64,000 nucleotides of DNA from Vagococcus teuberi (GTDB lineage Bacteria; Bacillota; Bacilli; Lactobacillales; Vagococcaceae). The position numbers and the translations under genes were made by a program. Location of the stretch: positions 1,910,501 to 1,974,500 of the forward strand of contig NZ_CP017267.1 of the NCBI RefSeq assembly GCF_001870205.1. The letters are read 5' to 3'. The notes under the pieces were generated by a model. The model searched no databases. It was not told where the DNA came from and saw nothing but the letters and a program-made list of their open reading frames with translations. Shown here piece after piece: positions 1 through 64,000 of the stretch (position 1 is its first letter; every line of letters begins with the position of its first letter).

Positions 1-1017
1 CGTCATTCAATCAATGGTAATGATATGCTACGTCAGTTTGCTTTTGACATCTGTGGATGTAAAGGTGATTGGTCAATGGATAGCTTTATTGATATCGAAA
101 TCGCTAAAATCCGCGAACAAGTTGGAGACAAAAAAGTCTTACTTGCTTTATCAGGTGGGGTTGACTCAAGTGTCGTTGGGGTATTATTACAACGTGCGAT
201 TGGGGATCAATTAACTTGTATCTTCGTTGACCATGGTTTATTGCGTAAAGGTGAAGCTGACCAAGTTATGGAAAGTTTAGGTGGGAAATTTGGCTTAAAC
301 ATCATTAAAGTGGACGCAAAAGATCGTTTCTTAGATAAACTAAAAGGTGTATCTGATCCTGAACAAAAACGTAAAATCATTGGTAATGAGTTTATCTACT
401 TATTTGATGATGAAGCAGCCAAACTTGATGGTATTGAATTCTTAGCGCAAGGAACACTTTACACAGATGTTATCGAAAGTGGAACTGATACAGCTGAAGT
501 GATCAAATCACATCATAACGTTGGTGGACTTCCTGAAGATATGGCGTTCAAATTAATTGAACCATTAAACACATTATTTAAAGACGAAGTTCGTGCGTTA
601 GGTACTGAACTTGGCATGCCAGACTCAATAGTATGGCGTCAACCATTCCCAGGTCCTGGATTAGGTATCCGTGTCTTAGGCGAAATTACTGAAGAAAAAT
701 TAGAAATCGTGCGTGAAAGTGACGCTATCTTACGTGAAGAAATCGCAAACGCTGGTTTAGATCGTGACATTTGGCAATACTTTACTGTTTTACCAGGTAT
801 CCGTTCTGTTGGGGTTATGGGAGACGGTCGTACTTATGACTACACTATCGGTATTCGTGCGATTACATCAATCGACGGTATGACTGCTGACTTTGCTCGT
901 ATTGATTGGGACTTACTACAAAAAATCTCAGTTCGTATCGTAAATGAAGTCGATCACGTTAACCGTATCGTGTATGATATTACAAGTAAACCACCTGCAA
1001 CTGTAGAGTGGGAATAA
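1..1017 (+). CDS. guaA: GMP synthase (glutamine-hydrolysing), 3' part
   Basis: Converts XMP to GMP with ATP and glutamine in purine synthesis (cytosolic). The window opens inside the gene; the reading frame is open from base 1, so the amidotransferase domain is mostly missing and the coding end of about 338 residues remains. The ATP-pyrophosphatase P-loop SGGVDSS lies near 154-174. The dimerisation domain follows, with [11 protein letters not shown] and the family C-terminus [10 protein letters not shown] strong terminator follows within 10 bases. The 3' end of guaA is a known integration site for genomic islands, and here it is followed by accessory genes and a recombinase remnant. Confidence 0.98.
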
Positions 1018-1023
1018 GAGAAA

Positions 1024-1069
1024 AGAGTCTAGAATCCTTTATTTATAAGGGGTCTAGGCTCTTTTTTTT
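1024..1069 (+). terminator. Rho-independent terminator of guaA
   Basis: Inverted repeat GAGTCTAGAATCCTT / AAGGGGTCTAGGCTC (with G-T pairs) followed by a run of T. It lies directly after the guaA stop and would separate guaA from the leftward accessory genes. Confidence 0.9.
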
Positions 1070-1102
1070 ATATTATGCAACCATTTTGCAACCAATAATC
1101 TT

Positions 1103-2200
1103 TTAATTCTGAACTAACTTAATTCCTTCTATTAATTCAATAGTTTCCATACCATCTATTCTATTATCTCTGTATTCAGGAGTTATAAACGAATCTTGCC
1201 AAAATGCAAATAATTCGTTATTCTCATTTCTTATTTCTACTACATTAGGGTACTTCTCTCTTTGATTAATCACGCCCGTATATTTATTGCGTCCCAATAT
1301 GGCGTCACTAACAATGGATATTAAAATCTCATTTGATATATTTTCTATATTTATTTTTATATAAATACGGTTTCCTCCAATAGCGGATAGTTCTTTAGCT
1401 TCCTTTATAGAATTAGATAAAACAGGATAAATATCTTTATATTTTCGAAATTTTATTTTTTTCACTAGCATTTGAAACCAATATATAAAATAACTATATA
1501 TCCTATTTTTATGGTCACTGAAGATAACTTTTTTTTCTATGTAAATCATCTCTCTAGCTAGATAAATTACAGGAATATTTAATACCCATACCAAAGGCTC
1601 TATTCCAAAGGAAATCCAAAAATCTAACGAAAAAATATCTTTCACATTTTTAAAAAATTGATCTAGTGACGTGTATATCATAAATAAACCTATACCTATC
1701 AAGAAAAAATTAAAAAACTTAGAGACAATTTTCGTATCTTCCTTTTGATTTGCGACTGCTATAAATATAGAAAGAAACGTTACAACAAATACTAATACCA
1801 TTTCCCAAACAACGGGCAAAGTATACGTTGAATTTATAAAGAGAGGAATCGTTGCTAGACTGAACAGTTCAGTTTTTTTCTCATGAAATATTTCACTAAA
1901 TTTCAATCTTTTTAAATACTCAACAATTGGAAATACTGAAAAAAGTAAAACAATTAAGTAGTCTTTTATATACCATAAAGAAATTTGCAAATCATCTTTA
2001 TATACGAAATAATAAATTATAAAGATGTACAGTAAATTAATTGAAATTATTACCATAGCAATAGGATTTAATAAAAATTTTATCGTGTATTTAATAACAT
2101 CTTTTAAAGAGTCCAGCAGATTGTTTTTTCTTCCAAATACTATAATAAGAAATAGTACAACTAAAAGCCAGTATAAAATTGCTTGTTCTCGAGTGCTCAC
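1103..2200 (-). CDS. Unknown multi-pass membrane protein
   Basis: Not recognised. 365 residues starting at GTG (the Shine-Dalgarno AAAGGAGAG sits about 6 bases upstream, which decides the start). Roughly the first 230 residues contain about six to seven hydrophobic segments: near 8-24, 45-67, 80-95, 115-150, 163-185 and 193-215. The last 130 or so residues look soluble, with alternating strand-like and charged stretches (RIYIKINIEN, EIRNENNELFAFWQDSF). The gene is strikingly AT-rich compared with guaA. It is the last gene of a leftward cluster with a small unknown protein and a phosphatase, beside a recombinase remnant, so horizontal origin is inferred. A sensor or effector membrane protein is possible, but nothing proves it. 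Confidence 0.75.
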   Translation of the reverse strand: MSTREQAILYWLLVVLFLIIVFGRKNNLLDSLKDVIKYTIKFLLNPIAMVIISINLLYIFIIYYFVYKDDLQISLWYIKDYLIVLLFSVFPIVEYLKRLKFSEIFHEKKTELFSLATIPLFINSTYTLPVVWEMVLVFVVTFLSIFIAVANQKEDTKIVSKFFNFFLIGIGLFMIYTSLDQFFKNVKDIFSLDFWISFGIEPLVWVLNIPVIYLAREMIYIEKKVIFSDHKNRIYSYFIYWFQMLVKKIKFRKYKDIYPVLSNSIKEAKELSAIGGNRIYIKINIENISNEILISIVSDAILGRNKYTGVINQREKYPNVVEIRNENNELFAFWQDSFITPEYRDNRIDGMETIELIEGIKLVQN

Positions 2201-2269
2201 TACTTACTCTCCTTTACTGCTATTTACAATAATTATACCATATGCTCATCTCATTTATTTAATCAGTTA

Positions 2270-2626
2270 TCAATCGTCCCATATATTTCCCAAACAATTT
2301 GGACACTGATAATGAATATCTGTTTTTATAACATAATTTTTCACTTGAAATGATTTAATAATTTTTTTCAAAACTTTCTTATCTGAAAGATAGCACTTAT
2401 CTATATAGATAATACTTTGATTATTTAGTTCATCAAAAATAACTCTTCCTCGAGGTACATTGATATAGTCATCTGTATCAAATTTAAAAATAAGCGAATC
2501 GAACAACTCCCAATGGTCGCTATTACTATCATATAACCCATTTAACATCCTTCCTTTTTTATAAGGTATATGATTTGCTATAATTTCACCATTACTACAA
2601 ATAAAAAAAATTCCTATTCTATTCAT
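2270..2626 (-). CDS. Unknown 118-residue protein with C-terminal CPNC motif
   Basis: Not recognised. Mostly strand-like with one charged helix (SDKKVLKKIIKSF), no signal peptide and no membrane segment. It ends in IHYQCPNCLGNIWDD. The CxxC could bind metal, but a single pair would need a partner. It reads in the same direction as the phosphatase upstream and the membrane protein downstream (26 and about 70 base gaps), so the three may form one operon. An AGAAGG sequence lies about 10 bases before the ATG. Confidence 0.6.
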   Translation of the reverse strand: MNRIGIFFICSNGEIIANHIPYKKGRMLNGLYDSNSDHWELFDSLIFKFDTDDYINVPRGRVIFDELNNQSIIYIDKCYLSDKKVLKKIIKSFQVKNYVIKTDIHYQCPNCLGNIWDD

Positions 2627-2652
2627 TGCTCCACAACCTTCTGTGAGACTAA

Positions 2653-3135
2653 TTATTCTAAACTCTTCAATTCATTCATTAGCTCCGTAGCAGTATCTTT
2701 TGTATAAGGCTTCCCAATCAATAGCCCATATACTTCAATATTCGGAAAGAATAAGGAACTATCTTTTTTATCGTTGAGTTCTTCAATATATCCAAGGCGT
2801 TTTAAAATATAATAACCAATTGCTGAGCTTCGACTAATGCCTTGCTCACAATGGAGAACAAAATTTTTGTTGGCATATTGATCTATAAATTCATCTATAA
2901 TTACTTTGTCTTTTTCAGTTAATCGATTACTACCTTCTGGCGTGCTTCGGTCTATTTCATCAGCAAACGTCCATTCATCATAAAAAGCTAAAGATAAGGT
3001 ATCTAAATATCGTTTAGAGGCAGTGTCTTTCACTGGTGGTCTATCGCCAATTCTAATGGCAACAACTTGCTCTTTTGAAATTGGGGGTATCCACTCCAAA
3101 AATTTTTTTCGGCTCATGATGGTAACTTTATCCAT
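2653..3135 (-). CDS. Dual-specificity/tyrosine phosphatase-like protein
   Basis: 160 residues with the Cys-based phosphatase signature HCEQGISRS near 94-102 (C-x5-R, catalytic Cys and Arg both present). The likely general acid is an Asp in the DEWTFADEID region. The sequence looks like bacterial proteins of the dual-specificity phosphatase fold. No secretion signal, so a cytosolic target is expected. AAGGAG lies about 10 bases before ATG; a second in-frame Met at residue 7 is an alternative. First gene of the three-gene leftward cluster and next to a decayed recombinase. The substrate is unknown. Confidence 0.8.
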   Translation of the reverse strand: MDKVTIMSRKKFLEWIPPISKEQVVAIRIGDRPPVKDTASKRYLDTLSLAFYDEWTFADEIDRSTPEGSNRLTEKDKVIIDEFIDQYANKNFVLHCEQGISRSSAIGYYILKRLGYIEELNDKKDSSLFFPNIEVYGLLIGKPYTKDTATELMNELKSLE

Positions 3136-3149
3136 TGAAAACCACTCCT

Positions 3150-3700
3150 TTACTTTCGTTTAATATACTGATTAGTAATAAGTTTTCTAGTCACATTAGC
3201 TTTTGGAATATCAATTATATTTGTTAGTTTTCTCGCTACTTCTTTATTAGCATTCTCATACAAGTGTCCATATGTTCCCAAAGTTGTTTGTATATCCTCG
3301 TGACCTAACCTATCTCGAACAACTAGTGCATTTTCACCCAAATTAACAAGGAAGTATGAGAATATCTTAGTGCATAGGCTTTAATTCTATGAACACCTGC
3401 TAGCTTAGAATGACGTGTTATTACATGATAAGTAGCACTTTTATTTGTTGGCACTCAATTATATGGTAGCACCTACTTAGAAAGAATACTTTTAGTTTGA
3501 AGATTTTTCATTGTTTCAGTAATTCAATCAATATCTTTTTCCCACTCTAATACTTAAGCCTCTCCAAAACGTAATCGAGTCATAAATAACAACCAAATTA
3601 AAACAAAACTAAAATATTCATGGTAATCTGATAATCCAAATGTTGCAATAACTTTTTCAAACTTATCTTTTGTCGAAAAACCTACTTTTTTCGACTGTAC
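3150..3700 (-). pseudogene. Decayed tyrosine recombinase (phage/ICE integrase)
   Basis: Read leftward, the pieces of a tyrosine recombinase appear in order. First FSTKDKFEKVIA...FVLIWLLFMTRLRFGEA (about 3700-3557), containing the first catalytic Arg region. Then an in-frame stop and VLEWEKDID. Then, after a gap where about 60 residues are missing, AGVHRIKAYALRYSHTSLLI. After a frameshift comes LVVRDRLGHEDIQTTLGTYGHLYENANKE with the last catalytic His and the Tyr of TYGHLY. The HDLRHSH motif has become YALRYSH. The gene cannot give an active enzyme. It shows that a mobile element once integrated here, consistent with the accessory genes between it and guaA. Confidence 0.85.
3466..3479 (+). repeat. 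14-bp direct repeat, left copy
   Basis: GTAGCACCTACTTA, identical to 4732-4745. This copy sits where the middle of the recombinase gene has been lost. Confidence 0.7.
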
Positions 3701-3824
3701 ACTAAATCGTGTTGGTAGAGTAAATTCTATCAATGTGATTTTTTGTTTTAGGCATAGAAAAAAGGGCGTTTTTATTGGTAAAATTAAGTCGTCTATAACT
3801 AACATTACAAAGGAGAATACCCCT

Positions 3825-4649
3825 ATGGATAATAATACAAGAAAACTACTCAATTTAACAGATGATTCTCTTATTTTTAATGAATATTGGTTGTCTCGCG
3901 AAGCAAGAAACAACCGCTCAGTTAACATGAAGACAGGAAGATTAGTGAATAAAGATAAAGAATGCAAGATTTATGAATTGTATCAACCCGTTAAAAACGG
4001 AATGTATCAAACCATTAGTCAATTGCCTGAAATTGAACGTCGTCCAACTTATCTGAAACTTCACAGAGAACGTTACCCTTGTAGAAACTGTGGCTCAACT
4101 TTCAGTGCTTCTACTTCTCTAGTAGATGACTATTGTAAAATTTCTAAACAACTTAAATACCAAATTGCTTTTGACTTAAAGGAGAATCGATCACGTTAAA
4201 AAAATCGCAGAATACCACAGTGTCTCTGAAAATACTGTTAAACGTGTGTTAGTGTCATTTACGAATAATCAGCAACCGAATTTTAACTTATTGCCTATGG
4301 ATCTTTGTGTAGATGAGTTACTTTCTTATAGCTCTCTATTAAAAAAACGTATCTTTTTATCCAATAATTGAATCATGATTATAGAACTAACGATTATGTC
4401 TTATTTTTATAGTGATGTTCACAAATACCTATTGAATTACCAAAGTATTGTAGAGATAAATTCAAAATATTTGGTAAGTTCTCCCAAGGGGTCATGAATA
4501 CCTTTGAATACTCTTATTCCAATAGTTTCTTAGAAGGCATTAACAATAAAATTAAAGTGATTAAACGTATGGCCTATGGTTATCGAAACTTTCTACTATT
4601 CAAACTATGTATCTTTTTGATTCAAGATCAAGTTTTTCAGGTTAAATAA
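3825..4649 (+). pseudogene. ISL3-family transposase, broken and internally deleted
   Basis: Starts at ATG after AAGGAGA. The N-terminal part is typical of the family: a zinc-finger-like section with CRNCGSTF near residue 92 and the segment CKISKQLKYQIAFDLKENRS. The frame breaks near 4190 and continues in another frame as KKIAEYHSVSENTVKRVL and LPMDLCVDELLSY. Most of the DDE core is missing. The C-terminal family end (YSNSFLEGINNKIKVIKRMAYGYRNF) is present in a third frame near 4512-4600. At about 825 bases against some 1300 usual, it is inactive. Confidence 0.85.
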
Positions 4650-4666
4650 AAACAACAAAAAAACCC

Positions 4667-4711
4667 CTCTGAAATCAACGTTTTATTGTCTTAATTTCAG
4701 AGAGTTTTTTT
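4667..4711 (+). terminator. Terminator at the end of the ISL3 remnant
   Basis: CTCTGAAAT / ATTTCAGAG stem with an 18-base loop, then a T-rich run. It follows the transposase remnant by about 20 bases. Confidence 0.8.
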
Positions 4712-4731
4712 ATTAGTCGTGCTTTTTAAAA

Positions 4732-4745
4732 GTAGCACCTACTTA
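4732..4745 (+). repeat. 14-bp direct repeat, right copy
   Basis: GTAGCACCTACTTA, second copy of 3466-3479. It overlaps the last codons and stop of the small Feo-associated gene on the other strand. Confidence 0.7.
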
Positions 4746-4876
4746 TCTGATATTGTATTTTTTATCGGACACTCCGCTGAAGAACAATCACATGTTTTTT
4801 CTTTTTTTATACCATACTTATATACAACCCTAGCTACTCCTAAAAATATAATTCCAGCTAAAATAATTGTACCCAT
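4739..4876 (-). CDS. FeoB-associated Cys-rich membrane protein
   Basis: A 45-residue gene directly downstream of feoB. One N-terminal membrane helix (GTIILAGIIFLGVARVVY) is followed by a Cys-rich tail (CDCSSAEC) and a short basic end, the hallmark of the small proteins found after feoB in Firmicutes. GGAG lies 7 bases before ATG, and the gap to feoB is 10 bases, so it is the last gene of the feo operon. The tail ends in NTISDK inside a 14-bp repeat shared with the neighbouring mobile remnant. The original C-terminus may therefore have been replaced. Role: probably helps Fe(II) transport; the mechanism is unknown. Confidence 0.85.
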   Translation of the reverse strand: MGTIILAGIIFLGVARVVYKYGIKKEKTCDCSSAECPIKNTISDK

Positions 4877-4886
4877 ACTACCACTC

Positions 4887-7031
4887 CTATAATATACTGA
4901 TACCTTCTACGCCAACCAATTTTTCTTTTTTAGGTTTCTTAGTTAGTAATACCATCATACCTATAACCAAAATACATGCTACTATCTGTCCAACACCAAA
5001 TGTACCTCCTTCAAATAGAAAGTGACCAAATTGATAAACTACTAAACTGACAACATAAGCTAGTATACATTGATAACTTATTGCAAGAGTTGTCCATCTC
5101 CAATCATTCATTTCTCGACGTATGGCCCCAATCGCAGCAAAACATGGCGCACATAATAGATTAAATAATAAAAACGAATACCCTGCAACTGGTGTTAAAC
5201 TAGCACTTAATAATGGCCAATATTCTTTTCCAGTTTCTGAGACTTCTTGCAAGTGACTATACAAAATACCAAACGTTCCTACTACATTTTCTTTAGCAAT
5301 CAATCCTGTTATCGTTGCAACGGTTGTTCTCCAATTTCCCCATCCAAGTGGTACGAAAATAAATGAAATCATTTGACCTAAAGACGCTAAAATACTTTGA
5401 TCCGTTTCTACCATTTGTCCTCTAAAGTTAAATGAAGATAAAAGCCAAATCATAACAGAACTCGCAAAAATAATCGTCCCTGCTTTTTTTACAAAAGATT
5501 TTGATCGCTCGATCATTTGTCTAAAACTATTTTTAAATCTTGGCATGTGATAATCAGGCAATTCCATAATAAATGGTGCTGTATCTCCACTAAACAATGC
5601 TGTTTTCTTTAATATAATACCTGACAAAACAATAGAACCAATTCCCACAAAATAAGCTGATGGTGCAACCCAAGAGCTATGTGGAAAAAAAGCACCTGCA
5701 ATAAGACCAATAATGGGTAATTTAGCTGAACACGGCATAAAAGTTGTGGTCATAATCGTCATACGGCGATCTTTCTCATTTTCTATTGTTCGACAAGCCA
5801 TCACTCCTGGAACACCACAACCTGTTGAAATCAACATTGGAATGAATGATTTGCCAGATAAACCAAAGCGTCTAAAAAATCGGTCCATGACAAACGCAAT
5901 ACGTGACATGTATCCACAATCTTCTAGTAAAGATAAACATAAAAATAAGACCATCAACTGTGGCAAAAATCCTAATACCGCACCTACTCCTGCAATAATT
6001 CCATCAAGAACAAGGGATTGTAGCCAAGGGGCAATAACCAGCATCTCCATTAACTTGGTGACATTATCTGGAACAATTTCTCCAAATAATACATCATTTA
6101 CCCAGTCGGTCCCGATAGTCCCAATGGTTTGAATGGATAGATAATAAACTAACCACATCACAAACGCAAAAATAGGTAAAGCTAGCCATCTATTCGTTAC
6201 TATTTTGTCGATTCGATCACTCATACTTAGTTTGTAATCCATCTCTTTCACACAACACAAACCGACAACTTGACTAATATAATTATATCGTTCATTGATA
6301 ATAATACTTTCACTATCGTCCCCAATAATTTCTTCTGTCATACTGATAATGTCTTCAATTTCTTTTTTCACGTTATCAGGCATGATGTTTCGTGAACAAA
6401 CTGTTTGATCTCTTTCAAATAACTTGATACTGTACCATCTTTTTTGATGAATTGGTATACTCTCTGGTAACAATTCGCTAATTTCAGACAAAGCCACTTC
6501 TAAGCGATTATCATATAGAGGAAAATCGGGAATTCGTCCATAAACAAATAATTTATCTATTTCTACAAGGGCATCGGTTAACCCTTCTTTTCTGGCAACA
6601 CTCATTTTTACTACAGGAACCCCTAAAGAGTATGACAATTTTTCTTCATTTAAACGAATCCCTTTTTTCTCAACGACATCCATCATATTTAATGATAGAA
6701 TCATGGGAATGCCTAATTCTAACAATTGTGTCGTTAAATAAAGATTTCTTTCTAAGTTACTTGCATCAACGATATTTAACATACCTGAAGGGTTATCTTC
6801 CACCAGATAATCGCGTGCCACCACTTCTTCTGGTGTATAAGGTGATAAGGAATAAATGCCTGGTAAATCTTGTAACACGATATCTGTATTCTTTTTTAGT
6901 TTACCTTCTTTTTTTTCTACTGTCACACCTGGCCAGTTTCCGACTGATTGATTAGATCCTGTTAATTCATTGAATAAACTCGTTTTTCCACTATTAGGAT
7001 TTCCGACCAAGGCCATTTGTTTTTTTGTCAT
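4887..7031 (-). CDS. feoB: Ferrous iron transporter FeoB
   Basis: GTP-driven Fe(II) importer of the cytoplasmic membrane, 714 residues, full length. N-terminal G domain: G1 GNPNSGKT at 10-17, the Thr in GVTVEKKEG (G2), DLPG near 55 (G3), NMMD near 115 (G4). A linker and FeoB helical domain follow. The membrane part has two Gate domains with conserved Cys motifs (STGCGVPGV and FMPCSAKLP, then LLCAPCFAA). AGAGGTG precedes ATG. feoA ends 2 bases upstream, so translation is probably coupled. Iron repression is expected from the Fur-like box before feoA. Confidence 0.97.
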   Translation of the reverse strand: MTKKQMALVGNPNSGKTSLFNELTGSNQSVGNWPGVTVEKKEGKLKKNTDIVLQDLPGIYSLSPYTPEEVVARDYLVEDNPSGMLNIVDASNLERNLYLTTQLLELGIPMILSLNMMDVVEKKGIRLNEEKLSYSLGVPVVKMSVARKEGLTDALVEIDKLFVYGRIPDFPLYDNRLEVALSEISELLPESIPIHQKRWYSIKLFERDQTVCSRNIMPDNVKKEIEDIISMTEEIIGDDSESIIINERYNYISQVVGLCCVKEMDYKLSMSDRIDKIVTNRWLALPIFAFVMWLVYYLSIQTIGTIGTDWVNDVLFGEIVPDNVTKLMEMLVIAPWLQSLVLDGIIAGVGAVLGFLPQLMVLFLCLSLLEDCGYMSRIAFVMDRFFRRFGLSGKSFIPMLISTGCGVPGVMACRTIENEKDRRMTIMTTTFMPCSAKLPIIGLIAGAFFPHSSWVAPSAYFVGIGSIVLSGIILKKTALFSGDTAPFIMELPDYHMPRFKNSFRQMIERSKSFVKKAGTIIFASSVMIWLLSSFNFRGQMVETDQSILASLGQMISFIFVPLGWGNWRTTVATITGLIAKENVVGTFGILYSHLQEVSETGKEYWPLLSASLTPVAGYSFLLFNLLCAPCFAAIGAIRREMNDWRWTTLAISYQCILAYVVSLVVYQFGHFLFEGGTFGVGQIVACILVIGMMVLLTKKPKKEKLVGVEGISIL

Positions 7032-7033
7032 AG

Positions 7034-7504
7034 CTACACCTCTTTAACTAAAATTAGTGATGCTTCTTGTTTTCTCAAGCTGAGTTCATATCCTCTAACG
7101 GTAATTTCAATCGGATCACCTAAAGGAGCATATTGTTTCACCTGAATAAGTACACCCTTTGTTAATCCCATATCCATCAACCGACGTTTTAGCGCTCCTT
7201 TTACAGTAAAATCAACCACTTGTGCATGTTTTCCAATACCAATTTCACCCAATGTTTTAAGATTGGTAGAATTTTTTTCTATATCTTCACTAACTTGGAT
7301 AAATTCTGCAATAGTATCATCTATTCCTATTTTTGTCCCTTTAAATAGAACAATAAATGGTTGATTTTTTTTATTCGATAATAAAACTATCTCTGTTCCT
7401 GGTAACAACCCCAAATTTTTTAAATGTTTCGCATGAGATTCTTGACCATTAAATGCAACAAATTGATAGACTTTATTCATTTGACAATTCTTCAATTTTT
7501 TCAT
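7034..7504 (-). CDS. feoA: FeoA protein with two tandem FeoA domains
   Basis: Cytosolic partner of FeoB. At 156 residues it is twice the usual FeoA length of about 75-80. Residues about 1-73 and 82-156 each form an SH3-like FeoA domain. The second is the more typical one (MDMGLTKGVLIQVKQYAPLGDPIEITVRGYELSLR). The first carries the matching LKNLGLLPGTEIVLL and ends in TIAEFIQV. This is an internal duplication or fusion, not two genes, because no start or stop lies between the halves. First gene of the feo operon. Confidence 0.93.
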   Translation of the reverse strand: MKKLKNCQMNKVYQFVAFNGQESHAKHLKNLGLLPGTEIVLLSNKKNQPFIVLFKGTKIGIDDTIAEFIQVSEDIEKNSTNLKTLGEIGIGKHAQVVDFTVKGALKRRLMDMGLTKGVLIQVKQYAPLGDPIEITVRGYELSLRKQEASLILVKEV

Positions 7505-7540
7505 TTTTTCACCTACGTCTATTTTTCTCCACTAACCAGA

Positions 7541-7559
7541 AATGAAAACCATTCTCATT
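7541..7559 (-). promoter_or_regulatory. Fur-like operator upstream of feoAB
   Basis: AATGAAAACCATTCTCATT is an imperfect palindrome (7 of 9 pairs). Its core TGAAAACCATTCTCA matches 11 of 14 informative positions of the 7-1-7 Fur consensus TGATAATNATTATCA. It lies about 40 bases before the feoA start, where iron repression would be expected. A DtxR-type regulator cannot be excluded. Confidence 0.65.
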
Positions 7560-7646
7560 TAATAAACTAATCATACACTCGTCAGGAATGAGCGTCAATC
7601 TATATTGTGAAAAAAATCATTTATGTTTTTTTTAATAACAAGCATA

Positions 7647-7693
7647 CAAAAAATCCTACAACATGACTACTTAAAGCAATCATGTCATAGGAT
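7647..7693 (-). terminator. Terminator of the licT-bglP-bglA operon
   Basis: ATCCTA-ACATGA / TCATGT-TAGGAT stem with a small internal loop, ending in a T run on the minus strand, just after bglA. Confidence 0.9.
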
Positions 7694-7702
7694 AATAATG
7701 AG

Positions 7703-9154
<1,452 letters not shown>

Positions 9155-9157
9155 TCA

Positions 9158-11894
<2,737 letters not shown>

Positions 11895-11923
11895 GACTAT
11901 CACTTCCTTTCTGAAAAACAAAA

Positions 11924-11983
11924 AAGCAAAACCTCAAACAAGCCGTCATCTCTATTTAGAGAACACGCCTTCGTCTGAGGTTT
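11924..11983 (-). terminator. Leader terminator controlled by LicT
   Basis: On the minus strand AAAACCTCA and TGAGGTTTT form the outer stem of a hairpin followed by a T run, immediately before licT. Its 5' arm overlaps the RAT sequence, so RAT folding and termination exclude each other. Confidence 0.88.
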
Positions 11984-12007
11984 TGCCTGCTTGACCAGTT
12001 ACAATCC
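11979..12007 (-). promoter_or_regulatory. RAT ribonucleic antiterminator site
   Basis: Minus-strand GGATTGTAACTGGTCAAGCA followed by GGCAAAACC closely matches the LicT/SacT family RAT consensus. It is placed just 5' of, and overlapping, the leader terminator. Confidence 0.9.
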
Positions 12008-12019
12008 TTATTTGACTTC

Positions 12020-12048
12020 ATCATACCATGTGTTTTTATTTGCTTCAA
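12020..12048 (-). promoter_or_regulatory. Promoter of licT-bglP-bglA
   Basis: Minus strand: TTGAAG at 12048-12043, a 17-base spacer, TATGAT at 12025-12020. The start of transcription would fall just before the RAT. Confidence 0.75.
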
Positions 12049-12131
12049 CACATTTTTAATACTTTCATACAATATTCAAACATAACTAGCAACCAAAACA
12101 TAATTAATTTTATTAGCTTCAGTAAATTAAA

Positions 12132-12205
12132 CGTCCCTGATACGATTTGAACGTACGACACCCGTCTTAGGAGGACGGTGCTCTATCCAGCTGAGCTACA
12201 GGGAC
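12132..12205 (-). tRNA. tRNA-Arg (anticodon CCT)
   Basis: Complete cloverleaf on the minus strand: acceptor GTCCCTG/CAGGGAC, D-arm GCTC/GAGC, anticodon stem CCGTC/GACGG with loop CTCCTAA (anticodon CCT, reading AGG), T-arm GTACG/CGTAT with TTCAAAT loop, discriminator G. CCA is not encoded. Confidence 0.95.
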
Positions 12206-12267
12206 ATCAAAGACATTATGATTTTCTCACTTTTATCAGTAAAAGTCTAGTCACAATATCTTGCGTA

Positions 12268-12591
12268 TTAATTTCCACCATCCATCAATTTCTCTGCATA
12301 TTCAAATACTTTAGAGCCATCCATCAATCCATAATCTGTCATATCTATATTTTTAACCGGAATATCTGAATTATTTAACGCTTGCTTGATATCATTTTTT
12401 AAATACCTAACTTGTGGGCCCAAAAGATAGACATCTGTTTGTTCATTTTGAATATCTTTTTCAACTTCTGACGCTGAGATGGCAACAATTTCTACATCTC
12501 TATCTTTCATATCCGCTGCGCGTCTCATACGATTCACTAATAAGTTAGTGCTCATTCCTGCTAAACAAACTAATACGATTCGTTTTTTCAT
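12268..12591 (-). CDS. PTS lactose/cellobiose-family EIIB
   Basis: 107 residues, a stand-alone phosphocarrier domain with the active Cys9 in the P-loop VCLAGMSTN, typical for cellobiose/lactose EIIB. GAGGGGAAGG lies just before ATG. No EIIA or EIIC of this family is nearby, so its partners must be encoded elsewhere or it serves a regulatory role. It follows the helicase gene by 21 bases and is probably co-transcribed; tRNA-Arg lies 62 bases downstream. Confidence 0.85.
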   Translation of the reverse strand: MKKRIVLVCLAGMSTNLLVNRMRRAADMKDRDVEIVAISASEVEKDIQNEQTDVYLLGPQVRYLKNDIKQALNNSDIPVKNIDMTDYGLMDGSKVFEYAEKLMDGGN

Positions 12592-12612
12592 GCCTTCCCC
12601 CTCATAAAAAAA

Positions 12613-13908
12613 TTATTTCCACTTCGCTCCTTTGTTCTTTTGCTTTTTGGTGCGATTTTTTTTCTTTTTCTTTTTAGGCGTTTCTTGTTTATCACGAACA
12701 GTTTCTTCTTTAACAACTGTCGCTTTAACTTTTTCTTCTTTAACCGGCTTAAGCGTTTCTATTTCTTCCTCATCAGAACGTGAATCAGGTTTTTCTGTTA
12801 ATAATTTTCCATGAGTAGCAAAATACTCTATTCCTGTTTTTCCCACTTCTTTATATAACTTGTTTAACTCTCGTTTCTCCCCATCATTGACTAAACTAAT
12901 CACTGTTCCTATTTTTCCCATACGTCCCACTCGTCCAGCACGATGTATATAATCAGGAACTGTTTGAGCCAAATCATACTGAATAACGTATTCTAAGTCA
13001 GAAAAATCTAATCCTCTTGCACCTAAATCTGTTGTTAAGAGTAGCGGCACTTGTCCTGTTTCAAAATCATGAATAGCACGTTTTCTTTCTACTTGGTGCT
13101 GATCTGAAGCAAGAGTCTGGTGCTTAATACCTAAATAATTTAATCGCTCAGATACTGCCCCTAACTCACTCACTTGATTAAAAAAGACTAACCCTTTAAA
13201 TCCCTCTACATGAGCCAATCGACGCAATACTTCAGAACGTTTTCTAACTGGAGTCATAATAAAGCCATGTTGAATGCTTCCTTTAGTATTATCTTCTTCT
13301 GTCACATCAATCACACGTAACGCTGTTCTAAATAACGTATCCATTCTTGGTAATATTTGTTCCCCTGTTGCTGATGTTGCAACAACTTGAGTATCAGCTT
13401 GAACACTTTTTATAATACCTTTTGTTGAGTTAAAATCAGCATCACTTAATAAATCATCTACCTCATCCAAGACTAATGTTTGGATTAAATGTGCTTTAAT
13501 TTTTTTTAGTTTAATTAATTCAAGTACTCGACCTGGCGTCCCAACTAACACTTCGGGACGTTTTTTTAATCGTTCGATTTGTCGCTTAACATTTGCCCCG
13601 CCGATAATGGCTTGAACATTTAATTCTAGTCCTTTAGCCCATACTCTCGTGACGTCAGCTACTTGACTTGCTAATTCTTGTGATGGCAAAATAATTAAGA
13701 GTTGATTTCCATTTCCTTGAATCACTTTTTGTAGTAACGGCAACAAATAAGCCACCGTTTTTCCTGATCCTGTCGGAGAAATACCTAATACACTTTCATT
13801 TTCTAATAATAATGGATATAAGGTACTTTGAATTAATGTTGGTTCCCCGTAGCTCTGTTTATCCCATTCTTTTTGCCAAACTTCTGGCAATAATTCTAAC
13901 ATACTCAT
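12613..13908 (-). CDS. DEAD-box RNA helicase
   Basis: ATP-dependent RNA helicase, 431 residues from the ATG at 13908 (GAGGG 8 bases upstream; the start overlaps the end of the oxidoreductase gene). Motifs in order: Q motif region PTLIQSTLYP, Walker A SPTGSGKT, PTREL-equivalent PSQEL, TPGR, DEVD in place of DEAD, SAT, and HRAGRVGRMG (motif VI). The C-terminus is a highly basic Lys/Arg tail (PKKKKKKNRTKKQKNKG), likely for RNA or ribosome binding. Similar short helicases act in ribosome assembly (YfmL/CshB type); the exact subfamily is uncertain. Confidence 0.92.
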   Translation of the reverse strand: MSMLELLPEVWQKEWDKQSYGEPTLIQSTLYPLLLENESVLGISPTGSGKTVAYLLPLLQKVIQGNGNQLLIILPSQELASQVADVTRVWAKGLELNVQAIIGGANVKRQIERLKKRPEVLVGTPGRVLELIKLKKIKAHLIQTLVLDEVDDLLSDADFNSTKGIIKSVQADTQVVATSATGEQILPRMDTLFRTALRVIDVTEEDNTKGSIQHGFIMTPVRKRSEVLRRLAHVEGFKGLVFFNQVSELGAVSERLNYLGIKHQTLASDQHQVERKRAIHDFETGQVPLLLTTDLGARGLDFSDLEYVIQYDLAQTVPDYIHRAGRVGRMGKIGTVISLVNDGEKRELNKLYKEVGKTGIEYFATHGKLLTEKPDSRSDEEEIETLKPVKEEKVKATVVKEETVRDKQETPKKKKKKNRTKKQKNKGAKWK

Positions 13909-13912
13909 ACGT

Positions 13913-14941
13913 TTACCCTCTAATTTCTTTTGCGTCTGCCGCAAATATAATATCTGATTCTTTTCTCATCGTTTCCATCAATCCATGAACATATTTGGCA
14001 AGTTGTACCCAATTTTGGTATATTTTTTGTTGTTTAATGCCCATTGGATTAACCATAATATTTGCAAATGCTCTTGCTTCTTCTAACATCACATCTTCAG
14101 ATGGCTCTGTTCCAAAATTAATTTCTAACAAGTCATTATTTTCTCGTTTCTTTTGAATGATACTACCAATACTATTGACTGCATCCAAGCATAATGTACT
14201 ATCGCTTAGATACACTTCTGATGGTAAAAAGCTATCCGCATTTTTTCCAACAGTCATCGTCACATCAAACGTATCATAACGGAAAATCATTGTTCCCAAC
14301 CCATCAACACCTGTAGGTAATTTTTGGTTAAAATAGTAGACAGAGTTTGGCTTACCAAACCAAGCTACTGCTGTATAAACTAAGTATACGCCTAAATCCA
14401 TTAAGGCTCCACCCGAGTATTTAGCAGAAAAAATATTGGGTTCTTCTCCTCGTAAAAGAGCATCATAACGTGATGAATACTTCATAAACGTTAAATTAGC
14501 CCCCAGTATATCTTCTCTATTTTTCAAAAATGAAGCAACTCGTTGAAAATTATCTTCATGTATGTGTCTTGCCGCTTCAAAAAAGAACACTTCTTTTTCT
14601 TCAGCCAAATCAATTAATTCTTCTAATTCTTCTAACGTCGAGACTGCTGGCTTTTCAACAATGACATGTTTACCATGTGTCATCAGTAATCTTGCTTGCT
14701 CGTAGTGTAAACTATTAGGAGATGCTATATATACTACATCAATGTCTTCTGACTCACTTAACCCTGATAACTCAGTCATAATATGAATAGTCTCTGGATG
14801 TTCGTATTTACTAGCAAATTTTTCTGCTTTTCCCTTAGTGCGTGAGTATACTGCACTAAGTTCATACTCTTCACTTTTTATGGCTGCATTAACAAATGCA
14901 TGGGTAATCCAATTCGTTCCAATAACACCTAGTTTCAACAT
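13913..14941 (-). CDS. Gfo/Idh/MocA-family oxidoreductase
   Basis: 342 residues. N-terminal Rossmann fold (LGVIGTNWITHAFVNAA; the last Gly of the usual GxGxxG is replaced). The family signature VEKPAVST near residue 95 contains the catalytic Lys. The second half is the sugar-binding alpha/beta domain. NAD(P)-dependent oxidation or reduction of a sugar or cyclitol is expected; the substrate cannot be told. It overlaps upstream of the helicase gene, suggesting one transcript. Confidence 0.88.
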   Translation of the reverse strand: MLKLGVIGTNWITHAFVNAAIKSEEYELSAVYSRTKGKAEKFASKYEHPETIHIMTELSGLSESEDIDVVYIASPNSLHYEQARLLMTHGKHVIVEKPAVSTLEELEELIDLAEEKEVFFFEAARHIHEDNFQRVASFLKNREDILGANLTFMKYSSRYDALLRGEEPNIFSAKYSGGALMDLGVYLVYTAVAWFGKPNSVYYFNQKLPTGVDGLGTMIFRYDTFDVTMTVGKNADSFLPSEVYLSDSTLCLDAVNSIGSIIQKKRENNDLLEINFGTEPSEDVMLEEARAFANIMVNPMGIKQQKIYQNWVQLAKYVHGLMETMRKESDIIFAADAKEIRG

Positions 14942-15050
14942 GACGTATTCCCCTTTATTTTATTTTGTCGTGCGAATCGTTTTAAATCCTTATACTTCGT
15001 AGTCAAAAGTATATCATTTTTCCTTCATTTATGTCTGACTAAATTAAAAA

Positions 15051-15133
15051 TAAAAAACCACCTGTACTATAATCATACTGGCTAATAGCAACGACGTCTA
15101 CTAGTAACGATTGATTATCTGACAAAGTGGTTT
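15051..15133 (-). terminator. Long-stem terminator after the ABC exporter genes
   Basis: Outer stem AAACCAC / GTGGTTT, inner stem ATAATCA / TGATTAT, then a T-rich tail on the minus strand, 6 bases past the stop of the exporter gene. Confidence 0.75.
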
Positions 15134-15138
15134 GCTTT

Positions 15139-16902
15139 TTATTCGTCTAAATCTTCTGCAAATTGACTGTTATATAATTTTTCATAAAACCCTTTTTTCG
15201 CTAATAAACTCTCATGTGTTCCTTGTTCGATGATTTGTCCTCGGTCCATAACTAAAATTAAATCAGCCTCACGAATCGTGGATAATCTGTGAGCAATCAC
15301 AAAACTTGTGCGCCCTTCCATTACTTTTTCCATTGCCTTTTGAATAAGGCCCTCTAATCTCGTATCAACTGAACTGGTTGCTTCATCTAAAATTAAAATT
15401 TTCGGATCTGAAATTACTGCTCGAGCGATAGTAAGTAGTTGTTTCTGACCTAGCGAAATATTGTCACCTTCTTCGTTAATGGCCATTTCGTAACCACTAG
15501 GCATGGTTCGAATGAAGTGGTCTACGTTAGCTGTCTTAGCTGCATCAACTACTTCAAAATCAGTTGCATCTAATTTACCAAACCGAATGTTTTCAGCAAT
15601 TGTATCGTTATAAAGCCACGCATCTTGTAATACCATTCCAAAGAGTGACCGAACATCACTACGATTCATTTTTTTCGTATCAATGCCATCAATTTTAATC
15701 GCTCCATCTGTCACATCATAAAAACGCATCAACAAATTAATTAAAGTTGTTTTCCCTGCCCCAGTTGGCCCAACAATCGCCACCGTTTGACCACTTTTAA
15801 CTGATACACTAAAATTTTGGATTAAAGGACGATCCGGTTGATAACTAAATGATACATTATCAAATTCAACATTACCGTGAAATATATCAGGTAACGGGAT
15901 ATCTGATTCATTTTCAATAGACTCTGGTTCATCTAGTATCATAAATACTCTTTTGGTCGCAGCTGATGCACTTTGTAGCATGGAAGATAACTGAGTGATT
16001 TGCCCCATCGGCTGACTGACTTGCCATACATATTGGATAAAGGCTTGTAAATTTCCTAAAAGTAAAGTTCCGGAAATGACATAAAATGATCCTAAAACTG
16101 CTACTCCTATATATGCACTGTAAGCTGTTAAATTAACTAATGGCATCATAATACCAGAAATCGCTGCTGCTTTAAAACCATTAGTCGTCAAGCGATTATT
16201 GACATCTTTAAAGCTATGAATAGTTTCTTCTTCCTGACCATAAAGTTTCAATACGTTAAATCCTGTTAAATTTTCTTGAACAAACCCATTCAACTCACCT
16301 AATGAATCTTGCTGATGTTTAAAGTAGGGTTGAGACCAACTAACCACTAGTTTAGAAATCACGATTGACATTGGTATAATCAACATAACCAGCAACGCTA
16401 ACTTTACATTAATGGTTAGCATCGCCACAACAGCCATAGTAATTCCAAGAAGTGCATTAACAATGGCAATTAATCCTTGTTGCAATGCGTTACTTACCGC
16501 ATCAACATCATTAGTCACACGAGATAAAACATCTCCAAATTGATGTGTATCGAAATAAGAAACTGGTAATCGATTAATCTTTTGTGAGATATCTGTTCGT
16601 AAATCTCTCATTGCGTGCTGAACGACTTTTGTCATAAACCATTGAGCAAAAAAACTTGCTAAACTATAAATGAGTCCTATTAAAAATAAGACAATGAGTA
16701 CGTTTAAAATATATTTGAAATCAAGCGACTCGCCCTTTTTTATATTTTCAGCTATTTTAGTTGTTGGTAAACCCGTTACAAAAGGCATTAAAGCATTCAT
16801 AATTACTGCAATAACTGCTAAAAATAGTGCTCCAATAAAACCAAACTTATAAGGAGAAATATATTGATACAGTCTTTTTAATTGTTTCAATGAGTGTGTC
16901 AT
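15139..16902 (-). CDS. efrB: ABC multidrug exporter half-transporter (EfrB-like)
   Basis: 587 residues: six membrane helices in the first about 310, then an ATPase with Walker A GPTGAGKTT, Walker B ILILDEATSSVD (catalytic Glu present), and H-loop AHRLST. The signature is ISLGQKQLL instead of LSGGQ. Together with the neighbour, whose Walker B is followed by Asp instead of Glu, this gives one canonical and one degenerate ATP site, as in LmrCD and TM287/288. The first 4 bases overlap the end of the upstream gene, indicating coupled translation. Exports drugs or lipophilic compounds (family inference). Confidence 0.92.
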   Translation of the reverse strand: MTHSLKQLKRLYQYISPYKFGFIGALFLAVIAVIMNALMPFVTGLPTTKIAENIKKGESLDFKYILNVLIVLFLIGLIYSLASFFAQWFMTKVVQHAMRDLRTDISQKINRLPVSYFDTHQFGDVLSRVTNDVDAVSNALQQGLIAIVNALLGITMAVVAMLTINVKLALLVMLIIPMSIVISKLVVSWSQPYFKHQQDSLGELNGFVQENLTGFNVLKLYGQEEETIHSFKDVNNRLTTNGFKAAAISGIMMPLVNLTAYSAYIGVAVLGSFYVISGTLLLGNLQAFIQYVWQVSQPMGQITQLSSMLQSASAATKRVFMILDEPESIENESDIPLPDIFHGNVEFDNVSFSYQPDRPLIQNFSVSVKSGQTVAIVGPTGAGKTTLINLLMRFYDVTDGAIKIDGIDTKKMNRSDVRSLFGMVLQDAWLYNDTIAENIRFGKLDATDFEVVDAAKTANVDHFIRTMPSGYEMAINEEGDNISLGQKQLLTIARAVISDPKILILDEATSSVDTRLEGLIQKAMEKVMEGRTSFVIAHRLSTIREADLILVMDRGQIIEQGTHESLLAKKGFYEKLYNSQFAEDLDE

Positions 16903-18629
16903 TTTAATTCCTCCTCTGTCAATTGTGATGAAGCAATATCATAATAAACTTGACAATTTTTCAATAACTCTTTATGTGTTCCCATGCCAACAACGTCACC
17001 TTCATTTAGAACAATAATCTTATCTGCGTGCATGATTGTACTAACTCGTTGTGCAACAATAAGTACAGTTGACTCGGTTGTTTCTTTTTTCAAGCGTTGA
17101 CGAAGCATGGCATCTGTTCGATAATCCAGTGCTGAAAAACTATCATCAAACACATAAATAGCAGGCTTTCTAATGATTGCTCGTGCAATAGCTAGACGTT
17201 GTTTTTGTCCCCCTGAGAAGTTAGAACCACCTTCTGTTATAGGTTCTAACAACCCTTGTGGTTTTTGAGAAACAAATTCCGTTGCTTGTGCGATGTCTAG
17301 TGCCTCTTTCATTTCTTCTTCTGTTGCCTCTTGCTTACCAAATCGTAAATTATCAGCAATTGTCCCAGAAAAAAGCACTGCTTTTTGAGGGATATAACCA
17401 ATTTTTTCTCGTAAACTTTTTAATTTATAATCCCTCACGTCTACCCCATCAATTTTTATAGAACCTCGACTCACATCATAAAATCTAGGAATTAATTGGA
17501 TTAAAGTGGATTTACCGCTACCTGTACTTCCGATAAATGCTACTGTTTCTCCTGGATTAGCTGTAAAACTAACGTCTCGTATGACAGGACTTTCACTATG
17601 TCCTGGATAAGCAAAAGATACCTTATCAAATGCAATGACACCTTGTGTTTTTGTTTCTGTGATGCCAGATTGATTATCTTGAATAGCAGGTTCAACATCT
17701 AAGACTTCTTGTACACGAGCAGCTGAAATTGCTGCTCGTGGGTACATCATGAAAACAGAAGCAAACAACATAAATGAGAATAAGGCATGGAATATATATT
17801 CTATAAATGCGATTAAATTTCCCACTTCTAAGCTACCATCATTGATTTGGATACTCCCAAACCAGATAACCAACACCATAATAATATTAAATAGAAAGAA
17901 AAATGCTGGTTGAGCTGAAGCCATTAATTTAAATAATTTCATTGAATTTGTTGCATATGCCTTATTCACTTGTTCAAAGCGTTTTTCTTCAAATTTTTCA
18001 TTAACAAACGCACGAATCACTCTTAATCCAGATAAGTTCTCACGCAATATCAGGTTCATGTTATCAAGATTTTTTTGTTGACGACTTGACAGTGGTTCTG
18101 AAAACTTAGCAATCACTAACATGCCTAATATTAAAAATGGTAACCCGATAAACACAAATATAGTTAACGAAGGACTCGTCCTAACAATCATATACAAGCT
18201 TGCAATAAACATAATTGGGGTAATAAATCCCATTCTTAAAATCATACCCATAAAATTCATCACTTGAAACGCGTCGTTAGTTGTTCTAGTAATCAGTGAC
18301 GACATACCAAAATCTTCATATTCTTTATGAGAAAATCGTTGAATATTTTCCATCATATCCTCACGCATATGTTTAATAATTCCCGTATTAAGTTTTGCAC
18401 CTACCACGGCTAAACTAATATTTAGAATAATACCAACTACTGTTACTAATACCATTTGCCAACCAACTTGTTTCACTACTGACATATCATTATTTGCGAC
18501 ACCCTGATCTAACATCTTAGCTAGTAAAGTTGGCAACCCTAGCTCTATTAAAATAAAGCCAAATACGCACAAAAAATTTAGTAATAATAACTTTTTTTGT
18601 TTCATAGCGTAATTCCACATTGTTTTCAT
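16899..18629 (-). CDS. efrA: ABC multidrug exporter half-transporter (EfrA-like)
   Basis: 576 residues, six-helix membrane domain and ATPase. Walker A GSTGSGKST, signature FSGGQKQRL (canonical), Walker B IYVFDDSFSALD with Asp at the catalytic Glu position, and AQRVST in place of the H-loop His. These changes mark the degenerate-site subunit of a heterodimeric exporter. First gene of the pair; GAGGGTG lies before ATG. Neighbour and length match the enterococcal efrAB order. Confidence 0.92.
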   Translation of the reverse strand: MKTMWNYAMKQKKLLLLNFLCVFGFILIELGLPTLLAKMLDQGVANNDMSVVKQVGWQMVLVTVVGIILNISLAVVGAKLNTGIIKHMREDMMENIQRFSHKEYEDFGMSSLITRTTNDAFQVMNFMGMILRMGFITPIMFIASLYMIVRTSPSLTIFVFIGLPFLILGMLVIAKFSEPLSSRQQKNLDNMNLILRENLSGLRVIRAFVNEKFEEKRFEQVNKAYATNSMKLFKLMASAQPAFFFLFNIIMVLVIWFGSIQINDGSLEVGNLIAFIEYIFHALFSFMLFASVFMMYPRAAISAARVQEVLDVEPAIQDNQSGITETKTQGVIAFDKVSFAYPGHSESPVIRDVSFTANPGETVAFIGSTGSGKSTLIQLIPRFYDVSRGSIKIDGVDVRDYKLKSLREKIGYIPQKAVLFSGTIADNLRFGKQEATEEEMKEALDIAQATEFVSQKPQGLLEPITEGGSNFSGGQKQRLAIARAIIRKPAIYVFDDSFSALDYRTDAMLRQRLKKETTESTVLIVAQRVSTIMHADKIIVLNEGDVVGMGTHKELLKNCQVYYDIASSQLTEEELK

Positions 18630-19014
18630 TTATACACCCTCTTTTTCATTTAATAGGTATTTAATGCATTTCATTTATCATAACTGATTTTCGGCTAAAA
18701 TGTCAGTGATTTATTGCGAATTATCTTATTTTTTCGATGTAATCGTTATCCTTTTTTTGTCATGATGAATGTTTCTATACAATTATTTGCAATTATGATA
18801 AAATAAACCTAATTGTTGGAGTAATATGCTCCAAAATACGACGGTGAAAAAGATAGTGAACATCCGTGGAATGAGACAAGATTCCATGTTATTTTAAATC
18901 AAGTATTTAGGATAACTATTACTTCAAAAAGGTGTCTACTTGCACCTAATTTTGTCGTGTTTTTACAAATTAATTAAAGATAAAATGTCATTTATTATAA
19001 AGGAGAAATGTCAA
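18630..19014 (+). other. Divergent intergenic region and long rpoY-rnjA leader
   Basis: No gene seen. A possible -10 (TATGAT, 18794-18799) suggests a leader of about 200 bases for rpoY. The leader holds two hairpins: TGGAAT / ATTCCA at 18878-18897, flanked by AACA/TGTT, and AAGGTG / CACCT at about 18929-18948. No T-box or known riboswitch core was recognised. Confidence 0.45.
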
Positions 19015-19230
19015 ATGATTTACAAAGTATATTACCAAGAGGATAAAAAATTTAGTCCACAAAGAGAAAAAACACAATCTCTTTACATCGAGTCAGATTC
19101 ACCTATTACTGCTCGCCGATTAATTACTGAGCACACTAATTACAATATCGAATTCATCCAACCCCTAGAAGGAAACCACTTAGAATATGAAAAAGAGCAC
19201 ACTAATTTCGAACTTGTGGAGTTTAACTAG
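19015..19230 (+). CDS. rpoY: RNA polymerase epsilon subunit RpoY
   Basis: 71 residues starting MIYKVYYQE (AAGGAG 9-10 bases before this ATG). It matches the small Firmicute RNA polymerase subunit formerly called YkzG/DUF1447. The protein binds core polymerase. It is followed 2 bases later by rnjA, a conserved pairing that links transcription and RNA decay. Confidence 0.93.
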
Positions 19231-19232
19231 TC

Positions 19233-20912
19233 ATGAAACCCCAAATAAAAAACAATGAAACTGGTGTTTTCGGAATAGGTGGACTAGGGGAAATCGGTAA
19301 AAACACTTATGGTGTCCAATTTCAAGATGAGATTATCATTATTGATGCTGGGATTAAATTTCCAGAAGACGACCTTTTAGGAATCGATTATGTCATACCA
19401 AATTACCAATACATTGTTAAAAATATTAAAAAAGTAAAAGCATTAGTCATCACTCATGGTCACGAGGATCATATTGGTGGTATTCCGTTTCTTTTACGTC
19501 AAGCAAATATTCCAATCTATGCTGGACCTCTTGCTTTGGCACTTATTCGTAACAAATTAGAAGAACATGGATTGTTACGTGATGCTGTCTTACATGAAGT
19601 TAATGAAGATACGGTCATTAAATTTAGAAAAACTCAAATTAGCTTCTTTAGGACTACTCATAGTATTCCAGAAGCTAATGGTGTGGTTGTTAAAACACCT
19701 TCAGGTAATATTGTGTATTCTGGTGACTTTAAGTTTGACTTCACACCAGTTGGCGAACCTGCTAATTTACATAAAATGGCTCGCTTAGGAGAAGAAGGTG
19801 TCCTTTGTTTACTATCTGATAGTACCAATGCTGAAGTACCTGAATTTACAAAATCTGAAAAAGTAATTGGAGAATCCATTACTAAAATCGTTGAAAAAGT
19901 TGAAGGTCGTGTCATATTCGCAACGTTTGCTTCAAATATTTTCCGGTTACAACAAACAGCTCAAGCTGCAGTGAAAACAGGAAGGAAAATTGCTGTTTTT
20001 GGTCGTAGTATGGAAAATGCCATTGTCAATGGTCGTGAGTTAGGACATATTACTGTACCTGAAGACACATTTATTGATGCACGTGATATTAACAAATACC
20101 CTGCTGACGAGATTATGATTCTATGTACTGGTTCTCAAGGTGAACCAATGGCTGCCTTAAGTCGTATTGCTAACGGAACTCATCGTCAAATTTCAATTCA
20201 ACCTGATGATACTGTTATCTTTTCAAGCTCACCAATTCCTGGAAACACCACAAGTGTGAATCGTTTAATCAACTTGTTATCAGAAGCTGGAGCAAACGTG
20301 ATTCATGGAAAAGTAAACAATATTCATACATCTGGTCATGGTGGTCAACAAGAGCAAATGTTATTCTTGAGATTACTTAAACCAAAATATTTTGTGCCAG
20401 TTCATGGGGAATATCGTATGTTAAACATCCATGCCAAATTAGCTCAAGCAACAGGTGTCCCAAAAGAAAATTGTTTCATTTTAGAGAATGGGGATGTCCT
20501 AGCTTTAACGAGTGATAGCGCAAGACGTGCTGGGCACTTTAACGCTGAAGATGTGTATGTAGATGGTAGCGGAATTGGGGATATTGGAAATATTGTTCTT
20601 AAAGATCGTCGTATTCTTTCTGAAGATGGTTTAGTATTGGCTGTTGCCACAGTTGATTATAAATCACAAATGATTGTTGCTGGACCTGATATTTTATCTC
20701 GTGGATTTATCTATATGAGAGAATCTGGCGAACTAATACAAGAAACACAACGTCTTTTATTTAATGCGATTCGAAAAGCCTTAAAACATCCTGATTGTGA
20801 CGAAATCATGTTAAATGAAGTTATTGTAAACACTGTTCAACCTTTCTTAATTGAAAAAACCGAACGTCATCCAATGATTTTACCAATGGTTTTAGAAACA
20901 TCTGATAAATAA
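19233..20912 (+). CDS. rnjA: Ribonuclease J1
   Basis: Endo- and 5'-3' exoribonuclease of mRNA decay and rRNA maturation. 559 residues. Beta-lactamase/beta-CASP fold: metal motif HGHEDH at 75-80, later histidines in THSIPEA and SGDFKFD, beta-CASP part with [11 protein letters not shown] and HTSGHGG, and a C-terminal domain. The genomic link to rpoY identifies it as J1 rather than J2. Ends in a strong bidirectional terminator. Confidence 0.96.
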
Positions 20913-20914
20913 TC

Positions 20915-20960
20915 AAAAAGCCAATGACTATCTAATACTAGATAATCATTGGCTTTTTTA
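20915..20960. terminator. Bidirectional terminator between rnjA and the acetyltransferase
   Basis: CCAATGA-TATCTA / TAGATA-TCATTGG with an A run before and a T run after. It serves the converging genes. Confidence 0.92.
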
Positions 20961-21395
20961 CACTTTTTTAAATTCCATATCAATGTGTGGAATATTATCT
21001 TCTAAATATACTTCTGATACTGGTTGAAAACCAAATGATGCATAAAAGCGTTGTAACCTCTCTTGAGCTTGTGCTTTTATTAGACACCCACTACTAATTT
21101 GGGATAGTCCAAATTCAACTAGAAGCCGGCCATAATTTGCTTGGCGTTCCTCTTTTTTGACTATGACACGACCAATATGCCAACAAGTATCACTCGTTTC
21201 GTAGATTCTCATATAAGCAATCAACTCGCCGGTCTCATTTTTTCCTAAAATATGTGTAGCTGATAGATCCGTATCATCTATTTCTTGATAAGGGCATTCT
21301 TGTTCCACAACAAATACTGACACACGTAGTTTATACATATAGAATAACTCTTGATGGGTGAGTTCAGCAAATTTTTTTCGTTCAAATTGAATCAT
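20958..21395 (-). CDS. GNAT acetyltransferase, ElaA-like
   Basis: 145 residues from the ATG at 21395 (GAGAGGA 10 bases upstream; the start overlaps the previous gene's stop by a few bases). Acetyl-CoA-binding region near IGRVIVKKEERQANYGRLL and the ElaA-type beginnings ELFYMYKLRVSVFVVEQECPYQE. The substrate is unknown. Probably translated together with the UPF0316 gene upstream. Confidence 0.85.
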   Translation of the reverse strand: MIQFERKKFAELTHQELFYMYKLRVSVFVVEQECPYQEIDDTDLSATHILGKNETGELIAYMRIYETSDTCWHIGRVIVKKEERQANYGRLLVEFGLSQISSGCLIKAQAQERLQRFYASFGFQPVSEVYLEDNIPHIDMEFKKV

Positions 21396-21397
21396 TT

Positions 21398-21931
21398 CTA
21401 ACGATTCCTCTCTCGTACTTTTTTCGTCCAAAATCCACCAGATATATATTTGGGTTCATATGAAATAATAAAAGCTTTGTCATTAAATTCCTTGATTAAT
21501 TTGTATAATGAACGTTCAGATTTTCTGGCTGATAAAATTTCTAAAACTAACCTTTCACCTTCACGACCATGAGCTATAGTTTGTGTGACACCATATCCTT
21601 CCTCTCTTAATATTTCTGGAAGTTTATGATTCTCCTCATTTAAAGGAACAATTGCCGTCACCATAATATATCCAAGAGCTAAATAATCCTCTATTTTTAT
21701 ACCTACGACAATACCACATGCATATCCTAAAGCATATACAAATAAATTGAGTGGCTTATCGATTTGATTTAATACAAGCGATAAACCTACAACATAAATT
21801 GAAATTTCCACCATACTAAGTAATGGGGCAACCACTCTAGACCCCTTCATCGTTAACATAAAACGAATCGTATTCAATGTAACGTAACAAAAATTAATCA
21901 AGAAGATCATTGATAACGTTTTAATTTCCAA
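21398..21931 (-). CDS. UPF0316 membrane protein (DUF2179/DUF5698)
   Basis: 177 residues from a TTG start with AGGAGGAG 8 bases upstream. Three hydrophobic segments in the first 85 residues (FLINFCYVTLNTIRF, MVEISIYVVGLSLVL, NLFVYALGYACGIVVGIKIE). A soluble DUF2179 domain with GREGERLVLEILSARKSERSLYKLI follows. The function of the family is not known; DUF2179 domains are thought to bind small ligands. Operon with the acetyltransferase. Confidence 0.88.
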   Translation of the reverse strand: MEIKTLSMIFLINFCYVTLNTIRFMLTMKGSRVVAPLLSMVEISIYVVGLSLVLNQIDKPLNLFVYALGYACGIVVGIKIEDYLALGYIMVTAIVPLNEENHKLPEILREEGYGVTQTIAHGREGERLVLEILSARKSERSLYKLIKEFNDKAFIISYEPKYISGGFWTKKVRERNR

Positions 21932-22015
21932 TTACTTTACTCCTCCTTCTATCTATACTAAATTATTTATCCATATTATCTAATATTTATAGCTGATGCA
22001 ACTTATCTCTATAAA

Positions 22016-22049
22016 TAAAAAAGTGTAAGTAGATTCTCCTACTTACACT
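22016..22049 (-). terminator. Terminator of the cold-shock gene
   Basis: AGTGTAAGTAG / CTACTTACACT perfect 11-bp stem followed by a T run on the minus strand. Confidence 0.93.
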
Positions 22050-22071
22050 AAACATTTTCATTATAATTTAG

Positions 22072-22272
22072 TTACGCTTTAACAACGTTTGCTGCTTGAG
22101 GTCCACGGTCTGTTTCTTCGATTTCGAATGTTACAGCTTGACCTTCTTCTAATGTTTTAAATCCGTCGCCTTCGATAGCTGAGAAATGTACAAATACGTC
22201 ATTTCCTTCTTCTTGTTGGATAAATCCAAATCCTTTTTCTGCGTTAAACCATTTTACTGTTCCTTGAGCCAT
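22072..22272 (-). CDS. Cold-shock protein (CspA family)
   Basis: 66-residue OB-fold nucleic acid chaperone, full family length. RNP motifs KGFGFIQ and [14 protein letters not shown] 7 bases before ATG. The untranslated leader, as in other csp genes, probably extends upstream toward 22400; any temperature-dependent fold cannot be judged by eye. Confidence 0.96.
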
Positions 22273-22427
22273 GTTACTTCCTCCTCGTGCCGTAGCACAT
22301 GTTAATTTTTGTAATACTTGCTTTCGGTCGATAGAGGGTGTTTCATACAACATCTATTGAAATCCAAAACCATATTACATATTCATGATAACTCATGTCT
22401 GTTTTAATTGCAAGTAAAGTCCCGTTT

Positions 22428-23120
22428 TTACAATGATAATCTCTGCGTTTCTCGAAAACTGATATAATCGGATTCTCCTATAACAATATGATCTAACACT
22501 TCAATTCCCATCATTTCACCACAAGAAACCAAACGTTTTGTGAATACTTCATCCTGATCTGACGGTTCTGGGTTTCCCGATGGATGATTATGAACTAAAA
22601 TGATACGAGAGGCTGAATACCTCACTGCTAAATGGAATATTTCACGAGGATGGGCAATAGATTGATTGAGCGTTCCGATAAAAATAGTCTCTTTTTTGAT
22701 AATCTCATTTTTAGCATTTAAGTAACATACCACAAAGTGTTCTTGCACTAAATCTTTCATTTCTTCAACTAAACTCTCACCAATTTGTTGACTCGAACAG
22801 ATTCTACCATATTTTTCTTTTGTTGATTGATTCAATCTTTTACTTAACTCAACGACCGCTTTTATTTGTGCGGCTTTTACTTGCCCTATCCCCTTTAAGC
22901 TCATCAATTCTTCAATTTTTATCGTCTTCATGCCATATAAACCATCGCAATAAGTCAAAATATTTCTTGCCAACTCCATGACAGAATTTGATTTATTACC
23001 TGATTGAAGAATCACTGCTAGTAACTCCTCGTTAGACAATACTTCTGCACCATGTTCTATCAAACGTTCTCTTGGTAACAACTGATCTTGGTAGTCGAAT
23101 GTGTGTAGTATGTTAGTCAT
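22428..23120 (-). CDS. radC: RadC-family JAB-domain protein
   Basis: 230 residues. An N-terminal helix-hairpin-helix region (SLKGIGQVKAAQIKA) precedes a JAB/MPN metalloprotease-like domain with the metal motif HNHPSGNPEPS. Called DNA repair protein historically; the real role is unsettled. The ribosome site GAAGGGAG lies inside the 3' arm of the terminator at 23125-23172. Confidence 0.93.
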   Translation of the reverse strand: MTNILHTFDYQDQLLPRERLIEHGAEVLSNEELLAVILQSGNKSNSVMELARNILTYCDGLYGMKTIKIEELMSLKGIGQVKAAQIKAVVELSKRLNQSTKEKYGRICSSQQIGESLVEEMKDLVQEHFVVCYLNAKNEIIKKETIFIGTLNQSIAHPREIFHLAVRYSASRIILVHNHPSGNPEPSDQDEVFTKRLVSCGEMMGIEVLDHIVIGESDYISFRETQRLSL

Positions 23121-23124
23121 ATAA

Positions 23125-23172
23125 AAAAACTCCCTTCTTCACTCAAAACATACGTGAAAAAAGGAGTTTTTG
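23125..23172 (-). terminator. Terminator between the HAD gene and radC
   Basis: AAAAACTCC-n-TTCAC / GTGAA-n-GGAGTTTTT stem, with T run on the minus strand. It follows the HAD stop by 3 bases and overlaps the radC ribosome site. Confidence 0.85.
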
Positions 23173-23174
23173 AT

Positions 23175-23840
23175 TTAAACTGATTTTATGTAGTCTAACA
23201 CATCATACAAACTATCTTTAATAGTCAGTGTTTTTTCTTTCGCTTCGTCATTTGGTAAAATCAAATCCGGCACCATGATGACTGGTACATTGGCAGTGAA
23301 AGACGCTCGAATGCCATTCAATGAATCTTCTAGCATTATCGTTTCTTCTTTTGGTGTACCTAATATTTCGATAGCTTTTTCAACAATTTCTGGATGTGGT
23401 TTAGCATGTGTCACATCATTACCACTGACAATCCCACTAAACTTATCCATAAATCCAGCTTTGTCTAATAACATATCAATCGCTTCACGGTTATTACTTG
23501 AAGCAACGACACACTTTACGCCGTGATTGTTTAAATACGTTAACAATTCTTCCACACCTGGTTTAATCGGTGCTCCCACTGTCGAAAATTCTTCCCATGT
23601 ACTAGCTCGACTTTCTTTAAAAAATTGGTCAATCTCATCTTGTCTCAACATTGGAAAATCGTTGACATATTTTTGGTAAACTGCCTTCTCGCCTAAACCA
23701 ACTTCAGATTTATAATATTCCTCATCGTAGCCAGGCATCTTGAATTTTTGTGCAATTTCAATATTATTTTTTGAATAGACTGCTTCTGTGTCAAAGATTA
23801 ATCCGTCCATATCAAAAATAACGCCGCTTATTTTTTTCAC
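23175..23840 (-). CDS. HAD-superfamily phosphatase/phosphoglucomutase-like protein
   Basis: 221 residues from a GTG start (AGGAGAG just before it, overlapping the folC end). HAD motif I FDMDGLIFDTEA, motif II VVASSNN, motif III Lys in HAKPHPEI, motif IV MLEDSLNGI. A cap domain lies between motifs I and II. Subfamily with beta-phosphoglucomutase and small phosphatases; the substrate is not determined. End of the valS-folC-HAD transcript. Confidence 0.88.
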   Translation of the reverse strand: MKKISGVIFDMDGLIFDTEAVYSKNNIEIAQKFKMPGYDEEYYKSEVGLGEKAVYQKYVNDFPMLRQDEIDQFFKESRASTWEEFSTVGAPIKPGVEELLTYLNNHGVKCVVASSNNREAIDMLLDKAGFMDKFSGIVSGNDVTHAKPHPEIVEKAIEILGTPKEETIMLEDSLNGIRASFTANVPVIMVPDLILPNDEAKEKTLTIKDSLYDVLDYIKSV

Positions 23841-23843
23841 ATG

Positions 23844-25130
23844 TCACTCTCCTAATAAAATTTGTCTTACTTGGGAAATAAAGTATAGTGAGCCGGTAAT
23901 TAAAATCAAATCGTCCCCTGATACTTCTTTTAATGTATCTGATAGTGCTTCTTGCCAGTGATTATATGCTGTTAATCCCATCTCTTCATATAATTCTTTC
24001 GTGCAAGCTTTTGGGTAATCAAACGTGGTCACTTTCAAGTCTAGATTGTTTACTGACTGTAATAACCCAATCATACCTTGAATATCTTTAGTGGTCAACG
24101 CCCCAAAGATCGTATGAATTTTTTTATCTGAAAATTCTCGTCTTAGATTGTCTACCAATACTTCCATCGCGTGATCGTTATGCGCCCCATCTAATACAAT
24201 AAATGGTTCATCAGAAATTTTTTCCATACGACCAGGCCAAAATGCTTGTTGTAATCCTTTTTGATAATCACGATTAGACACTGGTAAATGAAGCATATCA
24301 GCCACTTCGTTAAATGCTTCAATGGCAACACTTGCATTATCTACTTGGTGTTTTCCAACCATATTAATGGATAATTGTTTCAAATCTACTTTATCAGATT
24401 TAAAATGGAATGTCTCTCCCCAATTATCAGTTGGTTGTAAGTATTGACTATCAAAGTCAACCCCATAACGTTTGATTGGAGCATGTAATGAGTTTGCTTC
24501 TTTACTAATCACATCAAATGCTTCATCTGAAACATTTCCGACAATAACTGGCCTTCCTTCTTTAATAATCCCAGCTTTTTGACTAGCAACTTGTTCAATC
24601 GTATCTCCTAAAATATCGACATGGTCCAAACCAATTGTCGTAATTACTGACACAAGTGGAGTCATCACGTTCGTACAGTCAAAACGTCCGCCCAAACCAA
24701 CTTCAACTAGAACAATATCAACTTTCTTATCAACAAAATAATCAAACATCATAGCTGTTAATACTTCAAATTCAACAGTATGAGCTAAATCAGGTACCTC
24801 ATCCATCTTATTCACGATAGGTATCACTTTTTCGCATAATTCAACCAGATCTTCATTAGGAATTGGTTGGCCGTTAATCGCAATGCGTTCGTTAAATGAT
24901 TCGATATACGGTGAGGTAAAGGTTCCGACCCTTAAGCCTTGTTGCTCTAACAGACAACGTAAAAACGTTGTCGTTGAGCCTTTTCCATTTGTTCCACCGA
25001 TATGAACAATTTTTAACTTATCTTGCGGATTGTCTAATTGTTCTAATAAATAATTGATTCGTGTTAACCCCGGACGAATACCAAACTTTGTGCGTTCATG
25101 TATCCATGAAATGATTTCTCCATACTCCAT
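23844..25130 (-). CDS. folC: Folylpolyglutamate synthase / dihydrofolate synthase
   Basis: Adds glutamate to folates (and to dihydropteroate). 428 residues, Mur-ligase-like: P-loop HIGGTNGKGST near 43-53, TSPYIESFNERI, and the C-terminal ligase domain with VLDGAHND. It lies 19 bases after valS, a common order in this group. Confidence 0.95.
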   Translation of the reverse strand: MEYGEIISWIHERTKFGIRPGLTRINYLLEQLDNPQDKLKIVHIGGTNGKGSTTTFLRCLLEQQGLRVGTFTSPYIESFNERIAINGQPIPNEDLVELCEKVIPIVNKMDEVPDLAHTVEFEVLTAMMFDYFVDKKVDIVLVEVGLGGRFDCTNVMTPLVSVITTIGLDHVDILGDTIEQVASQKAGIIKEGRPVIVGNVSDEAFDVISKEANSLHAPIKRYGVDFDSQYLQPTDNWGETFHFKSDKVDLKQLSINMVGKHQVDNASVAIEAFNEVADMLHLPVSNRDYQKGLQQAFWPGRMEKISDEPFIVLDGAHNDHAMEVLVDNLRREFSDKKIHTIFGALTTKDIQGMIGLLQSVNNLDLKVTTFDYPKACTKELYEEMGLTAYNHWQEALSDTLKEVSGDDLILITGSLYFISQVRQILLGE

Positions 25131-25149
25131 CTTGTACAGCCACCTTTAT

Positions 25150-27792
25150 TTATTTTTTCAAAGAAGCCAGTCTTTCTTTTACAGAGGCTTGTTTTTCTAA
25201 GTAATCTTTTTGTTTCTCACGTTCTGCTGCAACAACAGCCTCTGGTGCATTTGAAACAAAACGTTCATTGCTTAATTTCTTCTCAACAAGTGCTACTTCT
25301 GACGTCCACTTATCCAACTCTTTTTCCAAACGAGCAATTTCTTCGTCAATATTGATTAAATCTTCTAACGGTAAATAGATTTCAGCTCCAGTAATCACTG
25401 CACTCATGGCTAAATCAGGCACATCAAATTCTTCTTTAATTTCTAACACTTCTGGATGACAGAAACGTTCGATATAATTAGTATTTGCTTCAAAGAAGTC
25501 TTTAACTGAATCTTTTGATGTTTTGATTAACAATGTAATTGGCTTAGACATTGGTGCATTCACTTCTGAGCGAATATTACGAACTGAGCGGATTAATTCT
25601 TTTAATACTTCCATACCTTCTGCCGCTTGTTCATCTGTCCAAACTTCATTTACTGTTGGGTAAGCTGCCACTACAATTGATTCACCTTGATGTGGAATTT
25701 TTTCCCAAATCTCTTCTGTCACAAATGGCATGATTGGGTGTAGTAAACGTAAAATATTATCTAATACATGTACTAAAACACTACGCGTTATTTGTTTTTG
25801 TTCTTCATTTTCCCCGTAAAGAATTTCCTTACTCATCTCAATATACCAATCACAGAAGTCATCCCAGATAAAGTTATACAAGTGACGACCTGCTTCACCA
25901 AACTCAAAGCGGTCAAAGAAGTTCGTTACTTTTTCAATCGTTTCATTCAAACGAGTTAAAATCCATTTATCTGCAACAGTCTTATCACCATCAAGTGAAA
26001 TATCATCATACGTCATACCTTCAACATTCATTAATACAAAACGAGAGGCATTCCAAATTTTATTAATAAAGTTCCAAGCAGCATCCATTTTTTCATAACT
26101 AAAACGCATGTCTTGACCTGGTGTTGAACCATTTGATAAGAACCAACGCAAAGCGTCTGCTCCGTATTGGTCAATGACATCCATTGGATCGATACCATTA
26201 CCAAGAGATTTACTCATTTTACGTCCATCTTCAGCACGAATTAATCCGTGAATCAACACATTTTCAAATGGTCTTTCTCCAGTAAATTCTAAACTTTGGA
26301 AAATCATGCGACTTACCCAGAAGAAAATAATGTCATAACCAGTCACTAATGTATTCGTTGGGAAATAACGTTTGAAGTCATGTGACTCCGTATCAGGCCA
26401 ACCCATTGTTGAAAACGGCCAAAGAGCTGAACTGAACCATGTATCTAATACATCTTCATCTTGATGCCAGTTTTCAATATCTTTAGGTGCTTCTTCTCCA
26501 ACATAGACTTCGCCTGTTTCATTATGGTACCAAGCTGGAATACGATGTCCCCACCAAAGTTGACGAGAAATTACCCAGTCATGGACATTTTCCATCCATG
26601 TTAAGAATGTCTGATTAAAACGTGGTGGATAAAAATCAACGGCGTCATCTGTTGCTTGGTTTTCAACAGCTTTTTTCGCAAGTGGCGCCATTTTAACAAA
26701 CCATTGCGTTGATAATCTTGGCTCAACCACGACTCCAGTTCGCTCAGAGTGACCAACACTGTGAGTCATTTTTTCAATACCTTTAAGTAGTCCTAACTCA
26801 TCTAAATCCTTAATGACTGCTTTACGTGCAGTAAAACGATCCATACCAGCATATTTACCAGCTAAATCATTCATTGTCGCGTCATCATTCATCACGTTAA
26901 CACGAGGTAAATCATGACGATTACCCACCTCAAAGTCGTTAGGGTCATGGGCTGGTGTAATTTTTACGACACCTGTTCCAAATTCCATATCAACATAATC
27001 ATCAGCGACAATCGGAATTTCTTTATCCACTAATGGTAAAATCACTGTTTTGCCAATTAAATGTTGATAACGTTCATCTTTAGGGTGAACGGCAACAGCT
27101 GTATCTCCAAGCATGGTTTCTGGGCGTGTTGTCGCAATTTCTAATTTTCCACTGCCATCAGCTAATGGATAATACATATGATAAAACGCGCCTTCGATGT
27201 CTTTATGGATGACTTCGATATCAGATAGAGCGGTTTTTGCTTGTGGGTCCCAATTAATAATGTACTCTCCACGATAAATAAGCCCTTTATTATAAAGTGT
27301 CACAAAGACTTTTTTCACCGCATCAGATAGTCCATCATCTAAGGTGAATCTTTCTCTTGAATAGTCTAAAGATAAACCTAATTTCGCCCACTGCTCACGA
27401 ATGTGTCCGGCATATTCTTCTTTCCATTCTTTCGTTGTTTCGATGAATTTTTCACGACCTAAATCATATCGAGATACACCTTCACCACGTAATTTTTCTT
27501 CCACTTTCGCTTGTGTCGCAATTCCTGCATGGTCCATACCAGGTAACCATAATGTATCAAAGCCTTGCATTCTCTTTTGACGAATAATCATATCTTGAAG
27601 AGTTGTGTCCCATGCATGACCTAAGTGAAGCTTTCCTGTCACGTTTGGTGGTGGAATGACAATAGAATACGCTGGTGCACTTTCATCCCCACTTGGTTTA
27701 AATAAATCTTTTTCTAGCCACTCTTTATAACGCCCTTTTTCAACAGCTTTTGGGTCAAACTTTGGCGCTAAGTTTTGTTGTTCATCTGTCAT
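25150..27792 (-). CDS. valS: Valyl-tRNA synthetase
   Basis: Charges tRNA-Val. 880 residues from the ATG at 27792 (AAGGAG 8 bases upstream; the ATG at 27798 would be too close). HIGH motif as HLGH in [15 protein letters not shown], editing domain with [18 protein letters not shown] as [10 protein letters not shown], tRNA-binding domain, and the typical C-terminal coiled coil ([14 protein letters not shown]). Controlled by the T-box leader upstream. Confidence 0.98.
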
Positions 27793-27822
27793 GTACATTT
27801 CTCCTTATTTTTTATTTTTCAA

Positions 27823-28060
27823 AACAAAAAAGTCCTAAAGTTATTTCTAACTTTAGGACGATTATCTCGCGGTACCACCTATCTTATAAGCATACAAATA
27901 CGCTTATCTCTTTAGGTCATATAACGTTGACAATACGGTTCCCACTCCTAGGCTACCTTCATACTTTTAAATGGAAAATCTTTCAGCCGATGGATTTTCT
28001 TTCTGCAACATATCCAAGTATTACTCTTCCTATTCTTTGTGGTTGTTTATGCCATTCATT
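27823..28060 (-). promoter_or_regulatory. T-box leader of valS (tRNA-Val)
   Basis: The T-box sequence AGGTGGTACCGCGAGAT is at 27880-27864 on the minus strand. The terminator GTCCTAAAGTT / AACTTTAGGAC with T run follows (27859-27823). Stem I precedes; the stretch GAAGGTAGCC near 27963-27954 offers GTA (Val) as specifier followed by a purine. Uncharged tRNA-Val would stabilise the antiterminator and turn on valS-folC. Confidence 0.92.
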
Positions 28061-28088
28061 TTACCTTGATAGCATCATTTCGTCAAAC

Positions 28089-28580
28089 TTAGATTAGCGC
28101 TTTTGCAGCATCTAATGCTTTAACATAATTTGGTTCACTTGATACTTCTGGTACGATTTCTTCATATGTAATGACGCCATCTTTGTCTAACACAAAAATT
28201 GAACGTGCTAAACGATTAATTGATGGAATTAAAATACCATATTCTTTTCCAACAACACCTTCTTCATCTCTTAACATTGTCATGTCAACTGATTCAGCTG
28301 CACACCAATTAGCTAATTGTTCTTTTGTGTTATTTGAAATCGTTAAAAAATATACGTCTTTAATTGTCGCTGCTTCTTTATTAAAGTGTTTTGTCTGTAG
28401 TGCACAAACACTAGTATCAATATCAGGTACCACACTAATAATAACTGGTTTTCCTTTTAATTCCTCTAATGAAATCACATTATCTGACAAATCTTTTAAA
28501 CTAAATAATGGGGCTTTTTCTCCAACTTTTGGTGGTGTCCCTACTAATTCTACTGGGTTTCCTTTTAACAATACTTCCAT
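28089..28580 (-). CDS. tpx: Thiol peroxidase Tpx
   Basis: 163-residue atypical 2-Cys peroxiredoxin that reduces peroxides with thioredoxin. Peroxidatic Cys59 in PDIDTSVC, resolving Cys93 in NWCAAES. Full length, single gene between the valS leader and rex. Confidence 0.96.
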   Translation of the reverse strand: MEVLLKGNPVELVGTPPKVGEKAPLFSLKDLSDNVISLEELKGKPVIISVVPDIDTSVCALQTKHFNKEAATIKDVYFLTISNNTKEQLANWCAAESVDMTMLRDEEGVVGKEYGILIPSINRLARSIFVLDKDGVITYEEIVPEVSSEPNYVKALDAAKALI

Positions 28581-28658
28581 GTCGACACATCCTTTTCATG
28601 ACTTTACCTCATTATAGTTAAATAAAGTCAAATATACAAAGTTCATGCCTCGAAAAAA

Positions 28659-29321
28659 CTAAATCAAGTCAACATTTGCATGATTATAATTTTCATCGTA
28701 ATAAATTAACGTTTGTAATTCTGTTGTTAAATCAATGTATTGGACTTGTACGTGAGATGGGACTTTCAACCGTTTAGGAGCAAAATTAAGAATAGCCGTT
28801 ACACCTGCGTCTACCACTTGGTCAATGACCTGTTGGGCTTTACTACTCGGTACAGTCATAATAACTGTCGTGATTCCTTCTTTTTTCACAATACTTTTTA
28901 ACTCACTCATATTTTTTACTATGATACCATTGATTTTTTCTCCAATAAGTTCCGGATTTGTATCAAACGCTGCAACGATATTTAAGTTAGTATCTCGTCT
29001 GAAATTATTTTTAATAAGCGCTTTTCCAAGATTACCAGCCCCAACAAGTGCAATACGTTTTTCAATATCTGTTTTTAGAATATCACTAAATACTTCTATC
29101 AAATAAGGAACATCATACCCATATCCACTACGTCCTAATTCACCAAAATGAGAAAAATCTCGTCTAATAGTCGCTGACGGAATTTGAATCATTTTACTAA
29201 ACTCATTTGATTTGATGCGTTTAACACCTGCTTCATGTAATGTTTTCAAATATCGAAAATAAAGTGGTATACGTTTAGTTGTTGCTTTTGGGACCATTCT
29301 AATATCCTTTTGTTCCTCCAC
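28659..29321 (-). CDS. rex: Redox-sensing repressor Rex
   Basis: NADH/NAD-responsive repressor of fermentation and respiration genes. 220 residues from GTG (AGGAGGGG 6 bases upstream). Winged helix about 1-80 with SATIRRDFSHFGELGRSGYGY, then a Rossmann domain GAGNLGKAL. A Rex-type operator lies just upstream. Confidence 0.97.
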   Translation of the reverse strand: MEEQKDIRMVPKATTKRIPLYFRYLKTLHEAGVKRIKSNEFSKMIQIPSATIRRDFSHFGELGRSGYGYDVPYLIEVFSDILKTDIEKRIALVGAGNLGKALIKNNFRRDTNLNIVAAFDTNPELIGEKINGIIVKNMSELKSIVKKEGITTVIMTVPSSKAQQVIDQVVDAGVTAILNFAPKRLKVPSHVQVQYIDLTTELQTLIYYDENYNHANVDLI

Positions 29322-29339
29322 AATCGACCCCTCCTAAAG

Positions 29340-29356
29340 TTGTGATGATTTTCACA
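29340..29356 (-). promoter_or_regulatory. Rex-box-like operator upstream of rex
   Basis: TTGTGATGATTTTCACA resembles the Rex consensus TTGTGAAnnnnTTCACAA and lies 18 bases before the rex start codon. It suggests autoregulation. Confidence 0.65.
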
Positions 29357-29394
29357 TTTAGTTTATCATTTTTCACAATCTTTTTCAATCACAG

Positions 29395-30302
29395 TTATGC
29401 GTTATCCATTGACTCTTGTCTAGTATGTTTCATTAAGATTAAATTGATTGCCCTCTTAATTTTTTCTAGACGATATGTTTTAATTACATCATCTACTATA
29501 ATATTATGACTTAACTGGTGGTAAAACGAATGATTACTGATTACAAGATCCACTTTTTCTAAACTATTTTTATTCTCTTCACTGTTGAATAATGTCTTTC
29601 CATATTCTTTGAACACAATATCTAGTTTAGATTGAAACGTTTATTTTAACATATAAGCCAAAATACCTACATGATTTTTATCTAAAGTTGTCGAAATAGC
29701 AAGAGAAACTGGCTTTATTTTGGATAGTTTTTCAAATGAACGATAGTCCCAATAGTGAAAGACTCGACTAATTAATAAATAGTTATAATAGGTAAGCCAA
29801 GTTCTTTTGCCAAAAAATCAATACTATTAGTGACACTCTCATAAAAAACAGGATAACGTGATTGTATTGATGTTGCATTTAACTCACTTCTCAAACTAAC
29901 TAAATTCATTGGGTAAGGATATTCTGTGTTCAAAAAGGTGACATAAGCTAATTCTTTTTTTATCCCATTAAAGTCAAGCACACTACTCTCAACATGCATC
30001 CTTGTTGTAATTAACTGAATAAATTGTATGGTTAGTTCATGTGTTGCATCAGAATGATAATGTTTAGCCTACTGACTAAATAAATCATAAATAAATTGCA
30101 AACTATCTTTATATTGATCATTAGTGATCAAAAAAACATCTAAACTATCCTGTTTTTTTAATGATTTCATTAATTTTTCTAAATGTCTATTAAATTCTTC
30201 AGGAACAGTGGTCGTTGTTTGAATATAATGACACTGACTAGATTTTATGACAGATATATAGATATAAAATGAAAAAATATTTTTTTCCTAAATTGCAATA
30301 TT
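29395..30302 (-). pseudogene. Mga-like transcription regulator, C-terminal remnant
   Basis: Leftward pieces of one protein: SFYIYISVIKSSQCHYIQTTT, then EEFNRHLEKLMKSLKKQDSLDVFLITNDQYKD, a stop, THELTIQFIQLITTRMHVESS, RSFEKLSKIKPVSLAIST, a stop, and KVDLVISNHSFY with a short end. The order and the KVDLVISN section fit the PRD/EIIB-like C-terminal half of Mga-family regulators. Several stops and a frameshift destroy it. Its N-terminal DNA-binding half is absent; an IS30-type element begins right at its 5' side and no trace was found beyond the element. Confidence 0.65.
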
Positions 30303-31450
30303 AAGTTAGCCACCTAGGCAAAAACATCTAAATTTCTATATTATTCTATTAAAATCCATTTTTACCAACATGTTTTGATTTTAAGCTTTTGAATTTCTTC
30401 TAAAAATAATGTTGCTGGTTGTCTATAACTTAAGATTTTACGTGGTAAAAGATTAATCTTTTCAGTAGCTAGTTGAATGAACTGTTTTGAATAGTGACAA
30501 ATTGGAGTTCCTTTCGGAACAACTTGTTTTAATAAACCATTATGTCTTTCATTTGTACCTCGTTCCCAGAAAGAATAAGGATGAGCAAAATAGACATCAG
30601 TTATTTGTTGGAGAGCATCATGTAGCGAGCTAAATTCACTACCATTATCAGCAGTAATTGACTGAAACATCTTGCTAAAGCTAGCTTGTCCGAGCTCGGA
30701 TTTTAATCGATTAGCAGCATAACAAACAGACTCTTCTGTATGATCATCTAACACAACAGTAATCATGTAACGCGTTTTTCTTTCAACAAGAGTAAGTAGA
30801 GCATTGTCATCTTTAGATTTTGCACCAATAACGCTATCTATTTCCCAATGACCAAAGCTTTCTCTATTGTTAATTGTACTTGGTCGCTCATCAATTAATT
30901 TTCCTAGTTCTTTTTTATGCTTACGACTTCTTTTCTTTTTAGATGAGAGCCTAAGCTTCATCTTGAGGTGATGGTTTCTAATAGGTAAAAATCCTTTATC
31001 AATATAGTTATAAAGTGTTTTAGTAGAAACAAGAGGTTTATCCCACGTCCTTAAGGACTTGACAAAACCAACAATGGCATCAGGTGACCAATTAAAGTCA
31101 ATAATCTGTTTACAGGCATAATTAATAAAGTCAACAGCACTGACTAGCTCAGAATTAGCGCCACAACATTTTCTGTTTTCTATCTATTTAGCTTGTCCTG
31201 TTTCAGCTCATTATTTATTGTTTGATGGTGCCGACCTAATCGTTTACCTATTTCTCTATTAGAAGTACCTTTATTATGCCAAACTTCAATAAGTTGTCTT
31301 TCCTCAAAGGAAAGATGTTCATAAGGCAGTTTTTGTGTGGTATTCTGAGTTTGTTCCATGATAAAAATTCCTTTCGTTGTTGGGTGGATAATTCAACGAT
31401 ACATGAATTTTTACCATGGTGTTTTTTTATTATTTTAGGGTGGCTAACTT
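30303..31450 (-). mobile_element. IS30-family insertion sequence, degraded
   Basis: About 1148 bp bounded by inverted repeats AAGTTAGCCACC (30303-30314) and GGTGGCTAACTT (31439-31450), which extend with one mismatch outward. It contains one transposase gene, broken. Target duplications could not be recognised with certainty. Confidence 0.85.
30362..31360 (-). pseudogene. IS30-family transposase, frameshifted
   Basis: Starts MEQTQNTTQKLPYEHLSFEE with the helix-turn-helix GTSNREIGKRLGRHHQTINNELK. The frame then breaks near 31200 (stop after KLNR). It resumes as ENRKCCGANSELVSAVDFINYACKQ and continues into the DDE core: GHWEIDSVIG, ITADNGSEF, YFAHPYSFWERGTNERHNGLLKQ. Some 20-25 residues seem lost at the break. 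The catalytic residues are kept, but a functional enzyme would need frameshifting or another copy. Confidence 0.88.
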
Positions 31451-31984
31451 GATTCTACAATTAACCTTCTTTTTTTATTTATATCTTAGTTATTTGAACA
31501 ATGTTTTACAAATTGTTTAGTGTTATTAATTATTTTAATTGCCCCTTTTTAATGTATTGTTACTTACAAAAAGAAGTCTATGACGTTCAATAATCTTTTA
31601 TAATGTACAAAAGTAACTCCTATATATCTATTTTTTGACCAAGAAAGAATTTTTTTATGATACGAATAACAAGTAACGATTGACACTACAAGATTCTTTA
31701 GATTCCGTTCTTCAATAAATTCAATTTTTACCTTACTTATGCTAATTTGTGACCTTTTTTCATTGAATTATTTTTGATTAGATTATTTATTTGTCTAATT
31801 ATCCGCTCTTACTTCTCCAAACTAAAAAACCCTTTATATAAGTCATAATCGAACTTACATAAAGGATTATTCCACTGGCATGTTATTCCACGTGAACCCA
31901 CTATAATCTTATTATTTATTCAATACAAATTAATAGCACATTCTAATTCCTAGAAGACTTTCGATCTTAATATGCCATGTAACA
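31451..31984. other. Gene-free AT-rich stretch
   Basis: No coding region supported on either strand. The only clear structure is the hairpin at 31824-31865. Likely decayed sequence next to the IS30 element. Confidence 0.5.
31824..31865 (-). terminator. Hairpin terminator, minus strand
   Basis: CCTTTATATAAGT / ACTTACATAAAGG (12 of 13 pairs) followed on the minus strand by a T run. About 120 bases past the stop of the gene at 31985. Confidence 0.7.
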
Positions 31985-32683
31985 CTAATGAAAAATCGCT
32001 AAAATATTAAGAGATAGCTTTAGTCTTTCGGTGTAATGGTCATTGCTAGTTATATTAGAAACGTTCACTGTATCAAAAGATAAACCATCTACTTTGATAT
32101 GTGATAATCTACCACCATTATCCACAACAATTTTAGGCCATTCACAATCTGTGTGGGTATGGATTGATTTATCATTGATTAGTTTCCCCACTTCATCTGA
32201 CAAAATAGCTGCACCGGCAGTAGCATCTAAGTTTTCTATATCAAAAAATTTAGAAGCAACAAAATTCGTCACACGCTCTGTTTCTTGCCAACTCAAAGGA
32301 TGCGTGGAAAAAGCTTTTGTCGTTCGGCCTACAATCATGTAGTCCATCTTTTCTTTATGATTGACCAACTGATATAATTCTTTTGGGTTAGTATCTAACC
32401 ACGTTATAATGCGATCAAAATCACAATACATCAGATTACACGGTGACTGTTTAGTTGTTAATGCATACGATAGTACTTGTCTTCTCGCGTCTGCTGCGCC
32501 ATTTTTAGGAATTACTTTTACTCGTTTGAACTGATTTGACAGTTGATGAATGACTTCTTGATGAGTGACATCACTCACACATAAATAGACTTCAGAAAAT
32601 AGTTGCTGTAGTTTTTCACCTAAACCATCACATAAACTTAATAACTGTCCTGATGGATCATGAACTGTTGCCATTAAAATCAT
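31985..32683 (-). CDS. Unknown protein, possibly glycosyltransferase-like
   Basis: 232 residues, no signal or membrane segment. A pattern with early strand-helix repeats, NGAADARRQVLSYAL, and the acidic motif MYCDFDRIITWL near residue 87-98 recalls the DxD region of GT-A sugar-nucleotide transferases. Later WQETERVTNFVASKFF and DATAGAAILSDEV have no assignment. The start ATG has AGGAGG before it. It stands alone between two patches of decayed genes. Confidence 0.65.
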   Translation of the reverse strand: MILMATVHDPSGQLLSLCDGLGEKLQQLFSEVYLCVSDVTHQEVIHQLSNQFKRVKVIPKNGAADARRQVLSYALTTKQSPCNLMYCDFDRIITWLDTNPKELYQLVNHKEKMDYMIVGRTTKAFSTHPLSWQETERVTNFVASKFFDIENLDATAGAAILSDEVGKLINDKSIHTHTDCEWPKIVVDNGGRLSHIKVDGLSFDTVNVSNITSNDHYTERLKLSLNILAIFH

Positions 32684-32714
32684 AAATGTCCTCCTAACTA
32701 TTCTTAGGTTTAGT

Positions 32715-33092
32715 TTACCATATCTTATTTATATCTAACTGTTGACGAAGTTCGTTATATGTTTGATAAGATGGATGTTTTTTAAGCTCATTATTAGCTA
32801 TATCAAGCGTTTGGTTATTTTTGATTTCTTTAGTTAACTTATCAGCAAATTTAATAAAATCTTGATTTGTTTCCTTATTATAGTCTAATGAATAATATTT
32901 TGACTGACGATAGTATGGTTTCAACGATTCATCTGTCATCTTCTTTGGTCTCAGTATTTTTTACCACAACTTGTTTTTTCTCAAAATCTTATTTAGTGGA
33001 TTTTGTCGTCTCTTTATTGGAATGGTGAGTACAACCCACTAACATCATACTAATCGAAGCAACTAACCATATTTCTAATTTTTTCGTTTCAT
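32715..33092 (-). pseudogene. Broken small lipoprotein gene
   Basis: Read leftward, a lipoprotein signal (WLVASISMMLVGC, lipobox LVGC) follows MKRK after a frameshift. It continues as THHSNKETTKSTK, a stop, DFEKKQVVVKNTETKEDD, another frameshift, and then an intact 74-residue end (ESLKPYYRQSKYYSLDYNKE...QLDINKIW). At least three lesions. The open C-terminal piece alone (ATG at 32939) has no good ribosome site. Confidence 0.65.
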
Positions 33093-33382
33093 ACTCATCA
33101 TCTCTTTTCTTACTCCTAATCATTGTTACATACCAATATCCCACTCAAATAAACTATGAATTAATCTCCTATTTATCATTCTAAAATTTTATGAACAACT
33201 ATGACACTAAAAAATTAATATCCTCCCTGTAATACTGCTTTAAAGATCATTTTTAATCATTTGATTACTAATAAAATTTCTCAATTTAAATCATCTAACT
33301 CTTAGCATAACATGAAGAGACAAAATAATTCCTATACAATTATTGTCGAGTAACTATTTTTCTAAGATTTAGACTTTATATT
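33093..33382. other. Gene-free stretch upstream of cysK
   Basis: AT-rich, no coding region supported on either strand; it ends in the cysK promoter. Confidence 0.5.
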
Positions 33383-33410
33383 TTGAATAGTAGCTTAAAC
33401 ACGTTATAAT
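33383..33410 (+). promoter_or_regulatory. Promoter of cysK-cysE
   Basis: TTGAAT, 16-base spacer, TATAAT, about 50 bases before the cysK start. Confidence 0.7.
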
Positions 33411-33460
33411 TTATATATTAGAAAAAAGTGACAAATTAAATAAGAAAAGGGAGAGATTAT

Positions 33461-34393
33461 ATGACAAAAATTTACACTTCAATTGATGAACTTATTGGAA
33501 AAACGCCTTTACTTGAATTAAAAGGGATTGAAAATAAACTTGGCCTAGATGCTACTATTTTAGCTAAAGTAGAGTACTTTAATCCAGCTGGTTCGGTAAA
33601 AGATAGAATTGCTAAAGCGATGCTAGATACCGCTGAAAAAAGTGGTGTATTAACAAAAGATACAACCATTATCGAACCCACTTCTGGAAATACTGGAATT
33701 GGTTTATCTATGATGGCTGCTACACGTGGCTATAAGTTAATTATCGTTATGCCTGAAACAATGTCGGTTGAACGCCGTCAATTAATGAAAGCATACGGTG
33801 CAGAACTTGTCTTAACTGAAGGGTCTAAAGGAATGAAAGGTGCGATTGCCAAAGCGGAAGAACTAGCATCTGAAATTGATAATAGTTTTATTCCATCTCA
33901 ATTCTCAAACCCTGCTAACCCTGAAATCCACTATCAAACAACTGGTCCAGAAATTTGGAATGATACTGAAGGTAATGTTGATATTTTTGTCGCTGGCGTG
34001 GGAACTGGTGGAACGGTAACTGGTGTAGGCACATACCTTAAAGAAAAAAATCCTAACGTCAAAGTCATTGCTGTTGAACCCACTGACTCTGCTGTTTTAT
34101 CTACTGGTGTACCTGGTAGTCATAAAATCCAAGGAATTGGTGCTGGATTTGTCCCTTCTATTTTAGATACATCTGTTTATGACGATATTATCACTGTATC
34201 AAATGACGATGCTTTTGAAACAGGTCGTTTACTCGCTGAAGAAGAAGGTATGTTAGTTGGTATTTCTTCAGGTGCTGCAACGTATGCTGCTATTCAATTA
34301 GCAAAACAACCTGAAAATAAAAATAAACGTATTGTAGTATTGTTACCAGATTCTGGAGAACGCTATTTATCTACACCAATGTTTACAGAATAG
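33461..34393 (+). CDS. cysK: Cysteine synthase A
   Basis: Makes L-cysteine from O-acetylserine and sulfide, PLP-dependent. 310 residues. PLP lysine Lys47 in PAGSVKDRI, phosphate loop [11 protein letters not shown], cofactor loop [12 protein letters not shown]. Followed 10 bases later by cysE, so the two-step path from serine to cysteine is one operon. Confidence 0.97.
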
Positions 34394-34403
34394 GAAGATT
34401 ATT

Positions 34404-35150
34404 ATGTCTAGGAATTATGTTGGAATGGAGCAAGCAATTGAAAAAGTTATCTCTGACTTCTTTTCTTTGCTATTTCCAAATTTTTTTGGTTCACACGAAC
34501 AAACGACAACAAACGACATGTTTCAAGAATCCATTATAACAGGATTAACTTATGTTATAGAGGAAGAAATAGCTATCAAGACTATTGCTGAAGAACTAAA
34601 CAATAAACTGCCTAATATTCTCACTATAATAAAAACCGATGTTCAGGCGGCTTATGAGAGTGATCCCGCTGCAAAAAGTACGGATGAAATCATTTTAACT
34701 TATCCTGGATTTAAAGCCATTAGTATCTATCGTCTTGCCCATGAACTCTATCGACTCAAAGTCCCTATCATCCCTCGTATGTTAACCGAAAAGATGCATA
34801 GTCTAACTGGGATTGATATTCACCCAGGAGCCCAAATTGGTTCATACTTTTTCATTGATCATGGAACAGGAGTTGTCATTGGTGAAACAACCGTGATTGG
34901 TGAACGCGTAAAAATTTATCAAAATGTCACGCTTGGTGTAAGGAGTTTTGAAATCGCTGAGGATGGCACACTTGCAAAACATGGAAAAAGACACCCTAAT
35001 ATAGGAGATGGTGTGGTTGTCTATGCAGGTGCTACTATTTTGGGTGGAGATACTTTTATTGGAAAAAACTGTATCATTGGAAGTGGTACATGGATTACTA
35101 AATCTGTTCCTGAAGATACTCTTGTTGTAAATAAAAACTCAACCTATTAA
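34404..35150 (+). CDS. cysE: Serine O-acetyltransferase
   Basis: Acetylates serine with acetyl-CoA for CysK. 248 residues. N-terminal helical domain about 1-125, then the left-handed beta-helix with hexapeptide repeats (GIDIHPGAQIGSYFFIDHGTGVVIGETTVIG, IGDGVVVYAGATILGG). The helical N-terminal part is long for a CysE. Ends before a bidirectional terminator. Confidence 0.94.
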   Translation: MSRNYVGMEQAIEKVISDFFSLLFPNFFGSHEQTTTNDMFQESIITGLTYVIEEEIAIKTIAEELNNKLPNILTIIKTDVQAAYESDPAAKSTDEIILTYPGFKAISIYRLAHELYRLKVPIIPRMLTEKMHSLTGIDIHPGAQIGSYFFIDHGTGVVIGETTVIGERVKIYQNVTLGVRSFEIAEDGTLAKHGKRHPNIGDGVVVYAGATILGGDTFIGKNCIIGSGTWITKSVPEDTLVVNKNSTY

Positions 35151-35158
35151 TAAAAAGA

Positions 35159-35205
35159 AAAGAGTTACGAAGAAGATACCAGCTCTCCTTCATAACTCTT
35201 TTTTG
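35159..35205. terminator. Bidirectional terminator cysE / gtrA-like
   Basis: AAAGAGTTACGAAG / CTTCATAACTCTTT with T run; it overlaps the end of the converging GtrA-like gene. Confidence 0.88.
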
Positions 35206-35686
35206 CATTAAATACAATACGTTTTGATACAACATAGTTTATAATCGTCGCAATAACTTGAGACAATACGGTAAAGATAAATTCATTCAACAAATAGGCA
35301 TTTCCCATATATGGACCAATTATAGGATGGCTAAATACGAATTGCTGGTAGTTAACTTTTTGTAGATGAAACAATGAGATCATTGTTCTACTATATTTTT
35401 CTACAAAAAAATAAGCTATCCCTAAATCAAGTATAATCACGAAAAAACGTCCTGCTATAAACTCAACAAATTGTTTGAACGAACAATAAAATCCCAAACC
35501 AGTATTTTTAAATACGAAAAACTTATTAGCAAAGAATGAAAAAGTGATTGCGACGGTTTGTGCTAGCGTAACTGTTACAAGAACATTATCTGTCCATCCT
35601 TTTGACATAAATCGTATAAAAAAATAGATAAAGGTTGCTGTCGTACCAAATACACTATACCACAGTAATTCTCGACGTCTAATCAT
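35165..35686 (-). CDS. GtrA-family membrane protein
   Basis: 173 residues from the ATG at 35686 (AAGGGG 8 bases upstream). Four membrane helices with the GtrA-type pattern ([57 protein letters not shown]). The family is linked to moving or making lipid-linked sugars for cell-surface polymers. An extra segment of about 25 residues lies between helices 3 and 4. Downstream of mecA on the same strand. Confidence 0.88.
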   Translation of the reverse strand: MIRRRELLWYSVFGTTATFIYFFIRFMSKGWTDNVLVTVTLAQTVAITFSFFANKFFVFKNTGLGFYCSFKQFVEFIAGRFFVIILDLGIAYFFVEKYSRTMISLFHLQKVNYQQFVFSHPIIGPYMGNAYLLNEFIFTVLSQVIATIINYVVSKRIVFNAKKSYEGELVSSS

Positions 35687-35744
35687 TCTATCACCCCTTA
35701 ACTTTTTTCGTTTTAATAAAAAAAGAATGTCCGAAAACATTCTC

Positions 35745-36437
35745 TTACTTAAAGTAGTACTTCATAATGCTTAATGCATTTCTGTCAATAATCAATTCAC
35801 CATATTCATCCAAAACATCTCGTGTAATGCTCGTTAATTCCATATACTCATAAATTTTAGATACATCGTTTCTTGCTTGTCCTTCTGTGCTATCTTCCAA
35901 TAAGAATGATAACTGTAAGTAGTAATTATTATTATAAAAATACAATGAGGATAAGGCGTTTAGTAACTGGATATTATTAGCCAACTCAACAATACTTTCA
36001 AAGTCAGATGTTCTAAACACTGTCTCATAAGTTGCACCAAAAATACTATCTTCTAAATAATTAAACTCACCAATATCAGATGATGCTTCCTTTTCTTTTT
36101 GGGTCGACTCTGGAGGTGTCATTTGATTTCTTAAATAATCAACAAATCCTTCTGCTTGAGTATTATCAAAATCACTGAAATCTGAATCATCTTCAATCGC
36201 CGTATTTTTACTAATAAACAATTCAAGTCCATCATGGTTGGGTAGCACTTGGAACGTTACAGCATCTGTTCCTTGGAATTGTTCATCTACATCGACCTCT
36301 TCTAAAATACTATAAAAGAATGTCTCTATTTGCCTTTGATTCCCAAGCAAATCTAAAAAAGTGATTCCGCGTTCTGCAAGATCATCATTCCCAATTGATA
36401 CTCGAATTGTATTCTCATTAATTCGTTCCATTTCCAT
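35745..36437 (-). CDS. mecA: Adaptor protein MecA
   Basis: Links substrates to the ClpC/ClpP protease. 230 residues: N-terminal substrate-binding domain starting MEMERINENTIRVSIGNDDLAERGITFLDLL, acidic linker about 85-125 (DDSDFSDFDN), and C-terminal ClpC-binding domain ending NALSIMKYYF. In streptococci and Bacillus it targets competence regulators. A ComX-like sigma gene lies about 4 kb away. Confidence 0.95.
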   Translation of the reverse strand: MEMERINENTIRVSIGNDDLAERGITFLDLLGNQRQIETFFYSILEEVDVDEQFQGTDAVTFQVLPNHDGLELFISKNTAIEDDSDFSDFDNTQAEGFVDYLRNQMTPPESTQKEKEASSDIGEFNYLEDSIFGATYETVFRTSDFESIVELANNIQLLNALSSLYFYNNNYYLQLSFLLEDSTEGQARNDVSKIYEYMELTSITRDVLDEYGELIIDRNALSIMKYYFK

Positions 36438-36553
36438 ATGGCTACACCTCTTTTCAAAAGTATTTACATAGTTCTATTGTAAAGCATATTGATAAAAAGT
36501 AAAGAAAATCACCTTTACTTAGTCCGTTTTACCTACGAAAATTAGTGAATTTT

Positions 36554-36595
36554 AAGAAAAAAAAGATACATTTGAACAACTAGTCAAATCCATCT
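36554..36595 (-). terminator. Terminator of spx
   Basis: AGAT-n-GATTTGA / TCAAAT-n-ATCT stem followed by a run of eight T on the minus strand. Confidence 0.8.
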
Positions 36596-36637
36596 TCTTA
36601 TAACAAGTATTTTTATTAATTTTTGTAAACTTATTTA

Positions 36638-37036
36638 TTATATCCCTGCCATTAATTGAGCTTGTTTTAATTCAATGGCTCTAACTTCTCTAGGCAAGAA
36701 TCGACGAATCTCGTCTTCATTAAATCCTACTTGGAGTCTTTTTTCATCGATCATAATAGGACGACGTAGTAATCCAGGATTTTGTTGTACTAACTCTAAT
36801 AACTCTGGAAGTGATAACTCGTCTAAATCAACATCTAACTTTTGAAATACTTTTGAACGAGTAGAGATGATTTCCTCTGTACCATCTTCAGTCATTCTTA
36901 GAATTTCCTTTAGTTCATCTTGTGTTAACGGCTCCGAGAATATGTTGCGCTCAACAAATTCTATTTGATTTTCTTGTAACCAAGCACGTGCTTTTCGACA
37001 AGATGTACAGCTAGGTGAAGTGTATAATTTTAACAT
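36638..37036 (-). CDS. spx: Transcription regulator Spx
   Basis: ArsC-like regulator that binds the RNA polymerase alpha subunit during thiol stress. 132 residues from the ATG at 37036 (AGGAAG 8 bases upstream). Redox switch Cys10-x-x-Cys13 in [35 protein letters not shown] typical of Spx. A ClpXP substrate in relatives. Confidence 0.95.
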
Positions 37037-38374
<1,338 letters not shown>

Positions 38375-38441
38375 TTTCTTTATAAATTACGTATTTATGC
38401 TAAACTAATACTAAAGAAATAATTGAAAGGAGAGTTTTTAT

Positions 38442-39011
38442 ATGTCAGATAAAGCACCCATGGATACCAATGCCATGTTAACTCAAAAAATGATTGAAAC
38501 TCGTACGATTTTAATTTATGGAGGAATCAATCAAGACTTAGCAAAAGAAGTAAGTAGTCAATTACTACTACTTTCTGCTTTGAGTGATGAACCAATTACA
38601 ATTTATATCAATAGTCAAGGGGGCCATGTTGAAGCTGGAGACACCATTCATGACATGATTAAATTTGTAAAACCCGAAGTAAAAATCGTTGGAACTGGTT
38701 GGGTCGCAAGTGCCGGGATTACTATTTTCTTAGCTGCTAAGAAAGAAAATCGCTATGCTTTACCTAATACACGTTTCATGATTCATCAACCAGCTGGTGG
38801 TGTGCAAGGGCAAAGTACGGAAATTCAAATAGAAGCACGTGAAATTGTTAAAATGCGTGAACGCATTAACCGTTTAATTGCTGAAGCAACTGGGCAAACG
38901 TATGAAAAAATTTCTGAAGACACAGACAGAAACTTTTGGATGTCAGTTGATGAGGCAAAAGACTATGGTATTGTATCAAACATTATCTCATCATCTAGCG
39001 AATTAAAATAA
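38442..39011 (+). CDS. ClpP-like protease subunit with altered triad (ClpP1-type paralogue)
   Basis: 189 residues of the ClpP fold. Nucleophile Ser90 in GWVASAG (usually AASMG), His115 in MIHQPAGG. The third triad residue is Asn164 in TDRNFWMS, where housekeeping ClpP has Asp (TDRDNFMS). The N-terminus MSDKAPMDTNAMLTQKMIETRT differs from the usual axial-loop start MIPTVIEQTSRGER, so contact with Clp ATPases may differ. Similar in these points to the second ClpP of Listeria, which has Asn in the triad and works with ClpP2 (from memory). GGAG before ATG. Confidence 0.85.
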   Translation: MSDKAPMDTNAMLTQKMIETRTILIYGGINQDLAKEVSSQLLLLSALSDEPITIYINSQGGHVEAGDTIHDMIKFVKPEVKIVGTGWVASAGITIFLAAKKENRYALPNTRFMIHQPAGGVQGQSTEIQIEAREIVKMRERINRLIAEATGQTYEKISEDTDRNFWMSVDEAKDYGIVSNIISSSSELK

Positions 39012-39019
39012 ACACAAAT

Positions 39020-39056
39020 ATCCCCGTATTGAGTTAATCGATACGGGGATATTTTT
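39020..39056. terminator. Bidirectional terminator clpP-like / phosphatase
   Basis: ATCCCCGTAT / ATACGGGGAT, 10-bp perfect stem with T run; it overlaps the end of the converging phosphatase gene. Confidence 0.93.
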
Positions 39057-39522
39057 ATAATTCTTCTTTAATTTTTTCTAACCACTTAGTTGTCCCTTTA
39101 TCTACCAACTCATAGGTTAAATCAAAATCTCCTGTATAGTAGGGATCAGGAATATTTTCCTTTTCTAGTCCAACTTCTTCTGATAATAATAAGTGAATTT
39201 TATGTAGTGAATCAATGTCTGGTGATAGTCCTTCTAAAACACGGATATTATTTTCATCCATGGCAATAATGTAATCATATTCATGAAAATCATCTGAAGA
39301 TATTTTTTCAGCAAATAACCCATCACATGATAAGCCAACTTCTTTTAGTTTATCTTGTGTACCTTTATGAGGTGCATCTCCATCATTCCAGCTGCCAGTT
39401 GCTCTTGACGACACTTGTATCTTATCCGCTAATCCACTATCCTTAACTTTTTCTCTAAAAACTATTTCTGCCATAGGCGAGCGGCAAATGTTCCCTAAAC
39501 AAACAAATAATACCTTCTTCAT
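39055..39522 (-). CDS. Low-molecular-weight protein tyrosine phosphatase
   Basis: 155 residues. P-loop CLGNICRS (catalytic Cys8, Arg14) and general-acid loop DPYY near residue 120. Dephosphorylates tyrosine or arginine in relatives; the substrate here is unknown. Stands alone downstream of veg. Confidence 0.93.
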   Translation of the reverse strand: MKKVLFVCLGNICRSPMAEIVFREKVKDSGLADKIQVSSRATGSWNDGDAPHKGTQDKLKEVGLSCDGLFAEKISSDDFHEYDYIIAMDENNIRVLEGLSPDIDSLHKIHLLLSEEVGLEKENIPDPYYTGDFDLTYELVDKGTTKWLEKIKEEL

Positions 39523-39544
39523 CCATTATCCCCCTTAAAAAAAT

Positions 39545-39572
39545 AAAAAGCCTTAGGACTTCTAGGCTCTAT
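39545..39572 (-). terminator. Terminator of veg
   Basis: AGCCT-AG / CTAGGCT stem with T run on the minus strand. Confidence 0.65.
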
Positions 39573-39580
39573 ATCTTTTA

Positions 39581-39838
39581 TTATCCTATTAATTCCTCTT
39601 CACTGTCGTGAAATAAAACTTCAACTGAATGAGTTAAAATATCAGTATAGCTATATGATACACGTTCAAAAGCATTTTCTTCTTGATCTAATTGTACAAT
39701 AAAAACGGATGGATATAATTCGGCTAAAACGCCATGACGCTCAGTTTGCTTTTTACGACCAGTTTGAGCTACCAATTTTATTCTACTACCAACTTTATTT
39801 TCTAATTCTTCTTTTATAGTGGAGATATTTATAGACAT
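39581..39838 (-). CDS. veg: Veg protein
   Basis: 85 residues from the ATG at 39838 (AGAGGTG 7 bases upstream). DUF1021 family with GSRIKLVAQTGRKKQTERHGVLAELYPSVFIV. In Bacillus Veg stimulates biofilm formation; the molecular role is open. Confidence 0.92.
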   Translation of the reverse strand: MSINISTIKEELENKVGSRIKLVAQTGRKKQTERHGVLAELYPSVFIVQLDQEENAFERVSYSYTDILTHSVEVLFHDSEEELIG

Positions 39839-39981
39839 TTTATTCACCTCTTTGTCTAAGTATACCATAGACGAACAAAAAATACAAATTTTACCATAAT
39901 TGTTTTTATTTTTCAACACTATTTTTATTTTTTCATAGAATAATTAGTATTTTTTATTAAGAGAGATAACTACTTTATTTT

Positions 39982-40524
39982 TTATGGATTAATACAATAA
40001 TGCATAAACTTTTTCTTCACACGGGATAACGCTCGTTTATCCTTTAATTGGCTACACTCTTCTATAGTATTTTTAACAAACACTTGTCTTTCGTATTCAG
40101 ATAATGACTCAGAAAATAATAACGCATTTTCCTTATAAAAAATATACTTAAAATTTTCTGATGACCTTTTTTCTACTAAAGCTTTCGTTCCATCGATTTC
40201 TTCGACACTTATCGCCCCAGTTTCTTTATCTGCTCTTCTTTTATACGCTTCTTGGTGTCTAATCAATGAAAAAACATGATTTTTAAAATTCATACGAAAA
40301 AAACTACCAAATGTTGCACCTTTTTTTCGATCAAATGTTTGAATTGATTTATAACAACAAATCCGACCTTCTTGTAACCAATCATCTGTATCAAAATACA
40401 TCAAATGATAAACCCGTTTCACACGATAAACGATCGGCTGATACGTTTCAAAAATATAAGCGAAAGAATATGAACAACCTTTTTTCGCTCTCTCAATAAG
40501 TAGTTCTAAAATCTCTTCTTCCAT
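39982..40524 (-). CDS. comX: Sigma-70-family factor, ComX/SigX-like
   Basis: 180 residues with region 2 (SFAYIFETYQPIVYRVKRVYHLMYFDTDDWLQEGRICCYKSIQTF, then GATFGSFFRMNFKNHVFSLIR) and a short region-4-like end (LSEYERQVFVKNTIEECSQLKD). It resembles the alternative sigma factors ComX/SigH that switch on competence genes in streptococci and lactic bacteria. AAGGAGG before ATG. Expected targets would have a com-box; a prepilin peptidase gene is in the window at 59911. Confidence 0.85.
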   Translation of the reverse strand: MEEEILELLIERAKKGCSYSFAYIFETYQPIVYRVKRVYHLMYFDTDDWLQEGRICCYKSIQTFDRKKGATFGSFFRMNFKNHVFSLIRHQEAYKRRADKETGAISVEEIDGTKALVEKRSSENFKYIFYKENALLFSESLSEYERQVFVKNTIEECSQLKDKRALSRVKKKFMHYCINP

Positions 40525-40665
40525 AAAGCCTCCTTATTTTTTTGAAAGCGTTATCTCTCTTCGCGTTTTATTATAACACCTTTATTTATAATGTAGGTTT
40601 AATATTTTTTGAATTTTATATGAAAAATTCGTTTCTTTTATTTGCCCAAAATATGGTTTTTAAAA

Positions 40666-41106
40666 CTAACTACCCTCTATTTGTTTAATACTATAACGTA
40701 ATAAATTATTCTTCGAATCATGAGTAATCGTTATTTTTTCATTTGTTTCATCAAATGGTCCTATGGTAAATACTTCATACTGATCATCTAATATTTCAAC
40801 ATCTTTAATATAATTAGAAAAAACCTCACGAAATCGTTGCATCTTACTTAACTTTTTAATTGCTTTCTCGTAAGCCATAGAAAGAGTATACCCACTATCT
40901 AAGTATTCTTTTATTAGCTCTACTTTTATAATGTCACTTAACTTATAAGCTCTTGGACTATTTGGATCTGGTTGAATTGACTTTATATATCCTTTCTTTT
41001 CCCAATACCTTAGTTGTCTTGTTGTTGCTCCTGTTTTTTTAGTCAATTCGCTGATCCCCATACGTATATCCTCATGTTCTATCCACTCTTTAATCTTTGA
41101 CACCAT
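40666..41106 (-). CDS. MerR-family regulator
   Basis: 146 residues. N-terminal MerR helix-turn-helix and wing: GISELTKKTGATTRQLRYWEKKGYIKS, PNSPRAYKLSDI. Then a short coiled-coil helix and a C-terminal part without the Cys cluster of metal sensors. Divergent from an MFS pump with a shared dyad operator between them, so it most likely controls the pump and itself. Confidence 0.92.
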   Translation of the reverse strand: MVSKIKEWIEHEDIRMGISELTKKTGATTRQLRYWEKKGYIKSIQPDPNSPRAYKLSDIIKVELIKEYLDSGYTLSMAYEKAIKKLSKMQRFREVFSNYIKDVEILDDQYEVFTIGPFDETNEKITITHDSKNNLLRYSIKQIEGS

Positions 41107-41147
41107 ATAACCTAATCCCTACCTTCTAGCGACTTTTATCTCTTCTT

Positions 41148-41210
41148 AATATACACCTGACGAACATCCGTGTCAATGTAGTTGACAATATTGTTCGCCA
41201 GGTGTATATT
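41148..41210. promoter_or_regulatory. Symmetric divergent promoter/operator of merR and the MFS pump
   Basis: Two 19-base arms AATATACACCTGACGAACA and TGTTCGCCAGGTGTATATT pair at 18 of 19 positions around one centre. Inside sits TGTCAA-n5-TTGACA with the same centre (41179). Plus strand: TTGACA 41182-41187, 17 bases, TATATT 41205-41210. Minus strand: TTGACA 41176-41171, 17 bases, TATATT 41153-41148. The core also fits TGTNA-N7-TNACA, the GlnR/TnrA site. Confidence 0.88.
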
Positions 41211-41250
41211 ATTTTTTGTTGTAAAAATAAACTTACTAGGAGGAAATCTC

Positions 41251-42726
41251 ATGAGTGATACACATTCCTTAGATATTCATGGTAACACCTATAAACGTAG
41301 TCTACTCGTTACTGTACTTTTAATTGGAACTTTTTGTACAGTATTAAATCAAACGCTACTTACTACTGCTTTTCCAACATTAATGGAAGATTTTAATGTT
41401 TCTGCTGCGACTATTCAATGGTTAACAACAGGATTTTTATTAGTTAACGGAATTATGATTCCTATTTCTGCGTGGCTTATGAATAAATTCAACTCAAAAA
41501 ATTTATACATTGGTGCGATGAGTATTTTCTTAGTTGGAACGATTCTTTGTGCGATTGCTCCAACATTTTCTATGCTACTAACTGGCAGACTAGTTCAAGC
41601 TGCTGGAGTTGGTGTGTCAATGCCTTTAATGCAAAATATTATGTTAAACATCTTTCCACCAGAAAAGCGTGGTGCCGCGATGGGCGGAGCCGGAATTGTT
41701 ATTGGACTTGCTCCAGCTTTAGGACCAACACTATCTGGTTACATTATCGATCATTATGTATGGCGTGACTTATTTTATATGGTCATTCCTATTGTTGTAT
41801 TAGTTATCATTTTGTCGCTTTTTGCTATGAAGAGCGTATTAGAACTTTCTAATCCTGCTATCGATGTTTTATCTATCTGTCTTTCTACTCTAGGATTCGG
41901 TTCATTACTTTATGGATTTTCTAGTGTCGGCAATGATGGATGGGGCAGCACAAAAGTTATCAGCTTTTTAGCTGTTGGGATTATGACATTAATTATTTTC
42001 ACTTGGCGACAATTAACCATTGAAACACCATTTTTAGAGCTTAGAGTGTTTAAATCAAAAACTTATACGATTGCAACAATTCTTTCCAGTTTAGCAAACA
42101 TGGCAATGATTGGAGCTGAAATGGTTCTTCCTTTATACATTCAAAATATTCGAGGCGAATCTGCGTTTCACTCTGGTTTAATGTTATTGCCTGGTGCATT
42201 AGTCATGGGATTCATGATGCCAATTACTGGGAGAATTTTTGATAAACATGGAGCAAAACGTTTAGGTATCATGGGGATGTTTTTACTGACAAGTGCGACA
42301 ATTCCTTTTATGTTCCTAACTGAAACAACTCCTGTTATTTATATTATTACGTTATATGCTGTTCGTATGTTTGGTATTTCCATGGTTATGATGCCTTTAA
42401 CAACTCTTGGTATGAACTCATTACCAAAACATTTAATGACACATGGGACTGCCGTAAACAGTACCTTACGACAAGTAGCTAGCTCAGTGGGTACAGCTAT
42501 TTTAATTAGTGTCTTAACAAACCAAACTAAAAATGCGTTACCAAAAGAATCTCTATTAAAATCATCTCCTCTTGAATACAAAGAATTAGCCACTCATGCC
42601 ACTTTAACAGGTTACCATGCTGCCTTTTTAGTTGCTGTTTTATTCGGGATTATCGGTTTAGTCACCACATTCTTTATTCACGAAAATTCTAAAAAAGCAT
42701 CTCAAAGTAAGGAGGTCATCTCATGA
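41251..42726 (+). CDS. MFS drug exporter, DHA2 family (LmrB-like)
   Basis: 491 residues from the ATG at 41251 (AGGAGG 7 bases upstream). About 14 membrane helices. Motif A region LMNKFNSKNLYIGAM, motif C GAGIVIGLAPALGPTLSG typical of antiporters. Exports drugs or toxic metabolites with proton exchange (family inference). Its last 4 bases overlap the DUF4811 gene; control by the divergent MerR protein is likely. Confidence 0.93.
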   Translation: MSDTHSLDIHGNTYKRSLLVTVLLIGTFCTVLNQTLLTTAFPTLMEDFNVSAATIQWLTTGFLLVNGIMIPISAWLMNKFNSKNLYIGAMSIFLVGTILCAIAPTFSMLLTGRLVQAAGVGVSMPLMQNIMLNIFPPEKRGAAMGGAGIVIGLAPALGPTLSGYIIDHYVWRDLFYMVIPIVVLVIILSLFAMKSVLELSNPAIDVLSICLSTLGFGSLLYGFSSVGNDGWGSTKVISFLAVGIMTLIIFTWRQLTIETPFLELRVFKSKTYTIATILSSLANMAMIGAEMVLPLYIQNIRGESAFHSGLMLLPGALVMGFMMPITGRIFDKHGAKRLGIMGMFLLTSATIPFMFLTETTPVIYIITLYAVRMFGISMVMMPLTTLGMNSLPKHLMTHGTAVNSTLRQVASSVGTAILISVLTNQTKNALPKESLLKSSPLEYKELATHATLTGYHAAFLVAVLFGIIGLVTTFFIHENSKKASQSKEVIS

Positions 42727-43439
42727 TTGTCATCTTAGTTATTCTTAGTGTGTTACTATTTGCTTTCACATTTATTTTCTCAAAATCAACATGGCAATAC
42801 ATTTTAACCGTGATTTTCGGTATTGTTTTTATCGGAAGTATTGTATTAATGGAAATGAATTATGCTCATCACTTTGGAATGGAGAAAGAAACAACAACGA
42901 AAGAAATTTCTCTTGTGAGTTCAGCTGATGCAGAGAATTTAAACATTCTATTATACCAACCTGTAGGAACAAAAGGAGATAAAGTCTATCTGTATAAAAC
43001 AACACCTACTCAGAAAAAAGTCTCTCAAACAGGAACAGATCATGTAACAAACACTGTCAAAACAGCCGATACAGATAAAGCAGCTCTAGAAATAAAAACG
43101 ACTCGTTGGGTATATAAAGATTCTTTTTATGACTTATTATTTGGTATTTCTGGAAACAATAAAGAATTTGATTCTAGAAAAAATACGTTCTATCTTCCAA
43201 GTGATTGGTTAGAATTAAGCACAGATCAAGCTAAAAAACTAGAAGAAGAAATGTCTGCTAAAAAGGACACCCTAGAAGCAGATATAAAAAAATATGTTGC
43301 TGATAAACTAAAAGAAGAGATTACTAAGGATCCAGCTATCGCAACAAATAAAGATAAACAAACAGAATTATCTGAAACTTATGCTAAAGAATATAAAGAA
43401 AAAATGATGTCTGATATTCTGAAAAATATTTCAAAATAG
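42723..43439 (+). CDS. DUF4811 protein, partner of the MFS pump
   Basis: 238 residues. Two membrane helices at the N-terminus (about 3-18 and 25-42), then an extracellular or soluble domain rich in Lys and Glu with a long C-terminal helical stretch. DUF4811 genes regularly follow LmrB-type exporters in lactic bacteria, and the ATGA overlap supports a joint function. Role unknown; possibly an accessory subunit. Ends at a strong terminator. Confidence 0.88.
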   Translation: MIVILVILSVLLFAFTFIFSKSTWQYILTVIFGIVFIGSIVLMEMNYAHHFGMEKETTTKEISLVSSADAENLNILLYQPVGTKGDKVYLYKTTPTQKKVSQTGTDHVTNTVKTADTDKAALEIKTTRWVYKDSFYDLLFGISGNNKEFDSRKNTFYLPSDWLELSTDQAKKLEEEMSAKKDTLEADIKKYVADKLKEEITKDPAIATNKDKQTELSETYAKEYKEKMMSDILKNISK

Positions 43440-43441
43440 AC

Positions 43442-43486
43442 AAAACCAGTATCACACTGATTCAAGTGTCGATACTGGTTTTTTAT
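43442..43486 (+). terminator. Terminator of the MFS-DUF4811 operon
   Basis: AACCAGTATC / GATACTGGTT with inner stem ACACT/AGTGT and T run. Confidence 0.92.
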
Positions 43487-43569
43487 TGACCAAAATGGCA
43501 CCTTTACTATTGACTAGATTTTATATTATAATTATAAAAAATAATTTAATAACAAAAAAGGAGTTACTC

Positions 43570-43821
43570 ATGACAAACTTTACTAATAACAAAAACAAAG
43601 AGGAGCAAACACTCAAATTAAATGCTATTGTTTTATTATTTGCAGTTGTTTTATTGAGCTTATGCGTTGTTTTCTACCTTATTGGCTTATTTGCTAATCC
43701 TAGTTTAGAAAACTTTTTTGCAGATGTATCTAGTATTCTTTTTACTGGCTCAGTCGCAACTGGTATATTATATTTGGTTAAAATAGTGTTTGATTCACTT
43801 ATACGTTCTGCCAAAAAATAA
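43570..43821 (+). CDS. Small two-helix membrane protein, unknown
   Basis: 83 residues from the ATG at 43570 (AAAGGAG 7 bases upstream). Two hydrophobic segments near 18-42 and 53-72. Not recognised. Own terminator downstream at 43821-43864. Confidence 0.7.
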   Translation: MTNFTNNKNKEEQTLKLNAIVLLFAVVLLSLCVVFYLIGLFANPSLENFFADVSSILFTGSVATGILYLVKIVFDSLIRSAKK

Positions 43822-43864
43822 AAAATAACCCGTCACCATAATAAAGGTAATGGGTCATTTTGTT
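43821..43864 (+). terminator. Terminator of the small membrane protein gene
   Basis: ACCC-n-ACC / GGT-n-GGGT stem followed by a T-rich run; it lies against the end of the converging rae1. Confidence 0.7.
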
Positions 43865-44400
43865 TAATGATACATTAAATCATCAAATAACTCTTGTAGT
43901 GTTTTGACTTGTTCTTGATTCCAAGGACTATTTCGTCTCAAATTTTGATATTGGTAGTCCTGTGTGTCAGAATGAATTTCTTTTTCCACTTCTTTAATCG
44001 AATTAAACAGCTCTCGTGCCGATACTCGTAGTGCTCCTTGAGAGAAAATCACCCATTGTTCCGCTAAATCACTTGTTGCCACGCGAACAGTGGTCAATGC
44101 ATTCATTTTATTAGGCACCTCTCGTTCAATATAAGTATCCGCCGTTTCATCTTCTTTTGTAAAAATAACCGTCAAGCCATACTTGTCATATGTTTGCTGA
44201 ATTCCAGGAACAAGTTGGGCATCAAATACAACGATGATTTCGATTCCTTTATACTTTGCATAATTGGATAAGATAAATAATAATTGGTCTCTAGCGTCAC
44301 CTAGTTTATCTTGTTTTTTCAAACGATTTAACTCAGGCCAAGCACCAATCATGTTGTATCCATCAACAAAGAGGACTTGATGTTTTAATTTTCGTGTCAT
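43864..44400 (-). CDS. rae1: Ribosome-associated endoribonuclease Rae1 (YacP, NYN domain)
   Basis: 178 residues of the NYN/PIN-like nuclease family. Acidic residues in VDGYNMIGAWPEL, VFDAQ, ETADTYIERE. In Bacillus it cuts mRNA within the ribosome. Last gene of the conserved leftward block cysS-mrnC-rlmB-rae1. Confidence 0.93.
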   Translation of the reverse strand: MTRKLKHQVLFVDGYNMIGAWPELNRLKKQDKLGDARDQLLFILSNYAKYKGIEIIVVFDAQLVPGIQQTYDKYGLTVIFTKEDETADTYIEREVPNKMNALTTVRVATSDLAEQWVIFSQGALRVSARELFNSIKEVEKEIHSDTQDYQYQNLRRNSPWNQEQVKTLQELFDDLMYH

Positions 44401-44417
44401 GTGATGCCCTCCATAAT

Positions 44418-45233
44418 CTATCTCCTTTTTCTATGCACTTCATACATTAATAAGCCAGCTGCAACGCTCGCATTGAGACTTTGAACATGTCCATCTATCG
44501 GAATGGTAATCATCTCGTCTACTTCTTTTTTAAGTGCTTGTCCCATTCCTTTTCCTTCATTACCAATAATTAAAGCAATGTCTCCTGAAACATTCCACTG
44601 AGTATAATCTGTGCCTTCCATATCTGTCCCAAATACCCAGATATTTTCTTTTTTTAGTTCCTTAACTGTTTGCGAAAGGTTTGTCACTCGTGAAATAGGA
44701 ATGTGTTCTACCGCCCCAGTAGAAGTTTTCACTACCACTGGTGTCACTCCGACTGCACGATGTTTTGGAATAATCACACCATCAACATTTACTGCATCAG
44801 CTGTTCTTAAGATAGAACCTAAGTTATGTGGGTCCATAATGCTATCTAAAATTAAGAAAAAACGATTTTCTTTTTCTTTGGTTTTTTCTAGTAATTCTGA
44901 TAACGATAGGTATTCATATGGCGTAATTTTTAAGACGATGCCTTGATGATTTAAGCCATCCACCATTTCATCTAATTTAGATTTTGGTACCCATTTGATA
45001 GACACAATCTTCTCTTGAGCCAATTGTTTAATCTCTTCAATTTTATTTCCTTTAATATCTTCTTGTAAAAATAATTTATTGCCTCGATTAGCTTGCAGTG
45101 CTTCTATTGTGGCATGTTTTCCTAACACCACATCATCCATTTCTGGCGTTGACTCATCTGCTTCTTGTTGATTTTTTTTATCAAATTTTGGGCGTTGTCT
45201 ATCTGGTCTTCGTTTATTTTGAGGTTTTCTCAT
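44418..45233 (-). CDS. rlmB: 23S rRNA (guanosine-2'-O-)-methyltransferase RlmB
   Basis: SPOUT methyltransferase that 2'-O-methylates 23S rRNA in the peptidyl-transferase region. 271 residues: basic N-terminal tail (about 1-30), substrate-binding domain, then knot motifs NLGSILRTAD, IGNEGKGM and SLNASVAAGLLMYE. Overlaps mrnC by 20 bases. Confidence 0.94.
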   Translation of the reverse strand: MRKPQNKRRPDRQRPKFDKKNQQEADESTPEMDDVVLGKHATIEALQANRGNKLFLQEDIKGNKIEEIKQLAQEKIVSIKWVPKSKLDEMVDGLNHQGIVLKITPYEYLSLSELLEKTKEKENRFFLILDSIMDPHNLGSILRTADAVNVDGVIIPKHRAVGVTPVVVKTSTGAVEHIPISRVTNLSQTVKELKKENIWVFGTDMEGTDYTQWNVSGDIALIIGNEGKGMGQALKKEVDEMITIPIDGHVQSLNASVAAGLLMYEVHRKRR

Positions 45234-45633
45234 TGTTTTTTTCTCCTATTGTTTGAATACACCATGCAATAATTTCTTCTAAGCGTTCTTTTTGCTCTGT
45301 TAAATGTAGATACCCCATCAATGCTTCAAATCCAGTTGATGATCGATACACAGCAATCGACGTATTTTTGGCACTCGTATGACTTTTAGCATTACGTCCA
45401 CGGCGATAGATATCTTGTTCTATTTCAGCTAATAAGTCTTGCATCATCATTTGTTCAATCAAATAATGTTGTGCTTTTGCTGAAACATAATGTGTTGCTA
45501 AACGGTGTAATTGATTCGGGCGAGTTTGCCCACTTTTTACTAAATAATCGCGAATATATGTCTCATATATGGCATCCCCCACATAAGCTAGTGTTAACCC
45601 ACTTAATAAGGTATAATCTTTTTCATTTGTCAT
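45214..45633 (-). CDS. mrnC: Mini-ribonuclease III
   Basis: 139 residues: an RNase III domain without dsRNA-binding domain. Matures 23S rRNA. Signature region [18 protein letters not shown] with the catalytic acidic residues. It overlaps cysS and rlmB ends, indicating translational coupling. Confidence 0.95.
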
Positions 45634-47048
45634 TCACTTCTACTCCATCTTGTTCCTTGAGGGGTATCTTCTAAAATAATCCCTTGTTCTTTTAATAAAT
45701 CACGTATCTCATCACTTCTAGCAAAGTTTTTTTCTTTACGAGCGGCATTTCTCTCAGCGATTAACGCATCAATGTCACCGTCTAATAAATCCGTTTGATT
45801 AACAAGTTCAATCCCAAAAATAAGCATTAGTTTTTCTAATGTTTCTTGGTAAGCCGTGATAACTTCTTTTGACACCGCATCTTCTTCTAGATAACGATTC
45901 AAGTATTTCACTAATTGATAAACAACCGTGATACCGTTCGCGGCATTGAAATCATCGTCCATCTCTGTGACAAATTCTATCATTAATGAAGACAACTCTT
46001 TTAACCAATCATGGTCGTTTTCTAAAGAATCCACTGCTGTTTCTAATCTAAACGTTGCATTATTGTAACTACTTTTTATACGTCCTAAATTAGTCGTTGC
46101 TTCTTTGATGGTTGTCTCATTGAAAGGCATTGGTCGACGATAATGTGTCGTTGATAAAGCGAAACGCACCACTTCTGGTGACACATCTTTCATCAAATCA
46201 TGTGCGGTAATAAAGTTGCCAAGTGATTTACTCATTTTTTCACCTGATTCACCTACAGTTAGATACGCATTATGCATCCAATAATGAGCAAACGTTTCAC
46301 CCGTTTTCGCTTCACTTTGAGCTATTTCATTTTCATGATGAGGGAATTCTAAATCCTGTCCACCTGCATGAATATCTATTGTATCACCTAAATGTTTAGT
46401 TGCCATCACAGAGCACTCAATATGCCAGCCTGGACGACCTTTTCCCCAAGGTGAATCCCATGATACTTCATGCTCTTTTGCTTCTTTCCATAAAGCAAAG
46501 TCTAGCGGGTCTTCCTTTTTAGCTGATTCAGCACCCGTTCTTTGACTCGCACCTGTCTCTAATTCATCAATACTTTTATTACTTAATTTACCATATGGTT
46601 CAAATTTACGCGTACGATAGTACACATCTCCTTGTGACTCATAGGCATATCCTTTTTCAACCAACACAGAAATAAAGTCGATAATGTCATCAATATGATC
46701 AACAACACGTGGATGCAGACAAGCTGGTTGCACATTTAATTTGCCAGTGTCTTCTTTAAATGCGTCAATAAATTTATCTGCTAATTCTTTGGTTGAAATA
46801 CCTTCTTGATTCGCTGTCTTAATAATTTTATCATCCACATCTGTAAAGTTAGAAACATAATTAACTTTGTAGCCCCTAAATTCAAAATAACGGCGAACAG
46901 TATCAAATGCTACGGTACTTCTAGCATTTCCTATATGAATGTAGTTATAAACAGTTGGTCCGCATAGATACATGCTGACTTCATTTGGTTTAATTGGCAC
47001 AAAATTTTCTTTTTTACGACTTAAAGTATTATAAATTTTTATTCCCAT
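45630..47048 (-). CDS. cysS: Cysteinyl-tRNA synthetase
   Basis: Charges tRNA-Cys. 472 residues. Zinc Cys in [15 protein letters not shown] (with HIGH as HIGN), [27 protein letters not shown] in [11 protein letters not shown]. Preceded by a Cys-specific T-box. Confidence 0.98.
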
Positions 47049-47070
47049 GATTCTCTCCTCTCACAAACAA

Positions 47071-47285
47071 AAAAGCACCCTTTAACAATACACATATACT
47101 GTTAAAAGACGCTCTCACGTGGTTCCACTTTTTTTCATTCACTTTACTTAGTGAATCTTTTTGATAATGTAACGTCTATCACACGAGACTAACTACTTAT
47201 TTCACTAGTCCTACTCAAAGAGGCATTTCACTGATATATTGCCACTTGTTTGCACCTACCACAAGCTCTCTAAAGACACGATATC
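47071..47285 (-). promoter_or_regulatory. T-box leader of cysS (tRNA-Cys)
   Basis: T-box sequence AGTGGAACCACGTGAGAGCG at 47128-47109 on the minus strand. The terminator TTTTAACA / TGTTAAA with T run follows (47112-47072). In Stem I, GTGAAATGCCTC near 47233-47222 offers TGC (Cys) as specifier. It lies between gltX and cysS and lets cysS-mrnC-rlmB-rae1 respond to uncharged tRNA-Cys. Confidence 0.9.
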
Positions 47286-47296
47286 ACTTACTTTTC

Positions 47297-48772
47297 TTAT
47301 CCTTGTATTTCGTTTAATGCTAAATTAATATGTTCAGTTGCTTGATCTTTACCTAATAAAAGAATCGTTTCTGCTAATTCTGGACCATGCATTTGACCAC
47401 TCACGGCTACACGAATTGGCATGAACAGTTTTTTACCTTTAGCACCTGTTTCTTTTTGTACAGCTTTAATTGCTTTTTTAATTGCTGGAACATCAAATTC
47501 TTCTAAGTCATTTAATTCTTTTTTAAATGCTTCTAATACTTCTGGTACTTGCTCATCTGATAAGACTTCTTTAGCGGCATCATCAAATGTCAATGTATCA
47601 TTAAAGAATAAACTGGATAATTCAACAATTTCTTTTGCATAACTCATTTGTGGTTGGTAAAGACTTACCAATTCTTCCACCCATGCTTGTTTTTCAGCTG
47701 ATGGGTTTTCTTCTACTAAACCTGCTTCGATTAAGTATGGTAAAGCCATCTCTGCCATTGTTTTTCTATCAAGTTGTTTCATGTATTGATTGCTAATCCA
47801 CTCAAGTTTTTTATTATCAAATGCTGCAGGCGATTTACCTAAACGATCTGCATCAAAGATTTTAATAAACTCTTCTTGGCTAAAGATTTCTTCTTCACCC
47901 ACTGGAGACCAGCCTAGTAAACTAATAAAGTTAAACATCGCTTCTGGTAAGTAACCTAATTCACGGTATTGTTCGATAAATTGTAGAATCGTTTCATCAC
48001 GTTTACTTAATTTTTTACCTGTTTCAGTATTAATGATTAATGTCATATGACCAAATCTTGGTGGAGTCCATCCAAATGCTTCATAAACCATTAATTGTTT
48101 TGGTGTGTTCGCAATATGATCATCTCCACGTAAAACGTGTGTAATTTTCATTAAATGATCATCCACAGCAACCGCAAAGTTATATGTTGGTATCCCGTCA
48201 CGTTTTAAAATGACAAAATCGCCACCAACACTATCAGATTCAAATGTAATGTTTCCTTTTACAATGTCATCAAATGTGTATTCTTCGCCTTTTGGTACTC
48301 TAAAACGAACAACTGGTGTAATTCCTTCAGCTTCTTTAGCTGCTTGTTGTTCTGGTGTTAAGTGAGCACATTTTCCGTTGTAACGTGGAATTTGTCCACG
48401 ACTACGTTGGCTCTCACGTTCTGTTTCTAATTCTTCTTCGGTACAGTAACATTTATAAGCTAAATTACTTGCTAATAATTGATCTACTAATGGTTGATAG
48501 ATATCTTTTCTTTCAGATTGACGATAAGGACCGTATTCACCTGGCTTATCAGGTGACTCATCCCAGTCAATATTTAGCCATGCTAAGTTATCTAACTGAC
48601 TTTTTTCTCCGTCTTCAATATTACGTTTTTGGTCTGTATCCTCTATACGAATGATAAAATCACCGCCATGATGACGAGCAAATAAATAATTAAATAATGC
48701 TGTTCGAGCATTTCCAATATGCAAATGACCTGTTGGACTTGGTGCATATCTGACACGTACTTTATTTCCCAT
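47297..48772 (-). CDS. gltX: Glutamyl-tRNA synthetase
   Basis: Charges tRNA-Glu (and often tRNA-Gln in Firmicutes). 491 residues from the ATG at 48772 (GGAAGG 7 bases upstream). HIGH motif [18 protein letters not shown] at about 9-26, KLSKRD near 255, anticodon-binding helices at the C-terminus. Confidence 0.98.
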
Positions 48773-48873
48773 GGTATTACCTTCCTTGTTCACGTATTAT
48801 CGCTTCCTATGTTTCTAAGTTTACATGCATTTACCCAAATAGTAAAGGCACTTTCACAAGAGTTTTGTAACCT

Positions 48874-49959
48874 TTAATCAGCATTTATCGTTGTTTGAGA
48901 ATGACTTGGTTTTGCAAAAATCATTCGACCAGCAGCCGTTTGTAATGCACTCGTTACAATGACATTTATTTTCTTGTTCATAAAGTGTTTACCATCTTCA
49001 ACCACAACCATTGTTCCATCATCTAAATAAGCCACACCTTGCTGGCGTTCTGTACCATCTTTCATCACAATAACATCCATCGTCTCACCTGGAATAACAA
49101 CTGGTTTAACAGCATTTGCCAAGGCATTAATGTTAAATACTGGCACATTTTGAAATTCACACACTTTATTTAGGTTGTAGTCATTTGTAACCACAATACC
49201 ATCTAACATTTTAGCTAATTTAATCAATTTACTATCGACTTCTTGAATGTCTTCAAAATCACCTTCATACATTTCAACCGATATATTTTCTTCTTTTTGC
49301 AAGGCGTTTAAAATATCTAACCCCCGACGCCCACGAACGCGTTTCATACTATCCCCTGAATCCGCAATGTATTGTAATTCATATAAAACAAAATTTGGGA
49401 TTAATAACGTTCCTTCAATAAAGCCAGTTTTTGCAATATCATAAATACGTCCATCAATAATGACACTTGTGTCTAAAACCTTGTATTTATGAAAATAGTC
49501 ATCAACACGACGATCAAGAATTTCTTCCGAAACTTTTTTGGATTTTGGCACAAATAATTTCTTAAAGTCCTCTGTTTTCATGGTGCCTACTCTAAATCCT
49601 AAGTACCCTGTGATTAACATAATAATTGCCGGAACAATTAAAGGGAGTGAATAAAATGGAATCGAAATAAGTGCTCCTAATAATAACCCAATAATCGTAC
49701 TAATACTACCAAACAATAAATCAGATAAACTTTGTTCTGTAATAAATTTTTCTATTTTTCTTAAACCTGATACTAAATGTTGTTCTGTCAATGTAGCGAT
49801 AATTGCAAAAATAATTGCTCCAATAATTCCATTAGTAATATCATTATTTAACCAACCTAACGTTTCTTGGTTGGTCGCCTTCCATAATAATGGGAATAAT
49901 GCCACACCTAAACTAAATCCAATTAAAGCCATAACAAGCGCGTAAATTTTTTTCTGCAT
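48874..49959 (-). CDS. PIN-TRAM domain membrane protein YacL
   Basis: 361 residues. Four membrane helices in about the first 135 residues. A PIN nuclease-like domain follows (VLDTSVIIDGRIYDIAKTGF, LYELQYIADSGDSMKRVRGRRGLDIL), then a C-terminal TRAM domain. Always next to radA in this group. Predicted RNA-binding or RNA-cutting protein at the membrane; function not settled. Confidence 0.94.
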   Translation of the reverse strand: MQKKIYALVMALIGFSLGVALFPLLWKATNQETLGWLNNDITNGIIGAIIFAIIATLTEQHLVSGLRKIEKFITEQSLSDLLFGSISTIIGLLLGALISIPFYSLPLIVPAIIMLITGYLGFRVGTMKTEDFKKLFVPKSKKVSEEILDRRVDDYFHKYKVLDTSVIIDGRIYDIAKTGFIEGTLLIPNFVLYELQYIADSGDSMKRVRGRRGLDILNALQKEENISVEMYEGDFEDIQEVDSKLIKLAKMLDGIVVTNDYNLNKVCEFQNVPVFNINALANAVKPVVIPGETMDVIVMKDGTERQQGVAYLDDGTMVVVEDGKHFMNKKINVIVTSALQTAAGRMIFAKPSHSQTTINAD

Positions 49960-49978
49960 ACTATCTCTCCTCCTTTAC

Positions 49979-51349
49979 TTAAGAAAATACTTTAAATAAT
50001 GTTTCTGATAATGTTTCGACACCAATCACTTCAATGTCTTTAGGTGGTGTCCAACCTTGCAGATTATTTATTGGAATAAACACACGTTTGAAGCCTAATT
50101 TTTGTGCTTCGCCAACACGCTGTTCAATTCGGTTCACTCGTCTAATTTCACCAGTTAACCCAATTTCACCAATAAAACAATCTTGAGGAGAAGTCCCTTT
50201 ATCTTTGTAACTTGATGCGATACTCACTGCGATGGATAAATCAATCGCTGGTTCATCAAGCTTCACTCCACCAACTGCTTTTAAATAAGCATCTTGGTTT
50301 TGTAATAATAATCCAGCACGTTTTTCTAACACAGCCATAATCAGTGATACACGGTTGTAATCTAGCCCTGTTGCCGTTCGTTTAGCATTTCCAAAAACAG
50401 ATGGCGTTACAAGTGATTGTATCTCTGCCAAAATAGGACGCGTACCTTCCATCGAACATACAATCGCTGAACCTGTCGCCCCGTCAATTCGCTCTTCTAA
50501 AAATGCTTCTGATGGATTTAACACTTCTACTAATCCAGCTTGCCTCATTTCAAAAATACCAATCTCATTTGTTGAGCCAAAACGATTTTTTACAGCACGC
50601 AGTATTCTGAAAGTATGGTGTCTATCTCCTTCAAAATAAAGTACTGTATCCACCATATGTTCAAGCATCCGTGGTCCTGCAAGCGAGCCTTCTTTCGTCA
50701 CGTGTCCTACAATGAAGATGGCAATATTGTTTGTTTTAGCAATTTGCATTAACTCAGCCGTATTCGCTCGAACTTGACTCACACTTCCAGCAGCACTCTC
50801 TGTTTCAGGATGAACCATCGTTTGAATCGAATCAATAATCACATAATCTGGTGTTAATTGCTCAATAACTTGCTTGATTCGTCCCATATCTGTTTCAGGA
50901 TAAACATAAAAATCATTGCTACCATCAGCCAAGCGTTCCGCACGCATTTTTATTTGTTGTGAACTTTCTTCACCAGAAACATATAACACAGTTCCCTTTA
51001 ATAAGCTTAGTTGTTGAGACACTTGTAATAGTAAAGTAGATTTTCCAATACCAGGGTCTCCACCAATTAACACCATAGACCCTGGGACAACTCCTCCACC
51101 TAACACACGATTTAACTCACCTAACTGTGTTTTAACCCGTGGCTCTTTTTGAGCAGTCACTTCTTGAAGTTTTTGGGGTTTGCTCACTTCACCTGTCAAA
51201 CTAACTCTGCTATGTCTAGTTGGAACCTCTGAGGCGATTTCTTCAACTAAAGTATTCCACTCTCCGCAATTAGGACACCTACCTAAATACTTTGGGGAAA
51301 TATAGCCACATGTTTGACAGACATATTCACTTCTTTTTTTCTTTGCCAA
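49979..51349 (-). CDS. radA: DNA repair protein RadA
   Basis: Branch-migrating helicase of recombination. 456 residues from a TTG start (AAGGA about 9 bases upstream). Zinc finger [18 protein letters not shown] at 10-27, Walker [11 protein letters not shown] near 94-103, KNRFG motif, and a Lon-like C-terminal domain. Followed 19 bases on by the yacL gene. Confidence 0.97.
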
Positions 51350-51458
51350 AAAATCATCCTTAATTTACAATTTTTGCTTTTTTATTAGGTATTGCTAGTA
51401 CACTTTATTTTAACATAAATCATCCGATTCTAATAAAGAGTCCATTTCATCTTAAGAA

Positions 51459-51986
51459 TTATTTACCAGATGAACCAAATCCGCCAGTGCGTTCTGTTTT
51501 AGCCGAGTCATTATCTGCTTTTAAGAAGGGTAAAAAGATCCCTTGAGCGATTCGATCTCCTTTTTTGATGTGCTTATCTGTTAAACCAAAATTTAATAAT
51601 TGAATCATAATATGCCCTTCATTTTCTGCATTATTATAATAATCACTATCAATAATCCCTACACCGTTTGTTAACACTAAAAAATTTTTTAACGGGTTAC
51701 TTGAACGATTGGCAATTTGTAAAAACTCATCGTCACCCATATATGATTTTACTCCTGTTGGAACAAGCGTTGCTTTTAGCTCTTTTTGCATGTTAGCATC
51801 CACTGTTAACACCTCTTTTGATAAAACGGCTTTTAATACTTTAGCAATGCCTTGCCTCCAAATACTTGGAATCACAATATCAACAGCCGACTCAAAATCA
51901 TATCCTGCAGCACTTTTAGTTGCTCTTTTTGGTAAATTAATGTCCTCAAATGTTGATACTTTTTCAAACCCTCTTACTTTACTCAT
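51459..51986 (-). CDS. dut: dUTP pyrophosphatase
   Basis: Hydrolyses dUTP to dUMP. 175 residues. Motifs: AAGYDFESA (1), ANRSSNPLKN (2), TNGVGIIDSDYYNN (3), GDRIAQGIF (4), RTGGFGSSG (5). It is longer than the usual 145-150 residues because of an insert between motifs 1 and 2 (about 40-75), as seen in many lactic bacteria and their phages. Confidence 0.95.
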   Translation of the reverse strand: MSKVRGFEKVSTFEDINLPKRATKSAAGYDFESAVDIVIPSIWRQGIAKVLKAVLSKEVLTVDANMQKELKATLVPTGVKSYMGDDEFLQIANRSSNPLKNFLVLTNGVGIIDSDYYNNAENEGHIMIQLLNFGLTDKHIKKGDRIAQGIFLPFLKADNDSAKTERTGGFGSSGK

Positions 51987-52040
51987 AGTTTACCTTCCTT
52001 TACTTCTAATTTCTTTAATCCTACCCGAAAACAGGGCAAA

Positions 52041-52075
52041 TAAAAAGAGTAAAAATAAATCTTACTCTTTCTTTT
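52041..52075 (-). terminator. Terminator of kup
   Basis: AAAGAGTAA / TTACTCTTT stem with T run on the minus strand, 10 bases after the kup stop. Confidence 0.85.
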
Positions 52076-52085
52076 ATTAATTGTC

Positions 52086-54119
52086 TTACTCGTCATCGTC
52101 TTCATAAAATTCGTTGACCTGAACTTGCCGTAATGTCACTTTATTTTTCTTTGGTTGAATCACAAGTGGCACATACTCCATAATCACATCACTATATTCT
52201 AATCCGTACCATTTAGCTGGATCAACTGCTGAACGCTTAATGCCAAGTTTGGCTTGCATCACTAAAGTATCTAACCAGTTTAATTCGGTCACACGCGATA
52301 GTTCTTCACGTATCAATACAAATGAAAAATCTCCCGTATCTCTTCCTGGTGTAATCGAATATTTTTGAGGTTGTTTTGGTAACTTTCCTTCATTCATCAA
52401 ATCATGGACAATCTGTCTTAAATAGACATTCACCTCTTGCGGCATTTTAAATCCTAATCGTAATTGTACATTCACGATGTAATCCGTCTCCATCATATCC
52501 ACATAATATTCCTTAGTGTATGGCTCATCGGTAACAAATACATTCACGAACCAATACACTTTCGCACGTTTCGGGCTTTTATCTAAAATTGAATACATGA
52601 TTTCTCGATTAATTAAATGACCCTTAATTTTAGATGTTAGAAAGACCAAATTAGTTTGAAGTTGTGGCCAATCCGTATCATCTCTTAACTCACCTAATTG
52701 CTCTTTGTAGTCATATAAGGAAATTCGTTTAGATGTTGCTTCCGTGATGATATTTCCACGATGCCAAATGAGCATGACGAGGAAAATAATTAACGCGATT
52801 CCTAATGCCACATAGCCTCCATGCATAAACTTAGATGCACTGGAAACAAAGAAGATACTTTCAATTACTGCAAAAAAGATAAAAATCAGATACGCTAGTG
52901 GCCTTGGGGTTCCTTCCTGTAGTAAGTAAACAAGTAACAAGATAGTTGTCATTAACATTGTAATGGTGATTGCTAATCCATAAGCAGCCTCCATACGAGC
53001 AGATGTTTGAAAGCCAAACACAACAGCTAAACAGCCAATCATTAACATGTTATTAATCCCTGGAATATACAATTGCCCCTTTTGGTCAGTTGGGTAAATA
53101 ATTTTCATCCTTGGTAGTAAACGTAATTTAATCGCTTCTGAGGCCAATGTATACGAACCAGAAATTAATGATTGTGACGCGATAATCGCCGCAACTGTGG
53201 CAAAAACCACCCCTACAACAGTCAGTGCTTGTGGCATCATTCTAAAGAATGGATTAAGCATATCCATATTTTGATACTCAGGCATATCTTTAACACGGAT
53301 AATCCACGCTGCTTGACCAAAGTAATTTAAAACTAAACAGACTTTGATGTATGGCCAACTTACACGAATATTTTTTCTACCAGCATGCCCCAAATCTGAA
53401 TACAATGCTTCTGCTCCAGTTGTTGCTAGAAACACGCTTCCTAAAATAAGTATTCCTAATTTATTTTCTCCAGAAAACAATAAATGAACAGCATAATATG
53501 GGTTTAGTGCACGAATAACTGAAAGATTTCCCATGAAGTTTGATAGACCAATTAATCCAATAAATGTAAACCAACCAAACATAATCGGCCCAAACAGTGT
53601 GCCGACTTTTTTTGTTCCTAATCGTTGTACCATAAATAATGAAAAGATAATAATAACCGTTATAATGACAATAATTTGTTGACTATCGCCAAACGTCTCG
53701 TAAAAAGAAGGAATCCCTCTAAGGCCTTCAATAGCCGTTGTGACCGTCACTGCTGGCGTTAAAATCCCATCAGCGAGTAATGTCGCCCCACCTAACATTG
53801 CAGGATAAAGCAAATAACGACTATTCTTTCTAACTAATGTGAAAAGTGAAAAAATACCACCCTCACCGTGATTATCAGCGTTTAGTGCAATCATGACATA
53901 TTTTATCGTTGTCAATACAGTTAATGTCCAAAAAACTAATGATACCGCACCTAAGATAAACGTCTCTGATACGTGGGCTAGTCCTCCATTTCCATCCACA
54001 ATGGCTTTCATAACGTACAAAGGACTGGTTCCAATATCTCCATAAACAACTCCCATAGCAACAAGCGTTCCACCTAATGTAAAACGATCTATAGCTTGTT
54101 GATTAGATTTTTGACTCAC
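52086..54119 (-). CDS. kup: Potassium uptake protein Kup
   Basis: H+/K+ symporter of the cytoplasmic membrane. 677 residues from the GTG at 54119 (AGGAG 8 bases before); the GTG at 54128 would touch the ribosome site. Twelve membrane helices ([21 protein letters not shown] is the family N-terminus), then a cytosolic C-terminal domain of about 220 residues. No c-di-AMP riboswitch was seen in the short upstream region. Confidence 0.95.
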
Positions 54120-54303
54120 TTTTTTCACTCCTCATTTCTTTAAAAAGTTAGTATTCATGACAATCATATACTCATTTTTTTTAAAGTCAACACTCAAATA
54201 AAAAAATTCATTTTCTATTAGTGGAAACACAATTAAAAATAAGTTATTATAGCATGGATAGACACTAAAAAAAATAGTCATTAAACAAAAAAGAGGGATT
54301 ACT

Positions 54304-55110
54304 TTGGAGAGAAAAAAATTATTAAAAGAAAGTAAGCGACTCGTTATTAAAGTCGGGACCAGTTCGTTGGTTCTACCAAATACAGAGATTAATTTACGAG
54401 CAATCGATCAATTAGCTTTTACACTCACATCACTTAGACAACTAGGGTACGAAGTCATTTTAGTTTCTTCAGGTGCGATTGGTGTTGGAATGAAATTACT
54501 TGGTTTAGATAAACGACCTGAAACAATCGCAAAACAACAAGCGGTGGCTGCAATTGGTCAATCTGAACTGATTAAAATATACACACAACGTTTTGCAGCC
54601 TACTATCAGCAATCTGCCCAAGTGTTATTAACTCGCGACGTGATTGACTTTCCAACAAGCAGACAAAACGTCATTAACACATTTGAAGAACTGCTTAATA
54701 TGGGAGTGATTCCTATCGTTAACGAAAATGACAGCGTGTCGGTTGATGAATTGGACCACTTAACAAAATTTGGCGACAACGACCAATTATCTGCTATTGT
54801 ATGTAGCTTAGCTCAGGCTGACTTATTACTGATGTTATCTGATATTGATGGGTTTTACGATGATAATCCACAAACAAATCCAGAAGCTCAACTTTTCTCC
54901 CATATTTCGGAAATTACAGATGTTATGGAAATGGCAGCAGGTGATAAAGGAAGCGAGTTTGGTACTGGAGGTATGGCTAGTAAACTAAAAGCAGCAAAAC
55001 GAGTACTAGACAATCAATCTCAAATGATTTTAGCTAGTGGAAAAGATCCGGCTATTTTATTTGATATTTTAGAAGGTAAAACAGTTGGGACACTTTTTTC
55101 AAATATGTGA
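54304..55110 (+). CDS. proB: Glutamate 5-kinase
   Basis: First step of proline synthesis. 268 residues from TTG (GAGGG about 7 bases upstream; no suitable ATG). Amino acid kinase fold: RLVIKVGTSSLV, VSSGAIGVG, NENDSVS, GTGGMASKLKAA. There is no C-terminal PUA domain, as in other short Firmicute ProB proteins. proA starts 19 bases downstream. Confidence 0.95.
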   Translation: MERKKLLKESKRLVIKVGTSSLVLPNTEINLRAIDQLAFTLTSLRQLGYEVILVSSGAIGVGMKLLGLDKRPETIAKQQAVAAIGQSELIKIYTQRFAAYYQQSAQVLLTRDVIDFPTSRQNVINTFEELLNMGVIPIVNENDSVSVDELDHLTKFGDNDQLSAIVCSLAQADLLLMLSDIDGFYDDNPQTNPEAQLFSHISEITDVMEMAAGDKGSEFGTGGMASKLKAAKRVLDNQSQMILASGKDPAILFDILEGKTVGTLFSNM

Positions 55111-55129
55111 TAAAAAGGAGGAGTTATAC

Positions 55130-56374
55130 ATGACACTGTTAGAGACACTTGGTAAACAGGCAAAAAAAGCTGCATTCTTTTTAAACAATGCAACGACTAA
55201 AGCTAAAAATGATGCATTAGAATCAATCGTGAAACATCTTGATAATAATATGGAAGATATTCTATCCGCTAACAAAAAAGATATTGAATTAGCTCGTGAA
55301 AACGGTATTCCTGAAACTATGGTCGATCGCTTACTCTTGACTAAAGAGCGCATTCACACGATGCAACAAGATATTAAAACTACCATTGAATTAGATGACC
55401 CAATCGGAAAAGTTGATCATATGTGGCGAAACGAAGATAACTTACTGATTGGTAAACAGCGTGTGCCACTTGGCGTAATTGGAATGATTTATGAGTCACG
55501 ACCAAACGTTACAACAGACGCGTCTTCCCTTGCCTTAAAATCTGGAAATGCCATTATTTTAAGAGGTGGAAAAGAAGCATTTCATTCTAACCAAGCTTTA
55601 GTTCACGCTATTCAAGCAGCCTTAGATGCTGTTGACTTCCCTAAAGAATGTGTCCAATTTATCGATGACACATCAAGAGAAACGGCGACAAAATTTATGC
55701 AACTATCTGACTATCTAGATGTCTTAATTCCTCGTGGTGGAGCAAATTTAATACAATCTGTTATCAAAAATGCGACTGTTCCTGTGATTGAGACTGGAAC
55801 AGGAAATTGCCATATCTATGTTGATGACAAAGCAAATTTAGAGATGGCAAAAGATATCGTCATTAATGGAAAATGCCAGCGTCCTTCTGTTTGCAATGCT
55901 ACAGAATCTCTTTTAGTAAATAAGTCTATAGCAACAGACTTTTTATCGTTAGTTGGTCCTGAACTGGATAATCATCATGTTGAATTACGCGCCGATAAAG
56001 AAGCTCTTCCCTACCTTCCAACCGCTAAACTAGCGACTGAAGAAGATTTTGCGACAGAGTTTAACGATCTAATCTTAGCTATCAAACTTGTCGATGGTTT
56101 GGATGAAGCCATTAACCACATTAATCATTATGGAACAAAACATTCAGAAGTGATTGTGACAGATAGTTACCAAAACTCACAAAAATTCATGCAACAAATT
56201 GATGCTGCTGTGGTTTACGTTAATGCTTCTTCACGTTTTACTGATGGGAGTGTATTCGGCTTTGGTGGCGAAATTGGGATTAGCACACAAAAACTTCATG
56301 CAAGAGGACCAATGGGATTAAATGAGTTAACCACAACAAAATATATTGTTTTTGGGGAAGGCCAAATTAGATAA
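55130..56374 (+). CDS. proA: Gamma-glutamyl phosphate reductase
   Basis: Second step of proline synthesis, NADPH-dependent. 414 residues from the ATG at 55130 (AGGAGG 8 bases upstream). Catalytic Cys in GKCQRPSVCNATESLLV, nucleotide-binding LIPRGGANLIQ, and GFGGEIGISTQKLHARGPMG at the end. Confidence 0.96.
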   Translation: MTLLETLGKQAKKAAFFLNNATTKAKNDALESIVKHLDNNMEDILSANKKDIELARENGIPETMVDRLLLTKERIHTMQQDIKTTIELDDPIGKVDHMWRNEDNLLIGKQRVPLGVIGMIYESRPNVTTDASSLALKSGNAIILRGGKEAFHSNQALVHAIQAALDAVDFPKECVQFIDDTSRETATKFMQLSDYLDVLIPRGGANLIQSVIKNATVPVIETGTGNCHIYVDDKANLEMAKDIVINGKCQRPSVCNATESLLVNKSIATDFLSLVGPELDNHHVELRADKEALPYLPTAKLATEEDFATEFNDLILAIKLVDGLDEAINHINHYGTKHSEVIVTDSYQNSQKFMQQIDAAVVYVNASSRFTDGSVFGFGGEIGISTQKLHARGPMGLNELTTTKYIVFGEGQIR

Positions 56375-56404
56375 ATTTACTTTTCAGGAGGGAAATGAAC
56401 GATT

Positions 56405-59026
56405 ATGTCATCAAAAATAAAAAAAAGTTTTAAAACTAGTGGTAAGTATGGACTTACCGCTTTTATAATTCCCTTTTTAATCATGATAGGCGTCTATCTT
56501 AGCCTAGGAATTTACCCTGGAAGTGCTAGAAGCGTATTAGCAAGTGATGCCTTTTCACAGTTTTCAAATTTTCATGCAAGTTTCAATAATGTTTTACATG
56601 GTAAACAAAGTATCTTTTATACATGGGATGCCTCACTTGGGTTGAACTACTGGTCACTTATTTCTTATTATTTAGGTGGAATATTCACACCGATTGTCTT
56701 CTTTTTTGATAATCAAAATATTCCTGACGCATTATATGTTATGACGTTGATTAAAATTGGTGCTGCAAGTCTATCTTTTTGGTATTTTGCCAAAGAAACG
56801 TATAAATTACCAAATCTCTCTCATGTGACTTTAGCCATATCATATTCCTTAATGTCGTTTGCTATGGCTCAATCAGAATTAATTATGTGGTTAGACGTCT
56901 TTATGTACCTACCTCTTGTCTTCTTAGGAATCAATCGCGTGCTTGAAAAAGGAAAGTCCGCACTGTTATTTGTTTCATATTTCTTGTTGTTTGTTTCGAA
57001 TTTTTATTTTGGATTTATGGTTGGATTGTTTTCATTTCTTTATTTCGTTGTTAGAGTGGCAACAAACTCACAATTATATAAAAAACGAATCGTTCCCTAC
57101 TTAACAACGTCACTACTTGCTGGTGTTGCATCAATGATTATGATTCTTCCAGCTGTTTTTGATTTACTATCTAATGGTGAAACCCTATCAGAAATGACAA
57201 AATTTAAAACAGAAGCAACTGCCTTTTGGGACATCGTCATAAAAAATATGATAGGTGTTTATGATACAACAAAATATGGTTCTATTCCTTTTATTTATGT
57301 TGGTATTTTGCCACTTATTTTCTGTATTTTCTACTTCTGTTCACGAGTAATTCCATTAAAGAATAAAATTGGTTATGCCAGTTTGTTTGCCGTCTTAATA
57401 GCAAGTTTTTATATTGAACCTCTTAACTTATTCTGGCACGGCATGCATGCTCCAAACATGTTTTTATTCAGATATAGCTTCTTATTTTCATTTTTAGTTG
57501 TGATGCTAGCTGGATTTGGATGGGAAAAATTCACTAAAAAAGATTTAAATGTGATGGTAGGAATTGTCTTAATTTTAGCTGTACTATTTTCAATGGCATT
57601 CTTTGCTTCAAGTAAAGATAGTTATGCTTTTGTCACATTGAAACAATTTGTCTTGACCATTTTATTCTTGGCTTTATATCTTGTGGGAATCTTTTTCTAT
57701 CAAATCAATCAGTTACCTAGAAAATCTTTTGTCTTTCTATTATTACTCATAGTAACTGGGGAAGCCTACATCAATACATCATTTATGTTAAATGGTATTT
57801 TAGAAGACTGGAACTATGCTTCAAGAAGTCTTTACTCTAGTCCATATCCTGATTATAAATACTTGGTTGATAAAGCTGAAGAAGACGATAAAGACTCTTT
57901 CCAACGTTTAGAATCATTATCTCCAATTTCAAGCAATGATAGCTTTAATTATGGTTATAGCGGCATTAGTATGTTTTCTTCTATTAGAAATCGACATTCT
58001 TCTGCTTTACTAAATACTTTAGGGTTTAGATCGAGAGGGACTAGTTTAAATATACGCTATCAAAATAATACATTATTAATGGATAGCTTGATGGGGATTA
58101 AATATAATATCAGTACTCAAAACGTGTTGAAGTATGGTTTTTTACCTATAGAAAAACGAGGAAAATACACATTATATGAAAATAAAAATGCTATACCTAT
58201 AGGAATGCTTACAAATGAAGAGTTGTATAAAATAAAACTACCTGAAAAGGATAATTTAGGTGCTCAAACGAATTTAGTCAATCAATTAGCTGATTTAAAT
58301 GAAGTTTACTATACCTTCACATCACCATCAGTAATTAGTACACAGAATGCTCAAATCACTAATTTATCTAATAATCGAATAGCTATCAAAGAGCAACAGC
58401 CGAATGTCGCAAAAGTAGTTAACTACCAAGTTAGTGTTCCTGCTGGAAAACAAGCTTACTATAGTCTATTTCCAACAAACTTTGGAGCATTAAAAAGTTC
58501 TACGGCTAAAGTAACGACGCAAAATGTCAGTTATGAGTCACAAATTGGTATCACTGGACAATATTACAACCTAGGATATTTCAAAGAAGATTCGATCGTT
58601 GAATTTTCTGTGACACTTTATGGGACAGATGAAGTTGAATTAATTAATCCGCCAGTTGTTTTATTGGATATCCCAAAATTCGATGCTGCAATGAACTCTA
58701 TAAAAGATAAAGGGGTAGAATTTGTTGTAAATGGTAGAAAAGCAACGGCTCATGTTGAAACTCCTGAAGAACAAGTCGTCTTTACGACCATTCCTTTTGA
58801 CAAAGGTTGGACCGTAAAAGTTGATAATAAACAAGTCGCAACAAAAGATTTTCAAGATGGGTTCTTAACATTTAACGTTCCAGCAGGTGTTCATGATATT
58901 GAATTAAGCTTCTTACCTCCTGGTTTTGTTGTTGGTGTCATATGTTTCTTTAGTGCTACAGGACTGTTCATTATTTACTACATATTTACAAACACAAAAA
59001 AAGTTAAAAAAAGAAGAGCCCTTTAA
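56405..59026 (+). CDS. YfhO-family membrane protein
   Basis: 873 residues: a multi-pass membrane part of about 12 helices in the first 470 residues and near the C-terminus (GFVVGVICFFSATGLFIIYYIF), with a large extracellular domain between. GT-C-like family linked to glycosylation of lipoteichoic or other surface polymers. Follows proA by 30 bases with its own GGAGG; co-transcription is possible. The exact sugar and target are unknown. Confidence 0.9.
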   Translation: MSSKIKKSFKTSGKYGLTAFIIPFLIMIGVYLSLGIYPGSARSVLASDAFSQFSNFHASFNNVLHGKQSIFYTWDASLGLNYWSLISYYLGGIFTPIVFFFDNQNIPDALYVMTLIKIGAASLSFWYFAKETYKLPNLSHVTLAISYSLMSFAMAQSELIMWLDVFMYLPLVFLGINRVLEKGKSALLFVSYFLLFVSNFYFGFMVGLFSFLYFVVRVATNSQLYKKRIVPYLTTSLLAGVASMIMILPAVFDLLSNGETLSEMTKFKTEATAFWDIVIKNMIGVYDTTKYGSIPFIYVGILPLIFCIFYFCSRVIPLKNKIGYASLFAVLIASFYIEPLNLFWHGMHAPNMFLFRYSFLFSFLVVMLAGFGWEKFTKKDLNVMVGIVLILAVLFSMAFFASSKDSYAFVTLKQFVLTILFLALYLVGIFFYQINQLPRKSFVFLLLLIVTGEAYINTSFMLNGILEDWNYASRSLYSSPYPDYKYLVDKAEEDDKDSFQRLESLSPISSNDSFNYGYSGISMFSSIRNRHSSALLNTLGFRSRGTSLNIRYQNNTLLMDSLMGIKYNISTQNVLKYGFLPIEKRGKYTLYENKNAIPIGMLTNEELYKIKLPEKDNLGAQTNLVNQLADLNEVYYTFTSPSVISTQNAQITNLSNNRIAIKEQQPNVAKVVNYQVSVPAGKQAYYSLFPTNFGALKSSTAKVTTQNVSYESQIGITGQYYNLGYFKEDSIVEFSVTLYGTDEVELINPPVVLLDIPKFDAAMNSIKDKGVEFVVNGRKATAHVETPEEQVVFTTIPFDKGWTVKVDNKQVATKDFQDGFLTFNVPAGVHDIELSFLPPGFVVGVICFFSATGLFIIYYIFTNTKKVKKRRAL

Positions 59027-59038
59027 TTAATCTAGCTT

Positions 59039-59080
59039 AAAAATACCTTTTTTCCAATTAATCGGAAAAAAGGTATTTTT
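59039..59080. terminator. Bidirectional terminator yfhO / lipoprotein
   Basis: AAATACCTTTTTTCC / GGAAAAAAGGTATTT, 15-bp perfect stem with T run. Confidence 0.95.
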
Positions 59081-59082
59081 GC

Positions 59083-59802
59083 TTATTTTGTTGAATCTTG
59101 TGTCGTAATTTGATTGATCTCTTCCAACATTTTTTTTTCATAATCATCATCGTATTTTTTACCGGTCATAAAAGCAAATAATAAATTCTGAATATCTGTT
59201 TCTTTTGACTTTGTTTTATCTACTAACCATTTTTTGTTATTATCTTGCTTAAAGTAAGCACTGACATCAACTGCTTTATCAACACTTGATGATTTTTCCA
59301 ATGCATCATAATAAGCAGATGTCACGATGTGTTTTGCCCCAACAGATCCTGGCTCTATTTTATCCTCATTTTTGATTAAATTTGACATCGTCATGCCTAC
59401 TAGATGAGCATAGTCAAACCCTTTAATATGATATGTCACTTTTATAGTATTTTTTGTGGTTTCATCAATTGTATAAGAGTAACTCGCCTTGTCCCTGATT
59501 TTATCAATTAATGATATTGAGATATCTTCTCTTTCGCTTTTAGATAATGTTCCAGAAATTGGTTCAAAAACTGTAGCAAAATTATTTTGTAAATCTTCTT
59601 CTACTTCTTGAGCTCGTTTATTATATAATTGGCTATCTGAAAACATTTCTTTATAGTCATCCACTTGTGTATCATAGAATAAACGATTGGCAAATAACGA
59701 CACCACTTTATCTACATTTTCTCCTTTAGATGAACATCCAGAAAAAAAGAAAAGAGCAATCATACAAAATACTAAAACAAGTTTTTTTTTATGTTTAAAC
59801 AT
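59083..59802 (-). CDS. Predicted lipoprotein, unknown function
   Basis: 239 residues. Signal peptide with basic start (MFKHKKKLVLVFCMIALFFF) and lipobox FSGC, so anchored at Cys22 or near. The rest is soluble, mixed helix and strand, with no family recognised (possibly of the DUF5105 kind seen in Firmicutes). Single gene, divergent from the prepilin peptidase. Confidence 0.8.
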   Translation of the reverse strand: MFKHKKKLVLVFCMIALFFFSGCSSKGENVDKVVSLFANRLFYDTQVDDYKEMFSDSQLYNKRAQEVEEDLQNNFATVFEPISGTLSKSEREDISISLIDKIRDKASYSYTIDETTKNTIKVTYHIKGFDYAHLVGMTMSNLIKNEDKIEPGSVGAKHIVTSAYYDALEKSSSVDKAVDVSAYFKQDNNKKWLVDKTKSKETDIQNLLFAFMTGKKYDDDYEKKMLEEINQITTQDSTK

Positions 59803-59910
59803 GCCATCTACACTCCATTATTTGACTTTATTACTATTATTTTACCATACTTTTTTTTAAAAAGAATGTTTTGTCTTATTACGTATCTTTTCTTAAAGGA
59901 GGGAATTCTA

Positions 59911-60480
59911 TTGTTCTTAATATACTTACTTTTATCTTGGTTTTATACTATCTTATTTTACTTTTATTTTTACCAGTTTCATCAAGAAAAAAGCATGACA
60001 CACCCTAAACGGATTATATCTTTACATAATCTATTGGGATGTATATGCTTTTTAATTCTACTATGTCTGCAGCATACTTCTACAACTGATATTTTACTTA
60101 TTTTAATGGGATTTTCTTTATCGATTATTGATATTTACCAATACATCGTCGATCCATTCCTATCCCTACTATTTTTTACCTCTTTACTTATATCACAGAT
60201 ACCCCATATACAAATTGTTTTACCTATGATGGTCTTACTGATATTACGACTAATCAGCTACCTGTTACCTAATCAATTAGGCTTTGGTGATGTGAAACTT
60301 TTAGTCATGTGGGCAACATGTTTGTCTAGCTTACAACTCATTTGGCTCATTTTCATCGCATCATCACTTGGTATTCTATTTATTTTGTTCATGAATTTAC
60401 TCTCATCAAAACGTATAGAAAAAATTGCGTTTGTTCCTTTTCTGACGACAGCTTTAACTGTCGTTATCTACCTATTTTAA
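59911..60480 (+). CDS. Short A24-type prepilin peptidase (ComC-like)
   Basis: 189 residues from TTG at 59911, chosen because AAAGGAGGG lies 7 bases upstream and no ATG fits. Six or so membrane helices. The two aspartates of the family are in LSIIDIYQYIVD and LGFGDVKLLVM. The N-terminal cytosolic loop with four Cys, which binds zinc in full-length enzymes, is missing. It would process pseudopilins of the DNA-uptake machinery. An upstream extension in frame exists but lacks a ribosome site. Confidence 0.82.
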   Translation: MFLIYLLLSWFYTILFYFYFYQFHQEKSMTHPKRIISLHNLLGCICFLILLCLQHTSTTDILLILMGFSLSIIDIYQYIVDPFLSLLFFTSLLISQIPHIQIVLPMMVLLILRLISYLLPNQLGFGDVKLLVMWATCLSSLQLIWLIFIASSLGILFILFMNLLSSKRIEKIAFVPFLTTALTVVIYLF

Positions 60481-61229
60481 TTAGTTTTACGCCATTTGTC
60501 AGCTCTAGTTTCTGCCAAGTCTATTAATTGAAATAAAATAAATGCTACTAAACTCAATACCAAAATACCACTATACATATCTAAGTAATCCAGTCGGCCC
60601 CAAGCATCCATAATAAAAAATCCTAACCCATAGCTAGTGCCATACACTTCTGTAAAAAATAAAATAGCTATAGCTGTTCCTAACGCAATTCTTATCGCAT
60701 TTAAAATAGCTGAATAAGCAGCCGGCAAGGTAATTTTGTAAAACTGCTGAAATTGGCTAGCTCCTAACACATATAAATGATGATAGTAACTTTTTGGAAT
60801 AGTCTTTACACCATCTCTAACAGATAAAACCACTTGAAATACAATGATTAAAACAAGTAAAGTAATTTTTGACACATTACCTAAACCAAATAACAGCATA
60901 ATAATAGGTAGTAAGGCAATTTTAGGAATTGGATAAGTTAAATACACGATGGGATCTAATAACTGATTTATTTTCGGAAATCTCCCCATCAACACTCCAA
61001 TCACAAACCCAATTACTACTGCAATAAACATGCCCCAAAATAAGCGAACCAGACTATTATAAGTGTGTAACCATAGGATGGAGGGATTCATTGTAAATAA
61101 ATGACGATACACTGCAAAAGGTGATGGCAACATGTTTTGATTGAGCGACACACTAGCCAACCACCACAAACAATTTAAAAAAATAAATGCTATCAGAGCA
61201 TGAATAAGTTTTGACATATTTTTTCTCAT
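60477..61229 (-). CDS. ABC transporter permease (SsuC/ThiX type)
   Basis: 250 residues with about six membrane helices and the EAA loop (LGASQFQQFYKITLPAAYSAILNAIRIALG). Nitrate/sulfonate/pyrimidine importer family. Its start overlaps the stop of the ATPase gene by 1 base; its end overlaps the converging peptidase gene by 4 bases. Confidence 0.92.
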   Translation of the reverse strand: MRKNMSKLIHALIAFIFLNCLWWLASVSLNQNMLPSPFAVYRHLFTMNPSILWLHTYNSLVRLFWGMFIAVVIGFVIGVLMGRFPKINQLLDPIVYLTYPIPKIALLPIIMLLFGLGNVSKITLLVLIIVFQVVLSVRDGVKTIPKSYYHHLYVLGASQFQQFYKITLPAAYSAILNAIRIALGTAIAILFFTEVYGTSYGLGFFIMDAWGRLDYLDMYSGILVLSLVAFILFQLIDLAETRADKWRKTN

Positions 61230-61975
61230 TATTTTTTCATCGCTCCTCTCACTTGTTTAATAGTGTCATAAAACAATGGAGATAGCCTTTTTTCTTCTAA
61301 TGAAAGTGAAAAGCTAGGATTATCAATTACTGCTTTGATTGTTCCGGGTTTACCAGATAATAAAACGAGTTGACTTGCCATAAACACTGCTTCTTCAACA
61401 TCATGGGTTATTAAAATAGTCGGTGATAATTCTTTTGACCACTGTGTTAAGAATAACTCTTGCATATGCTCACGTGTTAACGCATCTAGGGCTGAGAATG
61501 GTTCATCTAATAAAAAGATATCTGGCGTCACTAGCATCGCTCGGGCAATAGCAACGCGTTGTTGTTGGCCACCGCTTAATTGATTTGGGTAACGTTCCAA
61601 AAGAGCCGCCAATCCAATCTCCTCTACTAAATGATTTAATCGTGAGTTTAAATCAGATGGTTTTAATTTACGAATAGTTCCACCTAATAAAATATTCTCT
61701 TTTACTGTCTCCCAAGGTAATAAACCATAATTTTGTGGTATCCAAGCAATTTTTTGTTTTTTTGGATTTATGACGTCACCATTTAGAGTAATCATCCCTT
61801 CATACTCCTTATGAAGTGTCGTAATCGAGTTTAATAGTGTTGACTTTCCCGTTCCACTAGGCCCTATCAATGCCACAATGTCTCCTTTAGAAACAGTAAA
61901 AGAGATGTCATCCAAAATCAGGCCGACATCATCATACGACGCGCTGACTTTATTAATGTTTAACATCTCTTTCAC
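61229..61975 (-). CDS. ABC transporter ATP-binding protein (SsuB/ThiZ type)
   Basis: 248 residues. Walker A GPSGTGKST, Q-loop IPQNYGLLP, signature LSGGQQQRV, Walker B IFLLDEPFSALD, H-loop ITHDVEEA. Middle gene of the importer operon. Confidence 0.95.
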   Translation of the reverse strand: MKEMLNINKVSASYDDVGLILDDISFTVSKGDIVALIGPSGTGKSTLLNSITTLHKEYEGMITLNGDVINPKKQKIAWIPQNYGLLPWETVKENILLGGTIRKLKPSDLNSRLNHLVEEIGLAALLERYPNQLSGGQQQRVAIARAMLVTPDIFLLDEPFSALDALTREHMQELFLTQWSKELSPTILITHDVEEAVFMASQLVLLSGKPGTIKAVIDNPSFSLSLEEKRLSPLFYDTIKQVRGAMKK

Positions 61976-61983
61976 CTCTATAC

Positions 61984-62952
61984 TTATTTAACGAGTAAAT
62001 CACTCATCACATCTTTTTGGTTATATTCTTTTGTAAAGATTCCTTCTTCTTTAGACCAATTAAAAGCATTGTCGACTTGTTTACCATCAATTTGTTCAGC
62101 ATGAACATATTTAGGCAATGTCACGTCTTTTTTTATTTCATCTGTAAACCCAATTTTTTCTTTTAATACATCATAATACGTATCTATATCATGCTCATTA
62201 ACGTAATCAACGGCTTTGTTATAAGCTCGGTAAAAAGCTTCAATGGCTTCTTTATTATTAGTCAATGAATCATTTGTAAAGCCAAATACTGTTGATTGAA
62301 TGTCTAACTCTTGACTGTTAGTTAATTCTCTTAAACCTTGTGCCATTCCAATTGTTCTAAATGGATCAGGAACTACCGTTGCATCAATTTTATGATTAAG
62401 AGTCAATTCCACTCGAATTGGAATTTGAGGCACTTCTTCAAAGTCAACTTCACTCACTTCTAAGCCGTTTGATTTTAATGCTTCGTCTAAGAAGTAATAC
62501 GGTGCTTGATTTTTGGCATATCCTGCTGTTTTTCCTTTTAAATCAGTTAAAGACGTTATGTCATTATTTCCTGTTAAAATCGAAAACGTTCCAATTGATT
62601 GGCTAACAATTTTCACATCCATATCGCCTTGTCTATACGTACTTAGTGCAATAAGGTCAGTATTAGCCCCATCTAAGTTTCCACTGGTTAACGCAGCATC
62701 ACGGTCTTTAGGTGATTTAAAACTATTTAATTCTAAGTCTAGTCCTTCTTCTTTGAAGTAACCTTCTTTTTCTGCAATATAAACTGGTAAACTATCTACA
62801 GCTGGCATGGCACCAAAACTTAATGATAGTGTTTCTTTTTGCGACGTATCTATCGTCTTTTTCTCTTGTGTTCCTTCTTTTGTCCCACAACTAGCTAACA
62901 AACCTAATGTTACAACTGATACTAACCCAAACAATCTTAATTTCTTTTTCAC
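61984..62952 (-). CDS. ABC transporter substrate-binding lipoprotein (NMT1/SsuA-like)
   Basis: 322 residues from GTG (AAAGGAG 8 bases upstream). Lipoprotein signal with lipobox LLASC, then a periplasmic-binding fold of the NMT1/THI5/SsuA type: AVDSLPVYIAEKEGYFKEEGLDLEL, FRTIGMAQGLREL. The family takes up thiamine precursors, sulfonates or similar small compounds. No TPP riboswitch or T-box was seen upstream, so the substrate stays open. Confidence 0.9.
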   Translation of the reverse strand: MKKKLRLFGLVSVVTLGLLASCGTKEGTQEKKTIDTSQKETLSLSFGAMPAVDSLPVYIAEKEGYFKEEGLDLELNSFKSPKDRDAALTSGNLDGANTDLIALSTYRQGDMDVKIVSQSIGTFSILTGNNDITSLTDLKGKTAGYAKNQAPYYFLDEALKSNGLEVSEVDFEEVPQIPIRVELTLNHKIDATVVPDPFRTIGMAQGLRELTNSQELDIQSTVFGFTNDSLTNNKEAIEAFYRAYNKAVDYVNEHDIDTYYDVLKEKIGFTDEIKKDVTLPKYVHAEQIDGKQVDNAFNWSKEEGIFTKEYNQKDVMSDLLVK

Positions 62953-63028
62953 TAATAAAACTCCTTTGTGCTAGATTATCTACTTATATAAAGTAACATA
63001 ACTTTATGCAATATACCATATACCGTCA

Positions 63029-63658
63029 TTACTTCTGACTTTCGACTTCATCCCAATATATTTGTGCTTTTTCTTCCCAATATTTTTTATCTTCTTCTGT
63101 GATGTCACGTATTACACGACACGGGTTCCCAGCAGCAATTGTATTAGCAGGAATGTCTTTGGTGACAACTGAACCAGAACCAATAACACAATTATCCCCA
63201 ATCGTTACACCTGGATTAACTATCACACCGCCACCAAGCCAAACTTGATTGCCTATTCTAATTGGTGAACCAATTTCTAAACCAGATGTCCGAATTTCAG
63301 CATCAATCGGATGAGAGGCTGTTAGCAAACTCACTCTGGGTCCAAACATGGTATAATCTCCAATTGTAATAGGGCAGACATCTAACATAATGCAGTCGAA
63401 ATTAGCATAAAATTTTTCTCCTACAGATATATTAAAACCATAATCACACTTAAAATTCGGCTCAATATATATGTTGTCTCCTGTTTTGCCTAACCATTTT
63501 TTCAACATTTCTTTACGTTTTTCTGGCTCATTTTCACTAGTTTGATTGTACTCTCTCATCAAACGTCTGCTCTCCATAAATAAATGTCTTAATTCAGAAT
63601 CACCACTACCTGGATAATAAATGTCTCCATTAGTCATTCGTTCTCTTTGTGTCTTCAT
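63029..63658 (-). CDS. maa: Maltose/galactoside O-acetyltransferase
   Basis: 209 residues, left-handed beta-helix acetyltransferase. N-terminal cap MTNGDIYYPGSGDSEL, then hexapeptide repeats (FNISVGEKFYANFDCIMLD, IGDNCVIGSGSVVTKDIPANTIAAGNPCRVIR). Acetylates sugars for detoxification. The active His is in LLTASHPIDAE. Single gene. Confidence 0.93.
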   Translation of the reverse strand: MKTQRERMTNGDIYYPGSGDSELRHLFMESRRLMREYNQTSENEPEKRKEMLKKWLGKTGDNIYIEPNFKCDYGFNISVGEKFYANFDCIMLDVCPITIGDYTMFGPRVSLLTASHPIDAEIRTSGLEIGSPIRIGNQVWLGGGVIVNPGVTIGDNCVIGSGSVVTKDIPANTIAAGNPCRVIRDITEEDKKYWEEKAQIYWDEVESQK

Positions 63659-64000
63659 AAGATACCTCTTCGCTTTTATTTACTACATCTATTTAAACAA
63701 ATATGACACATCATTTCAATTGAGTAACGACGATGCTGTTCTTTTTTTAAACTATTTATTCTAATAGATTAAAAAAAGAAAGACACAAGTCTATTCCACG
63801 ACTCTCGCCTAGTTGGAAACTTGAATCCTTCAAAAGATATATTCTGACAATACTTTTTAAATAGATGAGGATAGACTGTTCAATCGACAACATCTATTCA
63901 TAAAAGGTTATGACTAGAAAAACAAGCTATCACATCACAAAGATGTAGTAATCACATAATAAATAAAATAGATCTAATCTTTATTGTTTGTTATACGTTA
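63659..64000. other. Gene-free end of the window
   Basis: No gene seen. The only structure is the inverted repeat at 63739-63780. A gene starting beyond the window cannot be excluded. Confidence 0.5.
63739..63780. terminator. Terminator-like inverted repeat
   Basis: TTCTTTTTTTAA / TTAAAAAAAGAA, 12-bp perfect arms with an 18-base loop. AT-only, so a weak stem. Confidence 0.4.

Follow-up and report, generated by a model that had tools for sequence, protein, structure and literature searches.

Where does translation of licT begin in Vagococcus teuberi, and is its product made in useful amounts? The question is raised by a beta-glucoside (bgl) operon on the minus strand of the 64,000-nucleotide stretch of DNA analysed here (hereafter, the window), in which the antiterminator gene has ATT at the position where its homologues begin with Met. 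Two readings of this codon had been offered in the first-pass annotation: either ATT is a rare start that brings LicT down to a useful amount, or a single base change has rendered the operon cryptic.

The bgl operon and the probable start site of licT

The operon and its leader comprise the following features.

7703–9145, minus strand: bglA, of the GH1 6-phospho-beta-glucosidase type (PF00232)
9158–11038, minus strand: bglP, beta-glucoside PTS IIABC (TIGR01995, 752 bits against a cut-off of 614.7; ATG at 11038)
11043–11894, minus strand: licT, 283 residues from ATT, with a CAT RNA-binding domain and two PRDs (Pfam PF03123 and PF00874; NCBIfam)
11892–11894, minus strand: ATT, the putative licT start codon, in the alignment column of the homologues' Met
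11899–11912, minus strand: extended Shine-Dalgarno (SD) sequence AGAAAGGAAGTGAT, longest exact run 8
11918–11987, minus strand: long hairpin in the leader with a T tract behind it, an intrinsic terminator overlapping the RAT (RNA fold)
11979–12007, minus strand: ribonucleic antiterminator (RAT) GGATTGTAACTGGTCAAGCAGGCAAAACC, with one mismatch to the consensus used
12020–12048, minus strand: promoter-like TTGAAG-17-TATGAT with TG before the -10 hexamer (consensus match only)

The LicT protein was matched by PF03123 at 60.9 bits and by PF00874 as two stretches, matches the LicT structures 1tlv, 1h99, and 1l1c, and narrowly passes the NCBIfam LicT equivalog model (303.8 bits against a cut-off of 300), while the NCBIfam models matching bglA all score under their cut-offs. 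The RAT match and the fold together show the leader arrangement typical of the LicT family, in which RAT and intrinsic terminator overlap. The leader hairpin has a z-score of -6.1, with 0 of 200 shuffles as stable; a simple terminator scan reported none in the licT leader, but its rules admit only loops of 3–8 nt, and the hairpin here exceeds this and is interrupted. Rfam at its gathering threshold gave no match at the licT RAT. A consensus scan of 301 bases returned six promoter-like sites as against 1.4 in shuffles, and the second promoter hexamer reads TATCAT in two of the Vagococcus orthologues described below (L004 and L005). The first-pass description of RAT, terminator, promoter, bglP, and bglA as intact therefore agrees with the single RAT mismatch, the stable hairpin, the promoter-like site, and the open frames. 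Upstream of the operon lie tRNA-Arg(CCT) (12131–12206, minus strand) and a stand-alone lactose/cellobiose-type PTS IIB gene (PF02302; 12268–12591, minus strand), and elsewhere in the window two T-box leaders score over the Rfam gathering score (47102–47312 and 27851–28046, both on the minus strand).

Read along the minus strand, the frame of licT is TTG TTT TTC AGA AAG GAA GTG ATA GTC ATT AAA ATT ATC AAG ATA CTA AAT AAT. ATT occupies the homologues' Met position, which bears out the claim that it stands in place of the start codon. The SD AGAAAGGAAGTGAT matches the full SD of Bacilli AGAAAGGAGGTGAT at 13 of 14 letters (counted by eye) and reads AGAAAGGGAGTGAT in the orthologue L006; its GGAAG core lies 8 nt from ATT, and AAAGGAA ends 9 nt before the codon, the distance originally given. 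The in-frame GTG (11901–11903) falls within the SD and the in-frame TTG (11919–11921) within the T-tract of the terminator, so that the coordinates likewise confirm what had been said of these two codons, and the first in-frame ATG downstream of ATT is within the RNA-binding domain. When pairing with the 16S tail was computed over the 19 nt ending 3 nt before each codon, the duplex energy came to -17.5 kcal/mol at ATT, as against -4.9 at GTG and -6.8 at TTG. These energies, and the place of ATT at the homologues' Met, speak against a chance match. Judged from pairing and spacing, ATT is the codon to which the licT SD points. The gene thus combines a near-cognate codon at a conserved start position with a strong, well-spaced SD and canonical starts that appear unusable, GTG being ruled out in licT by geometry alone, with exclusion by a stop codon confined to two loci, L035 and L036, of the second antiterminator, licT2, described below.

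Among 59 long frames in the window, five have a near-cognate codon preceded by a longer SD run than that of their best early canonical start, with the longest run (8) in licT and runs of 6 in each of bglP, 30362–31183, 54262–55110, and 56399–59026. The frames at 54262–55110 and 56399–59026 (both on the plus strand) have ATT behind the run of 6, probably by chance, and the frame at 30362–31183 (minus strand), which lacks a good start, resembles by eye a fragment of an IS30-type transposase. The program listing open reading frames with ATG, GTG, or TTG starts set the start of licT 27 nt too far upstream; start callers limited to these three codons cannot find starts of this kind.

Relatives of licT and a second bgl operon in the same genome

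An orthologue of licT was found in 4 of the 14 Vagococcus genomes examined, the window's own included, and all four (L001, L004, L005, and L006) have ATT at the start position and a RAT. The V. bubulae record L033 also has ATT, although it is probably a duplicate and adds no independence. Enterococcus aquimarinus (L034, 73% identical) and a member of one further genus (L007, 62%) have ATG in the corresponding column. The in-frame GTG is also conserved in all four Vagococcus orthologues, and conservation in licT alone therefore cannot choose between GTG and ATT; the upstream TTG is replaced by TTT in L005 and shifted in position in L006, and was rejected as a start because it is not conserved. 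Whether relatives share a conserved start further upstream, the check that had been proposed, thus holds in form only: GTG is shared but lies within the SD, and TTG is lost in one species and displaced in another.

Across the four species, dN/dS was 0.04–0.11 for licT at dS of 0.08–0.19, and 0.04–0.09 for bglP and bglA, both of which are intact in all four without internal stops; by these ratios, licT, bglP, and bglA are under purifying selection. Nucleotide identity of licT is 0.96–0.98 in all pairs and even along the gene (0.94–1.00 per bin), whereas that of bglP/bglA, in a comparison of window positions 12900–6500 with L259, L260, and L261, forms a mosaic of 0.81–1.00 per 150-nt bin. This difference suggests recombination between Vagococcus species, so that the four ATT copies, which also show low divergence, are not fully independent observations.

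At E ≤ 1e-5, the window's own genome encodes two further antiterminators of the CAT-PRD kind. One of these, L002, has an ATG start, and the other, licT2, heads a second bgl operon.

G000:C1:220479–221327, plus strand: licT2 (L003/L035), 29% identical to LicT
L151 4480–9789: second bgl operon, with licT2, a IIABC transporter, a GH1 6-phospho-beta-glucosidase, and a Cof-type HAD hydrolase

With the NCBIfam models, licT2 scores 286.3 bits for LicT, a narrow miss of the cut-off of 300, and 213 for GlcT; an initial "glcT-like" label was dropped, given the closer match to LicT and the bgl-type operon. Its start region reads ATGAGGTGATTTAA ATT CTA TCG ATA GTT AAG. In L035 and L036 an in-frame TAA immediately precedes ATT, and the next in-frame TTG sits in the SLNN motif, so that a start there would cut into the RNA-binding motif—the very place at which the open-reading-frame program truncated licT2.

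Among the 12 licT2 loci at 57% identity or more, eight have ATT, one ATC, one GTG, and two ATG. At identities of 57–99%, ATT is found in L035, L036, L037, L039, L040, L042, L043, and L044, and ATC in L038; the canonical codons are GTG in L041 and ATG in L148 and in L045, where the ATG lies one codon earlier and is followed by ATA. The more distant members of the group (L046, L047, and L149, at about 50% identity) have ATG. Synonymous sites are mostly saturated between these orthologues. In L035, L036, L039, L040, and L042 the stretch from SD to ATT is free of canonical codons, and an in-frame GTG in or touching the SD is present in four of the nine ATT/ATC loci (L037, L038, L043, and L044). 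Additional in-frame ATG codons touch the SD in L037 and L044, with weak pairing ahead of them (-1.5 and -3.8 kcal/mol, respectively). A tree of 15 loci of the group, in which the outgroup L001 was coded as canonical though it has ATT, gave four changes of start state, of which at least three are forced; L148 could not be placed outside the ATT loci and is counted among the close orthologues. On this evidence, the non-canonical start of licT2 appears to be old or recurrent but is labile, and the exchange of ATT and ATC with ATG and GTG at one column fits a start codon better than a conserved Ile.

Start codons of antiterminators and of infC

Among the matches listed, 139 antiterminators of Lactobacillales comprised 94 with ATG (L045 included), 17 with GTG, 14 with TTG, 12 with ATT, one with ATC, and one other. 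These counts were made after removal of the duplicates L003 and L033 and of L062, whose N-terminus is absent from the open frame, and cover the listed matches except for at least six places. Five loci mis-anchored or unanchored in the survey (L018, L107, L109, L131, and L142) were read by eye as GTG, ATG, ATG, GTG, and TTG, respectively. A further 66 loci of the class—26 from the search and 40 picked to spread over genera, with L187–L189 and L206 omitted as repeats, and 64 of them outside the order—were all canonical (50 ATG, 12 GTG, and 4 TTG). In total, 14 of 212 antiterminators (the 139, the five, L148 and L149, and the 66) have a non-canonical start. The one other is L141, which has no canonical codon at the usual place and perhaps starts with CTG; in this BglG-family gene from another family of the order (786–803, G060:C7), GGAG leads to CTG (or ATA), but an in-frame TTG also overlaps its SD, which makes the CTG a guess. 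No second copy was found in the three genomes of its genus that were searched.

All 14 non-canonical starts lie behind the gene's own RAT, although they originate from only two or three lineages. They account for 14 of 67 RAT-bearing loci as against 0 of 72 others (p = 1.7e-5), start type (ATG versus other) against RAT gives p = 0.011, and SD energy in 13 non-canonical versus 125 canonical loci gives p = 0.005, all three values being descriptive, uncorrected for kinship, and subject to the same two or three origins. ATG is the start in 38 of the 67 RAT-bearing antiterminators, and ATT is therefore not required for an autoregulated circuit but would be one of several solutions. In a tree of the 139 proteins, built by a quick method and containing long branches, the ATT groups of licT and licT2 are separate, and the non-AUG label needs four changes, at least three of them forced by starred branches.

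As a control of the method, infC was read in the same manner: 31 genomes matched and 30 loci (L157–L186) were read. The Met position was found to be non-AUG in all 30—ATA in 28, ATC in L159, and ATT in L160. In 23 of the 30, however, an ATG stands in frame two codons ahead of this position and 3 nt from GGAGG, which counts against the control; the other seven have none. A pattern search of the window's own genome for AGGAGGTG followed by 3–6 nt and ATH gave 10 matches at nine sites (L270 and L271 being one), compared with 12 for the reversed control, and every match has ATG or TTG 5–9 nt past the motif, so that none needs an ATH start. The strict pattern would miss licT, licT2, and infC, and hence bounds the genome-wide question of ATT starts only partly.

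A probable weak start in a proposed self-activating switch

The reading that we prefer, and regard as probable, is that licT initiates at AUU with the help of the extended SD, and that this weak start holds back an antiterminator which switches on its own transcription. LicT activity is set by PTS phosphorylation, as is known for the family. Translation of licT would begin at AUU (11892–11894), in all likelihood read by the fMet initiator tRNA, and the weakness of the codon would be offset by the long SD 8 nt away. Because initiation at AUU is inefficient and IF3 selects against it, few LicT molecules would be made per transcript. Since licT sits behind its own RAT and terminator, active LicT would promote its own transcription in a positive loop; a low rate of synthesis per transcript would lower the gain of this loop, so that chance read-through without beta-glucoside would not latch the operon on, and with sugar the loop would still close. 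A self-activating antiterminator would, on this proposal, need low gain to stay off without sugar, which AUU would supply, and licT2, in the second bgl operon and on a separate family branch, would have arrived at the same solution. Of the two initial readings, lowering to a useful level is thus favored by ATT in all four orthologues, by the low dN/dS of licT, and by the parallel in licT2, with the lower output itself a prediction. It is a more tentative proposition, on balance doubtful, that weak starts have been selected repeatedly as part of antitermination switches that activate themselves, with exchange of AUG with AUU, AUC, or CUG behind an extended SD setting the threshold, possibly in a manner sensitive to IF3 and growth state.

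Several other accounts of the ATT were weighed. Were licT to start at the GTG, giving M-I-V-I-K-I as annotation software might assign it, the ATT would simply encode an internal Ile. In favor of this are the frame of the GTG and its conservation in all four orthologues, its frequency as a start in the family (17 of 139), and the GTG or ATG codons that stand in frame within or beside the SD of some licT2 loci. Against it, and the reason for its rejection, the GTG is part of the SD, with a pairing of only -4.9 kcal/mol ahead of it; a start there would also add three residues absent from the homologues. In licT2, L035 and L036 allow no upstream in-frame start and yet have ATT with the same geometry. 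We therefore consider a GTG start to be rather unlikely. Reinitiation at ATT, coupled to a short frame that runs from an ATG in the terminator stem to the TAA of CATTAA, draws on the 19-codon frame and the overlap of CAT TAA with ATT AAA in L001, L004, and L005. However, in L006 an extra T moves the end of this frame to a TGA within the SD, the ATG of the frame lies in the terminator stem, and the licT2 group has no conserved counterpart by eye in the alignment; the account was rejected on loss of the frame in L006 and is very improbable.

That the operon has become cryptic, with licT silenced by ATT, would accord with the literature on AUU as a poor start codon, but the codon is common to four species in which licT, bglP, and bglA are intact and under purifying selection; this half of the first-pass annotation was rejected and is now highly improbable. 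An error of sequencing or assembly would have to alter only a single base, ATT versus ATG, but is scarcely credible because the relatives carry the same ATT, and was discarded since four genomes of Vagococcus agree. A different function for the same start, namely that AUU does more than lower LicT output and ties it to IF3 level or growth state, and thereby sugar use to translation capacity, is an unlikely but arguable alternative to simple throttling. According to PMC5472188, IF3 represses non-canonical starts; infC is itself non-AUG at its Met position in all 30 loci; and in Staphylococcus aureus the AUA start of ccpN is medium-dependent, although the AUU start of cvfC1 is without medium effect (both from PMC13009471). 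Sequence cannot tell such coupling from throttling.

Throttling by a weak start is already known from infC, sigR, and ccpN. What is new here is the class of protein, the occurrence in two separate lineages within one genome, and—as a hypothesis—the tie to a positive loop. A search of the open literature, mostly by listings, found no antiterminator with such a non-canonical start, and few non-canonical bacterial starts have been characterized experimentally, as stated in PMC5472188. If AUU use is true, RNA-binding antiterminators would join the small set of regulators restrained by their start codon, and a single codon would offer a handle on the gain of a positive-feedback operon; the two operons of one genome, together with relatives having ATG at the same position, form a natural comparison.

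Among known systems, Bacillus subtilis LicT and Escherichia coli BglG are the closest, with the same CAT-PRD-PRD organization, RAT and terminator leader, and bglP/bglA operon, but with a canonical start where Vagococcus licT has ATT; in Vagococcus, the RAT lies in front of licT itself, as in many surveyed loci. Translation of E. coli pcnB is reported to be limited by an inefficient AUU start, although the protein is unrelated and is not known to be autoregulated by antitermination. NagY of Enterococcus faecalis, which is of the BglG/SacY type, is documented to regulate its own expression through its leader (PMC9981650 and PMC12502629). As in licT, a strong SD precedes a near-cognate codon at the Met position in infC of E. 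coli and Bacillota, but there the weak codon serves negative autoregulation by the gene's own product (PMC5472188), whereas LicT is an activator in a positive loop. In the Bacillota, S. aureus cvfC1 (AUU) and ccpN (AUA) share with licT a conserved non-canonical start and an extended SD; such starts give about 10% of the output of AUG in poor medium and, for ccpN, up to 30% in rich medium, and are backed by ribosome profiling (PMC13009471), while the licT start was read from sequence. CcpN, a transcriptional repressor, and CvfC1, of 61 residues and little-known function, are not RNA-binding antiterminators. A further analogy is Streptomyces sigR, in which a weak start likewise holds down a regulator: its GTC start is repressed by IF3 and needed to avoid constitutive output, and a canonical start renders the regulon constitutive (PMC5472188). 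The sigR circuit is one of sigma and anti-sigma factors with a different codon, and the effect demonstrated there by experiment is the one that would be expected of licT.

Follow-up and report, generated by a model that had tools for sequence, protein, structure and literature searches.

A candidate operator made of two back-to-back -35 boxes between a GlnR-related MerR-type regulator and an EmrB-type pump in Lactobacillales

How might one regulator act on the pump gene encoded opposite to it and on its own gene? The question is raised by an inverted repeat that separates a MerR-family gene from a drug pump gene in Vagococcus teuberi (genome size, 2.18 Mb). The repeat lies in a 64-kb stretch of DNA, the whole of which was analysed and is called the window here (Table 1). 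The original prediction for this site named a MerR protein and an LmrB-like drug pump as its neighbours, and both are confirmed by matches to Pfam and TIGR00711. The EmrB-type MFS pump gene adjoins a DUF4811 gene, as in the cyclic-di-AMP export module. Among named relatives, Vagococcus bubulae is the closest, and its regulator is 82% identical.

Paired promoters on a common dyad

A recount reproduced the geometry that had been described. The outer 19-base arms (41148-41166 and 41192-41210) are paired at 18 of 19 positions, and the inner TGTCAA (41171-41176) and TTGACA (41182-41187) are separated by 5 bp, with a centre at 41179. With 30-nt arms, 25 of 30 positions pair around 41179. The runner-up in the 64 kb scores 21/30, and the background over window centres has a mean of 8.2 (s.d. 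2.5). Folded as single-stranded DNA, the dyad region has an energy of -20.4 kcal/mol (z = -9.8 relative to shuffled sequences). A terminator was considered and rejected: the search gave no terminator-like site, and both transcripts are predicted to start downstream of the dyad.

The proposal of divergent promoters on one common dyad stands, as each strand reads TTGACA, 17 bp, TATATT (11 of 12 consensus letters). The promoters had been called perfect; this is true of both -35 boxes, but slightly too strong for the whole because both -10 boxes match the consensus at only 5/6 positions. Transcripts are predicted to start ~7 bp past the -10 boxes, at about 41217 (+) and 41141 (-), which would give the pump a leader of ~34 nt to its start codon at 41251, and merR (start codon at 41106) a leader of similar length. 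The sequence AGGAGG is found ahead of the pump start codon, at 41238-41243. The core, TGTCA-ATGTAGT-TGACA (41171-41187), fits the GlnR/TnrA operator TGTNA-N7-TNACA, as had been noted from the outset.

Table 1. Features of the merR/pump locus in window coordinates. Promoters are predicted from sequence.
Feature	Position	Strand	Remarks
MerR-family regulator, 146 aa	40666..41106	-	Pfam MerR_1, 3.6e-11; GlnR-like wHTH, long helix, predicted C-terminal beta meander
merR promoter TTGACA-17-TATATT (predicted)	41148..41176	-	-35 box 41176-41171, -10 box 41153-41148
Extended lineage-specific dyad	41147..41211	.	30-nt arms, 25/30; 5-nt centre
Core putative operator TGTCAA-N5-TTGACA	41171..41187	.	half-sites double as the -35 boxes of the two promoters
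Pump promoter TTGACA-17-TATATT (predicted)	41182..41210	+	-35 box 41182-41187, -10 box 41205-41210
LmrB/EmrB-type DHA2 MFS exporter, 491 aa	41251..42726	+	TIGR00711, 7e-110, above its cut-off
DUF4811 membrane protein	42723..43439	+	PF16069, 1e-55; overlaps the pump stop codon by 4 bp

Elsewhere in the window, Rfam identifies two T-box leaders, at 27851-28046 (-) and 47102-47312 (-), the latter immediately upstream of a cysteinyl-tRNA synthetase-like gene at 45630-47048 (-). A gene at 39982-40524 (-) encodes a small sigma-70-family protein of the SigH/ComX type, scoring below the family-specific cut-offs, and adjoins a Veg homologue at 39581-39919 (-).

Conservation of the core in Lactobacillales

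Homologues of the regulator were sampled from three sets: 29 genomes of the family, GTDB species genomes and 295 genomes across the order. A homologue is present in 71 of the 295 genomes, some of these being paralogues elsewhere in the genome. All 11 family genomes with the regulator also encode DUF4811, which occurs without the regulator in one genome only. From Vagococcus and other Lactobacillales we compiled 67 distinct merR/pump loci with no more than two core mismatches; a rearranged locus (L046), a locus without the core (L048) and a distant protein without the pump (L053) stand outside this set. The pump gene is divergent from merR in the related loci, and DUF4811 comes next after the pump where the flanking DNA suffices.

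An exact TGTCAA-N5-TTGACA stands upstream of merR in 64 of the 67 loci (one mismatch at two loci, two mismatches at one). Its central five bases occur in 25 versions, and the gap length is five at every locus. On the pump side, a -10-like hexamer is found at exactly 17 bp in 67/67 loci; in the first 48 loci it matches on average 4.75 of 6 letters, where other exact offsets give 0.4 to 3.5. The merR-side hexamer, at a distance of 16 or 17 bp, averages 5.0 matching letters. The -10 boxes themselves vary, with 13 and 12 combinations of spacer and hexamer on the two sides. In most relatives the merR box is TATAAT or TACAAT with a 16-bp spacer, and the pump box is TATATT or TAAAGT with a 17-bp spacer. 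The same -10 box and spacing on both strands were seen at only five of the 67 loci, all of the Vagococcus lineage, so that the description of one promoter repeated on each strand is true of this lineage and not of the other loci.

The check suggested with the original prediction, a search for the dyad upstream of LmrB-DUF4811 pairs in relatives, gave a divided answer: the 17-bp core survives, being exact at the 64 loci, and the 63-bp dyad does not. Symmetry of the outer arms is not general (median 17/30 over the 67 loci), and the extended palindrome of some Limosilactobacillus loci differs in sequence from that of Vagococcus. As judged from these comparisons, the conserved unit is the 17-bp core of back-to-back -35 boxes, and the outer arms are a local elaboration of the Vagococcus lineage. 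Species-specific co-evolution of the arms was rejected, as 12 of 120 permuted pairings among the five Vagococcus-lineage loci were just as good.

The exact core is also specific to its location. The V. teuberi genome contains a single copy, at the merR/pump locus. A wider regulon was rejected, given that the 13 one-mismatch sites in the genome are no more than for the control pattern; most lie within long ORFs and two are near genes of unrelated function. The 29 family genomes contain 21 exact cores, 10 of them at the merR/pump locus; the other 11 are no more than the 15 matches of the reversed pattern, which served as control. We estimate that an exact core would occur by chance in a 145-bp gap at ~2e-5 per locus (~11 in roughly 74 Mb). 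At ten of ten paralogous merR loci without this pump the core is absent (best, 3-5 mismatches), and at the one second-copy merR locus beside a pump homologue it is exact.

Several loci depart from the common arrangement. In L046, merR is no longer opposite the pump, yet an exact core is kept at the pump promoter; this core now faces a cation-efflux gene, which its left half could therefore serve. One Vagococcus-family genome (G012) has DUF4811, a pump gene and a site, TGTTAATTAGTTTGACA, with one mismatch; no MerR regulator homologue was detected in it. The pump gene of this genome (L099 1-630, L090) appears to be frameshifted, and a MarR-like gene lies downstream of DUF4811. Lacticaseibacillus pantheris (L048, 3820-4000) has a divergent merR/pump pair and is, among the homologues sampled, the only such locus that lacks the core. 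In L013 (G028) the exact core lies at a greater than usual distance upstream of merR, and the interval contains additional TTGACA boxes. Two loci, L136 1489-1984 and L142 1412-1883, have paralogous regulators lying upstream of another MFS gene, which shares ~24% identity with the pump; the near-palindrome upstream of them (TGGTAAGTAAGTTAACA / TGGAAAGTAAGTTAACA) may be a related operator.

The regulator and its kinship with GlnR

A profile of 23 homologues searched against the PDB retrieves GlnR first (7tea, 6.7e-12), followed by CueR and TnrA, in agreement with the GlnR/TnrA type of the site. The AlphaFold model of the regulator (mean pLDDT, 83) aligns best with GlnR bound to DNA (4r4e; Z = 11.2, r.m.s. 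deviation of 2.2 for 82 residues), but CueR and others follow within one Z unit, and the fold alone therefore does not single out a relative. GlnR reads T3, G4, T5 and T7' of its site by its base-reading residues (PMC9249791). These three residues, Arg28, Arg31 and Tyr32 in GlnR of Staphylococcus aureus (PMC9249791), are present as Arg30, Arg33 and Tyr34 in the window regulator. The original prediction had set the GlnR-type site against the MerR protein next to it; the two are compatible, since GlnR too is MerR-like and, of the solved structures, comes nearest to this regulator by profile.

The equivalent of Arg30 is serine in the Limosilactobacillus and Apilactobacillus homologues, which keep the half-sites, so recognition cannot depend on this residue alone. 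All 18 Limosilactobacillus-type (Ser-Gln) proteins go with the site centre ATNAT, and the regulator of L048 has alanine at the position of GlnR Arg28. These pairings hint that protein and site co-vary, to which kinship may contribute.

The wHTH domain is followed by a long helix and then, in the model, by a predicted four-stranded beta meander. Foldseek gave no match at E <= 0.001 for the C-terminal beta part alone; its matches are weak (Foldseek, best E of 0.25; VIA, best Z of 5.2, r.m.s. deviation of 4.0, 60 residues aligned). No SRF/PRF-type tail was seen at the C-terminus. The genome's GlnR is a separate gene adjoining glnA, and the window regulator is not encoded with glutamine synthetase. 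By sequence profile, the DNA-binding domain of the regulator is closest to GlnR, but the protein is not GlnR.

Proposed mechanism, alternatives and known systems

From the dyad, the promoters, their conservation, the gene linkage and the kinship with GlnR we infer binding, repression, a release signal and polymerase competition. A regulator dimer would bind the half-sites TGTCAA and TTGACA with its GlnR-like winged helices. The half-sites are the -35 boxes of both promoters, and the bound dimer would block RNA polymerase at each, repressing the pump/DUF4811 operon and merR together from one site. A ligand or a changed state of the regulator would lift repression, and two polymerases would then compete for the promoters because the -35 boxes are only 5 bp apart. 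We regard this scheme as probable, although the coreless divergent pair of L048 counts against it. Repression is favoured since the putative operator covers both -35 boxes, and the retention of the site almost letter for letter in lactic acid bacteria points to a single common site by which one repressor would switch the two genes. The switch that admits one polymerase at a time, as first proposed, is plausible from the geometry.

The same geometry bears on the classical MerR mechanism, in which a regulator seated in a long spacer twists the promoter into activity. Such a mechanism might be expected of a MerR-superfamily protein adjoining an efflux pump. Classical sites have a 19-20 bp spacer and are centred within it, 7-8 bp from the -35 box (PMC5045206). 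The misfit pointed out originally is real: spacers here measure 16-17 bp, and in 67/67 loci the centre of the dyad falls beyond them, on the upstream side of the -35 boxes. In the window this centre is at 41179. The classical mechanism does not fit such a layout, and we consider it extremely improbable. It is unlikely, too, that the regulator binds the core as a ligand-dependent activator of the pump, or as a mixed activator and repressor, in the manner of TnrA. The regulator is related to TnrA and GlnR, and TnrA mainly activates (PMC9249791); it can do either, according to site position. In the window, the site coincides with the -35 box and does not precede it. Moreover, each promoter has a consensus -35 hexamer, which should make help unnecessary.

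Control by the nitrogen regulator GlnR would account for the fit of the core to TGTNA-N7-TNACA in a genome that has glnR adjoining the glutamine synthetase gene. However, the genome's own glnR site, TGTTAGATTATCTCACA, has a different inner half-site, the loose GlnR pattern is not in excess (60 in the genome, 75 for the control), and the core tracks the merR/pump locus; this alternative is very unlikely. Finally, the dyad may be nothing but a pair of strong promoters, set back to back and alike in their -35 boxes, while the regulator acts elsewhere. Both halves are exact -35 consensus sequences with -10 boxes at the correct distance, and conservation of the paired boxes could partly reflect promoter strength. 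Promoter strength would not explain why the 5-bp gap is invariant, why the hexamers are kept near-perfectly while the -10 boxes vary, or why the core is absent at paralogous merR loci, which makes this explanation quite unlikely.

When an EmrB pump and its DUF4811 neighbour are overexpressed in Lactococcus lactis, internal cyclic-di-AMP falls and external cyclic-di-AMP rises (PMC6108528). Because this homologous pair exports cyclic-di-AMP, such a role is a reasonable possibility for the pair in the window, and the genome encodes one diadenylate cyclase. It is rather unlikely that a Lactobacillales-wide, GlnR-related MerR repressor detects this messenger, or a state linked to it, and sets its export by the pump/DUF4811 pair through a single operator; if true, this would be a previously undescribed transcriptional feedback on cyclic-di-AMP. 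A 2023 review described the role of non-mutational changes in such pumps as not known (PMC10243994), and the Lactococcus precedent offers a concrete route to ask whether export is regulated without mutation. A literature search for the regulator family found no experimental study; in a Latilactobacillus sakei network, a MerR protein (LCA_RS02015) and a DUF4811 protein (LCA_RS02005) have close locus numbers. Our analysis predicts an operator, a target and a mode of action for a widespread regulator family, and places a MerR-superfamily protein with predicted GlnR-type DNA reading at an efflux locus. The candidate common operator is strongly conserved and apparently undescribed; its general kind, an autoregulated divergent repressor with a pump, is known. 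For a MerR-superfamily protein the layout is unusual, in that two -35 boxes, not a classical stretched spacer, make up the putative operator.

Among known systems, GlnR and TnrA, the MerR-like nitrogen regulators of Firmicutes, share with the window regulator the DNA-binding domain, the base-reading residues, the half-sites and the 17-bp site; the window core agrees in half-sites and spacing with the operator of the GlnR co-crystal, CGTGTCAGATAATCTGACACG. Unlike them, the window regulator is not beside glnA and apparently has a single local target; it differs further from GlnR in its long helix and beta meander, with no glutamine-synthetase-binding tail seen. The classical activators MerR, CueR and BmrR share the wHTH superfamily and an efflux gene target, but the window site departs from theirs in its promoter spacer and in the position of the operator. 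The rmaX-llmg_1210-llmg_1211 genes of L. lactis (MarR, EmrB pump, DUF4811) have the same pump/DUF4811 pairing (PMC6108528), but rmaX is of the MarR type and in the same operon, whereas the window regulator is a divergent MerR. CvkR, McdR and HnoC, also of the MerR type, are reported or proposed to act as repressors through promoter occupancy (PMC9938897). CvkR has a C-terminal dimerisation domain of beta strands after its wHTH, where a beta meander is predicted for the window regulator. It resembles the window system in the overlapping divergent promoters at cas12k/cvkR (PMC9938897), and ranks first in a Foldseek search with the whole regulator model, but with a TM-score of only 0.47 and an r.m.s. 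deviation of 12.1. The sites of these three proteins are in the spacer or over the -10 box or start, whereas the window site is on both -35 boxes; and CvkR did not bind its own promoter (PMC9938897), whereas the candidate operator in the window is common to regulator and pump.
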